From the NCBI GenBank assembly GCA_026929865.2, contig CM049414.1, positions 930,001 through 994,000 on the forward strand: 64,000 nt of DNA, given 5' to 3'. The notes below the pieces were generated by a model. That model searched no databases. It saw only the letters and a list, made by a program, of their open reading frames with translations, and was not told the origin of the DNA. This stretch comes from Hyperoplus lanceolatus. Its lineage: Eukaryota; Chordata; Actinopteri; Uranoscopiformes; Ammodytidae. Of this stretch, positions 1 through 64,000 are shown piece after piece; position 1 is the stretch's first letter; every line of letters begins with the position of its first letter. The translations under genes and the position numbers were made by a program.

Positions 1-90
1 GGCCGATCCGATCCAGTATCGGTATCGGGTCCGATATGGGCGAAATCTACGGATCGGATATCGGACTGACAGCTCCGATATAAAATCCGA
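1..90. repeat. TATCGG-rich transposon end fragment
   Basis: Repeated (G/C)TATCGG and CCGATA words, followed by A-rich and TTTA-rich sequence to about 140. Related words recur at 3595-3655, which may be the other end of the same element with later insertions between. Family not named. Confidence 0.4.
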
Positions 91-659
91 TAAAAAAAAA
101 AAATTTAATTTATTTATTTTTTATTTATTTATTTATTAACTATGAAAGAGCGAAAGCCCCGCGCGAGCAGATGCCGACGTTCGGTGGAGGGAGATATCAT
201 TTGAATACTCGTTCTAAAAAAACACACCAAAGTCTGAGTTTCTTACTTTTTCCCCGTGGAAGCGAACAGAGCTGTTGTTCCTTTCCAAATCAGCTGTGCC
301 ATCGTAGCTTAAACGAGTTTATTAATCCATCCTGGAACATGCATTTTCGGGGATTTATAAATCCATACAAAATATCCAATATTGATAGTCTTTTGTATCC
401 ATATTATATCCATTATTGACCGCGTGTTCCTATGATGCAAGGCGGTCACTGTTGATTGGCAATAGCAGCACTGCACAGGGAATTTAAACTAACAGCTAAG
501 CTAACGTTAGCATTTCGCCGAGCACTGCTTTCCCTTCCGAGATCACGCTAATGTTGTGGGAAACATATGCTGATATTCTTCCTCCCTCTCTGTATTCCTA
601 CTGCGCTTGGTGCCGCTTTTAGTTTGCCTCGCTCTGACAATGTCACGTAGCCAACAGCT

Positions 660-1524
660 GGGGCCTATCCGAAAAGTATTTTTTGCATAGGAAATTTCCT
701 TTCCTATCGAGATGAACCGGAAGTACTCTGCGGATAGGTGATCCGAATTCTCAAAATGCTTAGGAAAGGCATAGGAAAGGAGCCTTGATTCATCCTTTAA
801 CCCTCCTTTAGCATAGGTTACTCCGGACCAACCTATGCGAAAGGAAAGGAGATAGTGGTATCCCATAATCCTTTACGGCGGCAAGATTTAAAGCAACAGG
901 CCACCGCCAAAGTTTACCGACTCTACACGAATACGAATGAGAGGTAAAACAGAAGAGAGGAGAGGAGAAGAGAAGAGAGGAAGATTTAACTCGGCTAAAA
1001 CAAATACCCCCCTCCCCTCCCCCATTAAGATAATAAAGAACTCATAATAGACCAACATCATAATAGTTATTTTCGTAGCACATAATTTACACCATAAGAA
1101 AATAAAATACCAACTTCACATTTAATGAAGTTACTGGGGGCAGTTCATTTCAACATCAACATAAGTGTAGCCTCTTTTTATTCCACATGTGAATTGGGAT
1201 ATATGGGAGTGATTCTCACTCTGTTGGCGACCACCTGATTAAAATCAATATGAAAAGAACGCATGGATCAAACGAGCGCTTGTTGTAGTCAATTTTCTGA
1301 GAATAGTGTAGTTTCACGCTAGTGACTCACGTCAGCAATACTCGCCGTCGCACAATGACGTCGGTTAGGGAAAGTGGAGTCGAATTCATTTGAAACAGCG
1401 CTGTCCTTTCCTATGTTCGATAGGAAGCACCTTTCATCTCTCCTTAACCCCGATGACGTTTAGGGGTTAAGGTATAGGAAAGGAAGCTTATAGGTTAGGA
1501 GATTGGACTTTTCGGATAGGCCCC
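660..1524. mobile_element. Non-autonomous DNA transposon, TIR GGGGCCTATCCGAAAAGT
   Basis: Left end at 660-677 and its exact reverse complement ACTTTTCGGATAGGCCCC at 1507-1524 define an 865-bp element. Both subterminal regions carry several AGGAAAGGA / TCCTTTCCTA words in both orientations, such as transposase-binding arrays. No coding frame of note. Target duplication not clear. Confidence 0.75.
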
Positions 1525-1705
1525 TGGTGTATCACCGATTGCTCTTTGAAAGGACGGTGGCCAACTAGGTCAAAGTTCAAATAATTTGATAATTTACTTT
1601 AAATGAGCATTACATTTATATTTTAACAACTGTTGTATATACAACGTGTATATCTGAGTAGTAATATTTGCTGACAACATATATTGCAGTTTAAGCTACT
1701 TGTGC

Positions 1706-1736
<31 letters not shown>

Positions 1737-1739
1737 TGT

Positions 1740-3385
1740 GGGGTGTAACGGTACACGTATTTGTACCGTACCGTGACGGTACAGGCACGTATTTGGTGTT
1801 ACAGAGGTGGACCGCGGTCCGTATGTGGAGTACATAACGTTATTAATGGCTTGTTTTGCGGTGTTGAACTTAACTTGTCGTCGGAGTTCCCCCCGGACCA
1901 TTTAGCCTCCGGCTCGGCTCGCACGTGCGCAGTAGCAGCCAGCGATTGAGAGTCTATTAGCTCCATGGTGAGCATGAGGGTCAGGCAGTGTTAGCAACTT
2001 AGCCGATATATACAGCGACTTTTCAGACCCCTCTGGCGACTCTTTTTTTATAAAAAGCGACCAGCGACCAATCTAGCTACTTTTTCTGGTGTTATTGGTG
2101 ACTTTTGGAGACCCTGTGCTGTCGCTAAAGCATGTATCGCTCTTAACACTTCTAAAAGAGCAGCGGCCAGCGGGTGCCTCAACGTCCACTCCCCCCCGGT
2201 CCCACAGCACTGACAGGCGGCCGATTGCTCACGCAGCAGTCCCTCCCAACTGCAGTCAGAGCAAGAGATACACACCTCTCCGCTCTAGTGTTCCGTTTGC
2301 ATCACTATTAGCAGTTGTAGTAGCAGCGCCCCCCCTCTTTTACTGTCTATGAGTAGTGCAAGTCAAAATGATACAGTGCTTTCGAACAGAGAGCGAACTG
2401 CATGGTGAAAGACAACAGGAAACCGGGGCTCGCAGGCGCCCCCCTGTCATTCAAATCCCGTTTGAGGGATAATTTCGGATTCCAGGTGAATTATGAAAAC
2501 AGTGATAGACGTGTGGAACAATGTCGGCACACAGGTTATTGTTTCACCGCGATCGCTTATGTAGGAGGCAACACGTCGAACATGCATACGCATTTGAAAA
2601 GGCACTATCAGGTGTTTGGCTACTCTCACCATTAATGTGAAGAAAAACGAGCTGGGCAAAACCCAGACATTATTTTCTTTTTTATACTGAATATAAACAA
2701 GCTGTCAATTAAATAATGCTGCAGTAGCACTTTTATTAGATAATTGTTATATTTATAAGAGCACTTTAGAGTTTAAGAGAGCTGCAGCAATATTTTATTT
2801 TTTTAAAGTCAAAAAGACCCTTAAAGATGACATACCCTTTGTTTACACCAGCTTACAGAGCCTGCTGAGCATTAACACTATATTTTTTCATTGCAATTTT
2901 AGTTTATTCTGCACCTACACTGGTATTTAATAAGTATTTTATTTATTGGAGAATTGCAGCAGTATTTTTATATTTGTTAAGCATTGTATTTATATATCAA
3001 TCAAACTTTATTTATATAGCACTTTTCATAGAATCAAATGTAACACAAAGTGCTTAATACATCTCCCCCCCACACACACACTCCCCACCCAGAGATATGC
3101 ATACATGCAAAAACATTCCCCCTCCCACCCATTCATACCCCAAAATAAGAAATTCATTAAAAACAGGAAGGAAAGTGCGCTGAGGAAACGCCATCATCAG
3201 AGAGAAAACACTAGAGACTGTAAAACTAAAACAATTCAAAATAAATATATGTTACTGTCAGCTAGTTACTGACAGCTAAAGCTGTTCATTCTCCGTTAAC
3301 TATGAACCGTACCGTACTGTACCGTACCGTGACTTCAAAACCGAGGTACGTACCGAACCGTGACTTTAGTGTACCGTTACACCCC
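1740..3385. mobile_element. hAT-like element with transposase relic, TIR GGGGTGTAACGGTAC
   Basis: GGGGTGTAACGGTACAC at 1740-1756 matches GTGTACCGTTACACCCC at the right end (3369-3385). Further inside, both ends hold repeated GTACCGTACCGTGAC words. The centre contains a BED-finger fragment (2402-2635). The element sits next to a (TA)n tract, so the 8-bp target duplication is obscured. Confidence 0.75.
2402..2635 (+). pseudogene. BED zinc-finger fragment of a hAT (ZBED-like) transposase
   Basis: A 77-codon frame in which SRLRDNFGF is followed by C-x5-C and GGNTSNMHTHLKRHY. This is the C..H-x4-H half of the DNA-binding BED finger known from hAT transposases. The catalytic domain is missing. It is a relic, not a host gene. 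Confidence 0.65.
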
Positions 3386-4264
3386 TAATAAATATATATA
3401 GAAAAATAGGCTATATATATTTGGAATACTGAATTGAGCTTCGAATACAAACTTAACAAACAAGTTTTTCGATATTCAAATTATTCGGCCCGGCCCTAAT
3501 GCATTCGTGTATATTTCTTGCTCAGAATTGCTTAAGCCTTCCCAGCCTTACACATAAAGTCAGCACAAACAAAGAAATGTAGAATAATTATGATATCGTA
3601 TCGGACAGTATCGGCCGATATCCAAAACCTAGATATCGGAATCGGAACTAAAGAGCATTAAAATGAGAAAAAAAATAATGGGACAAAAAGAAATCAAGAG
3701 ACATTCAGGCTAGAATAAATAAAAATGTGAATAATCGCGAGTTAACTATGACATTAATGCGATTAACTATTTGAATCGTTTGACAGCACTAATAATTACC
3801 TCTTTTTTTTTACACATTAAATCAAATTTTTTAACAATACAGGAGAAAAAATATTTGAAAGCAATACAGAATGCATGATATTACTGCATTGTATTCTATT
3901 TTGTCAGCAGGAACCTAAATGTTGTCAATTAGCCTACTTTACATATATTTGGTGCATAGAATTCACCAGAATGCAGGATATGAAGTGTTGAATGCTCAAA
4001 AATGTATGGGGGGGGAGGGTACCCCCAGACCCTCAAATTAAAATGTGTCCCAAACCAACGTTTAATCACAACCTACACCCTTGAAATTCATGAATTGTTT
4101 TGTTTTATATGCATCTATAGGCCTTTGTATAAGGATAAATTGTATATGTAATTTTAATCACATTATTTTAAATTAAAGTCTTAGGTCCTGCTTATCAATT
4201 GCTCATAATAACCAGTAGGCCTACTTCTGTGTTGGACATTACTGAACCTCTTCCCATTTACAGC
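3386..4264. other. Anonymous intergenic/intronic sequence with transposon scraps
   Basis: AT-rich. Scraps include a TTCGGCCCGGCCCTAATGCA end near 3485 and TATCGG words at 3595-3655. A terminus near 3736-3795 reads TAGTGCTGTCAAACGATT on the minus strand, a hAT-like end. No cenpe exon or other gene seen. Confidence 0.4.
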
Positions 4265-4386
4265 ACGGTCCCCCCTAGGAGGTTCGGGGACCACGCCACC
4301 GCTGCTGAAAAAAAATCCTGGGGGAAACACTGAAGATATAACGGATGTGACAACCAACCCATGTGACAACTAACCCCGTTCTCCCC
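4265..4386 (-). mobile_element. Two transposon end fragments abutting cenpe exon 4
   Basis: 4265-4332 reads on minus as CAGTGTTTCCCCCAGGATTT, a common hAT-type MITE end. 4333-4386 ends, read on minus, in TA/GGGGAGAACGGGGTTAG. This is the same terminus as the element at 35242-36191. Only one end of each remains. Confidence 0.55.
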
Positions 4387-4398
4387 TACAGCTCTTAC

Positions 4399-4517
4399 AT
4401 TTTTAATGGTCTGGAAGACATCTTCCACAGCCAGCGGCAAGACTCCAGGACTGCGCTTACTCCCCATCATGGTGAAAGTCTTTCCAGAGGAAGTCTGCCC
4501 ATAAGCAAAGATGGTTC
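4399..4517 (-). CDS. cenpe: cenpe exon 4, motor P-loop
   Basis: 119 nt, acceptor CCACAG/GA, donor AAAAAT/GTAAGAG. Encodes [20 protein letters not shown] followed by a [15 protein letters not shown]-like helix. The intron begins at 4398, and a transposon end (TA plus GGGGAGAACGG on the minus strand) starts only about 10 nt into it. Confidence 0.85.
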
Positions 4518-7500
4518 CTGTGGATCAAACACACCACAGATGTACAAAAACTTTTCCACAATATACACTATGGTCCAGTTTCACAGACATGGATTACGCC
4601 AAGTCCTGGAGCAGGAATATTGCATAGTCGATCACATGGATATGAAAGCTGTGTTATGTTTACGTAACAACCCAATTCAAATATTTCACTCACTAAAATT
4701 ACTGAATAATTGTGGTAATAATCAGAAAAAGCTTTATTTATCCCAAGAAGGGCAATTTAGTTTACAGTTCCAGTTCGCAGTAAAAAAAATTATTTAAATA
4801 AATACTATAAAAAGCAGTACGAGGTAGAAAATAACATAAATAGACAACAGCAGTCCAACACACAAATTCAACTCGCATTCATTTCAACTCAACCTGTCAG
4901 AACAACCACCCATCTACACTGGTGCTCTCCACCTACTCCTGACTCTTGTGATCATTCAGGCTGTATCTCGATTCAGGGGTTGCGGTCTACGAAGGCTGCG
5001 TTTGAAGACCGATTGCGTCATAGCGGCGCGCAAAGGTTGTTCCATTTGCAAGGCTCCTTGCAAGGCTCCTCATATGCAGCCGTGAAATGCAGCCTTCGTT
5101 TCACGGTTTTGAAGGCTGCATCAGATGAATCCTTCGCAGCCCAACATATCCCATGATTCATTGCGTTTTTTTCAGAGATGGCATACAATAAAATAAAAAA
5201 AACAACAAAACAGCAACGTGTTGCTCCATCTTCTTAACTTTTATCTTCCTTTCTTTTTTTCTTGTACTTTTTTTTTTCTTTTCATCTGGTAGGCAACTTC
5301 TTTTTCTTTTTTCCTCTGTTGACAAGGCTGTTTCCGTTGGCAGCTATCAGGGTTGCTAGGCAGCACAGGAGCGGCGAGATCTCACGCAAGGTAACGGCTT
5401 GTTACGCAAACCGGAAATGCTCGTAAATGGAGACCTGTGGAGACCGTGCCGTTTAACAACGCTCGTTCGGTCCTGGTTCGGCCTTCGAATCGGCCTTCAT
5501 AGGCTATAGCCTTCATAGACCGCGTCCTACCAAGGAGGCGGTCTCTGTAATGGGATACAGCCTCAGTAACCTGATGGCTGCAGGAATAAATGAGTGTGAG
5601 TATCTCACTGATCTTGCCCTGATTGAAAGATAGCGCCGCCTGCAGGGCAATAGTGTGAATTCCTCACTGAGGACATGGTCAGGCTGACTCATAATGCATT
5701 TGGCTTTCTGGACGGCATGTTTGTCCCACAATGAACGTATGCTCTTCAGCTGGATTCCAGTGATCTTTGAACAGATCTTTACAATGTTATTTAAACTGTT
5801 CTGGTCCTTCACTGACAGACAGTTAAACCAGCATGTAAATGAAAAAGTTAAAAGACTCAAAATAACTTTGGAGACACTGAAAGAGTTCTCAACAAGTGAA
5901 CTTTTGTTGTCCCTTTTTCACAATGACCTCAGTATTTGCATGAAATTTAAGCTGGTTATCAAATACTGTGCCTAGATATTTGTAGGTGTCACTGTCTACA
6001 AGTTGGACTTCCTCCCCATGGATAGCACTCGGTTCAGGCTCTCCCTTCACTTTCCTAAAATCTATGACTAATTCCTTTGTTTTTTCTACATTCAGATCTA
6101 GGAAGTTGTCATCACACCATTTAACAAATGATGTCAAAGCAAGGCCATGGCTGCAGTGTGGACCTTGGAAAAGAGACAGCAACGCAGTGTCATCTGAGAA
6201 TTTAGCTAGATAACTTCCCGGTTGAGAGGACTGACAGCTGTGTACATGATGAACAACAGGGGTGACAGTACACACCCTTGGGGTGAACCAGTATTGGAAA
6301 TAATGGCCTGGGACAAGTGCCCATTTACAGAGACCCTCTGAGTTCTGTCTGTTAAGAAATTTAAAAGCGACAGCAGAATCTGATGGGGTAGCAAACTCAG
6401 CAGCTAGTCTCTCAATTAAAATATGCGGCTGCATCTTATTAAAAGCAGAAGAAAAGTCTGCAAATAACAGTCTAACATGAGATCCAGGCTTTACTAAATG
6501 TTTATACATTGTATCTAAAATAAAGAGCTTTGCATCATCTACACTTTGTCCAGTTTGATAAGCAAACTGTAATGGTTCAAGTTTTCCACTAACCAGAGTT
6601 TCATTCTTAATAATTTTCTCAAATTTTCATTATCAAGGATGTTAGTGCTACAGGTCTGAAATCTTATAGCTCTTTCGGATTTTTTGATTTTGCTACTGGA
6701 ATGATAGTGGACCTTTTCCACATCTGAGGTATCTGGCCTATCTTAGCACACATATTAAAAAGTGAAGTGAATACCACACTAAGCTGGTCAGCACAGTAAT
6801 GCAGCATGCGTCCACAAACAGCATCAGGGCCAGCAGCTTTGCTAATATTCACTTTCCTTAACAGAGTTGTTACTAGTTCCTGGGCTATCACAATGAAATT
6901 GTGAGGGACAAGAGATTCTCTCAACATAGAAATATTCTCAGAGAAATCAGATGATTCAAAACATGAGTAAAACACATTAAAAACATTTGGCAAATCAGAG
7001 ACATCAACACCTTTAACAGCTATCAGCTGCCTGGATTCACAAGAATTCTGATTTATGGATGCCATTGACTTAATTCCCTTCCAAGCAGCTCTGAGATCGC
7101 CCCCACTATACAGTTTTTCAACCTTCTCTCTATATTTCATTTTGGCCTTCCTAATCTCCTTTTTCACTTCCTTGAAATATATTGTGATATCAATCAATAT
7201 TGACCAAAATAATCGTGATAATCATTTTGGCCATAATTGTGCAGCCCTACACCTTTGTCATGGGTCCCTCACCCAAGAACAACAGCTGGCATAGTAAACA
7301 CTAACACTTTTGTCCAAAGGGGGTGCAAGATTTAACAAACTAAAAGTTCCGCGGTGCACCTTTAAATTAAATAAATTGACATTTCCATGACTTACCATTG
7401 TATCCTTCGACAGAGGAAACGACCAGAGGCTTAGCAATGTCCTGGTACAGCTGATCTGTGGATTCTTCTGCTGTGAAGACTCGGTCTGAGAAGGAAAGAT

Positions 7501-8371
7501 AAGATGATTTCTAATGATATTCTACCATTCTGTACTCAAACATCTCAAAGATCCACAAAAAGCCAGTCAAAAACAAAACCATACCGAAATTAAAGTTCTT
7601 GGTGGAATTCCCATCATCAATCTGATGGATTGATTTCTGATCGGCTTCCCAGAACAGCTGGACAGGCTCCCCACTCTCTGCTGTTTCACTTTCCTCCCTG
7701 CAACAAGGAGACACATTCAAGAATTAATTTATTGTATGTTACTTATTTTATTCGTCATGCCCGGACCATTGGCCCGGACACATCGGTCAAGAGGGGCACC
7801 GAAGTGAAACTGACAGCGCTTCCAGAGGCGATTGTCGAGGTGACGTCACCTTTATTTGAATCTATAACCTTGGAAACCTACAACTGGACACCAAAAATCG
7901 GTTTCTATGACCAACAGACCCAGAGATATGAAGGTTTTTAGGTGAAAGAGTGCAAATTAGCGGGCATTAGGAGTCGCATCCTGCTGGGCACATTAGCTTA
8001 TAGTTTAATTGACAACAATCCAGCAACATGCAAAGTTCCATGCTTTTATCGCAAAGCGCACCATTTGTCACCATCTGCTGAAATAATAGATATGGCGCCA
8101 CAACATTGCCTGGGCTTACACTACACGACTTTTCACGCGATTTGACAGTCGCAGACAATCTTCCAATGTCGGACTGAAATCACAGAAGTCTTGCTGGAGC
8201 CTTTATTAACCGGTTTAACAAAGACGTTCCATTAATCAGACATTTAGCTAACGACAAACGACTGCCAACGGAAAGAGTTAGCATAATAGTTCTTAGCCGT
8301 CGGCTCCAAACGTACCTCTCAATAAGCGGACGAATTCGAACGCAGACTTTCACAGCCGACTCCTCCGACAT
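4399..8371 (-). CDS. cenpe: cenpe, N-terminal coding exons 1-4 (partial gene)
   Basis: CENP-E is the plus-end-directed kinesin-7 motor that carries chromosomes to the metaphase plate at kinetochores. Four coding exons on the minus strand (8371-8316, 7697-7585, 7485-7396, 4517-4399) join in frame to 126 codons with GT-AG introns. Residues 1-19 give the kinesin start (VCVRIRPL). Residues 19-87 carry the following beta strands, ending in the [13 protein letters not shown] kinesin signature. The ATP P-loop GQTSSGKT is at residues 93-100. The start ATG at 8371-8369 matches the family start (M-acidic-VCVR-RPL). The rest of the motor, coiled coil and tail must lie left of the window; no fifth exon was found down to position 1. 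The intron after exon 3 is swollen by a LINE and MITEs. Assignment to CENP-E rather than another kinesin rests on the N-terminus and exon sequence recalled from the family. Confidence 0.88.
4700..7177 (-). mobile_element. CR1/L2/Rex-type LINE, 5'-truncated and frameshifted
   Basis: Minus-strand pieces of one reverse transcriptase ORF: a linker with [20 protein letters not shown] (about 6830), [16 protein letters not shown] (about 6450), [15 protein letters not shown] (about 6260), the active-site region [12 protein letters not shown] (about 6190, FSDD in place of the usual YADD) and a tail near 5860-5600. The tail has [11 protein letters not shown], then [18 protein letters not shown]. The frame changes several times and MITE copy A interrupts the 3' region. 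The stretch 4700-4960 looks like the 3' UTR, with the usual TTTATTTATCCC near-terminal word. The exact clade was not resolved. Confidence 0.75.
4961..5560 (-). mobile_element. MITE copy A, TIR with ATTCAGGGG
   Basis: Diverged ends CTGTATCTCGATTCAGGGG and ...GGGATACAG. The interior is the reverse complement of the element at 12963-13569: shared GAAGGCTGC, ACCGATTGC(G/A)TCATAGCGGC, TTGCTAGGCAGC and AAACCGGAAATGCT words. It has split the 3' part of a LINE. Confidence 0.7.
7178..7248 (-). mobile_element. hAT-type terminus fragment
   Basis: Read on minus it starts TAGGGCTGCACAATTATGG and continues with AATCACGATTATTTTGG, a terminus frequent in fish genomes. The other end is missing; the LINE begins directly at its inner edge. 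Confidence 0.5.
7396..7485 (-). CDS. cenpe: cenpe exon 3
   Basis: 90 nt, acceptor TCTCAG/AC, donor AATG/GTAAG. It is too short to appear as a long open frame. It encodes [20 protein letters not shown] and then [10 protein letters not shown], the kinesin stretch just before the P-loop. Phases fit exons 2 and 4 exactly. Confidence 0.85.
7585..7697 (-). CDS. cenpe: cenpe exon 2
   Basis: 113 nt, acceptor TTGCAG/G, donor TTCG/GTATGG. Encodes residues 19-57, including [13 protein letters not shown] and NFNF; the final Asp codon is split with exon 3. Confidence 0.85.
8316..8371 (-). CDS. cenpe: cenpe exon 1
   Basis: 56 nt from the ATG to a donor read as GAGAG/GTACG on the minus strand. It encodes [18 protein letters not shown] plus two bases of an Arg codon completed by exon 2. 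Confidence 0.85.
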
Positions 8372-8935
8372 TTTTCTTTTGATTTTAAACTACCAAACAT
8401 TTACATTAACTGGTAAACTAATGCATATTTCGCCTTCAACTGCAGTGAGCCATGGACATATAAAGAAAGCGCTCTATAAGTGACTCCCCTGCCTTGCTAC
8501 GTTTAAAATTCTCCCACTTTGTTTTGATTGGTCAACGTCATCAGGTGGACTGGTCCATTTGGGATGGGGGAGGGAATAAAATAGTCGCGTTGAGTTCTAA
8601 TGGTTCTAATTGAAACTGTGATTTTTATATATTTGTGTATTTCAAATTCAACTTTATTTTAAAGGTATTTTATGGAAATGTGGTTCGGAATGATAGCATC
8701 GAAACATCTAATTAATGTGGCTGCGCCGGACGGGTGACGGAGAAAATAGGCTCGTTCGACCCAAGTTTCGGCTCATCTGGAAAGTAGACGAGAGTAGCCG
8801 AGTGCAGTCGGGGGAGAGACGAAAAAGCCTGACTGAAGCCGGACAGCTCCGAGTCGGCTCGACATGTGCCGAAGTAGCGTCCCTGTTGCGGATGCAGTTC
8901 GTTTTCTAGTATTATTTTGAAGGCCTATTAGAAAC
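8372..8935. other. cenpe upstream region
   Basis: About 560 bp between the cenpe ATG and the transposon nest. It holds the CCAAT box at 8527 and a GC-richer stretch at 8715-8905. No gene seen; the open frames here are short and shared by both strands. Confidence 0.4.
8527..8531 (-). promoter_or_regulatory. CCAAT box upstream of cenpe (candidate)
   Basis: ATTGG on the plus strand reads CCAAT in the direction of cenpe, about 155 bp upstream of its start codon. CCAAT boxes at this distance are usual in NF-Y-driven cell-cycle promoters, so the position is sensible. The motif is short and no transcript start is visible. Confidence 0.3.
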
Positions 8936-9233
8936 ATACCCTGCGTTCCGAATCGCATACTCTTTCTTTTTTCTATTCTACATAGGCCCTACTAGGCTAC
9001 ATCCGACGATAAAAAAGAATCTAGTTAGGATGCAGTAGGTAGGCTATACTATTGGGACATACGTTTACTCTTTTATTTCATCATAACATTACGCCTTGAT
9101 CTTGCCTCTTGCTTTTATATCCGTCGCATCCATGGACCTATAAAGAAGGTCGCATCCCCGTTTGTTTTCATATGGAGGCTTCGTCGATGTGACGTCACTT
9201 CACGTGCGCACCGGATTGTGGGTCAGACTCATA

Positions 9234-9629
9234 GGTTGCGTTCCGAATCGCATACTTTCTGCTATATAGTATGTAGAAAAAAGATTTAGGATGTCCCGAT
9301 TCTTATGGCCAGATTTAGGATGGTTAGAAGTACCCGGATGTCCTACTTCTTGCGGCCAAGATTGTTAGTGTTGAAAAGTGCATCCTATTTGGGCGATTCT
9401 GACCCACAATCCAGTGCGCACTTGAGGTGACGTAACATCGACGAAGCCTCCATATGAAAACAAACGGGGATGCGACGGATATAAAAGCAAGAGGCAAGAT
9501 CAAGGCGCAATGTTATGATGAAATAAGAGAGTAAAGTATGTCCCGATATAACTAGGCTAGATTCTTTTTATCGTCGGATGTAGTATGTAGAATAGAAAAA
9601 AGAAAGAGTATGCGATTCGGAACGCAACC
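9234..9629. mobile_element. Copy Y of the same family nested in X
   Basis: TIR GGTTGCGTTCCGAATCGCAT / ATGCGATTCGGAACGCAACC, flanked by ATA at 9231-9233 and 9630-9632. Its right half repeats, inverted, the left arm of X (8940-9225), giving a large imperfect palindrome. Confidence 0.8.
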
Positions 9630-9706
9630 ATAGATAGTATAATAAAAGGTCAGAATCGCCCAAATAGGATCCAGTTTTCAGCACTAACAATCTTGGCCGG
9701 ATGAAG

Positions 9707-10952
9707 CAGTAGCGGCCTTAGCTATGTTTCAACCCATTCAATTGAATGGGGCCCCGCCCTCTGGGGGGCCCCCAAGCCCCCCCTAAAAAAATATATATAT
9801 ATTTTTTTTTTGATAAATAATTCTTGAGCAGGCTACCGGGCCCTAGGCCTCATAGTAACTTTTTATGTTGCATTGTCAAAGAGCTCAGTCACTCATGTCA
9901 ATAACAGGGTCCAAAAAGGAATAAGCCTAAATATAAGGAAATAAATCATCATGGGCCCCTCAACTAGTAGGGGGAGAAATACAAAAGCATAAGATAACAG
10001 CATTAGTAGCTCTGTCTAAGGGGCTTCATGATGAGCCTTTAGGGCCCCCACACACATACAGGAATACGATTTCTATGTGTAAATTCTATGCTGTTCATAA
10101 AAAGTAGCTATCCACCCTGTATCTGTTGAAATGAGTCTCTCCATCATAGAACATGGGTCTGCAGACAAATCTACTGTTTTTACAGTAGCAGAGTAAAGAG
10201 TGCTGCCTGATTAAGAAAAATCTGAAAAATAATGTTCCTGCTGCATCTCAGGATTTGATATAGCCTCTAAATTCTCCCCTCAAAGTACACCAGATTGATG
10301 CATTTTAATTCATCGGTAACACTTTACAATAAGGTACACAAAAAAAGAGTAGTTACCCTTTTGAAAAGGTTAGTTACCCTTTTCAAAAAGGTTAGTTACC
10401 CTTTTGAAAAGGTTAGTTACCCTTTTCAAAAAGGTTAGTTACCCTTTTCAAAAGGTTAGTTACCCTTTTCAAAAAGGTTAGTTACCCTTTTGAAAAAGGT
10501 TAGTTACCCTTTTCAAAAGGTTAGTTACCCTTTTCAAAAGGTTAGTTACCCTTTTCAAAAAGGTTAGTTACCCTTTTCAAAAGGTTAGTTACCCTTTGGG
10601 CAACTAACCTTTTTGAAAGGGTAACTAACCTTTTCAAAAAGCGTAACTAACCTTTTTCAAAAGGGTAACTAACCTTTTTCAAAAGGGTAACTAACCTTTT
10701 CAAAAGGGTAACTAACCTTTTCAAAAGGGTAACTACTCTTTTTTTGTGTACCTTATTGTAAAGTGTTACCAATTCATCTCATAAAACTCTACAATCTGTT
10801 TTCTTTTTGCGGAAAGCATGCACAAGCGTGCACAAGAAATATGTATTAGAAAAAAAAAATTAAGATTTTTTTTTTTCAAGAAAATACAAAAAAAGTGGGG
10901 GGCCCTACACTAGGTCTTGAATGGGGCCCCCAGATCATTAAGGCCGCCCCTG
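9707..10952. mobile_element. hAT-like element Z nested in X
   Basis: Ends CAGTAGCGGCCTTA and TAAGGCCGCCCCTG. The interior is non-coding with runs of GGGGCCCC near both ends. It interrupts X inside the TTGGCCG...ACATCCGGG stretch seen intact in Y. An 8-bp duplication is not clear. Confidence 0.65.
10315..10770. mobile_element. Palindromic-array hAT element, copy 1
   Basis: 456 bp. Termini GGTAACACTTTACAATAAGG and the exact reverse complement, with perfect 8-bp target duplication AATTCATC (10307-10314 and 10771-10778), diagnostic of hAT transposition. The interior has about 11 tandem copies of a roughly 21-bp monomer (AAAAGGTTAGTTACCCTTTT) followed by about 6 copies in the opposite orientation; the strand switch is near 10600. 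It lies inside Z. No protein coding. Confidence 0.9.
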
Positions 10953-11309
10953 AGTAGAACATCCGGGTACTTCTAACCATCCTAAATCTGGCCACAAGAA
11001 TCGGGACATCCTAAATCTTTTTTCTACATACGCTAGGCTATAGTAGGAAGTATGCGATTCGGAATGCAGGGATATTCGTAGAAGAGCTACACATGCTACT
11101 ACCGATTAGAAGCAGAACAAAAAACAAAGAGGAGTAAACACTACAAAAGCGAGGGACATTTTCAAAACAAGAAACGAGATATATCCTCATTCCCCATACA
11201 TCTTTATCTTTCTTGTTATTTTACTAGAAAACCTAAAATGTAACATACAGTTCACAGACCATTTAGATCACTGGAAATAAGGCTGATTTAATTTTTAATT
11301 TTTTTTTAC

Positions 11310-11480
11310 TAGATTTTTTTTTGGCATTTTTATGCTTTTATTGATATTGTAGAGACAGAGTTGAAATGGGGCAGAGAGGGGAGTGCAGAGAACGACCGCG
11401 GGCTGGAATCGAACCCGGGTCCGCTGCTGGCCGAGGCCCATGGGGGGGACACCCTACCAACTGAGCTAAGGGCGCCCCCT
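11310..11480 (-). mobile_element. tRNA-derived SINE
   Basis: On minus it begins with a tRNA-like head: A box TTAGCTCAGTTGGTAG and B box GGGTTCGATTCC. A short body and an AATAAAAGCATAAAAATGCC tail with A-run follow. The head cannot fold into a full tRNA followed by a terminator, so it is a SINE. Confidence 0.75.
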
Positions 11481-11508
11481 ATGATTTAATCTTAATGGTA
11501 TAAAGATA

Positions 11509-12476
11509 CAGTTTTGGGAAAGTTCTTTTTCTATGTGAACTAGTTCAAAGTTCAGTTCACACCCTTTAAAATGAACTAGTTCAGTTCATAAATCATATTT
11601 ATGAACTAAGTTCACAGTTAAAAAATGACCTAGTTCATAGTTGTTATTTTTTTAACATGTTGCTGCAGGCTATTATTTTTCTAAATAATTGCCACATACC
11701 GTATAGAACCACAGACAGAAATTATTTCAATAACATTCAGTCCACACTAGAAACCAGCTGCAGCTTTTACCCCTAAAGTATATTCTCAAAAACATGAGGA
11801 AAAAGTTGTTGTTTGATGGTCTTTTTAATGAAGAATTATTCAAACAAAAATGGTTAAGGTGCAAATGTTTTTCCATTTTTATAATTTTCCAAACCTGGAA
11901 ACAATTCACATGAAATTTCATTGAAAGAAAGCAATACTGGAAAAATATACCACGCAGGTTCTACAAACAAATTAGCCTACAACTTAAACCCTCAAGGAGA
12001 CCATTCTAAACTGCAGTATAGGGCCTACTGTTAACAACAAAGTCCAGAAGATGTGTTGACATATGTATTAACACAAACACAATCTGAGGTAGGTAACAAT
12101 CATACGAAGAAGAGGGTATAGCCTGAGGCTAGGTCCATGGTCTGAGTCATGGGTCTGAGTAAGTGCTGCTGCATTCATTTGTTTTTGTTTTTTTCCGAGA
12201 TGTTTCGCATTTTGATGACGCAGCGGCGGTGCGACGCTGTGGTGGCATGTGTTGCCAGATTGGGTGTTTTTCAGCTACATATTAAGGGCTGTTTGACGCT
12301 GTCTTTTAGCGGGGGTTTTCTATGGAAATCTGGCACTCGATGAACGATTAAACGACTGTAAGAGCGCCGTTCACAAACGCCAGAATGAGCGCGTTCGCAA
12401 AAACGTTCATGAGGCAGAAATACAAACGTTCAGTTCACGTTCGCCTCCAATATGAACCCGTTCAGGCACAACACTG
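11509..12476. mobile_element. hAT element rich in GTTCA words, 8-bp TSD TAAAGATA
   Basis: Starts CAGTTTTGGGAAAG and ends CAGGCACAACACTG, with TAAAGATA at 11501-11508 and again at 12477-12484. Subterminal zones carry many GAACTAGTTCA / GTTCAGTTCAC words in both orientations. Non-coding. Confidence 0.85.
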
Positions 12477-12484
12477 TAAAGATA

Positions 12485-12962
12485 TCACTTCACCACGAAT
12501 GAATGTGACTCAAGTTTGTGTTCACTTAATAAATCTATACAGGAGAGTTAACCCTGCATGCTAATTATTGCTTTCCAAATTATTTATCTGTCAGGGGTTC
12601 AGATCAGTGGAGGTTTAACTGATTAAATATATTTCTGCTTAAATGCATACACTGCGGAGTAGGCCTAATGATTAAAAATACATTAAAATCAAAAAGAATG
12701 GATCGTAATTTAATTTTGAGCGGTGATGAGTTTTGCGTAACCAATTGGGGAAACGCAAAGGCACGGGGTTTAAACTCCCAATTAGTGCTCAGCTCTGCCT
12801 GTCAGCAAGACGTTTCCCATCAAACATTTCGCTCCCGCAGCCCGTGGGGAGAAACTGCAGCGACTTGCTCCAGTGTCTGTGTCCGTCTTGATCCCGCGGG
12901 ACTTCAAAGTCTCATGCAGCCGAGCCGCAGCCAGCCACAGGTGCAAGTCAGACAAAAAAGCG
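12485..12962. other. Unassigned intergenic sequence
   Basis: About 480 bp between a hAT and MITE copy B. No gene or clear repeat recognised. Confidence 0.4.
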
Positions 12963-13569
12963 GTGTCTCAATTCAGGGGTCGCATCCTTCTAAGGACGGG
13001 GTCGACGCGGTCTATGAAGGCCATAGACCGTGAAGGCCGAACCGAAGGCCGAACGAGCGTTGTTAAATGAGACGGTCTCCGCAGGTCTCCGTATACAAGC
13101 ATTTCCGGTTTGCGTAACAAGCCGTTTACCTTGCGTGACGACTCGCCGCTCCTATGCTGCCTAGCAACCCTGATTGCTGCCAACAGAAACAGCCTTGTCA
13201 ACGGAGGAAAAAAGAAGTTGCCTACCAGACGAAAAGAAAAAAAAAGTACAAGATAAAGAAGGACAAGAAAAACAAAAGAAAAGACAAGAAAAAAAGAAAG
13301 GGAGATAAAAGTTGATGGAGCAACATGTTGCTGTTTTGTTATTTCTTATTTTATTTTATGCCATCTCTGAAAAAAACGCAATGAATCTTGGGATATGTTG
13401 GGCCGCGAAGGATACATCTGTTGCAGCCTTCAAAACCGTGAAACAAAGGCTGCATTTCTCGGCCGCATATGAAGGAGCCTTCGAAATGGGACAAGCCTTG
13501 ACGCGCCGCTATGATGCAATCGGTCTACAAATGCAGCCTTCGAAGTCTGCGACCCCTGAATTGAGACAC
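12963..13569 (+). mobile_element. MITE copy B, TIR GTGTCTCAATTCAGGGG
   Basis: GTGTCTCAATTCAGGGGTCGC at the left and its complement GCGACCCCTGAATTGAGACAC at the right bound 607 bp. It is the better-preserved relative of the element at 4961-5560 and lies in opposite orientation. Non-coding. Confidence 0.85.
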
Positions 13570-13969
13570 AGCAAAAGTCTAACCATGATGCTGTGCGCTC
13601 AGCAAGACGAGCGTCATAATCGTGCAGGTCTTAGCAAGACGGCTCCTTCTCAAACGAGGCTAATGTGACTGCGCTGAGTGATGTCATCAAACAAGTGAAA
13701 ATAGGAGATGTTTGGAAAATGCTGAAAAAAATGAGTGGTAAAAAAGTATTTACTAAAATATCTGTGTTGGAGGACGATGAAATACTGGCAATTACAGATA
13801 GGCCTAAAGAAAAAGCAGACTTGTTGAAAGGCATTTGCTAGTGTGCATAGTGGTGATCACTTAGACAAAGGAAAAATAAAATCTTAAAGGAAGGAAAATA
13901 GAGATGTGTATATAAAGAAAGATAGTGAGGAAAGTGCAATGGATGCTGAGATTACCATGAACTAATTGG

Positions 13970-14250
13970 TAAATGGACTTGTATAGCGCTATATCTCCGT
14001 TTATCACAGACTCAAAGCGCTTTACATTGCTTTTGTACACATTCACCCAGTCACACACTGATAGCAGCAGCTACCACGCAGGGTAGGCTTAGCACTAGGG
14101 TGCTAAGCTAACTAAGCTAACTATCGGGAGCAATTCGGGGTTCAGTGTCTTTCCCAGGGACACTTCAACATTTGGCGGGGAGACGGGGGATCGAACCTCC
14201 GACCCTGCACACCAGAGGCGAACTTCCTACCCACTTCGCCACTGCCGCCC
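13970..14250 (-). mobile_element. tRNA-derived SINE inside the I-type LINE
   Basis: Perfect CTAATTGG duplications at 13962-13969 and 14251-14258. On minus it has a tRNA-like head with B box GGTTCGATCCCC and a tail ending AAGCGCTATACAAGTCCATT, the same family as 27352-27640 in the other orientation. Confidence 0.85.
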
Positions 14251-14825
14251 CTAATTGGCTATAGTATTAGGTGGAGCTGCGAATACTGCTACTGGAGAGG
14301 ACCAACTAAGCTATATGATGTTCAAAAAACTGCCTGAAAAAGTACTTAAATTAATTTTGCATTAATTTAATAAGATATGGGAAGTAGGGACGATGCCAAA
14401 AAGTTGGAAAAGTGCATTAATACTGCCATTTAATAAACCTGGAAAGGATGCAAGCAGTGCTGGTAATTATAGACCTATTGCCCTAACCAGGGCCGACGGA
14501 CTGCGGGGGAAAGTGCGACAGTCACGGGGGGGCCCAAGGCAGAGGGGGGTCCATCAGAAGAATTTTTTTTTTTTTTTTTTTTTTTTTTAAGCTGAATGTG
14601 GGGCCCCGATCTTCGAAGGCCCTGAACAATGCCATTCCAAAAAAAGAAATAATTGACTGGCTCATGATAGGCCCCTGACCCTTGCAAGGAGATCAGGGGC
14701 CTGTGCATGACTAAGGCATGTGTGCGGGAGAGTAAGCAGGAGCAAGCCAACATTGAATTGAACTGGTGGCGAAAATAAACGCAGTGATGTTTCTATGGGG
14801 ATATTTAGCTGTACAGAAATAAGTG

Positions 14826-15770
14826 CTGGCATTACTTAGTAACGCGTTACCGGCATCGGAACTCTTTTTTCAGTAACGAGTAATCTAACGCGTTACTATC
14901 TCCAAACCAGTAATCAGATTAAAGTTACTCATCAAAGTCACTGTGCGTTACTTTTTCTGTCATTTTCCTTAGTGAAACATTTTACATAACTGCACAAATG
15001 ACTGCGATTGCGATTTAATGTAAATAAATGTGCGCGTATGTGTCTCTAAACGCTCCAACTGCTCCAACCGCTCCTCTCGTCTTTTTGGTAGCGCCCCTCG
15101 TCTCTGACATGCAGCGTGTGTGTGTGCCTGTTTCTGTGTCTGTGTGTGTGTGTGCAGCAGCATTACGGCCGAGTCTAAGCTGAACTGTGGCGCAAAACAA
15201 AGTTTTCCCCCCGATGAAATATAGCGTCTGCTATGGGGATATTTAGGATTCGGGTACGGTGACGTTGAAGAGATAGAAGTGTTTAAAACTTGGAAACTTA
15301 TAGTCACGTGGCGACCGGTGGCCGCACACACCCAGTCTATCAACACATGAGACATCGCAGAGAAAAGTCAAATTAATGCATGAGAGTGAAGGGCCAAGCA
15401 CGTTAAGTTTAAAGACACTGCTACTGTCTTTGCACTTTGGAGGAATGCATTTATTTTCATGGGGGGAAAAATATTTTTTTTTATTACATTTTTCAAACCA
15501 TAATTTTTATTATTTTGAAAACAGTATGCCTATAGGCTACTAGCCTACAAGCTTTATTTTATATATTTTCAATTATTCTTAATATGTGCATGTTTTTAAA
15601 TTGAGATATATGGGTTTCAAAACCTGTAAAGTAACGTTTAAAGTAACTTGTAATCTAACTTAGTTACTTTTAACATCAAGTAATCAGTAAAGTAACTAAG
15701 TTACTATTTTAAGGAGTAACTAGTAATCAGTAATCAGATTACTTTCTCAAAGTAACTGGTGGCAACACAA
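14826..15770. mobile_element. Nested MITE with GTTACT-rich termini
   Basis: The left zone has AGTAACGCGTTAC and AGTAATCAGATTAAAGTTAC words. The right zone repeats AAGTAACTTGTAATC and AGTAATCAGATTACTTTC and ends near GGTGGCAACAC. This is a common fish hAT-type MITE architecture. The (TG)n stretch near 15115-15150 gives the spurious frames seen here. Confidence 0.6.
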
Positions 15771-16089
15771 CCTATCTATCAGCTCAGAAAGTGCAGAGAA
15801 AAGTCTGATAAATACATGAGAGTGATGGCCCCTGCAAGTTTCAGTAAGTTTAAAGAAGTGCCACACTGTTACTGCCTTTGAAATGCATTTAGACATTTTA
15901 AGGGGAAAACACATTGTATTTATTATTTCAACTATTGAGTTATTTGTAGAACAGCATGCTAGTGTAGGCCAAGAAGATTGATTTTCTGAATTTTCAATGC
16001 TGCTTTATTTTTATGTTTTAAATTGGGAAAGACATGTTCCAAAACGACCAATAACCTTTGTATTTAAAAAGAAATCAAGCAAGTAGGCT

Positions 16090-16312
16090 AATACACTCAA
16101 CAAAAATATAAACGCAACACTTTTGTTTTTGCTCCCATTTTTCATGAGATGGACTTAAAGATCTAAAATTCATTCCAGATACACAAGAGCACTTCTGCTT
16201 TGCTGAGATAATCCATCCCACCTCACAGGTGTGCCACATCAAGATGCTGATCTGACATCATGATTAGTGCACAGGTGTGCCTTAGACTGTCCACAATAAA
16301 AGTTGTCTGGCT
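16090..16312 (+). mobile_element. Tc1/mariner-type terminus fragment
   Basis: Starts ACACTCAACAAAAATATAAA and continues with CTTTGCTGAGATAATCCATC and CACAGGTGTGCCACATCAAG. This is a fish Tc1/mariner end known from many genomes. One end only. Confidence 0.5.
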
Positions 16313-16691
16313 CAGAGAGCCATGTGTATTGTAAGACCGCCTTTCAGGGGGCCCATCAGGACTTTTTGTATAGGGGCCCAGAATTTGGTGCTACGCTCCT
16401 GGCCCTAACTTCCCACCCATGGATGGAGAAGAAGATTCATCATTCTATCGAACATAGAGCACTTTTTGCTCCGTATCAAAATGGTTTTAGGAAGGGGCGA
16501 TCAACTATGGATGCTGTAGTTAAAGCTAGTAACGAGATGGAGAAAACTTTTAAAATTAAGTTAATACTTTGATATTGAAAAATCTTACGATTCTATGTGG
16601 AGGGAGGGATTATAATAAAACTGAACAGGATGGGGATTAGAGGAAGATTTTATAACTGGGTCCTAGATTTTCTATCTGAGCGAAGATTTAA

Positions 16692-17122
16692 AGGTCACAT
16701 ATCATGCTAAATGCACTTTTTAAATGTGTTCTAACATATCCATGGGTCCACGGTGTGCCTAGAGACTGCCAAAATATTTTAAAAAATAACAATCTCTCCT
16801 TTTCTCACTCTCCCCCTTTCTGAACCCCCCCCAATATACTCCAGGCAGAATTTTCCCCTTTTCTGACCTCACAAACTGGAAAGCCAGAAGCTTCCACTGT
16901 GCAGCCCACACCCCTATTTCTTATTGGTCCACGGCCCTGACAGACAGAGGGCGAGGCGTATCTGGCTTCGCTTCCGGACAGGGATTAGCTGAACATCAGC
17001 ATAGTACAATAAATTATCTGAAGGTTTTTTTCTGCAAACAATTAAAGAAAAACGTATTAGGGACCACTAAGACCATATAATATGGTGTATAATAGTACCG
17101 AAAAGTGTATAATATGGGAGCT
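16692..17122. mobile_element. piggyBac-type MITE, family P, copy 1
   Basis: 431 bp bounded by TTAA on both sides (16688-16691 and 17123-17126). Short TIR AGGTCACATA / TATGGGAGCT. Excising it with one TTAA restores the LINE frame (ERRF-K-VKVGSE). It matches 45265-46602 closely. Confidence 0.85.
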
Positions 17123-17627
17123 TTAAAGTTAAAGTGGGATCAGAAGTATCTGATGAATTGAAAATTGAAAATGGAATTCCACAAGGGAGCGCTATAAGTC
17201 CAGTTTTATTTAACATCATGATCAATGATATATTTATGAATTTGGGCAGAAGAGTTGGGTCGGCTTTGTATGCAGATGATGGGGCAATTTGGACAAGGGG
17301 AAGAGATACTACAACAGTGATGAACACAATTAAGCAAGCAGTTAGAAATGTAGAAGATTGGTCATACAACTGGGTTTTTAAGCTTTCTTTAAGCAAATCA
17401 TGTTTTATGATAACCAATAAAAAAAAGGATAGACGCTCATACTATAAAACTATATGGGGAAAGCATGGAAAGAGTTGGAAAATGAAAATATCTTGGGATT
17501 TGGCTAGACCAAAAGGGCACATGGAGAACGCAGGTGGAAAATATTATAAGAAATATAAGATAGTTAGAAAGTTATTCATTTAATGAGGGCAATAGCTGGG
17601 AAAGAGTGGGGGAGCGGACAAACAGTC

Positions 17628-17759
<132 letters not shown>

Positions 17760-18140
17760 CTTTAATGAGATCAACAATAGACTATGGATGCATGGTGTAT
17801 GGAGCAGCAGCAAAAATGCACTTAAATAAAATAGATAGAGTAATAAATAAAGCATTGAGGATTTGTGCTGGGGTAATGAGGTCATCACCCATTAAAGGTA
17901 TACATGTAGAATTAAGAGAAATCCCGATAGAACTCAGAAGGGATAAAATGTTGCTTGAATACTGGAGCCGACTATAGGGATGTGGATATGAAAACCCTGC
18001 CAAAACTGTAATCCAGGAATGTTGGGAATATGGAACATGTCAAAGTAATGGGTTTGGATGGATAGCAAAAGATAAAGCAGAAGAATATAGAGTAAGTAAT
18101 ATGAGAGTGACTACTAATTCTATAAGTAAGTATAGTATAA

Positions 18141-19800
18141 TAAGTCCTCAGAAATCACTGAACTCATTCGGAAATCCAAGCCATCCACCTGTCAACTTGA
18201 CCTCCTACCCACACATCTGGTTAAGGCCTCCCTCCCCTCCCTAGTTTCTCTCATTTCTGCAATCATCCACTCCTCTCTTACTACTGGAACTGTCCCTACA
18301 TCCTTCAAAACTGCTGCCATCACCCCAATTCTGAAAAAACCTGGTGCAGACCCCTCCAACTTCAACAACTTCCGTCCTATATCCAATCTTCCCTTCATCT
18401 CCAAAACCCTGGAAAAGACAGTTGCCTCCCAACTCCATTTTCACCTATCTGACAATAACCTTTACGAACAGTTCCAGTCCGGATTCCACCCACTCCATAG
18501 CACTGAAACAGCACTTATAAAGATCACCAACGACCTCCTTATGGCAGCTGATTCTGGACTACTCACCATCCTCATCCTCCTGGACCTGAGTGCAGCCTTT
18601 GATACCATCTGTCACACCACGCTCCTCAACAGACTATCCTCCATTGGCATCACCGACACTCCGTTTGACTGGTTCTCTTCTTATCTTTCTGGCCGTACCC
18701 AATTTGTCCAACTAAAGTCTTTTATATCCATCCCCTCCCCCGTCACCTCAGGGCTCTGTCCTGGGGCCCCTACTCTTCATCATTTACCTCCTTCCCCTCG
18801 GCAATATCTTCCGCAAATTTGACATTCATTTCCACTGCTATGCTGATGACACCCAGCTCTACCTCTCCACCAATCCCTCATTCACTCTCCCGCCCACTTC
18901 CCATTCTGATTGCATCTCTGAAATAAAAACCTGGCTCACCTGCAACTTTCTCAAACTCAACAGCAATAAAACAGAAGTTCTCCTCATCGGCACCAAATCA
19001 ACCCAGACAAAACCTGACAGCTTTTCCATCACTATCGACAACACCTCAGTCTCCCCCTCCCCTCAGGTTAAGAGTCTGGGTGTCATCCTCGACAGCACAC
19101 TGTCACTCCAAGCACACATCAATAACATCACCAGGTCTGCCTATTACCATCTACGCAACATAAACTGCCTCCGCCCATCCCTCACACCCCATAGCACAGC
19201 CATCCTTGTTCACACCCTGGTCACTTCCCGCATCGATTACTGTAACTCCCTCCTCTTCGGTCTCCCCCTCAAGTCCATCCGTAAGCTTCAACTGGTCCAG
19301 AACTCTGCCACCCGCATCATCACCAGAACCCCCTCCATTAATCACATCACTCCTGTCCTTCAGCAGCTTCACTGGCTCCCGGTCAAAACCCACATCCACT
19401 TCAAGATTCTGCTCCTCACCTTCAAGGCCCTCCACAACCTCGCCCCTCCATACATGTGACCTTCTGCACACCAACACACCCACCCGCACTCTCCGTTCCT
19501 CCTCTTCCATTCAACTAACTGTTCCACCCGCCCCACCTCTGGGACACCCTCTGACATCCGTAACTCTGACACTCTCTCCACTTTTAAGTCCCGTCTAAAA
19601 ACACATCTTTTTAAACTGACATATTCAATCTAGTTCATTGTCTCCCACCCATTTCACCCCACTTGTGTAAATTGTTTCAATGTATCTTGTTCTTGTGTTT
19701 TTTATGATTGTTGATTTTGATTTTAAACACTGCCCTGTAAGGTGACCTTGAGTGCTATGAAAGGCGCCCTCAAATAAAATGAATTATTATTATTATTATT
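18141..19800 (+). mobile_element. L2-type LINE, 5'-truncated
   Basis: Reverse transcriptase in broken frames: FRPISNLPFISKTLEK (about 18370), LDLSAAFDTICHTTLLNRL (about 18580), [12 protein letters not shown] (about 18840), and a C-terminal domain with [13 protein letters not shown]-like sequence (about 19230). It ends GCTATGAAAGGCGCCCTC then an (ATT)n tail, typical of L2. It interrupts the I-type LINE between the end of RT and RNase H. The long frame on the opposite strand is a shadow. Confidence 0.85.
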
Positions 19801-20590
19801 AAGTAACATTACTTTTAATAATTCAATTAAATGTTTTCCTGTAACAGAGATAGATTTAAATTTAATAGAAATGAAAAAAGAATGGGAAGAGGGTGAGACA
19901 GCGTGTAAGGCAAGTAATTATATAAGAAGCAACCATTACAGTTACTTAGATATTTATACAGATGGCTCCAAAGATGAATATGACAAAGTAGGTATAGGTG
20001 TATATTCCATCAATGCACATCAATATTGGTAAAAGGTTGCCAGATCAAATTTCAGTTTATTCAGCAGAAATGATGGCAATCATTATTGGCTTAGTGGGTG
20101 GAGGAATTTCGACCAGATAGAGTAGTAATATGCGTAGATACATTAGCAGCCCTTCAAAGTATCCAGAGTTCTTTTAGAAATTCAACAAAGCTTATATAGA
20201 TTACACAGAACAGGAATATATATGTCAAATTTTGCTGGGTTCCTGCCCATAGGAATCAAAGGGAATGAGGGAGCAGATAAAGCTGACAAAACAGCAACAA
20301 AACTGGATAACATAATAGATATGCCTTTTGGGAAAGCAGAAGTTAAAGCAATATTAAAAAAATAAGTAAGTAAGAAGTGGCAAAACATGTGGGACAGTGA
20401 ATTCACTGGAAGAAGTTATTATAATATACAAAAAATGTGAGTGAAAAATAGAAGGGAGGAAACAGTACTCACAAGAATGAGAATAGGGCATACAGCACTA
20501 AATAAAACTAGCTCTTTAATTGGGAAAAGTGGAACGGATGGCTCAAACGGATGGTAAAATAGAAACTGTGAAGCATGTGTTGATGGAGTG

Positions 20591-20731
20591 ACCCCGTTTC
20601 CACTTGGCATTAACATCTGATTTATGTCATCTGATCACATGAATACAGCTCTAACTAAAGTCACATGTAAAAAGACTGAGAGCTGGCCACCCAAAATCAC
20701 ATCATAATCCATTCCCAGGTGGAAACAGGGC
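20591..20731. mobile_element. Short MITE, TIR CCCCGTTTCCAC
   Basis: About 140 bp: CCCCGTTTCCACTTGGCATT at the left and CCCAGGTGGAAACAGGG at the right, with GATCACATG-type words between. Inserted near the 3' end of the I-type LINE. Confidence 0.65.
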
Positions 20732-21080
20732 CTGAGAGGTACTTGGGGGAGAGAATGAGGCTGGCTGGTAGGGTGCAGAGAGCAGGAAGAGTGGGTGGCA
20801 TACTGGGAACAGCAGGGGAGGGTGTAACACCTAGGCTACACAGAAAGCAGTGATCGAATATTTAAAATAATTTAGTATTTATATAGCCTATCCCCCCACC
20901 CCCCACCCACCTTTTTCTTTCTCCTATACACTTATCTATTTATCTGAAAACATGAATACGGTTGTTGCATACTCCGGTACAGTTGGTGGCGGTATGCACC
21001 AAGAAAGTTATGGTTGCAACCCGCTGTAGGTACCAGATCGACTCGGGCTGCAAGATTGACTCGGGGTCCTGCGCCTACTG

Positions 21081-21180
21081 ATGACGTATCAACACTTGAC
21101 GTTGTCACCATAGATACTGCTACGCAACGGCAAGACGTATCGACACTTGACGTTGTCACCATAGATACTGCTACGCTACT
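21081..21180. repeat. Tandem duplication of about 52 bp
   Basis: Two adjacent copies of GACGTATC(A/G)ACACTTGACG...ATAGATACTGCTACGC, followed by three short GCTACGCTACT units. Located just inside the left inverted end of the element. Confidence 0.8.
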
Positions 21181-21907
21181 GCTACGCTACTGCAAAGCAT
21201 TGTGGACATACACAACATTTGAAAAGATCGCGATAGCTGATGGTGCGAAACTCAAACAACATGTAAAAGATCGCGCTAGCTGATAGCTTAGCCAGTAGGC
21301 TCCATAGATAGATCGATTTATTTATTGTTCTGCAAGGTTTAAAATTAGTTGTTACGTTTGGCTTATAGTAGTCATCTCTCATTATTAAGGTTAAATTACA
21401 TTTTATTTTATACGAATTTATAGTTTAGCAAGGTTTAACCCCCGGTTTTAACCCTGTTTGAGTGCTAAATTAAACATTTATTTAATAATACTTTGAACAT
21501 TGAATGAGTATTTTTAGTTTAATGTACTCTAGCATGTATTTTAAGAAATACTATTTTATTAAAAGAACAACTATCCCCTGGGTTCACTGTTATTTTACAT
21601 CACACTGAAAAACAATGTGTATAATGAGAGTTTCATAATGATATTTATCAGTTAAAAAATGTAAAGGTGTGGCTCAGATGTATAATTTCCAGCCCCTGGA
21701 GCATTTGTAGTGTCTTGCATCACTGATAAATAGATTCATTCATTCAACCTTCATTAAATAAAATAAAAAAGTACATCAGATTTTGTTTAATCTGATTTGT
21801 ATTTTACTTATTCAACCACATATACCACCTTTTGTAGTGTCTTGCAGCAATGCCATCGACTGTCCAAACAGCCTACTATTACAGTGAGTCTCTGCAGAAC
21901 ATTTCTC

Positions 21908-23476
21908 GGTAACACTTTACAATAAGGTACACAAAATTGTAGTAGCTACTACATACCTACTACATAGTTTTTTTTTTTTTGCGCTACCTATGTGTTAGGT
22001 AGCACAAAAAAAACCCTATGTGTTACCTACTACATAGTTTTTTTTTTGCGCTACCTATGTGTTAGGTAGCACAAAAAAAACCCTATGTGTTACCTACTAC
22101 ATAGTTTTTTTTTTTGCGCTACCTATGTGTTAGGTAGCACAAAAAAAAAACCCCTATGTGTTAGGTAGCACATAGGGGTTTTTTTTGTGCTACCTATGTG
22201 TTAGGTAGCACAAAAAAAACCCCTATGTGTTACCTACTACATAGTTTTTTTTTTTTGCGCTACCTATGTGTTAGGTAGCACAAAAAAAAACCCTATGTGT
22301 TACCTACTACATAGTTTTTTTTTTTGCTACCTATGTGTTAGGTAGCACAAAAAAAAACCTATGTGTTACCTACTACATAGTTTTTTTTTTTGCGCTACCT
22401 ATGTGTTAGGTAGCACAAAAAAAAACCCTATGTGTTACCTACTATATAGTTTTTTTTTTGTGCTACCTAACACATAGGTAGCGCAAAAAAAAAAACTATA
22501 TAGTAGGTAACACATAGGTTTTTTTTTTGCTACCTAACACATAGGTAGCGCAAAAAAAAAACTATGTAGTAGGTAACACATAGGTTTTTTTTTTGTGCTA
22601 CCTAACACATAGGTAGCGCAAAAAAAAAACTATATAGTAGGTAACACATTGGGTTTTTTTTTTGTGCTACCTAACACATAGGTAGCGCAAAAAAAAAAAA
22701 CTATGTAGTAGGTAACACATAGGTTTTTTTTTGTGCTACCTAACACATAGGTAGCGCAAAAAAAAAAAAACTATGTAGTAGGTAACACATAGGGTTTTTT
22801 TTTTGTGCTAACTAACACATAGGTAGCGCAAAAAAAAAAACTATGTAGTAGGTAACACATAGGTTTTTTTTTTTTGTGCTACCTAACACATAGGTAGCGC
22901 AAAAAAAAAACCATGTAGTAGGTAACACATAGGGTTTTTTTTTTTGTGCTAACTAACACATAGGTAGCGCAAAAAAAAAAACTATGTAGTAGGTAACACA
23001 TAGGGTTTTTTTTTTTGTGCTACCTAACACATAGGTAGCACAAAAAAAACCCTATGTGCTACCTAACACATAGGGGTTTTTTTTTGTTGTGCTACCTAAC
23101 ACATAGGTAGCGCAAAAAAAAAACTATGTAGTAGGTAACACATAGGGTTTTTTTTTTTTTGTGCTACCTAACACATAGGTAGCGCAAAAAAAAAAACTAT
23201 GTAGTAGGTAACACATAGGGTTTTTTTTTTGTGCTACCTAACACATAGGTAGCGCAAAAAAAAAAAAAATATGTAGTAGGTAACACATAGGGGTTTTTTT
23301 TTTGTGCTACCTAACACATAGGTAGCACAAAAAAAAAAAACCCTATGTGCTACCTAACACATAGGGGTTTTTTTTTTGTGCTACCTAACACATAGGTAGC
23401 GCAAAAAAAAAACAAACTATGTAGTAGGTATGTAGTAGCTACTACAATTTTGTGTACCTTATTGTAAAGTGTTACC
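21908..23476. mobile_element. Palindromic-array hAT element, copy 2
   Basis: 1569 bp with the same 29-bp termini as 10315-10770 and its own perfect 8-bp duplication CATTTCTC (21900-21907 and 23477-23484). The inside starts TGTAGTAGCTACTACA and then holds a roughly 70-bp tandem unit. The unit is a hairpin T8-10 / GCGCTACCTA-TGTGT-TAGGTAGCAC / A8-10 plus a spacer CTATGTGTTACC-TACTACATAG. Left of about 22450 the units run one way, right of it the other. Spacing varies by homopolymer length. Non-coding. Confidence 0.92.
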
Positions 23477-24049
23477 CATTTCTCAATGGGAATAGTTCAC
23501 TTAATGTGTGACACAGCAGGTGAATAGGGTACACTTTTGGAATAATAGATATCATGAAGCTCTGCTAGTTGATAATATTAAAACAATACATTTTTGTATA
23601 ACAACTTTTGTTTGAAACATCTAGATGTTGAATAAAGCCAGTGTTGAATCTTAATTTTCATCAATTCTTTTTATTATTTATTTTCATGATTGATGGGGTC
23701 CAGGATGGGCTGCACGATGGGGTCCTGATAACAGACAGGAAACAAAGTGTTAAAGAGATGTTCACGTTCCAATCCCCATACTTCATATCATCTTATCAAA
23801 GCTAACGCCCCCCCGCTAATGTTTATTAGCTCACGTTAGCTATCAATCTAAAGCCAAAAATATTATCTTATCAAAGCAAACGGTCATGTTATACAATGTA
23901 TGTTCAATTTCAGTAATTTGATAAGCGTATGACTAAGGTTTATCTTTGTACATTAGATTATTATTCATAGTCTTAAATTAGAAAATCATTAGAGATCGTT
24001 AACCTTAATACTTACCGAGATAGCGGGATAACCAAGTGGGATAAACAGA

Positions 24050-24078
24050 GCGCATGCGCATAACCATAGCGCATGCGC
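24050..24078. promoter_or_regulatory. Two NRF1-type GCGCATGCGC sites upstream of ddx51
   Basis: GCGCATGCGC occurs twice, at 24050-24059 and 24069-24078, about 315-345 bp before the ddx51 ATG. An ETS-like ACAGGAAGTG follows at about 24098. These motifs (known NRF1 and ETS consensus cores) are common in housekeeping and ribosome-biogenesis promoters. They lie just inside the right inverted end of a transposable element. Their use as the ddx51 promoter is inferred. Confidence 0.45.
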
Positions 24079-24392
24079 ATTTAAAAGACAAAGTTTACAG
24101 GAAGTGCGTCATAATCGCGCATCCAGGACCCCGAGTCAATCTTGCAGCCCGAGTCGATCTGGTACCTACACCGCCACTACACCAAAAGAAGAAGAAGAAG
24201 AAGAAGACGATGTCATCAAACCGCGCCGTACACAACATGGGAAAATAGAAAAACACATGTGAAAGTGGTGGATTTTGTAGTTCAGTAGAAGTTTCCAATT
24301 CTTAAAATAAATATAGCTTTTTGTAAATCTGGACCGAGTTAATAATATTCAGTGTTTATATTGTCCTTGGGGCGTTACGTGTGGTCGTTGAA

Positions 24393-24415
24393 ATGTCTCT
24401 GTTTCTGGTGAACAG
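24393..24415 (+). CDS. ddx51: ddx51 exon 1
   Basis: Only 23 coding nt: ATG followed by SLFLVN and two bases of an Arg codon, then donor AG/GTAGG. The split Arg plus [10 protein letters not shown] of exon 2 gives the expected family start (M-x-LF-V-x-R-Y). Confidence 0.82.
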
Positions 24416-27400
24416 GTAGGCTTGCTTACTACTTTTCCATACAACGTTGGTGTCCTATTTGAGTCCTACTGTCAAACATTGATGTGGCTTCTAACATAAT
24501 AAGCTTGAAACTGTTCACACCAAATGGCAAAATTAAAAAAGTCTTTATATCAGAGACCCGTGTGTAGTGTTCTACGGCTGGGTTCGGAAAGCCATACTAG
24601 CATTACATTTTTTTTTGCCATTTTTTGTGTAGTTAACCAGTGAAACTACAAACATATATGGTAAAAACTATATATCTCTCTAGGGAAGCTTTGCTCGAGT
24701 TTAACTTCTTCAGTCAGTGTGAAGTCATTGGTAGTTTGCAAAGCTATGCTTACAAAGTAGCTTCCCCCACACAGACACTCAGTATATTGCATCCAAAAGC
24801 TTAAATTATAAAGACTGTAACCCTAACGCTCTGAAGAAGGCTTTGTGCCGACACACATCAGTGTTGATTTATTGTGACGCGAGCCGAATTAAACAAATGG
24901 ATTTACATTATTATATGTTTTCCTCCTTAACTTGGGAACATGAAATGTACCTTTTCTTAGCTTTTTGGAACATGACTTATAAAGACCTGTCAGTGTTCTT
25001 CTGTCTTGAAGTCCAAAGGGAGAATAAAAACAAGTACTAGAACAAGTTCAGAATTCTGAAATAGAAAATATTAATTAACAATTTACAAAATCATTTAAAA
25101 AAATTAAAACTGCTGTGATTGGATGGCCCAATGTGTGACGCATTGCATTCTGGTCCATGTTGGCTCCCAGGTATCTTGGAGAGGAGGAGGACGGCAGCTT
25201 CTCTAAGGAGTCTCGTTCTCAGGCACTGCTGGCCAAACTGAAGCAGAAGGCCAAAGACAAGCAGAGACAGAGTTTGACTGAACAGAGACAATGTCCGCCT
25301 GAAGAACAGCCGAGTGCCAGAAAGAAAAAGAAAAGAAAAGCTGAGCCCAGGCAGAGCAGTCCAGAGCCTCTACAACACAAGAAGAGCAAGGCAGAAGTAG
25401 AAGCAGTTCCTTTGAATGACTCTGAAAAGCAGCTTGAGTCTGCACAAGAGAAGCAGACCAAGAAGAAGAGTGCCAATGAGAAACGGAAGAAAAAGGAGGA
25501 TCAGTCAGGTACTTGTTCTTGTATCTTGTATGTTATCATATCAGTGTATTCCAGACATGGCTGCCCACCACTTTACCCCTCCACCATCACAAGCATAGTG
25601 AAGTTTGTTGTTTAGCCTACGGTTAACCCATTGATGACTATGGCAATCTAGGATGCATGTCCTTAATGCCTGAGGGTTTTCTGAAAAAATAGTATGAATT
25701 GTCAAGTCTACCAAAACCTTAATATCTAAGCCTGTGTAGCACATAGAAACATGAAATAAAATACATTTAAAAGTTAAGGTTCACAGATTTTATTTAAACA
25801 TGCTCCCTTAGCGCTTACAAACCAACAAATATTTCAAAAAATCGTCAAAATTAGATTAATTAGAAAATTATTAAATATTGTTAATAAATAGATGCAATGT
25901 GTTGTGTGATTTTCGTCAGTAGTCTATAGTAGACCATGATTCTGCGCACCAAACGCCACTAACTGTTCCGTCGTCGACATAGCCGGCGTATTTTTATTAT
26001 TATTTTGTTTTATTTTTTTATTTTTTATTTTTTTGATTGACGTGATTTTCGGCAAACCACACAACTTTTGGGTGGTCACGTGGTCTTAAAAAAATCAACA
26101 GAACCCACCTCTTGTGTATTTGAACCAATGACAGTGCATTCTATGCTGGGAATGCCATGAAAATTAGATAAAGTAATAATGCTGCGCGATGCAGCATCAG
26201 GCAGGAGAGCCAATGTGGCATCGCGCAGCAGCCGTCATCAATGGGTTAATATCAGGATCTTTGGTGTTAAGAATGCATGAAACTCTACCATGTCTCTGTT
26301 GGAAAAGGATACTTACCATTTACCTGTTATATTATCAACAAATGACATGTATTTACATAAGGAGATAGGCCACGGTACTAAAATACAGGATACATAGAAA
26401 AGTAATATTATGATTTATTAACGTCACCATCCAAAACATGAAAAATAAAGTACAGAAATATAAATGTTTGGTCATATCGCTCCACCCCTTCTTCTGGGCG
26501 GCGAGATACTTGCTACCATGGCAAACAACTTTTCTGTGGGAAATGCTGCATATCATCATTTGTATGAGCAAGAAGCACTCAAAAAAAAAACAGATTGACT
26601 TTGACATGGCTCAAAGGAAGGTTCTCCAGATAATTTGTGTCATTTAACAATATAGGGGAGAGTGGCCTAAGTTGTGCAACTTTTCACTCAAAGTGACTTT
26701 AAAGTAAGGCCTTGACAGTAAAGTCTCCAACTCAAATATGTACGTATATTTCAGGGTGTTGTGCATCCCTGGCAATAAAAACTTTGGATCTGGAATAAAC
26801 TGTTGAAGAAATATAGCTTTCGGAAAAAAAAGTTGTCTTGATGCACAACTTGCCCCCGGTGTGGTGTAAGTTGTGCGGTTGGAGAGAATACCATGGGGTG
26901 AATTGTGCCATTGATATATCTCATAAACTGTAATGCAAGACAAATCCATTAGACAATCACTTATTTAAGGTGTATTTAAAGTAAATAGTTGACAAAGATT
27001 GAAGGACCATTTTCTTAAACAAGGCCTAGCAGATCTAATGGTTTTACCTGCAAAGCTCACAATCATCATCTTTCTGGCCATCTGAACTCTCATCAGTGGT
27101 GTCGTTAAGTGGAATTGAGATGTCACTCTCTTCTGAGCTACTGTAGACAATCACTTTCTTTTGGTGACCAGCATATACAGCCATGCCACTGGCACAACTC
27201 TCAGAAATGTACTTTGCACTAGTTGCTCTGTGCTTGTGGAACCAACTGCCACCTGACAAATGTGATACCCCCTACATTTCTGCCTTTAAATCAAGGCTCA
27301 AAACCCATATGTACACCCTGGTGTTTCCTCCCCATTAACTATCTTACCTCTGCACTACTCAGTGGTGGAGTGGGCAGGGAGGTCGCCTCTGGAGTGCAGG

Positions 27401-30400
27401 GTCAGAGGTTCGATCCCCCGCCTACCCGCCACATGTCGAAGTGTCCTTGGGCAAGACATTGAACCCCAAATTGCTCCCGATAGTTAGCTTGCACCCTGCG
27501 TGGTAGCTGCTGCTATCGGTGTATGAATGTGTGTGTGACTGGGTGAATGTGTACAAAACAATGTAAAGCGCTTTGAGTCTGTGAAAAACCAGGGAAAAGC
27601 GCTATATAAGTGGAGTCCATTTACCATTTACCATTTACTATCTGTGTTTATGTGGATGTATGGGCTTTACGTCTTTTATTTTGGTTATTGTTATTTTACC
27701 TTCATTGTTTACCTACTGAATGCACTATGTACAGCATAAATGTGCTTTTATAAATACATTTTACTTACTTATAACTCACCCAGGCCCTTTGGCACAAATC
27801 ACCCTAATCCCAGAAATTTGGATAATAAGCATGATGCAGCAATTTAGGGCTGACATCGTGCTAACTGTATAGACTCAAAATGTAGCATACCAAAGCACTA
27901 AAACGTGTCAAATGTTTTCAAACTTGTCTATAATTGTTCAGACACAATAATCAAAAAACCTTGATCATGGAAATTTTACTTTGAAAGGCAAAACACAGTT
28001 TTTTGAGCTTAAATGTGCTTATATCTCCCTTCTTTACAGGATGAGTCCAATGGATGGCTCTTCTTAAATATGTGGTCACATTTCCAATTTCTTCCACGGT
28101 TTTCTAGAAACAAGGGGTGGCACAACTTCCAAAATGCACAACTTAGGCCACTCTCCCCTACTAGCCAAAGCTTAATAATTCCACCCTTCAACTGCGTATA
28201 ACTCTCTTATACCAATTCAGCAGCTATAAAACGTAAACATCTATTTCCAAATAAACCAAATGATTTACATTTATACACTAATCAAATATTTAAGTCGCAG
28301 ACAAACATAGAAGAAAATGAAACTTGTATACTACTATGGTATCTATTATTTATAAATAAAACTATCGGCCTGTAATCCAAAGCTATGAGTGGTCCAGACC
28401 TGTTGTATGACTAGTGAAGAGGAGAATGTTCATTAAGGCCAGGACACACCAGTCCGACTACCCGAAAAAGGAGTCTGCCGATTCAGGGAGCTCCAGTCTT
28501 CCCTTCGCGGCTGAAAAAGTGCAAAGAACACACCAAACCGACTGCTGACTTTCCGTACGCTCTGCGCTTGCGCGGGGCGTAATGTCTCCATAACAGCAGG
28601 CGGCGCTAATCTGTATTGTGGCCCGAAAAAATACGGAAGCCGGAAATGATGGGACGGCTCTCTAGACCATAAACATAGATAGAAATACGTATTTATATTT
28701 ATGGACCATAAAGAGCACCATTTTTAGCAGAGTGTCGAGCATGGTGTCGAGCAGTCAACAAGGGTTGATGCATGTGAGTACTCGCTGAACGAAACAAACA
28801 AACACATTAAAATGATGGCTAACTGTTGTTAGCTGTTTGTGCTACCCGCCTCACTTCCGGGCTTCACTGATTCGCTAGCCCTCCACAAATCAAATTGCTC
28901 CAACTGAAAGACTGCCCGCCGCCGAAGAACATGTTCAATCGGCTCTAAAGAAGCCCGACGACATCTACGGCGACCGATTTCACGGCACAAACCAAACAGA
29001 TTCGTGTCCCCGCCCCCTCCCGACTCTACGACGGCGATTATCGGGCCGGTGTGTCCTGGCCTTTAGACTTGTAAAAATTAATCCCTGAATCTGAATGAAT
29101 ATGGAGCTAAAATAGGACACTATTCATCATAAACATCAAACGGTGTTAATAGATATGTCTGTCTTGTCTGTGTGTTTCAGAAAGTTCAGTTGCAGGTCTG
29201 GCAGGCAACAGTGTGGGTGTAAGAGATGGACTAGAGAACACAGGAGAGGAAGCAGAGACAGTGAACCACACACCAGAGCTAACCACGGAGAAAACGTCTG
29301 CTCCAACTGGATTCACAGTTCTGGGAGGATTTGAAAACAAACTGGTCCAGAAGGTACTGATCGCTTGATGCAACAGACTTCAGTCAATCTGTGGATATAA
29401 AGTTTTTGACTGGTATGTTCACTGTGGGAGTTATAGCCCCAAACACGGATGTATCGCCACCTAGTGGCCGGCATGTCTGAATTTTTTGTCTGCGTACCAG
29501 GCACGGACGTAGATCTAGTCATGCAAGTGGTATGTCCCCACCCTTTACGGTTTGGGCTGCAGCACCAGTTTTACGCAGAGACGAATAATAATAAAACACC
29601 CGGCAAAAACAATAGGGTTCCCTGCCCAGCAGAGCTTGGGAACCGCGTTGCTCTGCATAACGCGGTCCAAGGCCCTTCTCGGGCTTGGCCCCCTAATAAA
29701 AACTAGGGACATGATTATGTAAAGTTTTCAGTTCAAACATTAGTTATATTTGGTAGAAACTGAACTGAAGTCCTAGCATTGTGAATGTAACAATGAGTAA
29801 AACACCTTAAAATATAACAAAAGTGATATGTGTTTAAATTGTGTGTGTGTGTATTAGTGTTGTTTTTGTCAACGAAATGTATGACAAAATATCGTCGTCA
29901 ATGAACTTTTATCACGTGACAGAAACGAGACGAGACTCAACGTAAATGGTGGCCATGTGACGAAGACTATAATCAAATATATAATGCTTTATTGTTGATG
30001 AATAAAACTAAATGTGGTTTACAAAAACGAAAACTCTGATAAAATATATCTTCATGTTTCCTGACAAAAACGAGAGGACACGAAATGTTATAAGGCTATT
30101 TTGTCTCGCCATTATTATTATTTTGGAATATTTCCTGAGTATCGGGGCTGCAAACAGGCTACGGCTTCAGATTAAAAGCATTTCACTGGCTTAACATGAG
30201 CATTTAACTAGACAAACGTGAGTTGGCTTTTATTTTGAAATAGCAGGAAGTTAGCAGGTGACGTTGCTTCCTCAATCCCCACTCACGGCAATATGGAAGC
30301 TAACAAAGCATTATCACCCAAAATCAATACACAGTTCACGGAGAAAATGACATGCTGAACATTTACATTGCGGGCTGCAGCCTGAAGTTAGGCTAACTGT

Positions 30401-33400
30401 CAATATGCGGCCAAACGTACTCATGTCATCTTGACTGGATTCCTGTCGGACATTAACCATGACTCCTGTGTTCCCTGCTCTCCTGATACATGCAAAGCAT
30501 AGATAGTACATAATATGGATGTAGCATCCGGGCTGACCTCAGTTATTCACACGGCATCCAATAATCCTGGTTTTTGCGCGTCGCCATCTTGTGAGATTTT
30601 TACTCCGCCTCACTCCTCTTACCGAAAAGGGGAATCGACGTCACGTCGGGGGGAGGGAGATAGCTGACGTATACCTCCGAGGCAAAGTGAGGGACAACGG
30701 GCGGAGAGCTGTCACTCAAGAGATCGCGCCAATACATTTTAACCTCTAAAAGAATAAAAACTAGCGTGGGCCAAAAAAAATCACCCCCCTCAGTGTTGTC
30801 ATGGAGATATGACCTAAACATACAGACTAAAATGGTTTTGTGGCCCAGGCTGTAAATAGGTTTAATAAGACTTTGAAACTAACAAGTGAGTCAAAGAAAA
30901 ACTGCTCGTCTTGGCGCCACCCCCAGTGGGACTTTCTGGTTACTACAGTTGTAGGTCACTTCCTTATTGGATGCCGGTAAAAATCGCTGAGGTTGGGGCA
31001 AGATGCAAAGTCATGTTGAAAAAGTATTCCATTGTTTTCTGAAGTAGTAGTAGCCCTGTTTGTGGACGTCTATCCATTAAAACTATGACGTAGGTCCTTA
31101 GCAAGGGTCATTATACCCTTGACAGCTGTCTGTCTTGCTGGAAATAACAGACCTGTAGAATGCCGTGATTTACATAGGATTTTCAAAGTGCCATGTAATA
31201 AGTTCTGTCAACAAATTCCACTGTATGCAGTCTGTGCTTCCAATCGCATGGTTCAAACCATTTGTGTTATATCTTGTAATACAAAATCTGACTTCAGTTT
31301 ACAAGCAATACAAGTCATACACAAACGTTTTATTTGCACTTTGTAATTATGTTATTGTAGCTCTAGCATTCGAGAAACTTTTTTCTCTTAATTAAACTTG
31401 AATCTAATGTCAATTTTTTCTGGCATTGTCATTTGAAGCTATTTTATTTAGGCCTATTTATTTTATATAAACGTATGTCATTAGACAGGAGATTTTGAAA
31501 CACAAAGAGAAGCTGTCTGAGTTCCACCAGACTTCTGTTCAGGTTGAGGAATCCGGCATTCTTACATGTTTGGTAGCTCAAATAAATATGATGTAAATTA
31601 AATCAGAGCATCTTCCGTGTCTGGAATTGCATGTATTCTTGAGTCTATAAGGTAAAAATAATATAATAAGCTAAGATAACCTTGTTTGGCTTGTGAAATG
31701 GGGGACTTAAAGAACATTTTGATTTTGTCTGTACTATACTAGGTCATTGTAATATATTAACTGGGTATAATTGCATTACTAAAAAGACTAAAATACAAAT
31801 GTCATTGACTAAGACTAGACTTAAATGTCATCAGCTTTTACTGACTAAGACTAGACGAAAATAGTCCCAGATAATTCTGACTAAGAGAAGACTAAAAAGC
31901 TCAAGACTTTTAGTCAACTGAAACTTGACTAGACTAAAAAGAGTTTAAACGTGACTAAGACTAATAAAAACTAAAATGACAATTTGACACAAAGACTGGA
32001 CTAAAACAAAACTTAAAACAGCAGTGGTTGACACTAACGGTTGCCCGCTTTCCCGCTTGCCCGGGGCAACTGAAAATAATGTTCGGGCATGTTGAGATTG
32101 CTTTTTGGTTGCCTGAACGGGCAAGTGGATTTTAGAGGGTTTGTCTGTAGTCTAGGCTTGTGTTTTACAGTCTGCAAAAAAAAAGAAAAAATCCCGCTAA
32201 CTCACACAAAATAGATCGGCTATATTTGCAATTGAGCAGCTGCGCGCGGCAGCCAGCAGCATCACGCTCGCTCTTTCGCACTCGATCTCTCACACACACA
32301 CAGCCTGTGTGCGCGCAGTTTCGCTGTCTACGTTCCGAAAGCCGGCTCTATGCTACGGACCTGGTTCCGCTACATTCAAAACCCAGAAATCAATAACGTT
32401 TGAACTTATCGATACCGCTATGGAGTCCAGTAGGCTAGGTCACATTATGTAGGCTAATTTTAAATATCGAGTCGGGTCATCTTCAACTAATTAGGCCTAC
32501 TTCAGCGTATTATTCCATCACTGGTCCGCATCATGGACTGTAAAAGTGTTCTACCTTCGACTGTCTTGAAGAAACTCCTTCAACCTGCTCCGTTTCCCAA
32601 AAAAAAAAAAATTCTTGTCTGCTGAGCCGTTGCCGCTGCAGACGAGCTCGGCACCGTCCCATCATTCATTCAATGCAGCGGTGATCAACAAACGAGAATC
32701 TCTGTAGCAAGTCCCGCAGTTAAAAAACGGATAGTTTTTAAATCCATATTAAAATCTGCAGGATAAGACCTATTTAGCTAAAAAAAATCGCAAACGGTTC
32801 AAATGTGATGTGTTCAGGTCGGCTCAGTAAAATGATTATTAGGCAAAGGTCAATAAAATGACATCATGTGTTCAAATGTAACATCAAGAAAATAAGAAAT
32901 TTGACTTTTTCGCGAGAAGCTTGAATAATAGCCTACAGTTTGGGTAAAAAACTTGTTTTCCCAGCAATATAAACTAAATAGTAGGCCTTAATATGGAATT
33001 ATGACCTGCTTAAAGTCCTATCCTTAGCTCTGCTCATCTTATAAGCAACTAAAGCAATAATACCAGTTCTCTTTTAACAAAATAATAGAAAAGTATCGAT
33101 AAAGATTTGGATTGTGGAGTCTTTATAATGGTATCAATATGAATAGAAATTAATGATCCCCCTCCCTACTTACAGTGTAACAGGGCAATAGCTTTAACAT
33201 GGTGGACTTTAATCATTTTATGGCACACGATCACTTTTTGGCACAATGTGACCGTTTTAAATAAGTAAAATTTTTCTGTGGAAGCTTGACTCTGAGCTAG
33301 ACTGAGTTTTCTGAGCCCCTGGGCAAGGTGCATGGCAAAAAGAGGCCCTTTCATCACGATGCTGCAGCAGGACCAAGCGCTTGGCTGTATGTGTGATGTC

Positions 33401-36400
33401 ATGATATATAGGCTCATATGAATTGTTGTTTGTTTTATGTGGTCAGGATGAGACTAGTAAGCAGTGTTGGCATTTAAGAGATACGGATCGCTAAAATGTA
33501 TAATTTAATTAGCCTATACTGTATATATCATTGTTTAACAGTTTTTTTGTTTGTTTTTTGGGCAAGTGAACACAACATTGTTCACATGCAACACATGCCC
33601 TATGGGCAAGTGCATTTGAAACCTTAGTGTCTGTCAACCCCTGAACAGGCCACCAAAAACAACACTAGTGTGTATGTGTGCGTCTTTATATGTGTGTCTG
33701 TGTGTGACAGGTACACAGAGTGCTGCCTCAGTGGCTGGCTCAGCCTGATGTGATTCACAGAGACATTAAAGGCAACCTGGTCCCCATCTCTGACCTCACA
33801 GGACTTTCTGCTCCGCTCGTCAAGAAATTACAAAATAATGGAATTCAACAGCTATTTCCAGGTAAGGACACAGGATGGACTAGGAACAAAAATTCTAAAT
33901 TCTACAGGATTAGAAAGAGCATTATGTTAGTAAATCAGGTGTAATCAGTGTCATTTCCTCTATATGTTTTGCTTTTGTGTGTTGTTTGGGTGTAGGGGGA
34001 TTTGTAAAAACTAAACGTAAGGAGTTATTGTTGTATTCTACGATGGAGTATTAGGGATATAAAGTCGTAGTATTATGAGAATAAAGTTGTTATATTATGA
34101 GAAAAGGCCTTAGTTTCAGGCTGAGACAAACAGTGGGTGACAAGAATGCTGACATTGGTCTGCTCTGCTCTTACCATCGTTTAGGTTATCTGTAATATGT
34201 TTTATTTTTCTTCATAAAATTACAACTTAAATTTACATAATATCACAGCATTTGTCATAAAAAAAAAAAATAAAAAAAATAAACAATTTTTTTTAATCCT
34301 CAATGTGGCCTTAAAGGTATAGTGTGTAAGATCTGAATATTTAGTGGCATCGAGCTTACCAGTCAACACTGGGATTCTCCCATATTTTATCGTTCTCGCT
34401 AGCTGTTCTCCCGTTTCAATATCTTACTGTAAATCTCCCGTATTTCTTACCTTTATTAATAAAAAAAATGTAAAACGCACAGACGGGATGACGAAGAAGA
34501 AAACAGATAGGAATTGAGGAGAGGGAGAGAAGGCTGAACGAGAGCCAGGCAGGACGGCCAAAAAGCTAAAGGTTTGTGTAAAGGGGTGAAGTTTTCCCCT
34601 AAAGAATAGCAGCGAGTCAGACTCATGCTTTTTGTCAAATATCTTTCACTCATTTTAAAAATAAACGATTGGAAGATGAATATGTAATTTATTGGAGAAT
34701 CCACTCTTGAGTACAGTTGTCATCACCTAATTGATTAAATAACAGAAAGTAATTTAACAGAATTTGCATTTGAATGCAAGCATGAAGGTATCCTCAAGTT
34801 TAGTTAAAGAATGAATGGTTATTAATTAGTCATATCAATTTCATTACTTTGAGCTTATTAATTTCTTCAAAAAGACAATGTTGTCAGACTACTACTAGGG
34901 CATACAACTTCCTTAGGATGAAATTACAAAATATACACTTTTGAGTTTTTTACTATGGCCGGATAATACATGTTAAAAAGGCACTATAAAACAGGAAATT
35001 ACATCTACCCTTTTTAAAAATTCTGGGGGAATAGAATGCCTGATCCCCCTTTTACCATTAGCAAGTTCTAGAAGCCAACCCTCCCTGGGGAACCCTTCCG
35101 CTTTTGAATAATAACTGAAGTTACGGTGGCCTTCAAGGACAAGAAGCTGTTTACTATAGATGGCATCATCCACCACTGCCTCAAGTTTTTCCTCAATATC
35201 AAGTGATGAGGTGAAGATCATGTATTTAGTTATTTATACTAGGGGAGAACGGGGTAAGTAGGCACACTTTTTACTCTAGTGAGAATTGCTCACCACCTAA
35301 ACATCTTTCAATATTCATTCCTACATTAAATTGAAGCTTAAGGTGTTGAAATGTGTACCCCTCACTTTTTCTATCTCATTGTAATAAAGAAGAAATTAAT
35401 CATCAAAGACACCCTTACACATTGTGACAACCAACCCCATCAAGGGGTCGGTTGTCACACACTATGGGGTTGTTTGTCACAATGTTATCTTAATGGGAAT
35501 AATCTTAAAAAGAAGGCAAGAAAGCAGAACTAAATTTGAAAGTTTAATTGCATTGTCAAGTTGACAAAGTTGACAAAGTTGGCCTACATAACTTACTGTA
35601 GCCTTGGCAGCTGGTCTAGTTTGGGATGCACAGGGTTGTTTTGATTTTGTTGCCCTTTTTTCTTTTGCATGCTAGCTGCCTTTTCCTGCTCTATTCTCTC
35701 CTTCTCTGGGGTTTCAGTGAGGATACAGCTTGACAATTTATTTCGTTATTGGGTTCCTTTTCTGGCTGCAGCCTTTGGATAACATGTGACAACCAACCCC
35801 CCAAAAAATTTGACGACCAACCCCAACTTGAATTTCTTGCTAGCATCAAGGCCAACAACCATCTGACAACTAATTAGCTTGCTAACCACAATCTAAACTA
35901 TAGTTTACCCTTCACACGTTTTATGGGTAACAAGTGTTTTGTTATAAACCCATTGTGTAAAAGCCTAGAAGAAAAAAACTGAGGAGTTAAATATTTTCAA
36001 TTTGACATGAAAAACACAAACAGTCCTCTCACCTCAAATTCAGCAGTCTAACTCCAAGGAAGACTATGTAGGTGACCTCTGATCCCAATTCTGGATATTT
36101 ACATACCAACATTTCACAGACAGCGCCTTCTGGTTCCGAGATATAACGATTGTGACAACCAACCCGTGTGGCATTTTACCCCGTTCTCCACTATAGTACT
36201 TCTTCTTGGTCTTCCAACAGGTGCATTTCCCCAGGTCACCCACTTTATAAAATGCATATATCCATTAAGTTTGTCCTTTCTGTGCTACTGTAAAATCCTG
36301 GCAGTGCAAAATGGCGGCCTCCATGGTGGCAAGCCCCGCTCCTATGTAGATATAAAAGGCTCATTCTAAGCTCCTTTTTTTATAGCGATTATATACTAAT

Positions 36401-39400
36401 TAAAACATACTTATGAATAATACATTATATTACATTTCTACCAAGTCTGTTCTGAAAAATGACAATAAATTCTACACACTGCACCTTTTAATACAAGTAG
36501 TTTTGAGAATCCACTTGAGATATACAACTTTTGAACAATGCTGTGATTTTACTTCCAGTACAAGCGGAGGTCATCCCGGCCATCTTGGAGAGCGCACAGC
36601 AGGGGCTGCTGATTGGCCGAGGCGGCTACAAGCCCAGAGATATTTGTGTGTCTGCGCCGACAGGCAGTGGCAAGACTCTAGCATTTGTCATACCAGTCAT
36701 ACAGGTGAGCTGCCCACCAGCGCAACAAATCATCCAGAATGTAGAGGCCTTACTGCACGTGAATTTATGAATAAGGAAAAACAGAAAGATGTTGTTGTCT
36801 TGTATTAGGTGCTGATGCAGCGGGTGGTGTGTGAAGTCAGGGCTCTGGCTGTGTTGCCCACCAAAGAGCTCGCCCAGCAGGTCAGAGGCTTTCTATTTAT
36901 TTTTTTGTAAAATAATTTTTATTACATTTGTTTATGCTTCCACCATAAGGATTTACATGCATACAATACCTTACAAACAAAATGAACAGTGATACCTTGA
37001 TATACAGGTTAGTATATATACTATCCCAGAATGGTGTCAAACCCACATTTATCATCCAACCAATATCCCAAAACCAAAAGCATACACTCACCGGCCACTT
37101 TTTTAGGTGCACCTGTTCAATGGCTTCTAAAAACAAAAAGCTAATCAGCCAATCACATGGCAGCAATTTAATGAATTTAGGCATTTAGATGTGGTCAAGA
37201 CAATGTACTGAAGTCAAACCGAGCATCAGAATGGGGAAGAAAGGGGGTTTAGGTGACTTTGAACGTGGCATGTTTGATGGTGCACGGCAGGATGGATCCA
37301 TACTTTCATGTTGTTTACGCCAAATTCTGAACCTGCCATCTGAATGTCGCAACTGAAATCGAGACTCATCAAACCAGGCATTATTTTTCAATCTTCTATT
37401 GTCCAATATTGGTGATGCTGTCAGAATTGTAGCCTCAGTTTCTTGTTTTTAGCTGACATGAGTAGCACCTGGTCGGGTCTTCTGCTGCTGTAGCCCATCT
37501 GCTTCAAAGTTGGTCGTGTTTTGCATTCAGAGATGGTATTCTGCATACCATTGTTGTAACGAGTGGTTATTTGAGTTACTGTTGCCTTTCTATCATCTCA
37601 AACCAGTATGCCCATCCCCCACTGACCTCTGACTTCAACAAGGCATTTTACATCCACACTAACTCACCCAGCTCACTTTCTTTTTCGGGCCATTCTCTGT
37701 AAGCCCTACAGATGGTTTAGAGTGAAAATCCCAGTAGATCAGCAGTTTCTGAAATTCTCAGAACAGCCCTTCTGGCACCCTCAACATTGCCATGTTCAAA
37801 GTCACTTAAATCCCCTTTCTTCCCCATTCTGTTGCTCGGTTTGAACTTCAACAAGTTGTCCTGTCCAAGTCTACATGCCTAAATGCATTGAGTTTCTACT
37901 ATGTGATTGGCTGATTAGTTATATGTGTTAACAAGAAAATTAACCGCTGTACCTAATAAAGTGGCCGGTGAGTGTATATTGACAAAACAAAAACTAAAGT
38001 AGAAGTGTACTTTACCTTGATTCCCAATCCTTCATCCACATATAACAAAGGTACTTCTCATCCTATCTCGCTCCCAGGTCAGAGCCTTTCTAAACAAAAT
38101 CTGAAAAACATAATGTGATAAAGTAAGGTTTGCACTTTAGATTGAATAATCTAGTCTGCCATGTTGTCCTGTTTAGGTTTGCAGAGTGTTCTCATGCTAT
38201 GCTGAGAGCAGTGGTCTGAGAGTGGTGATGCTGGCTGGACAGAAGAGCTTTGCTGCAGAGCAGGCCTCGCTGTCAGAACACAGGTGAGCTGCAGCAGCTG
38301 TCTCAATATCACTAAATGTCCTAAAGCATTTGCTTCAGTGTTAGATTACTAAATTCATCCACTTAAGTTTTCTTTCAAAGGTTTTTTTATTAAATGTTAG
38401 TTACAAAGAAATTACAGCACAATGGGTACACATTTTTTCCTCTTTTTTTCCCCCCGAACATACCCCATCCACATCCCACCCTCACACCCAACAACACGAA
38501 ATACACACTACAAGAAACAAAAATAAACGATCAATATAAAAAAAAAACAAAGAAATAAAATTAAATCAAATAAAAGAGGGGAGGGGGTAGCTACTCTTCT
38601 ATTGTTGTCGTTGTTTTTTTGAAATAATTTAAGAATGGGCGCCAAATTCTGTCAAATTTATTCTCAGATCCCTGGGTAGTGTAACGTATATTCTCTAGAT
38701 TCATGAATGACATAATGTCTCTTTCTTTCAAAGGTTTTTTATTCATCAAAAGATTTGCGAAGCAAATACAGTACAATGATTAAGTTTTTCCCCTTTTTTT
38801 CTTCCCCCGAACACACCCCGCCCATATCCCACCCCCACACCCACAAACAATCCTGCATCAAAAATAAAACAGCACAAAAAAAACAATACACAATGTTAAA
38901 AAATTACATAAACGAAATACACGCTACAAGAAACAAAAATAAACAATCGATATGAAAAAAACAAAACAAAAAAAAACACATAAGGAAATAAAATTAAATC
39001 AAATAAAAGAGGGGAGGAGGTAGCTACTCTTGTATTGTTGTTGTTGGTTTTTTAAAATAATTTAGGAAGGGGCGCCAAATTCTGTCAAATTTATTCTCAG
39101 ATCCCTGGGTAGTATAACGTATTTTCTCTAAATTCATACATGACATAATGTCTCTAATCCAATGTGAGTGGGAAGGAGGAGCAGGATCTTTCCACTTGAG
39201 TAAGATAACCCTACGAGCAAGTAATGAAGTAAAGGGCAGTACCTTCAGCTTCACTTTAGGCAAGCCCGGATTTGGAGCAATGCCAAAAATTGCAGTGAAA
39301 GGGTTCGGCTCAATTTGATGCAGAAGTACTTCAGAAATTGTTTGAAAAACTGATGTCCAGAACTCAGTCAAGGTGGGACACAACCAGTACATGTGAAAGA

Positions 39401-42400
39401 GTGATGCCGGTGCGCTCTTACAGCTATCACAGGTCGGGTCTACATCGGGGAACATACGAGCTAATTTAGTTTTAGATATGTGGATACGATGTACTACTTT
39501 AAATTGCACAAGAGCATGTCGGGCGCATATGGAGGTAGAGTGTATCCGATCCAGGACTGAATCCCACATGTGATCTGTGAAGGCAGAACCTAGGTCCTGC
39601 TCTCACAGGGCTCTTATAGCTGCTAATGAGGGGCTACGCAACTTCGAAATAAGGTTGAAAAACACAGAAATTGAGCCTTTTAATGTGGGTTTAACAGAAA
39701 GAAACAAATCGACATGATTGGCTTGCGGTTTATAAGGGAATTGGGGAATTAACTTCTAATTGGGGAATTAATAAAATATCTGATTTGCAGAAATCGGAAA
39801 AAATTAGTCTTTTCGATACCAAAATGTTTTGTCAATTGAGAAAAACTAGCAAATAGATCATTAATAAATAAATCACCGATGCATTTTAAGCCTTTTTTAT
39901 GCCAGATCTTGAATGCACCATCCACCGTCGAGGGAGTAAACAAATGATTAGCTGCAATTGGGCTGAAAAGTGAAAAATTCTGCATTCCCAAATTCTTCCT
40001 AAATTGGGTCCAGATTCGAAGGGAGTGCTTAATCACGGGGCTACTGTTGGGAATAGCCGAAGAGAGTGGAAGTGCGGCGCTTATGAGGGCAGATAGAGAC
40101 AATGGGCTAATAGCGCTGGACTCCATTGTTACCCAGACTGGGGCTGAGTCGTCAAGGTGAAAATGCACCCAATACACTAAAGAACGGATATTAGCAGCCC
40201 AGTAATAGTATTGGAAATTAGGGAGGGCCATTCCACCTGTTTGTTTGGGTCTTTGAAGAAAAGCTTTCCATAACCGAGGGTGTTTACCATTCCAAATATA
40301 ATTTATCATTAAAGAGTCAAGAGCCTGAAAAAAGGATTTGGGGAGAAAGATGGGGAGACATTGGAATAGATATAGGAACTTTGGGAGTAATGTCATTTTA
40401 ATTGAATTTATTCTACCTATAAGAGAGAAAGCAAGAGGAGACCACTTCGATAATATTTGCTTCGCCTGATCCAATAATTTGAGGAAGTTCGATTTAAATA
40501 GGTTTTTAAAATTTCTGGAAAAACATACCCCAAGGTAAGTCAGATGATCTGTCACCACTTTGAGTGGGAGAGCTGTGTAATCAAGTTTAAGAGCTTCTTT
40601 ATTAATCGGAAAGAGTTCGCTCTTACTCAAGTTAAGTTTATAGCCAGAAAACTGACTAAAGACCTCCAACACAGAAAGTGCCTCCGGTAAAGAGGTGGCT
40701 GGCTTGGCGACAAACAAAAGTAAGTCATCGGCGTATAAAGATACCTTATGTTCGATTCCTCCTCTCCATATCCCCTGAATCTGTTTGTTACCGCGAATGG
40801 CAATCGCAAGTGGTTCGATTGCAATAGCAAAAAGGAGCGGGCTCAAAGGACAACCCTGCCGGGTCCCACGGTGCAGATCAAAACTACGTGAGTAACGGCT
40901 GTTTGTTAATACTGAGGCAGAAGGGCATGCATATAATAATTTAACCCAAGAAGTGAAAACAGGACCCAAACCGAATTTTTCAAGGGTGAAAAATAAATAA
41001 TTCCATTTTACTCTATCAAATGCTTTTTCAGCATCCATAGAAGCGAGGCATTCTGATTCAATATTTCTGAGGGAATATAAAATGTTCATTAGCCGGCAGA
41101 TATTATAAAATGATTGGCGTCCTTTTATAAACCCAGTTTGGTCGGGGGATATGATAGAGGGGAGAACATTCTCCAATCTGTGGGCGAGAATTTTAGCAAG
41201 TATCTTCACATCCGTATTTAATAGTGAAATTGGTTGGTATGATGCACAATCTAGAGGATCTTTATCCTTTTTTAACAACAGGGAAATACAGGCCTGATAG
41301 AACGAAGGCGGGAGTTTACCTGAGTCAAATGAGTCTGAGAATACTGAACATAAAAAAGGCGACAATTCGGCTGAGAATTTCTTGAAAAAGTCAGATGGAA
41401 GCCTGTCTGGACCAGGAGATTTGCCTGATTGCATAGATGTTATTGCTGCAATAATTTCCTTCTGAGTAATAGGTGCCTCAAGGCTATGTCTCAGGTCTTG
41501 AGAAAGGGAAGGCATGTTTAGGTTACTGAAAAAGGTTTCCATCACCGTTATGTCTACTGTACAATCAGAACTATACAAATTTGAATAGAATGTTTTGAAC
41601 TTTTCGTTTATCGATTTCTGATCTGATGTTGTACACCCACTGTCTGTCCGTATTCCAGGGATGAGTTGCTTCGCTCTAAATCCGCGCAGTTGATTGGCCA
41701 GGATTTTACCAATCTTGTCACCATGCTCGTAAAAAGTACTTCTGCTCCTAAGCAACTTGACGAGAGGAAAGAAGGTTGAATTAAAATCAATTAAAATCCC
41801 CACCAAGAATAAGAGAATGGGAGTTGAGATCAGGGAGTTGAGAAAAAAATCTCTTAAAGAATTCTACATCATCAACATTAGGCGCGTAGACGTTGGCCAA
41901 GATGACTGACTTATTGTAAAGTTTGCCTGAAACAATAATAAAATGTCCATTTTTATCTGATATAATGTTTGAGGACTCAAAAGGAATATTACTATCAATA
42001 AGGATAGCTGTGCCCCTAGCCTTAGCCCTGAAATTAGAATGAAAAAATTGTCCACGCCAGCATTTACTTAATCGCCCATGGTCAGAGTCATGTAAGTGGG
42101 TTTCTTGAAGGAAAACTATTCCAGCCCTGAGCCGTTTTAGGTGGGTTAAGACCTTACCCCTTTTCACTTGGTGATTCAGCCCCTTGACATTCCAAATAAT
42201 TAAATTAAGATTGCCCTTCATCTAGCTCAGTTATAGTAAGAATAAAAAGAGTTGCTCCGATAAGAAAAAGAGTAGCAAAATACAGAGGAAAAGAAAAACA
42301 CACAAAAAAAAGGAAAACATAAATAACTGAAAACACAGCAGGTGATGACTTATCAGCTAAACCCCCAGTTAACACCAACCCACCCCACCCAGACCCCACC

Positions 42401-45400
42401 CCATATATTGCTCTAAACAGCAAACCCCAAAAGACCCTTACTAGTCTCACAACAAACATTCCAAGCTTTAACTTCCTGACCTATGCTAGCTCCCACATAG
42501 GTCTTGTACAGTTCACCCCATAACAGCCTAGTAACACTATGAACAATCCAGCAAACTGTCAAAATGACAATGCACTAAACAAAAATACCATGCTCACCCA
42601 TCAGATTCAAAATACAAAAAAAAAAAGAAAAAGGCGTGAGTTTAGACAAGCTGTCCAAATGGCAAAAAAAACAAAAAACAGACACGCTTATCCAGCCGTT
42701 TTAAAATAGAGATACAAATAAAAAAGCGAGTGAGTTAGACAATACGTCAAAATGACAAGCAACAAAAATGTCACGCTCACCCAGCTGATTTACTCATTTT
42801 AAAAAAGGGAGACAAAATGCGTGTGTAGTACCATCAGTCTGAGAGATTGGCTGGGGATATGAAAAGAGCATTTGTCCAAAATTGTATACTCACAGCAGGC
42901 AATCGTATTTACTACAGACTCACACCCAATGTAGAGATGTAGTTAGATGCTTCAGAGATGGACCGCAACCACCTTCTCTCGCCGCTTTGGAGGGTAATGC
43001 GCAGCTTCGCAGGGAAGAAGAGAGAAGGGCGGAGACCGCGCTGATAAAGCTCAGCCATGGCCCCCTTGTATTCAGCCCGCTGCTTCAAGACCTCCGCGCT
43101 GTAATCCTCGTAGAACCGGAGCTTGTTGTATTCCAGCTCGCCTTGTTTACGTGCCTCTCTCATGATCAAGTCTTTAATCTGGTATCGGTGGAAGCGGATA
43201 ATGACGGGCCGTGATCTCTCACCCGGGCCAAGTGCGGTGAGCTCTGTCCAGTTCCGGGGAGGAAGAGAGAGCTTGTTTACCAAAAACCTCGACAAGAAGC
43301 TCGGAGAAAAAGGCGGTGGGGCGTGAGCCCTCAAGTGACTCTGGTAAACCCACAATACGAACGTTCTGTCTCCTACTTCTCCCTTCCAAATCCGATAGTT
43401 TAGATTTCAGCGACTTGTTGTCTTCCTGCAGTGAGGAGCACGTAGCCTCAAGTTGCTCCAGGCGTCCGCAAACGGTTTCTGCATTCTCCTCAAGATCGGT
43501 TATACGTTTCCCCTGGCCTGAGACCACGGCCTGGATGTTGTCTAGCTTAGTGTCCATTCTGGCAAACGATGACTTGAACTCAGCGGCTATGGCTGCTCTA
43601 TGCCGCTCAAACAAGTCCGGTATGGAAGCCATTGAGCTAGCATTAACGTCCATGCTAACCACGCTGTCCGAGGACATATCTGACTCTGCCGAATCTCTTT
43701 TTGCGTTTTTCTTTCCTCTAGGTATTTTTCCGAATCAGTGTTGGTGTTACCGGCAATACAAGCACAAAAAAAATCGATGAAAATAGGGTTTAATCAGTTA
43801 GGTCTGAAATAGCTAGTGGGAGCTAGAAAGCGAACGCACCTACTCCATGCTCTGTAACCCGGAAGTCCATCTACTTAAATTTTAAGTGCAATTTACTAAT
43901 TTACTTACTGTACGCAGATTAGGTTTTACATTCATAATATGAGTAAACTGAGAGATCACTTCTTAACCCATTGATGACTATTGCAATCTAGGATGCATGT
44001 CCTTAATGCCTGAGGGTTTTCTGAAAAAATAGTATGAATTGTCAAGACTACCAAAACCTTAATATCTAAGCCTGTGTAGCACATAGAAACATGAAATAAA
44101 ATACATTTAAACGTTAAGGTTCACAGGTTTTATTTAAACATGCTCCCTTAGCGCTTACAAACCAACAAATTTTTCTAAAAATCGTCAAAATTAGATGGGG
44201 GAGAGAAAAAAAGAATAAATAATATAAAATATTTGAAAATAATGTGCTAAATAAGGTTATAATCCTGCTTCCTTTTAGCATGGATAGTAGTGACTGAGTG
44301 TGTAGTGGAGGGATAAAGATAGACAGATATAGGAAGGAGGAGATAGCTTTATTTTATCATTTAGTTCAGTTATCAATGGCACCATAAATCCAACTTCCCA
44401 GTACAACTGCAACGCAGACTGACTCCGGCTGTCGGGAGCCGATCAGCTGGTCCAAACCGTCCAAACGGCTGTATACCACGGAGATGAAAACAAAACTGAA
44501 ACTTAACTATTGCCTATTGAGTTGGAGCAGCAAAATATAGCCTAAATTCATAAATATTGTTAATAAATAGATGCAATGTGTCTATAGTAGACCTTGATTC
44601 TGCGCACCAAACGCCACTAACTGTTCTGTAATACACTATCGCGGACACAGCCGGCGTATTTATTTTATTATTGACGTGATTTTCGGGAAACCACACAACT
44701 TTTGGGTGGTCACGTGGTCTTAAAAAATCAACAAAACCCACCTCATGTGTATTTGAACCAATGACGGTACATTTTATGCTGCGCACGCCATGAAAATGAG
44801 ATAAAGTAACAATGCTGCGTTACGCAGCATCAGGCAGGAGATACAATGTGGCATCGCGCAGCAGCCGTCATCAATAGGTTAAGTAAAATGCACTTTTTCA
44901 TTGGTTTTTCAACATTAATATGGGTCCCTGGTGTGTCAAGAGACTTCCAAACTATAAGAAAAAACAACCCTCTCTTTTCTCCATCTTTCTGAAAACCTGT
45001 GTTCAAAAACCCCAGTCAGATTTATCTACCCTAAAACGTTTTTTAGCTGAAATCTAAATAGAAATTAATGAAAAATACAGAGCTTTACAGTATCTCACAA
45101 AAGTGAGTACACCCCTCACATTTCTTCAAATATTTCATTATATCTTTTCATGGGACAACACTAAAGAAATGACACTTTGATACAATGTAAAGTAGTCAGT
45201 GTACAGCTTGTATAACAGTGTTAATTTACTGTTCCCTCAAAATAACTTGACAAACAGCCATTAAAGGTCACATATGGCGCTTTTCCACCGCACATGTAGC
45301 TCGACTCGACTCAACTCGACTCAACTTGGTTTGGTAGCAGCACGGGTCGTTTTCCACCGCAAATAGTACCTCCTGAACGTGGGCGGGGTTGTCGTAAGGG

Positions 45401-48400
45401 GCTGAAAGCCTACTCCGGAGCAAAGCAGAAATTACGAGCAGTTGTTGCACTATTAACTGAACCAACCGCCAAAAACACGGATGAAAAATGTTTAAGAAAT
45501 ACCCCCCTTGTATAGTAGAAGTAGAAGAATATTGTGACGGGCCATTAAAAGGGATGGTTGTTGTCCCGATGTGTGACTCTGCCACACAGTCAGCTGTAGG
45601 GATGCGTCACGATCCCTATGCACGTAAACACGGGCATGACTGTTTAGTGCTTGTTTCAGGATACGTGTTTTCAAATGCAAGCCGTGTCTCAGCCTGAATA
45701 TTTTATTGAGGTAATCAGTTCAGTCCGAGGCTTGTAATGTAATCGCTCGCTATCATGTCTGTCCCAGCTGGCTACTATTTAGCCTAGCTGCTAGCTGCCC
45801 TACATGTCTCCTCTCGTATGTTAAAAGTAACTTCCCCAACAACCAACACTGGGTGAGCTTAGCGAATATATGGAAATAAAATTTGGATCAGTGATGCAAA
45901 TCAAATGAAAGAGAGCCAGAGTAGGCTGCACGCAGCGTAAATACACTCAAAAGTCCCGGAGAGTTGGGGAGAATAAACAACAGAATGAAGCCGGTAGTCT
46001 CTGGCCAATCAGAAGCGTCGCCAGGTACCATGAAAATGCGGTGGAAACGCCAAAAATGCGAGTTGAGTCGAGTCGAGCTGATACCATGCGGTGGAAAAGC
46101 GCCAATATTATGCTAAATGCACTTTTTAAATGTGTTCTAACATATCCATGGGTCCACGGTGTGCCTAGAGACTGCCAAAATATAAAAAAGAATAACACTC
46201 TCCTTTTCTCACAATCCCCCTTTCTGAAACCCCCCCCCCCTTATACTCCAGTCAGGATTCTCCCAGTTTCTGACCTCACAAACTGGAAAGCCAGAAGCTT
46301 CCACTGTGCAGCCCACACCCCTATTTCTTATTGTTCCACGGCCCTGACAGATAGAGGGCGAGGCGTATCTGGCTTTGCTTCCGGAAAGGGGCGGGGGGAG
46401 CTCAAAGATTGTATATTTACGAGGGGAGCAGCAGTTCCTTTTTAAAAAATAGGCCATTGTGAGATTAGCTGAACATCAGCATAGTACAATAAATGATCTG
46501 AAAGTTTTTTTCAGCAAACAATTAAAGAAAAACGTATTAGGGACCACTAAGACCATATAATATGGTGTATAATAGAACCGAAAAGTGTATAATATGGGAG
46601 CTTTAATGTCTAAACTGCTGGCAACAAAAGTGAGTACACCCCTAAGTGAAAATGTCCAAATTGCGCCCAAAGTGTCAATATTTTGTCTGGCCACCATTAT
46701 TTTCCAGCACTGCCTTAACCCTCTTGGGCATGGAGTTCACCAGAGCTTCACAGGTTGCCACTGGAATCCTCTATTCATGACAACATCACGGAGCTGGTGG
46801 ATATTAGAGACCTTGCACTCCTCCACCTCCTGTTTGAGGATGCCCCAAAGATGCTCAATAGGGTTTAGGTCTGGAGACATGCTTGGCCAGTCCATATATA
46901 TATATATATAGGGTTTTTCCTGGCTCAGAATGGGCCTTTGCGGGGTCAGTAAGCGGATCGACTTTTTTTTGGTCGCAACTTTTTTGTGGTCGCAACAGTA
47001 AAGGCAAAAAGTTTGTGTATTTTAAGAGGGTGTGGGGTTGGGAGAGGGGAGTTTCTTTCCAGATAAAGAGCATTTCAGTCAGCCTGGTGCAGTGCCTTGC
47101 AAAAGTATTCATACCCCTTGGAATTTTCCACATTTTGTCACATTAAAACCACACACGTACATTTATTTTACTGGGATTTCATGTGATAGACCAACACAAA
47201 GTGGTGCATCATTGTGAAGTGGAATGAAGATGAAATATGGTTTTAATTTTTTTTTTTTAGATAAAAAACTGAAAAGCGTGGCGTGCATAACTATTCAGCC
47301 CCCCTGAGTCAATATGTTGTAGAACCACCTATCGCTGCAATAACAGCTGCAAGTCTATTGGGGTATGTCTCCGCCAGCTTTGCCCATCTAGAGACTGATA
47401 TTTTTGCCCATTCTTCTTTGCAAAATAGCTCAAGCTTCAGATTCAGCATCAGATTGGATGGACAGATTGCTGTCAACAGCAATTTTCAAGTCTTTCCAGA
47501 TATTCTCATTTGTATTGAGGTCTGGACTTTGACTGGGCCATTCTAACACATGACTATGCTTTGATATAAACCATTCCATTGTAGATCTGGCTGTATGTTT
47601 AGGGTATTTAACCTTCTGGAAGGTGAACCTCCACCCAGTCTCAAGTCTTTTGCAGACTCTTAACAGGTTTTTCTGCCCTGTATTTGGCTCCATCCGTCTT
47701 CCCATCAACTCTGACCAGCTTCCCTGTACCTGCTGAAGAAAAGAACCCCCAACGCATGATGCTGCCACCACCATGTTTCACAGTGGGGATGGTATGTATC
47801 GGGTGTTAGTTTTCCACCACACATTGCACTTTGCGTTAAGGCCAAAAATGTCCTTTTTGGTCTCATCTGACCAGAGCACCTTCCTCCAACCCTTGCCACA
47901 AACCATAAGGGGGACACAGCATATTCAGATGAGACCAAACTTGAAGTTTTTGGCCTGAATGCAAAATGCAATGTGTGGTGGAAACTAACACTGCACCCTG
48001 AAAACACCATCCTCACTGTGAAACATGGTGGTGGCAGCATCATGCTTTGGGGGTCCTGTTCTTCAGCAGGGACAGGGAAGCTGGTTAAAGTTGATGGGAA
48101 GATGGATGGATCCAAATACAGGACAGAAAACCTGTTAGAGTCTGCAAAAGACTTGAGACTGGGGTGGAGGTTCACCTTCCAGAGGGACAACTAGCCTAAA
48201 AATACAGCCAGATCTACTATGGAATGGTTTAAATCAAAGCATAGTCATGTGTTAGAATGGTCCAGTCAAAGTCCAGACCTCAATACAATTGAGAATCTCT
48301 GGAAAGACTTGAAAATTGCTGTTCACAGATGCTCTCCATCCCATCTGATGCTAAATCTGAAGCTCAAGCTATTTTTTAAAGAACAATGGGCAAAAATGTC

Positions 48401-51400
48401 AGTCTGTTGATGGGCAAAGCTGGTAGAGACATACCCAAATAGATTTGCAGCTGTAATTGCAGCGATAAGTGGTTCTACAAAGCATTGACTCAGGGGGCTG
48501 AATACTTTTGCACGCCACACTTTTCAGTTTTTTATTTATAATTTTTTTTTAAAACCACGTTTCATTTTCATTCCACTTCACAATTATGCGCCACTGTGTG
48601 TTGGTCTATCACATAAAATCCCAATAAAATAAATGTAGCCGTGTGGTTATAACGTGACTAAATGTCGAAAATTTCAAGGGGTATGAATACTTTTCCAAGG
48701 CACTGTATATATATATAGTATTTATTTTCATTCATGTAGTATATGACTATATTTGAACAGTTTATATATATGTAACTATTTTAATTCTTAATTTCAGGTA
48801 AAAAATGCAATCTATCAATACGTTACATAGGCATACAGTGGAGGAAATAAGTATTTGTATTTGATCCCTCACCGATTTTGTAAGTTTGGCCACTTACAAA
48901 GAAATGAGCGGTATATCATTTTAAAGCTAGGTTTATTTTAACAGTGATAGACAGAATATCAAAAAGAAAATCCAGAAAATCACATTAAAAACAAGATATA
49001 AATTATTTTGCATTTCATTGAGTGAAAAAAGTATTTAATCCCCTACCAACCATAAAGAATTCTGGCTCCCACAGATTATTCCTCGTGCTTTAAAAAAGTA
49101 TTTCTTATCTCAACTAGTTTCCTTTATAAAACACACCTGTCTCAACTTGTTACCTGTATAAAAGACACCTGTCAACAGAGTCAATAAATCAAACTCCAAC
49201 ATCTCCATCATGGGCAAGACCAAAGAGCTGTCTAAGGACATCAGGGACAAGATTGTAGACCTGCACAAGGCCGGAATAGACTACAAGACCATTGGCGAGA
49301 AGCTGGGTGAGAAGGAGACAACTGTTGGTGCGATTATTCGAAAATGAAAGAAACACAAAATCACCATCAATCTCCCTCATGATCAATGATCATGAGAAAG
49401 GTGAGGGATCAGCCCAGAACTACACGGGAGGAGCTTGTTTATGATCCCAAGGCAGCTGGGACCACAGTCACCAAGAAAACCATTGGTAACACACTATGCC
49501 GTAATGGATTGAAATCCTGTAGCGCCCTTCAGGTCCCCCTGCTCAAGAAGGCACATGTACAGGCCTGTCTGAAGTTTGCCAATGAGCACCTGAACGACTC
49601 AGAGAATGCGTGGGAGAAGGTGATGTGGTCAGATTAGAACAAAATCATTCATCAATTTGGTATCATAGTGACTCGCCATGCTTGGAGGAAGAGGAATTCT
49701 AACTATGACCCCAAGAACACCATCCCCACAGTCAAGCATGGAGGTTGAAGCATTATGCTTTGGGGGTGTTTCTCTTCTAAGGGGACAGGTGGACTTCACT
49801 GCATCGAGGGAACTATGGATGGGGCCATGTACCATAAAATACTGGGTGACAACCTCTTTCTCTCAGACAGGACCGTAAAAATGGGTCGTGGATGGGTCTT
49901 CCAGCACGTCAATGAACCTAAAAATACAGCAAAGGCAACAAAGGAGTGGCTCAAGAAGAAGCACATTAAGGCCTTGGAGTGGCCTAGCCAGTCTCTGGAC
50001 CTTAATCCAATAGATCTGTGGAGGGAACTGAAGCTCAAGCGACAGCCTCACCCTTAAAGATTAGGAGAGGATCTGCAAAGAGGAGTTGTCCAAATATCCT
50101 CCTGAGATGTGTGCAAACTTGGTCATCAACTACAAGACACGTCTGACCTCTGTACTTGCCAACAGGGGTTTCTTCACCAAGTACCAAGCAATGTGTTGAT
50201 AGGGGATCAAATACTTATTTCACTCAATGAAATGCAAAATCATTTCTATCTTTTTTTTTTATGTGATTTTCTGGATTTTCATTTTGATATTCTGTCTATC
50301 ACTGTTAAAATAAACCTAGCATTACAATTATAGACCGTTCATTTCATTGTAAGTGGGCAAACTTACAAATCAGTGAGGGGTCAAATACTTATTTCCTCCA
50401 CTGTACTTTTATTTTGACGGACACTATTCGACTCCGGTGTTGACACATGACTTCCTTCCTTTATGACACCACGTGACTTTCTTATTTAGTTTCGAGCACG
50501 AAAACCAAAAAGGAATCGGCTGACTGCCCATGTAATGCTTCAATCCCAAACTAAAATGTTAAAAGGTATTGCCAAAAACGGAAAGCCGAGTTCATTTGTT
50601 TGGTTTGTTCGATTCGGACAACAAAACCAATTAAGTATTTGGTTTTGAACCAACTGAAAGCTTATGTTTTTTTATGTTGGTTTCAATCAAACCACTCCAC
50701 TTTCTATTAATGCATACTTCACTGAAGTGGTGATTATAGGATAAGAGTAAATGCTTCAAGTTCAGCGTATTAAACTGAATCAATAATGTCAGTGACAGAG
50801 CTGTATGTTTTTTTTTATTGTTTTAATATGTATACTGTACTGTGCAAAAGTTTTAGGCCGGTGTGAAAAATGCTGTAAACTAACAATGCTTTTTTAGTTT
50901 TAATAGTTTATTTTCATAAATGAACAACATTTTGTGAAAAGAAGAGAAATCTAAATCCAGCAGTGCAATCAGTTTCTTTTTTCCGTTAAGTTTCCTTGGC
51001 CAACCACTGCGTCTACGATCCTCAACGTTGTCCGTTTCTTTGTGCTTCGTCAAAAGAGCAGCACATCTTGAAACCCCAGTCTGCTTTGAAGTCTTTGTCT
51101 GGGAGAAACCTTGCTTATCCAGAATAACTACCTCGTTCCCTCACGAAGCATTTTTTTAAATTGATAAAAAATAAACAATTATTTTAATTTTTTAAAGCAT
51201 TCTTATTTCACAGCACTTAAACTAATATCTTTCGTTTGTTAGCATTGGCCCCCATAAGCTACGGGCCATACATCACTAAGCGGCAGTAATAGTAAACCCA
51301 GGGTGTTGTAGGGTGTGTTTTATTGCTAATGGATTTAGCCATTTATTTGTAAATGTCATTGCTTCTTTCAGAAGTTCGATAGTGTCACTTTTATGTGCTA

Positions 51401-54400
51401 AAAGTATAATGATGGCAGACGGTGTATTTTTCTATGCTACCACCAAGGATGTCAAGGTGGCACCTGGAAAGTGATTGTGATTTTTCCTGCAGAGGGGGCG
51501 TCAGACGCAGTCTAGCAGACATCGTCGTGGCAACTCCTGGTCGGCTGGTGGATCACATAAACAAGAACTCCGGTTTATGTCTGCAGCACCTCAGGTTCCT
51601 CGTGAGTTCTTTAAGCTAAATGAGTTAAACCAGTATATTTACCAAGCACATCATGTTGTCTGCCCTCTATCATATGTGTACTTTACCAAAGTAGATGCTA
51701 ACATTCTCATATCCATCCCAGATTATTGACGAGGCTGACAGGATGATTGACAGCATGCACCAGTCTTGGCTCAGTCAGGTGGTGAAGGCCGTGTACAGGT
51801 CAGGGAGTGGAACAGAAGACTACTCCATGTTCACACGGACTGAGCCCGCGTATGTCACAGCAGCCAGGTGAGTCCACCTCAATGACAAACACGTAGGGTG
51901 CAAAGACTGCTTGACCTTCCTATTCCATGCTATGCAATCACGCACTGCATGTCAATATATTTGGCCAATCAGATGAAGCTCTACTGCTCTTATGCCCGTC
52001 CCACACGTAGACGCTAGAGGCTGACACATGGATTGGAAGATATATTTCTTGGATTAAGCGGGCTTGGATTTAAATGAAGAGCAAGTGTGTAGCCTATCAC
52101 CACAGACAACGTTGCCAACATTGTAAAGTCCACCAAACTCAACAACTGGGTCAGACTAAACTGATCTGCGACTGCTTTAGTAATATGAATAGGCTACTAC
52201 TATTCTTCATTATTGCAAGTGATATTGCCATTGCAATATTCAATGACGTTATCGCATGTTTTCCTGATACATCAAACCCACACAAGCACCTGACTGTGCT
52301 GTCAGTCTGTCTCCCCCTCAGATGCCCCTGCAGAAGCTGCTGTTCTCTGCCACGCTGACCCAGAACCCAGAGAAACTCCAGCAGCTGGGCCTACACGAGC
52401 CCAGACTCTTCAGCTCCATCCACACCACAGCAGCAGAAGACCCCACCCACAATCCAGACCGCTTTGACTTCCCCCAGGGGCTCACGGTAAGAGATGACCT
52501 TTGGCCCTTAGCAAGGAGGGCCGGTTTCAGACAAGAGAAATGACAAAGTGTCAAAGACATGGTTCTCTTTGTTATGCCTTGTTGCCTAACCCTAGATCTG
52601 GCTTGTGTTTCCACTGCTGACAGTACCCGTACTTAGTGAATGGTGCTCAATAGTGTTTTGTGCCTCCAATGGAGCCTTCCAGGCAGCGCTGCCTGGAAGG
52701 CTCCGTTGGAGGCACAAAACACCTATCACTGTGAATGGTGTTTTCTTCTCCACCGATCCCCCAGGGATGCGTCCTCTCCCCTCTCTTATTTGTTTTATAC
52801 ACTCATGATTGTCCAAGCCGACGGATGATTCCTGCTGTTTTTATGTCGACACCGCTTTTATGAAAATGTTTTATTGAATCTGTTCTTACTGTTTGTTTTA
52901 TCTGCTGGCACGGGTCACTTTCTGTGAAACATAAAAGTCGTCTGCAGGGGATTGTAAAAGGGAGTGACCTTCATGACCCATATAAGGTCAGGTCATTGAA
53001 GAAGGGCCGTTCAATTACGGCTGATTCAACCCATCCCTTGAACTTTGAAATCATGTTGCTTGTTACTGTCAGGGCGCAGATACAAGCTGCCACTTCGCAG
53101 AAAAAACAGGATAAGAAAATGATTTATGCTGCTATCAGTCTTGTCAATGACCACATGAAACTTGATTTGTTTTTTGTTGTTTGGTATGTGTTGTCTTATT
53201 TGTTGTTTGTTTGCTGTTTACCAAATTGCCCCTCAGGGATAATAATGATACCTTGAACCTACAAAGGTTTATGCTGGACAGTGACAGCCACGGTCAGAGT
53301 ATATACAGTCTATGGGTCAGAGCTGTTGAACGGCGCTGGCAGCAGCAGCTACGTAGCTATGGTGAAATCATAGCAGTGGGGGAACACAGTGTAGCCAGCT
53401 AATTATTTCAATGCAGAGGAAACAAGATAAACAAAGAGCTGCACACCAAAAAAATTCCCTAAACACAAGACTCTCACTCTTGCCGAGGAGACTACACACA
53501 GTGGCTGTGTTCGGAAAGCCATACTAACGTCCTACTCATACTAATTTTGACTTCAATTTGAGTATGTGACGGTTGGGTATGCGAGAAATTCCCGGATGAG
53601 TACTAACTTCCGGGAAAATTTTGGGTATGGATCGATTGGATACTTTTCCTACTCAACTGCCCCACAATGCACTGGGTCAATTCTACCCGCACAGGAAAAT
53701 GAAATATTTTCGAGCAAGTTGCTAGGCAACGACATTGTTTGGGGTCCGCGATCTGACAACTGTACGTGCAGTCATTCATAAACTCTTACAATAGATAAGA
53801 GATGAAGATAAATACCTAACAACATTAGAGATAATAAGTGAAATGAGTGATGCCAGTCTGATAGTGTAGACAGATCAGAACTGTGTTCGACCAAACACAG
53901 CGGCTCGTCCAGCTCAACTCACAGACAGCTGAGTGCTGTCAGACGAGCCGGACAGAGATCGTCGGAGGGATCCTCCGCCTCAAAACATAATTATAAAACA
54001 AGAGGTCTAAAACACAGATGATGAACACAGGAATGTAAAAATCTAGTTCAATATCTAACCTGTACAGGGCGGCAATACGCTAAACATTGTCTAAACGGCC
54101 TGTATCTTTTTTTTGTAATTAGTATTTTATTGAGTTTTTATACATCACAGTAACAATGTAATCAGAATTGTAGTCAACACAACAATTGACGTCTTACAAT
54201 TTATCCCTTAGTGATGTTACATTTTGAAAAAGAAAATAAAGATTTATGCCAAAAGGGGTAATGATAATCAGGTAGAAATTGTTAAATAAAAAGGAAAAAA
54301 ATAAAAAATAAATAAAGAACAAAAAACGGTGTATATATAATAGAAAAACACACATGGATCAGTTGTACAAATATATAATAAGCAGCACTCTCTCAACTGG

Positions 54401-57400
54401 TCGCAATATATTGCACGTACTTTTCCCATTTCGCCACATATTTTTCAGTCCTGTCATTGATGTTGAACGAGATTTTTTCGTAGGATGCCACTTTTGCCAA
54501 CTCCGTCCTCCACTCAAGGAAAGATGGCTTAAACGGCCTGTATCTTGTAAGAAGAAGAAGAAATTATTTATTGCTTGAGTATACTTCAACTGAAAAAGGT
54601 TCGACGCACCTCACATACACAATCGATCTTTGAGTAGAGAGTATGTAGTATATAGATGTTGAGTATGTAGGATGTAGGACGCTAGTATGGCTTTCCGAAC
54701 ACGGAAATGATGATTCTGTTGACCAATTAACGGACTGAAGTGTTTAGCTCCACCCTTTTGGGACGGCTTAGCACCCCAGCGAAAGGGTAACAAAATAAGT
54801 GCAGCTAATGCCTCGTTTCCACCGAGTAGAGCGGGTCGGGTCGGAGCGGCTCAGAGCGGGACAGCTCACTTTTAAGAATCTCTGTGGTGTTTTCTTTCAA
54901 TATTCGCTTGGTATCTCACTATGGGACACGCCCCTCGCGCTGTCCTCCAGAAGCAATTTTACACTACGCCAGTCGTGACTGGCCAATAGACGTGACGTCT
55001 GCCTTGCAGAGGAGGGACTTCCTCCTACTACATAAGTCCCGTCGTCACGTCATCTCTTCAGTCTTTTACCTCTTCTCGCTCCTAGAAGCACCTCTTGGAA
55101 GGAAGTTGTAGACGGCCTAGCAAACAGTTCATAGAGCGAGCTAACCCCTCCGTCACCGAACGCTAGCCTACATCGCTACATCAAACCTCTGAGAAGCTAA
55201 AGCTAGACTGTCACCATACAGTAGCTGCTAGTACACATACTAGCTGCAATCCACTTTATTTAGCTGGCCTGTCACTAAACAGCGGCTGTTAATAAGCGGA
55301 GAGCAAACATGCAGTCAGAGCCTGAACTTACCCTAACCGAGGGCTCGGGGAAGCCTCTGACAAAGTCCTGCGTATGCGGGAACAAGATGTCGGGAGCGGA
55401 TAGCCACTCCGCTTGCATCCACTGCCTCGGGCTGGAACACGCCAAGGCGGCCCTTGCATCCCCGGCTACCTGAGAGCACTGCGCGCGTTTTTCACACAAA
55501 ACCCGCAAACGCCGACTGAAGAAACAAGCGAAACTGTTCGCAGAAGATCCCGTAATGGGGGTAACCGACCCACCACTACTGGAGCTAGCGGAAGGTTCCC
55601 GGGGGATCGCCGTCCCACCGGGCACCAGCTGGGGATTGGAGGTGGACCTCACCGAAGGTTCCCAGCCGCTCGAGCTAACCCAACACGACAACGTCAAGGC
55701 TAGCCTGTTGGCAGAGCCTGACGAAGCCGAGGGCGGTTACTACGAGTCGGGAGAGGAATCCATTAGCCTCGGCTCTGATGAGGACGAGGAGGATGATTCC
55801 TTTTCCCCGCGCACCGCGTCGCCTATGGTGGTAGGCGGCATGTGCACCAGCTCCCCGAACCCGGCTTTCAGCGTGGATCTCCACGAGGCCTGCAAAAGGG
55901 CAGCTGCGAAGCTGAATATTGTGTGGCCTGAGCCCCCGGTAGAGACCGCAACTTCCCGCTACGAGGGCAAGCGACTCCCAAAGGCTAAAGCCTCCACCAG
56001 CCTGCTGCTTCCGGCCTTTCCCGAGTGCCTGGATGAAGAGACTCGGTCCTGGAGCAAGCCTCTCTCAGCCAAGATCCCTGTACAGGGTGGATCGGCGTTG
56101 GATTGGGCCGGTATGGAGGAAAAGGGGTTCTCCCACCTGCCTCCGGTTGAACCATTGCTGGCGTCGCACCTCCACCCCACGCAGAAGTCCGCCATGACTT
56201 CGGCCTGCCCTACACTGCCGTCCAAAGCTGACTGCTTCCAGTCGTCACTGACTGAAAAGTGCTACAAGGCGATGGCCAGAGCTGGAGGTCGACATGTCAA
56301 CGTCATCCACCCCAGCCGTGTGGGATGAGCTGTGCGTCGTGACGGACCTGTGCCTGCGCCTTCACAGGAGCTCTGTCCAAGCGTCCGGCAGAACCATGGC
56401 TTTGATGGTCGCCCAAGAAAGAGCAAGATGGCTGAACCTGTCCAGTCTCTCTCTGATGGAAAAAAACCCAACTCCTCGACGTGCCTGTGGACCCAAAAGG
56501 TTTGTTTGGCCCAGCGTACAAAACTATGCTGAAACGATGGGAGGAGAAAAAGAGGGAAGGTGAGGCGCTGCGACTGTGTCTACACAGAAGAGCGCCTTTC
56601 CACACCAAAGCACCTGGCCAGTTGTTCACCCAGCCCCGCGCCCCTTCGTCGGCTTACCGCATCCCGAATCGTCAGCCCCAACCAACCCACGGGACCGGCC
56701 GGGGCCAGAACAAGCCACCGGAGCATTGAGGTGCGTTGGGGAGGAAGCCACCCGCACCCGGGTCGAACGGCCCCTTTGGATACTCAGGGAGCCATGAAGA
56801 AAAGGTGCGCTACCTAGGGCGCTGCAGCCAGGGGGGTACGGCAGGCCTGGCCAGACGCCGTCACCGTCCCCCCTAGATGTTCTGTTCTGTTTTATCATGC
56901 CACGTAGGCTTCGGGGATAAAACTGCTTTTAGTCACCCCTTAATGAAGCGCTTCCTAAAAGGTGTGAGGAGAGAGAGACCCGTGACGCGCTCTCTCGCTC
57001 CGCAATGGGATTTAACATTGGTGCTGCGCGCACTGGTTAAAGCCCCATTCAAGCCTATTGATCGAGTTCCCCTCAAGTTTGTGTCAGTCAAGACAGCTTT
57101 GCTGCTGGCTCTGACGTCAGCTAAGAGAGTGAGCGACCTGTCTGCACTCTCTGTAGCCCCTTCATGTATGTGAATACAAGGAGACGGCAGTTCGGCCATA
57201 TTACGCCGAACCTGGCTTTTACACCTAAGAGTATTACTAGCTCGTTCAGATCGAGAGTAATAACACTCAATGGCTTCTCCCTTCCTCCTCATCAATCTGA
57301 GGAGGAAGCAACAGCCCATCTCTTGTGCCCCGTGCGCGCGCTTGCATGCTATGTGAGGCGCACGGAGGCTCTGCGCCAATCTCAACAGTTATTTGTGCAT

Positions 57401-59329
57401 TACAGGGAACATTCACAAGGCCTCCCCCTGACTAAACAACGCCTGTCACATTGGCTGTGTGAAGCGATCACACAGGCTTATGTGTCAACGGGGGCGGAGC
57501 CACCTGAGAATATCAGAGCTCATTCGACTAGAGGAATCTCGTCCACTGTCGCTCTGCAAAAAGGACTGCCTATGGAGGATATCTGCACAGCAGCCTCCTG
57601 GGCTTCCCCATGCTCTTTTATTAGGTTTTACCTAAGAGACATGTCGCGCCTCTCTATGACACACTCAGTGCTGAGTGCTTTGTCAGAGTGAGTGTGATTG
57701 TGTGACTATCCATTCACATGTTAAACAAATGTGATGTGGAGTCAAATACTCATGCCGAGAGTTCTTGTGTCTTATCAGACACATTAGAGCTGCTCGTTGA
57801 TGTTGTGCTACGTCTGACGCATGATACTGGCACGTATCTGTGTTTCTGGTACTGAACGGGACCAATGAGGCAGAGACTACATCGTGCTTCGCCCTTTAAC
57901 CCAATAGCGATAGCCTTAAAAGGCGAAGTCTATACGATATAGAACGTTAGTTACGTATTGTAACTCTAGATTCTATGAGTATAGGCGCAGCCTTTTAAGG
58001 CTATCGCAATTGGGTTTGTCCTCGGCGCTAGCCGTAGCACTGAAAAATTAATAATCCCCGCCCACCAACAGTGTGGGCCTCAATCACGTCCGCAGCTCGC
58101 ACATATAAGCGGGCGCCAGTGGACGTTCTGCTCCCAAAAAACAGCTTTTCTTCAGCTATTTAAAGGTCAATGAGGCCGATCACTTAAAAGGCTGCGCCTA
58201 TACTCATAGAATCTAGAGTTACAATACGTAACTAACGATTCATTTAATGACGAGGAAAAACACCACACTATAAACAGTGCTGCGCTCACATTTTCGCCAA
58301 AACACAAGACTCTCTTCACTCTTGCCGAGGTGACAACACACGGCGGAAATGATTCTTTCGACCAACTGTGGTCAAGCCAGTGGTCTCTCGTTTTTGCTTG
58401 GTCAAACCGCCGCTTCTTTATTTATTCCCCCATGTTGTTGTGAGCGTGTATTTACTACTATCTATGGCGTAAACACACAGAGACGGCTCGGTGCAACTCA
58501 TAGAGACAGTGAGACACAGTGTAACCAACTGATTAATTTATTGTCGAGGAAAAACACCACACAATAAACAGTGTTGTGCTCACATTTTCACCAAAACACA
58601 AGACTCTCTTCACTCTTGCCGAGATGACTAGGCGGAAATGATTCTTTCGGCCAATCAAATGACGGCAGTGTGTAGCTCCGCTTTTTCGGCACCCTTTCAG
58701 GCGGCTAGTACCCCTACGGAGGAGTACTGAGATTAGGAGCGGCTCAGAGCGGTTAGGTGCGCTTAAACCGTATCCTACCCAACTTTTGACAAATGAAAAG
58801 CCAAACTACCCAGACCGAACCGCTCCGATCCGACCCGCTCTACTCGGTGGAAACGAGGCATTTGCCTCTCTTATATTCGAACCTTTCCCAACTTTTGACA
58901 GCAAAAAATGCAAGCAGAGCCGCACCGGAGCGCAACATTGAAACAAGGCTTTAATGTGTGCTCTGTTGTGGTTTCAGGAGTTTTATGTTCCCTGCACCAT
59001 GAACAAGAAGCCCCTCCTCATCCTGCACTTCATCCTGCGCATGAAGCTCAGCCCCGTCCTCTGTTTCACCAACTCCAGAGACACTGCACACAGGTTGGAC
59101 ACAGCAACACACATATATTCAGCTATGTGGTGCCTTAGGCCCCTCTCACCATATGGTTCTCCTCTCAGACTCTTTGTGCTGGTGCAGTTGTTCGGTGGGG
59201 TCCAGGCTGCTGAGTTCTCCTCCAGACTCTCTCCTGGGGACAGGAAGAAGACGCTCAAGGAATTCGAACAAGGAAAGATCCAACTGTGAGTTTGTTAAGA
59301 TTGTAGATTCATTACTGCAGCGACTACAG

Positions 59330-59365
<36 letters not shown>

Positions 59366-60420
59366 GTGCGTGTGCGCGCCAGGTCCTCACTAATTCACAG
59401 GGCTGTTTGAGAGCTGGAGGTGTAGTCAGGGATTCTGGAGAACGCTTTTTGTAAAATCCCTTTATCAGTATATATCTCCTCGCGATCCGCTACTTGTCCG
59501 TACTGTGTCCACTGGAATAAAATCCAGTGTTGATACACAGCCTAGGCTCTGTAGATGGGCCCTTTGCTAGCTTCAATGGACCCTCTTTGTTGTCATACAC
59601 ATGGAGCTTTATTTGTTCATAGATGTATGTGTGTGCATCTAATATAAACTGACATGTCATCCTGAAGGTTGATCAGCACAGACGCAGCTGCCAGAGGCAT
59701 CGACATCAGCGGGGTCAAATGTGTTGTGAATTATGATACACCACAGTACATCAGGACTTACATTCACAGGTGAGCTGGCCACCAAAATACTGCTTTTTAC
59801 TGTTGTCAGACACGTTTACAGATGGTGTAACTATATACTTTAGATGTAGATCCATCATATAGTGTTATCAATGAGACACTTATATATTTTCAGGATTGGA
59901 CGAACAGCGAGGGCAGGGAAAGCGGGGTTGGCCTTCACCTTTCTGCTAGGAGTGCAGGTAAAATAATTATAACACATGCACAAAATGAAATAAAGGGGAG
60001 AGGGGCCGACTAGACATATCGTATAAACAGTCGGTATGAAATAAAGCTTTTTGTTTTTTCCTCTCAGGAGAAGAACTTCCTTCAGATGGTGGCGGAGGCA
60101 GGAAGCCCCGGGATGCAAAAGCAAATAGTCAAACCAGAGAACCTGAAGGGTATGGAAGCCCGGTATGAACAAACACTGCAGGAGCTGGCTAACGTTATCA
60201 AGGTACTATCCTCAAAAACAGACATTAAATAGGCTTAAAATCCCCCAGTATAAAAGGTTTCTGTGCATACCTACTTTAGAATTACACTATTTATGACTGA
60301 CTCTTTTTGTAATAACTCACTTTTGTACTACTTTAGCAGTTGTTACTATGTTTTACCTCAATGGCAAATAACACCTTTTTATCCTTGTGTTTCTGTTTAC
60401 AGGACGAGAAAGCCAAATAA
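24393..60420 (+). CDS. ddx51: ddx51, ATP-dependent DEAD-box RNA helicase, complete in 16 coding exons
   Basis: DDX51 (yeast Dbp6 relative) is a nucleolar helicase needed for 60S subunit assembly and 3' processing of 28S rRNA precursor. Coding exons: 24393-24415, 25171-25508, 29181-29353, 33711-33861, 36559-36704, 36809-36880, 38177-38283, 51493-51601, 51722-51867, 52306-52486, 58978-59093, 59169-59285, 59668-59769, 59894-59957, 60068-60202, 60403-60420. They sum to 1998 nt (665 residues plus stop), close to the length I recall for human DDX51. Residues 9-120 are a Lys/Glu-rich basic N-terminus. Motif I APTGSGKT is at 261-268, PTKEL at 294-298, TPGR at 351-354, DEAD at 376-379, SAT at 436-438, ARGID at 568-572 and HRIGRTAR at 593-600. 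All splice phases agree and no stop or frameshift was found. The introns are bloated by transposons; the largest (38284-51492) is about 13 kb. Confidence 0.95.
24420..25170. other. ddx51 intron 1
   Basis: No gene seen. A terminus GTTCGGAAAGCCATACTA at 24583-24600 matches the end of the element at 53507-54702; its partner end is missing. Confidence 0.5.
25171..25508 (+). CDS. ddx51: ddx51 exon 2, basic N-terminal region
   Basis: 338 nt, acceptor CTCCCAG/G, donor TCAG/GTACTT. Encodes residues 8-121, a low-complexity Lys/Gln/Glu-rich stretch with repeated KKKKRK-type clusters, probably for nuclear and nucleolar targeting. The open frame upstream at 25157 begins within the intron and is not the start. 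Confidence 0.9.
25627..26245. mobile_element. piggyBac-type MITE, family B, copy 1
   Basis: TTAA at 25623-25626 and 26246-26249. Termini CCCATTGATGAC / GTCATCAATGGG begin with the CCC...GGG expected of piggyBac. 619 bp, non-coding. A shorter version of 43977-44878. Confidence 0.88.
26655..28158. mobile_element. TA-flanked element, TIR GGGGAGAGTGGCCTAAGTTG, possibly pogo-like
   Basis: GGGGAGAGTGGCCTAAGTTG at 26655 and its complement ending at 28158 are flanked by TA on both sides. A minus-strand fragment at 27259-27047 has an acidic Ser/Asp-rich tail ([25 protein letters not shown]). It resembles C-termini of CENP-B/pogo-type transposases; this is a weak match. A SINE is nested at 27352-27640. 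Confidence 0.65.
27352..27640 (+). mobile_element. tRNA-derived SINE
   Basis: Head with B box AGGTTCGATCCCCCG, middle CCTTGGGCAAGACATTGAAC, tail TGTAAAGCGCTTTGAGTCTG and AAGCGCTATATAAGTGGAGT, then CCATTTA repeats. Same family as 13970-14250. Confidence 0.8.
28435..29063. mobile_element. Non-autonomous DNA transposon, TIR AAGGCCAGGACACACC
   Basis: AAGGCCAGGACACACCAGTC at the left and GGTGTGTCCTGGCCTT at the right bound about 630 bp. GC-rich interior without coding. Lies directly upstream of ddx51 exon 3. Confidence 0.75.
29181..29353 (+). CDS. ddx51: ddx51 exon 3
   Basis: 173 nt, acceptor GTTTCAG/AA, donor CAGAAG/GTACTG. Encodes residues 121-178, an acidic linker ending [15 protein letters not shown], which matches the family segment just before the helicase core. 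Confidence 0.9.
29354..29846. other. ddx51 intron 3, left part
   Basis: No gene. Contains ATCGCCACCTAGTGG near 29453 and a GGGTTCCCTGCCCAGCAGAG...CTAATAAAAACTAG segment to about 29705 that looks like a repeat end; family not identified. Confidence 0.35.
29855..33667. mobile_element. 3.8-kb hAT element, TSD GTGTGTAT, filling ddx51 intron 3
   Basis: TAGTGTTGTTTTTG at 29855 and CAAAAACAACACTA to 33667, with GTGTGTAT at 29847-29854 and 33668-33675. The duplication lies in (GT)-rich sequence, so it is slightly less telling. Near 31780-32000 there are many GACTAAGACTA and ACTAAAA words. It encloses another hAT (32022-33643). No intact transposase. Confidence 0.75.
32022..33643. mobile_element. Nested hAT-type element, TIR CAGTGGTTGACACTAA
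   Basis: CAGTGGTTGACACTAA at 32022 against TTAGTGTCTGTCAACCCCTG ending at 33643. Both inner zones carry GGGCAAGTG / TTGCCC words. AACAG flanks both sides. Non-coding. Confidence 0.65.
33711..33861 (+). CDS. ddx51: ddx51 exon 4, Q-motif region
   Basis: 151 nt, acceptor GTGACAG/G, donor CCAG/GTAAGG. Encodes [15 protein letters not shown] and the segment ending GIQQLFP. This covers the upstream aromatic and Q-motif part of the DEAD-box core (residues 179-229). Its acceptor lies only about 44 bp from the end of a 3.8-kb hAT element. Confidence 0.92.
33862..34310. other. ddx51 intron 4, left part
   Basis: AT-rich, including a mixed A-run at 34258-34282. No gene or known repeat recognised. Confidence 0.4.
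34315..36487. mobile_element. TTAA-flanked element in ddx51 intron 4
   Basis: TTAA at 34311-34314 and 36488-36491. Ends AGGTATAGTGTGTA and TACACACTGCACCTT form an imperfect TIR. The interior includes AAAATGGCGGCCTCCATGG near 36310 and a nested element at 35242-36191. Piggybac-type origin is inferred from TTAA only. Confidence 0.6.
35242..36191. mobile_element. TA-flanked element, TIR GGGGAGAACGGGGTAA
   Basis: TA/GGGGAGAACGGGGTAA at 35240-35257, complement TTACCCCGTTCTCC ending before TA at 36192. Contains GTTGTCACA / TGTGACAACCAACCCC words in both orientations. The fragment beside cenpe exon 4 is a relative. Confidence 0.7.
36559..36704 (+). CDS. ddx51: ddx51 exon 5, Walker A
   Basis: 146 nt, acceptor CTTCCAG/TA, donor ATACAG/GTGAGC. 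Residues 229-277 with [25 protein letters not shown] and motif I APTGSGKT (261-268). It starts about 70 bp from the TTAA end of a transposon. Confidence 0.94.
36809..36880 (+). CDS. ddx51: ddx51 exon 6, motif Ia
   Basis: 72 nt, acceptor TATTAG/G, donor CAGCAG/GTCAGA. Residues 278-301, [16 protein letters not shown] then PTKELAQQ. Confidence 0.92.
37085..37974. mobile_element. Tc1/mariner-type element, TIR CACTCACCGGCCACTTT
   Basis: CACTCACCGGCCACTTTTTT at 37085 and AAAGTGGCCGGTGAGTG to 37974, with TA on both sides (37083-37084 and 37975-37976). The interior is short (890 bp) and decayed. Confidence 0.8.
38177..38283 (+). CDS. ddx51: ddx51 exon 7
   Basis: 107 nt, acceptor TTTAG/G, donor CACAG/GTGAGC. 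Residues 302-337, [20 protein letters not shown] then [15 protein letters not shown]. It ends in a split Arg codon resumed about 13 kb downstream. Confidence 0.9.
38370..38726 (-). mobile_element. Second copy of the L1/Tx1 3' end, head to tail
   Basis: On minus it repeats the last 45 or so codons of ORF2 ([32 protein letters not shown]) and the T-rich 3' UTR, directly downstream of the long copy. Both 3' tails end at a shared TTTCTTTCAAAGG. Confidence 0.75.
39024..42221 (-). pseudogene. L1/Tx1 ORF2: endonuclease remnant, reverse transcriptase, C-terminal domain
   Basis: An APE-type endonuclease start ([31 protein letters not shown]) is cut off after about 145 codons. The following frame resumes in the linker ([20 protein letters not shown]), so roughly the second half of the endonuclease is deleted. 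RT follows: [68 protein letters not shown] and the active site [10 protein letters not shown]. After a stop and frame change the C-terminal part has a zinc-knuckle-like [19 protein letters not shown] (39420). Confidence 0.85.
42912..43677 (-). pseudogene. L1 ORF1p, one frameshift
   Basis: The N-terminal half has a coiled coil ([38 protein letters not shown]) and [12 protein letters not shown] at the start of the RRM-like fold. The C-terminal half has [35 protein letters not shown] and [16 protein letters not shown]. The two halves are in different frames and meet near 43225-43260, just after DRAHRT. RNA-binding chaperone of L1 elements. The long frame on the plus strand is a shadow. Confidence 0.85.
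43977..44878. mobile_element. piggyBac-type MITE, family B, copy 2 (longer form)
   Basis: TTAA at 43973-43976 and 44879-44882, termini CCCATTGATGAC and GTCATCAATAGG. Same as 25627-26245 but with about 290 bp more in the middle (about 44196-44545), which copy 1 has lost. No transposase frame. Confidence 0.88.
44889..45075. mobile_element. MITE fragment
   Basis: AATGCACTTTTTCATTGG, GGTCCCTGGTGTGTCAAGAG and TTTCTCCATCTTTCTGAAAA parallel the left half of family P. A distant relative, right end missing. Confidence 0.4.
45265..46602. mobile_element. piggyBac-type MITE, family P, copy 2
   Basis: TTAA at 45261-45264 and 46603-46606. Same ends and body as 16692-17122, enlarged by a nested MITE (45275-46104). 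Excision with one TTAA restores CAGCCATTAATGTCTAAAC of the Tc1. Confidence 0.88.
45275..46104. mobile_element. Nested MITE, TIR TGGCGCTTTTCCACCGCA
   Basis: TGGCGCTTTTCCACCGCA at 45275 and TGCGGTGGAAAAGCGCCA to 46104, with ATA on both sides (3-bp duplication, PIF/Harbinger-like). CGACTCGACTCAACTCG words lie inside both ends. Non-coding. Confidence 0.8.
46911..47089. other. Unassigned 180-bp segment
   Basis: Includes two TGGTCGCAACTTTTTT-like words at 46969-46995. Between two Tc1-type elements. Not recognised. Confidence 0.3.
47090..48705. mobile_element. Fold-back Tc1 made of two inverted 3' halves
   Basis: Ends CAGTGCCTTGCAAAAGTATT and CTTTTCCAAGGCACTG. The left arm (to about 47905) on minus and the right arm (from about 47921) on plus encode the same C-terminal part of a Tc1 transposase: [18 protein letters not shown] versus [18 protein letters not shown], each after a [13 protein letters not shown] stretch. 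The N-terminal paired-like DNA-binding part is absent from both. A TA follows on the right; the left TA is not kept. Confidence 0.85.
48836..50403 (+). mobile_element. Complete but dead Tc1-type transposon
   Basis: 1568 bp between TA sites (48834-48835 and 50404-50405), TIR CAGTGGAGGAAATAAGTATT. One transposase gene with stops and shifts: [20 protein letters not shown] (49210, helix-turn-helix), [10 protein letters not shown] (49423), [16 protein letters not shown] (first catalytic Asp, about 49630), [14 protein letters not shown] (49750) and [16 protein letters not shown] (49993; the usual catalytic Glu position is damaged). Confidence 0.88.
50838..51125. mobile_element. Tc1/mariner-type end fragment
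   Basis: TACTGTGCAAAAGTTTTAGG followed by GGTGTGAAAAATGCTGTAAA, a known fish Tc1-type end. Only one end present. The rest of 50406-51492 shows no gene. Confidence 0.5.
51493..51601 (+). CDS. ddx51: ddx51 exon 8, motif Ib
   Basis: 109 nt, acceptor CTGCAG/A, donor TTCCTC/GTGAGT. Residues 337-373, [20 protein letters not shown] then HINKNSG and LRFL. The acceptor one AG downstream would break phase, so 51493 is chosen. Confidence 0.9.
51722..51867 (+). CDS. ddx51: ddx51 exon 9, DEAD motif
   Basis: 146 nt, acceptor ATCCCAG/ATT, donor GCCAG/GTGAGT. Residues 374-422 start [20 protein letters not shown]; the DEAD catalytic motif is intact. Confidence 0.93.
52306..52486 (+). CDS. ddx51: ddx51 exon 10, SAT motif
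   Basis: 181 nt, donor CTCACG/GTAAGA. The acceptor is GCTGTCAG at 52305, not the CTCAG at 52321. Only the upstream one keeps the frame, giving SLSPPQ before [23 protein letters not shown] is at residues 436-438. Confidence 0.88.
52653..52722. repeat. 70-bp near-perfect palindrome
   Basis: Two 35-bp arms meeting at 52687/52688 with no loop and one mismatch. The left arm starts GTGTTTTGTGCCTCC and the centre is CCAGGCAGCGCTGCCTGG. It lies in ddx51 intron 10, about 165 bp after exon 10. Confidence 0.95.
52755..53262 (+). mobile_element. LINE fragments (CR1/Rex-like)
   Basis: 52762-52810 encodes [17 protein letters not shown]-like RT sequence. 52960-53140 has a tail resembling the end of such ORFs ([17 protein letters not shown], then a [13 protein letters not shown] frame). 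53215-53255 has CCAAATTGCCCCTCAGGGAT before the terminus. Confidence 0.6.
53415..53506. repeat. Direct repeat unit, copy 1 of 3
   Basis: AACACAAGACTCTC-ACTCTTGCCGAGG and flanks recur at 58242-58345 and 58548-58640 in the same orientation, each followed by GGCGGAAATGATTCT or its remnant. Possibly part of one larger element spread by later insertions. Confidence 0.6.
53507..54702. mobile_element. TIR element GTGTTCGGAAAGCCATACTA
   Basis: GTGTTCGGAAAGCCATACTA at 53507 and TAGTATGGCTTTCCGAACAC to 54702. GTATGTAG/GTATG words near the ends recall the X/Y family at 8939-11071. It contains a 5'-truncated L1 (54109-54529). Confidence 0.75.
54109..54529 (-). mobile_element. 5'-truncated L1 insertion with 17-bp target duplication
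   Basis: TAAACGGCCTGTATCTT at 54092-54108 and again at 54530-54546. The insert begins with a T-run (poly-A on minus). On minus its 5' end encodes [16 protein letters not shown] then [16 protein letters not shown], a typical LINE ORF2 C-terminus. A clean example of target-primed reverse transcription. Confidence 0.85.
55309..56328 (+). pseudogene. DIRS gag-like protein
   Basis: Starts [20 protein letters not shown] followed by C-x-C and a Cys/His finger ending [15 protein letters not shown], the N-terminal zinc-finger signature of DIRS gag. An in-frame TGA breaks it near 55470. It resumes through an acidic stretch ([15 protein letters not shown], about 55775) and [20 protein letters not shown] (56018). 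Stop at 56326. Structural protein of the retroelement. Confidence 0.75.
56880..57691 (+). pseudogene. DIRS tyrosine recombinase
   Basis: [20 protein letters not shown], then [18 protein letters not shown] and [20 protein letters not shown] (first catalytic Arg region). A frame change near 57165 leads to [53 protein letters not shown] (the H-x-x-R catalytic box) and [20 protein letters not shown], which ends in the Tyr region. Order and motifs are those of DIRS1-group integrases. Confidence 0.82.
57897..58020. repeat. Inverted repeat at the DIRS 3' end
   Basis: AACCCAATAGCGATAGCCTT at 57898 pairs with AAGGCTATCGCAATTGGGTT (57998-58017). The intervening GTTAGTTACGTATTGTAACT is itself palindromic and recurs inverted at 58210-58235. 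Confidence 0.8.
58978..59093 (+). CDS. ddx51: ddx51 exon 11, motif IV
   Basis: 116 nt, acceptor GTTTCAG/GAG, donor CACAG/GTTGG. Residues 483-521, [20 protein letters not shown] then [12 protein letters not shown]. The donor GTTGGA is weaker than its neighbours. Confidence 0.9.
59169..59285 (+). CDS. ddx51: ddx51 exon 12
   Basis: 117 nt, acceptor CTCTCAG/A, donor CAACT/GTGAGT. Residues 521-560, [20 protein letters not shown] then [10 protein letters not shown] of the second RecA fold. The preceding intron is only 75 bp. Confidence 0.92.
59331..59378. repeat. (GT)n microsatellite in ddx51 intron 12
   Basis: Mostly TG dinucleotides with CG/GC interruptions. Source of the VCVCVC-type frames. 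Confidence 0.9.
59668..59769 (+). CDS. ddx51: ddx51 exon 13, motif V
   Basis: 102 nt, acceptor CTGAAG/G, donor CACAG/GTGAGC. Residues 560-594, [20 protein letters not shown] then [13 protein letters not shown]; motif V ARGID is present. Confidence 0.92.
59894..59957 (+). CDS. ddx51: ddx51 exon 14, motif VI
   Basis: 64 nt, acceptor TTTTCAG/G, donor GTGCAG/GTAAAA. Residues 594-615 complete [20 protein letters not shown]. Confidence 0.92.
60068..60202 (+). CDS. ddx51: ddx51 exon 15
   Basis: 135 nt, acceptor CTCTCAG/GAG, donor ATCAAG/GTACTA. Residues 616-660, [20 protein letters not shown] then [13 protein letters not shown]. Confidence 0.9.
60403..60420 (+). CDS. ddx51: ddx51 exon 16, last coding exon with stop
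   Basis: 18 nt after acceptor TTTACAG: DEKAK followed by TAA. A short acidic/basic C-terminus fits the family. Confidence 0.88.
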   Translation, partial: DEKAK

Positions 60421-60477
60421 CGGAGCCACACTGCCATATTTTCATCACAGCTGTTATAAGAGTTCTTCATGTTGTTC

Positions 60478-60483
60478 AATAAA
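60478..60483 (+). promoter_or_regulatory. ddx51 polyadenylation signal
   Basis: AATAAA 58 bp after the ddx51 stop codon, followed by a T/G-rich stretch typical of a downstream element. Confidence 0.7.
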
Positions 60484-60607
60484 AAAAAATAAAAAAGTGT
60501 TTGTGTGTGGTGAAGCTGCTGATTTCAGTCGTATAGCACTAGCTTCCCCTGTGAAAAACCCCCAACACATGAGAAGGATCTGAAATCATTTTGGCGGCCT
60601 ATTTTCA

Positions 60608-60613
60608 TTTATT
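60608..60613 (-). promoter_or_regulatory. smim8 polyadenylation signal (candidate)
   Basis: TTTATT on plus reads AATAAA on minus, about 116 bp past the smim8 stop. It faces the ddx51 signal 125 bp away, so the two 3' ends nearly touch. Confidence 0.55.
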
Positions 60614-60728
60614 CAGCTTACTGTTGTGTGGTAATTGTTACAGTGGTATTTACAGATTGGAGAAAAGCCTAGCAGGTTTACTAAACACACAGTTTAATGA
60701 AAGCATGTAGAGTAGAGTTGGCAGGTTT

Positions 60729-60887
60729 TCAGTCCCATTTGGAAGTCTTCCTCCTCATGTATTTCTCTCCCTGGCTGTCCACAGCCTGGTACAGCACCTG
60801 GTCGTTCTCCTTCATGGCGTGCATGTAGCCCAGGTAGCCCACACACAGAGTGATGCTCACCAGTCCAAACACCATCACTGGTTTGTT
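60729..60887 (-). CDS. smim8: smim8, last coding exon (partial gene)
   Basis: Small integral membrane protein 8 is a conserved short single-pass membrane protein of unknown detailed function. On the minus strand the exon starts after acceptor TTTTCAG at 60888 and runs 52 codons to [23 protein letters not shown], then [18 protein letters not shown], ending [10 protein letters not shown]. This contains the single hydrophobic segment (about residues 5-21 of the exon) and the highly conserved C-terminal tail of SMIM8. The upstream exon(s) are not seen up to 64000, so 60888-64000 is the intron. An ATG in a longer frame at 60920 lies in the intron and is not a start. Confidence 0.85.
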
Positions 60888-62182
60888 CTGAAAAAACAAC
60901 AGCAGCACTGTTACAGTCAAGGTCTTGTTTACTCATGGGTAACTATAGACCAAGTGGCACCTACACTGCTACAGTCAACACCAAGATGAAGAGGTTTAAT
61001 CAAGGCAGCTGACGGACAATCTCGCCATCTGCACGTAGAGAGAGCAGCTCTCTCGTTCTGGTGTTTGTCTAATTAAGACCTTCTTCACCGGTGGAAATCT
61101 GAAGGTGTATTGAACTCTGAGATCCTATGTAGTATAACCCTCGTAATGTACTCCCGTCTGACTTACACCCATGGTCCTCTGGGGTCATATTGACCCCAAA
61201 CGGTTTGGTGTTTTTTTAAAGCCTAAAGTATAAATTGTCAATAAATGTTGTGTTACACCTTTACTCTGACTTTAGTCCAACCCATTACCACAAACATTTG
61301 TCTTAGTTTTTGAATTTTAGGCCAACGGACCTTGTTTACATAAAAATATACAATTTTTTAAAATTAAAAAAAAAAAAAAATCCTTAACATGATTTTGACT
61401 ATATGACTCATTAGAGAGTGGCTTGTGTCAAAGGTTAGTGAAAAAACTGTTTTTGAATCACTTAGATTTTTTGAATAGGAGCAAATACAAACACCCATGG
61501 TCCTCTGGGGTCATATTGACCCCGCCCGGTTCGGCTGTTTTTTAAAGCCTATAAAGTATAAATTATCAATTAATTTTGTGTTACACCTTTAGTCTGACTT
61601 GAGTCCAACCCATTACCACAGATATTTCCATTAGTTTTTTAATTTAGGGCCAACAGACCTTGTTTATATAACAGTATGCATTTTTGGATTTAGACGGTCA
61701 AACCAGGCGGGGTCAGTTCTCGCCTGGTTTGACTGTTTCTAAGGCAAAAAGCATAAATAATCACTAACCTCAGTTTTTCAGTTTTATACTCAACTTTATC
61801 CTCACTCTTTACCTGACATAATAAACATTACAACACAACATTACAACACGTAAAACTTTTCAAAAATTAACTTTTTAGAAGTGAGTCATCCTCGATTTGT
61901 CCCTCAGTTGCATGCGAGGCCGGTAGTTATGGAGTGATCTTTGCCGATTCACTTCATTGCATTTTGTTGGACTTGGTTCAAAATGAGCTCACAAGCCTCT
62001 AAGGTAAAGCCTGCTGCCTACTGATCATGCTGCCTGTCTCAGACTAAGGTTTGAAATGGTGCAGAGTCTGCCAGAAACAATCTGTTTATGTGTTTTGTTT
62101 TCTAAACTATTGCTTGACCCCACACATCAAAGGCACAGGTGTTGGGTCTGTCTGTGTGTTTTTTTGGGGGGGAGTGCTCATG

Positions 62183-62263
62183 TGTGCGTGCGTGTGTGTG
62201 TGTGTGCTCATGTACAGGTATGTGCATGTATGGGTGTGTGTGTGTGTAGGTGTGTGTGTGTGG

Positions 62264-62296
<33 letters not shown>

Positions 62297-62364
62297 CGTG
62301 CTTGCGTGTGTGTGTGTGCTGGTGACGTGTGTGTTTGTGTGTGTGTGTGTAGGTGTGTGTGTGG
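62183..62364. repeat. (GT)n-rich tract
   Basis: About 180 bp of TG repeats with scattered A, C and GGG interruptions. Frames on both strands (Cys-Val and Thr-His repeats) are artefacts. Confidence 0.9.
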
Positions 62365-62480
62365 ATGTTGTTAGAAGAAGGGGGGGTATTTCATCTGTTA
62401 GAAGCAGTATAGTGTGCTGCGGGGTCATTTTGACCCCAGAGGACAACAGGTGTTATAAAATTAAATAAAAACCCCATAGT

Positions 62481-63355
62481 TTGATCAAAACACTTCAAAT
62501 GTATATGAATCATCAAAAGCTTCGTATTGAACAACCCCTATCATGTTCAGACCATTTGAAAAATCTTGTCTGTCGTCTGCGACAAAAGATTGGATATTTT
62601 TATAGGAACAAAGCCACCTTCCCGTTGTTCAGTAGGAAAAGGATTATTGAGGCAGTTTTTATGTCTGTCCTTGATTACGGTGATGTGGTTTATAGGCATG
62701 CATCACATTCATGTCTTAAACTCCTAGACTCAGTTTTTCACTCTGCTTTAAGGTTCATCACAGGAGATGCTTATGACACCCCCCCCCTTGTCCCTTAAAA
62801 GAAAAGGTTGGGGGGTCCCCCCTAAAAGGGGGAGGGGTCGCACATTGGCATATTTTTATTTACAAAGCCTTGACCGGGAGGTTCCTCGTTATTTAACAGA
62901 AATGCTGCTTGTTTCAGATGGGCTTTATCAAACCCGCTCCACTGACATACTTATGCTTTATGTCCCACAAGCCCGGTCTGAGCTGGGAAAGACAGCTTTA
63001 GCTTCAGTGCACCTGACTCCTGGAACAACTTACAGCTAAAAATTAAACTAAATACATTCATATCCTTTGGCCAATTTAAACAGACTATCTTGGATCTGCC
63101 AAACTCTACCTGTAACTGTTTTAATTAGGCTATATTGTACTTTATGCCTTTTGGTTGCTGCCACTCTTCCCCACTCTGTAAATGTTTCAATCGTTTTGTT
63201 TTCTCTTCTCTTCACTTGTTGTGTATTTGATGTATTTGCATTGAATGTTTTGTTTGTATTGTTGTTTTGAATTTGTTTTGACTCGACGTCATTGAAAATG
63301 AGGGTCACCCCTCAATTGGTCTCTCGAGGATAAATAAAAGTTAAATGAAAAATGA
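62481..63355 (+). mobile_element. 3' end of a CR1/Rex-like LINE
   Basis: The C-terminal RT region reads LVCRLRQKIGYFYRNKA, RIIEAVFMSVLDYGDVVY and SVFHSALRFITGDAYDTP. After frame changes come LAYFYLQSLDREVPRYLTEM and ARSELGKTA. It ends GGATAAATAAAAGTTAAATG with ATGAA repeats. Confidence 0.75.
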
Positions 63356-63510
63356 AATGAATGAAAAACATATTTTCACGCAAAAAGAAATGTCTTGTGG
63401 GGTCATATTGACCCCAGTAAAATAGGAGGGATAAATGTGCAAACATGTTAGAACATTGGTTCAACCTAGCCTGAGAAAAGGCAGAAAAAGTGTTTTATGG
63501 TCTTACTGTC

Positions 63511-63560
63511 TAACCCTACATTTTCCCATGTGAAATCACACATGAGAAAATGTAGGGTTA
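63511..63560. repeat. Hairpin, 22-bp stem
   Basis: TAACCCTACATTTTCCCATG TG pairs with CACATGAGAAAATGTAGGGT TA across a 6-nt loop (AAATCA); 21 of 22 positions pair. Possibly a tiny MITE or a structured intronic element. Confidence 0.85.
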
Positions 63561-63971
63561 GGATTAACAGGACAGCTGGGCCAAGGGCAGACTGAGGGAA
63601 GAAAAACCTCATTCATTATATTATAATAGCGATTTTATAATGATAGAACGCCGGTTCCATATGGGTGAAGTATTCCTTTAACAAACTAAAGACGTTGGTT
63701 TGGTCGGAGTGGCTGACAAATTGCTGTGAAAGGCTGCATGTGTGAGATGGGCTTCACCAGTTAGATACAGGGGTATCTGGGCTGTGGCTTATCACACAGG
63801 TGAAGGTAGTGTTAAATTAGGTTGGTAATGCTTCTCCTCTTATAACTTCATAAAGGAAGAAAAATCCAACTGGCTTTTTTTTCCAAAGATTTTTGTGAAA
63901 GCTGAATAAAAAGAGAGGGTGGCTTTTTATTATACTTTGGGAGTCTAGACACAGTGACACACTCATAAAAA

Positions 63972-64000
63972 CATGAAAGCATAGTTACTATGCTTTCATG
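63972..64000. repeat. Perfect palindrome cut by the window end
   Basis: CATGAAAGCATAG - TTA - CTATGCTTTCATG. It may continue beyond 64000, so its full length is unknown. Confidence 0.8.

Follow-up and report, generated by a model that had tools for sequence, protein, structure and literature searches.

A transposon of opposed hairpin-unit arrays in Hyperoplus lanceolatus, probably a non-autonomous foldback element of the Merlin superfamily

The closest described parallels to the element reported here are foldback transposons and MITEs with repetitive interiors. Tetris, a foldback element of Drosophila virilis, is described as having long terminal inverted repeats with tandem repeats in variable number; its ends are common to a shorter MITE (DAIBAM), and its report gives the autonomous source as not found (PMC4079207). 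Galileo, a foldback-like element of the P superfamily, likewise has tandem repeats in its terminal repeats, and these vary independently in each arm (PMC3573991). For both elements, the repeats are either proposed or stated to provide further sites for the transposase (PMC4079207, PMC3573991), and in at least one Galileo subfamily the tandem repeats are said to carry additional transposase-binding sites (PMC3573991). In vertebrates, Xmix with Xstir, from Xenopus, is a MITE whose interior has turned into a tandem array (PMC6004289, PMC12628747, PMC9659126), and Angel, from zebrafish, is a fish MITE for which hairpin-based amplification has been proposed (PMC12628747). A survey of the Merlin superfamily describes GG ends, duplications of 8-9 bp and internal tandem repeats in several families; the words MITE, nonautonomous and non-autonomous are absent from its main text (PMC8101967).

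The present element occupies 1,569 bp, positions 21908-23476, of a 64,000-nucleotide stretch of the Hyperoplus lanceolatus genome (the window). Like Tetris and Galileo, it has inverted repeats made of variable-number tandem repeats, as seen in 19 complete copies, and its layout is known in kind from these two foldback elements and from Xmix, as their reports describe them. Tetris has units of ~220 bp and duplications of 8-10 bp, is assigned to Mutator by its authors, and has three domains (flanking, inner and middle), whereas in the present element only the ends lie outside the array (PMC4079207). Galileo differs in its superfamily, in its few repeat copies and in that transposase-derived copies are known, and within the literature covered its units are not described as hairpins (PMC3573991). 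Xmix has a TTAA target and AGGRR ends and is presumed to be a Kolobok element (PMC6004289, PMC12628747, PMC9659126); membership in Xmix/T2-MITE was rejected on the mixed 8-bp duplications and GGTAAC ends of our element. For Angel, compared by description only, the literature covered describes no tandem arms (PMC12628747).

The preliminary description of this locus knew of no named family with such a layout. Tetris, Galileo and Xmix are of this kind. Within the literature covered, no report came up of a Merlin foldback element in which opposed hairpin arrays make up nearly everything and several repeat types share one end; it may be named in Dfam or Repbase. A literature search for the end sequence and its parts found no paper; Dfam, Repbase and supplements lay outside its scope, so this is no proof of novelty. 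A widespread fish MITE may have a similar end.

The element is young, gene-less, well preserved and real. It consists of ends and interior only, with no gene and no DDE_Tnp_IS1595 transposase, and its features are as follows.

21900..21907, no strand: left 8-bp target-site duplication, CATTTCTC
21908..21970, + strand: left terminal inverted repeat, 63 bp perfect; the first 29 bp are common to the sister element
21971..22449, + strand: short arm of 7 hairpin blocks and 7 second blocks, alternating, all in + orientation
22151-22178: the one palindromic variant of the second block in the short arm
22450..22484, no strand: orientation switch, a T-tract and a reversed hairpin block, with the CTATATAG variant of the second block on either side
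22485..23413, - strand: long arm of the same units as in the short arm, all in - orientation, with palindromic variants at 23050 and 23341
23414..23476, - strand: right terminal inverted repeat, 63 bp
23477..23484, no strand: right 8-bp target-site duplication, CATTTCTC

Both ends start with GGTAACAC, and the first mismatch between the two termini is at position 64, which gives a perfect terminal inverted repeat of 63 bp. The interior was analysed with TRF, which reports a 70-bp unit in 20.9 copies with 89% matches over 21971-23430, close to the roughly 20 units of about 70 bp noted before; the perfect 8-bp duplication, the perfect termini and the element coordinates given at that stage are likewise exact. 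Along the interior, a T-tract, a hairpin block, an A-tract and a second block alternate. The hairpin block has an 8-bp stem, GCTACCTA/TAGGTAGC, and a loop of TGTGT or ACACA, and the second block is CCCTATGTGTTACCTACTACATAG. Folded as single-stranded DNA, one unit reaches -16.7 kcal/mol, as against a mean of -4.43 for its shuffles, none of which (0/200) folded as well; the unit at the switch reaches -18.2 kcal/mol. The earlier statement that every unit is a hairpin needs one correction: the second block forms a weaker hairpin. A reversal near 22450 had also been noted, and the blocks do flip there once: the last block of one orientation ends at 22449 and the first of the opposite orientation starts at 22460. 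The interior consists of two opposed arrays with one switch. As a further correction, the arms are unequal, with 14 and 27 orientation markers.

A second element in the window has the same end. When the 20-bp end was searched with up to three mismatches, the whole window gave four matches, which are the two ends each of 21908-23476 and of this sister element; 100 shuffles gave none.

10307..10314, no strand: left 8-bp duplication of the sister element, AATTCATC
10315..10770, + strand: sister element, 456 bp, with the 29-bp end of 21908-23476 and a 69-bp perfect inverted repeat
10771..10778, no strand: right 8-bp duplication of the sister element, AATTCATC

The sister unit is 21 bp long, AAAAGGTTAGTTACCCTTTTC, and is different from the ~70-bp unit. 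It also shows one switch, near 10598-10614.

The family was then sought in the source genome (807 Mb, 527 contigs). The 29-bp terminus occurs exactly 611 times in forward and 597 times in reverse orientation, and the reversed control sequence does not occur on either strand. At the full 63 bp, 40 end matches are 100% identical and one is partial, these being the best 40 of 909 candidates. Loci on three contigs (C1-C3) were studied: 17 pairs and 3 single ends from the 63-bp search, and 18 pairs and 2 single ends from places of exact 29-mers on contig C1 and part of C2, with a pair of ends 10.2 kb apart left out. Among the 38 paired elements, which include both elements of the window and L027, the 8-bp duplications are perfect in 28, have one mismatch in six and two in one, and have at least five in three. 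These perfect duplications, together with the identity of the best 40 of 909 ends, bear out the recent mobilisation proposed for the element.

At least four interior types share the 29-bp end, in elements from 122 bp upward. These are the type of 21908-23476 together with an older diverged form, the sister type (also present in L040), a palindromic AAAAGGTAAATTTACCTTTT type and a GAGTAGTTACTC type. Three members are very short (L009, 246 bp; L036, 139 bp; L038, 122 bp) and have the family ends and perfect duplications; they are either ancestors or deletion products of long arrays. In L028 (G000:C2:8602809-8605871), at about 1001-1144, a left end is followed by one hairpin unit, then by another left end that points the same way, and then by flanking DNA. 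This second left end is joined inside a second block, and an abortive event is possible. The end patterns were absent from the viral contigs and prokaryote genomes searched.

As candidates for an autonomous source, the five elements L029-L033, each above 2.4 kb, were examined, and frames were listed for L029-L032. No frame of 100 amino acids was present in L029, and L030 had one of 103 amino acids. By eye, a 394-amino acid frame in L031 looks like that of a LINE, and the frames of L032 look like those of Tc1/mariner elements. No transposase-bearing copy with the exact 29-bp end was found among the studied loci.

The orientation of the units was compared in 19 complete copies of 246-2,067 bp, namely the window element, L009-L025 and L046; 15 of them have perfect duplications. 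Three others were left out of this set: L026, whose right end is outside the stretch; L027, whose left end is not exact; and L028, with two left ends in a row and no right end seen. A single switch per copy accounts for 625 of the 627 orientation markers, the misfits being one marker of wrong polarity each in L019 and L023. There is also a stray reversed unit in L026, which is incomplete in its stretch and outside the 19. In L040, of the sister type, one marker gives a single switch and another gives two misfits.

Six of the 19 copies (the window element, L010, L011, L013, L015 and L018) share a 14-marker short arm with identical block order, small sequence variants and the same switch point; the remaining copies have other switch positions. 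In these six and in several others, the CTATATAG variant flanks the switch on one side or on both. Because the short-arm block order recurs together with the switch point at different insertion sites, the switch in this lineage is inherited across transposition and is not rebuilt. Inverted hairpin arrays persist in many copies, and the switch point can stay fixed while arm lengths change.

The preliminary description had proposed that the arrays grow by fold-back or hairpin-primed synthesis during transposition or repair. On one such reading, the inverted array would be rebuilt at each of these events. Several observations are in keeping with this: in both window elements the switch lies on a hairpin, the single-strand fold is strong, and the 19 copies vary both in length and in switch position. 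Renewal should, however, scatter switch points across all copies, and the recurrence of the short-arm block order and of the switch block with its CTATATAG neighbour at unrelated insertion sites argues against it. We consider such renewal improbable, and for the switch the proposal is not supported. The founding palindrome may still be a product of fold-back, and the gain and loss of units may be driven by hairpin slippage.

That the inverted half is an artefact of collapsed or mirrored long reads is far less credible still. The layout is present in the 19 complete copies at different sites, 15 with perfect duplications, the arms are unequal, and a second unit type, that of the sister, has the same layout. 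The one locus that might suggest an artefact is L027 (G000:C3:12911092-12915154), which has a perfect duplication, AAACATCT, but many small indels in the left arm and a cleaner right arm. Read errors in hairpin DNA could have produced this, and so could one-sided decay.

To describe how the arms differ, seven related copies (the window element, L010, L011, L013, L015, L018 and L024) were aligned in all 21 pairs after their tract lengths had been levelled. Summed over the pairs, which are not independent and so give a description and not a rate, the 25,800 aligned bases contain 236 mismatches, and 58 gaps are 40 bp or longer. Most of these gaps (46 of 58) have the size of one unit or of two after levelling, 30 being of 50-70 bp and 16 of 110-130 bp. 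The counts vary with the alignment settings; the window element and L015, for example, differ by four mismatches here and by two under other settings. The arms thus differ between copies mostly by whole units. Young insertions with near-identical ends and different unit counts make it possible to trace the turnover of a satellite array inside a transposon event by event.

The route by which units are gained and lost is one that we infer. If a left-arm unit recombined with a right-arm unit, the sequence between them would be reverse-complemented and a single switch kept, and duplications or deletions inside one arm would keep it too. With one switch and unequal arms, repeated fold-back would not be needed.

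The element had been labelled as hAT. Its 8-bp duplications suit hAT and Merlin equally, since a duplication of this length is compatible with several superfamilies, and the genome is rich in hAT transposases (150 scored matches from 722 candidates in a search with the hAT dimerisation domain). A profile search with DDE_Tnp_IS1595 (PF12762) gave 11 matches from 14 candidates, and one protein of a Merlin locus matches PF12762 at 6e-16. The ends of the element were compared with both sets of loci.

Three of the Merlin loci, A, B and C, form one group, and their left ends are all GGTAACACTTTATAATAACT. The inverted repeats of locus A (~491 bp, 97.6%) and of locus B (~557 bp, 95.8%) reach this end, and the homology between B and C starts within 1 bp of it. 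The right end of locus A is GGCAAC, and the right repeat of locus C has lost its outer portion. The second group comprises L083, with GGTAACGCTTTATATTAAGG on the 5' side, and L082, with GGTAACACTTTATATTAAGG on the 3' side; the two sides are inverted and 94% identical over ~335 bp, and the end form common to both is GGTAAC[A/G]CTTTATATTAAGG. A further locus, L080, has GGTAACACTTTATTTGAAGG on one side only. Compared with the first 20 bases of the element, A, B and C are identical at 17, L082 at 18, L083 at 17 with its G, and L080 at 16. Beyond the end, the match between the inverted repeats continues for another 18-22 bp in B, ~10 bp in L082/L083 and a few bases in A, and this A-rich overrun looks like chance. 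No target duplication was found at loci A, B and C, and a similar end is absent from five of the 11 Merlin loci (L079 and L084, ~4.5 kb on each side; L086, L088 and L089, 1.5 kb).

The exact 12-mer GGTAACACTTTA occurs six times in 78 kb of Merlin loci and in neither 97 kb of hAT loci nor the remaining 62 kb of the window, the Merlin flanks being longer; at an equal locus size of 3.2 kb it is present in one of 11 Merlin loci and none of 30 hAT loci, the other occurrences coming from the longer Merlin flanks. The inverted-repeat boundaries are stronger evidence than the 12-mer counts.

Within 1.5 kb of the hAT domain (97 kb in all), none of the 30 hAT loci contained the exact 12-mer or the 20-mer with up to four mismatches. 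Directly behind the stop codon, four of the 30 do show a one-mismatch form of the 12-mer, and a fifth locus, L078, has a different one-mismatch form, but in the four the near-match is followed by identical sequence in all copies, so these are not element ends. In a hAT control pair, L105 and L106, the similarity covers 2,872 of 2,901 bp, and the comparison did not reach their ends. The hAT duplication consensus is nTnnnnAn, which fits four of the 28 perfect duplications, as against 11 for nAnnnnTn. The element also begins with GG at both ends, and similar ends were found at Merlin loci instead. An origin as a hAT-superfamily MITE is in our view unlikely. The hAT label is probably wrong; the ends resemble those of Merlin transposase elements of the same genome (17/20 and 18/20) and do so at inverted-repeat boundaries.

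The superfamily of the element is probably Merlin rather than hAT. Its terminal inverted repeats start with 5'-GG, as in Merlin, and duplications of the Merlin length of 8 or 9 bp are found in the family (28 of 38 perfect at 8 bp, six with one mismatch). As the element contains no transposase, only a non-autonomous member of Merlin comes into question.

Tandem repetition is also present in the Merlin loci themselves. In locus A, a 150-bp palindrome and degenerate tandem repeats of ~101 bp lie within the terminal repeats, and there are direct repeats in L083, near the end, and in L080. The loci L081/L090, L087/L091/L093 and L085/L092/L094 are Merlin elements with long terminal repeats that hold the ~101-bp degenerate tandem repeats and the 150-bp palindrome. 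In L085, another sequence replaces the outer part of the right repeat.

Taken together, we think it likely that 21908-23476 is a non-autonomous foldback Merlin element with an inherited switch and arms that expand and shrink by units. A Merlin-type (IS1595-like) transposase would presumably act in trans to cut and join the fixed 29-bp ends and so leave the 8-bp duplications. An early palindromic ancestor may have had two arms joined head to head at a hairpin, and the switch of this founding palindrome would have been inherited since. Through recombination between units or replication slippage, whole ~70-bp units would be added to each arm or removed from it, often in comparison with base changes, and exchange between the arms would reverse-complement the middle, so that exactly one switch would remain and merely slide. 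That a Merlin transposase mobilises the element is a proposal, as is this account of how the founding palindrome arose. If a Merlin transposase moves these elements, the foldback layout would have arisen in a superfamily for which the literature covered contains no such report.

It is conceivable, though doubtful, that Merlin ends also generate satellites. On this reading, one 29-bp end would carry at least four hairpin repeat types, most of them built around the terminal motif GGTAA; if these copies served as extra transposase-binding sites, the transposase itself might favour arm expansion, and new satellites would arise repeatedly in one family. The density of GGTAA in the interiors of 30 elements ranges from 0 (L009 and L034) to 78 per kb, as against 1.3 in the window background. 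In the ~70-bp unit, the terminal octamer GGTAACAC sits in the standard-form second blocks, inverted relative to the end of its own arm. A link between this terminal motif and putative transposase-binding sites is only suggestive because shuffles of the units contain such motifs as well: the octamer is present in 306 of 20,000 shuffles of one 67-bp unit, and GGTAAC in 1,890 of 20,000 shuffles of a 43-bp pair of sister units.

Elsewhere in the window, LINE-like reverse-transcriptase frames (PF00078) are present at 39749-41863 (- strand), 18136-19459 (+ strand) and 5889-6626 (- strand), and TRF reports a perfect dinucleotide run, (TA)63, at 17631-17756.
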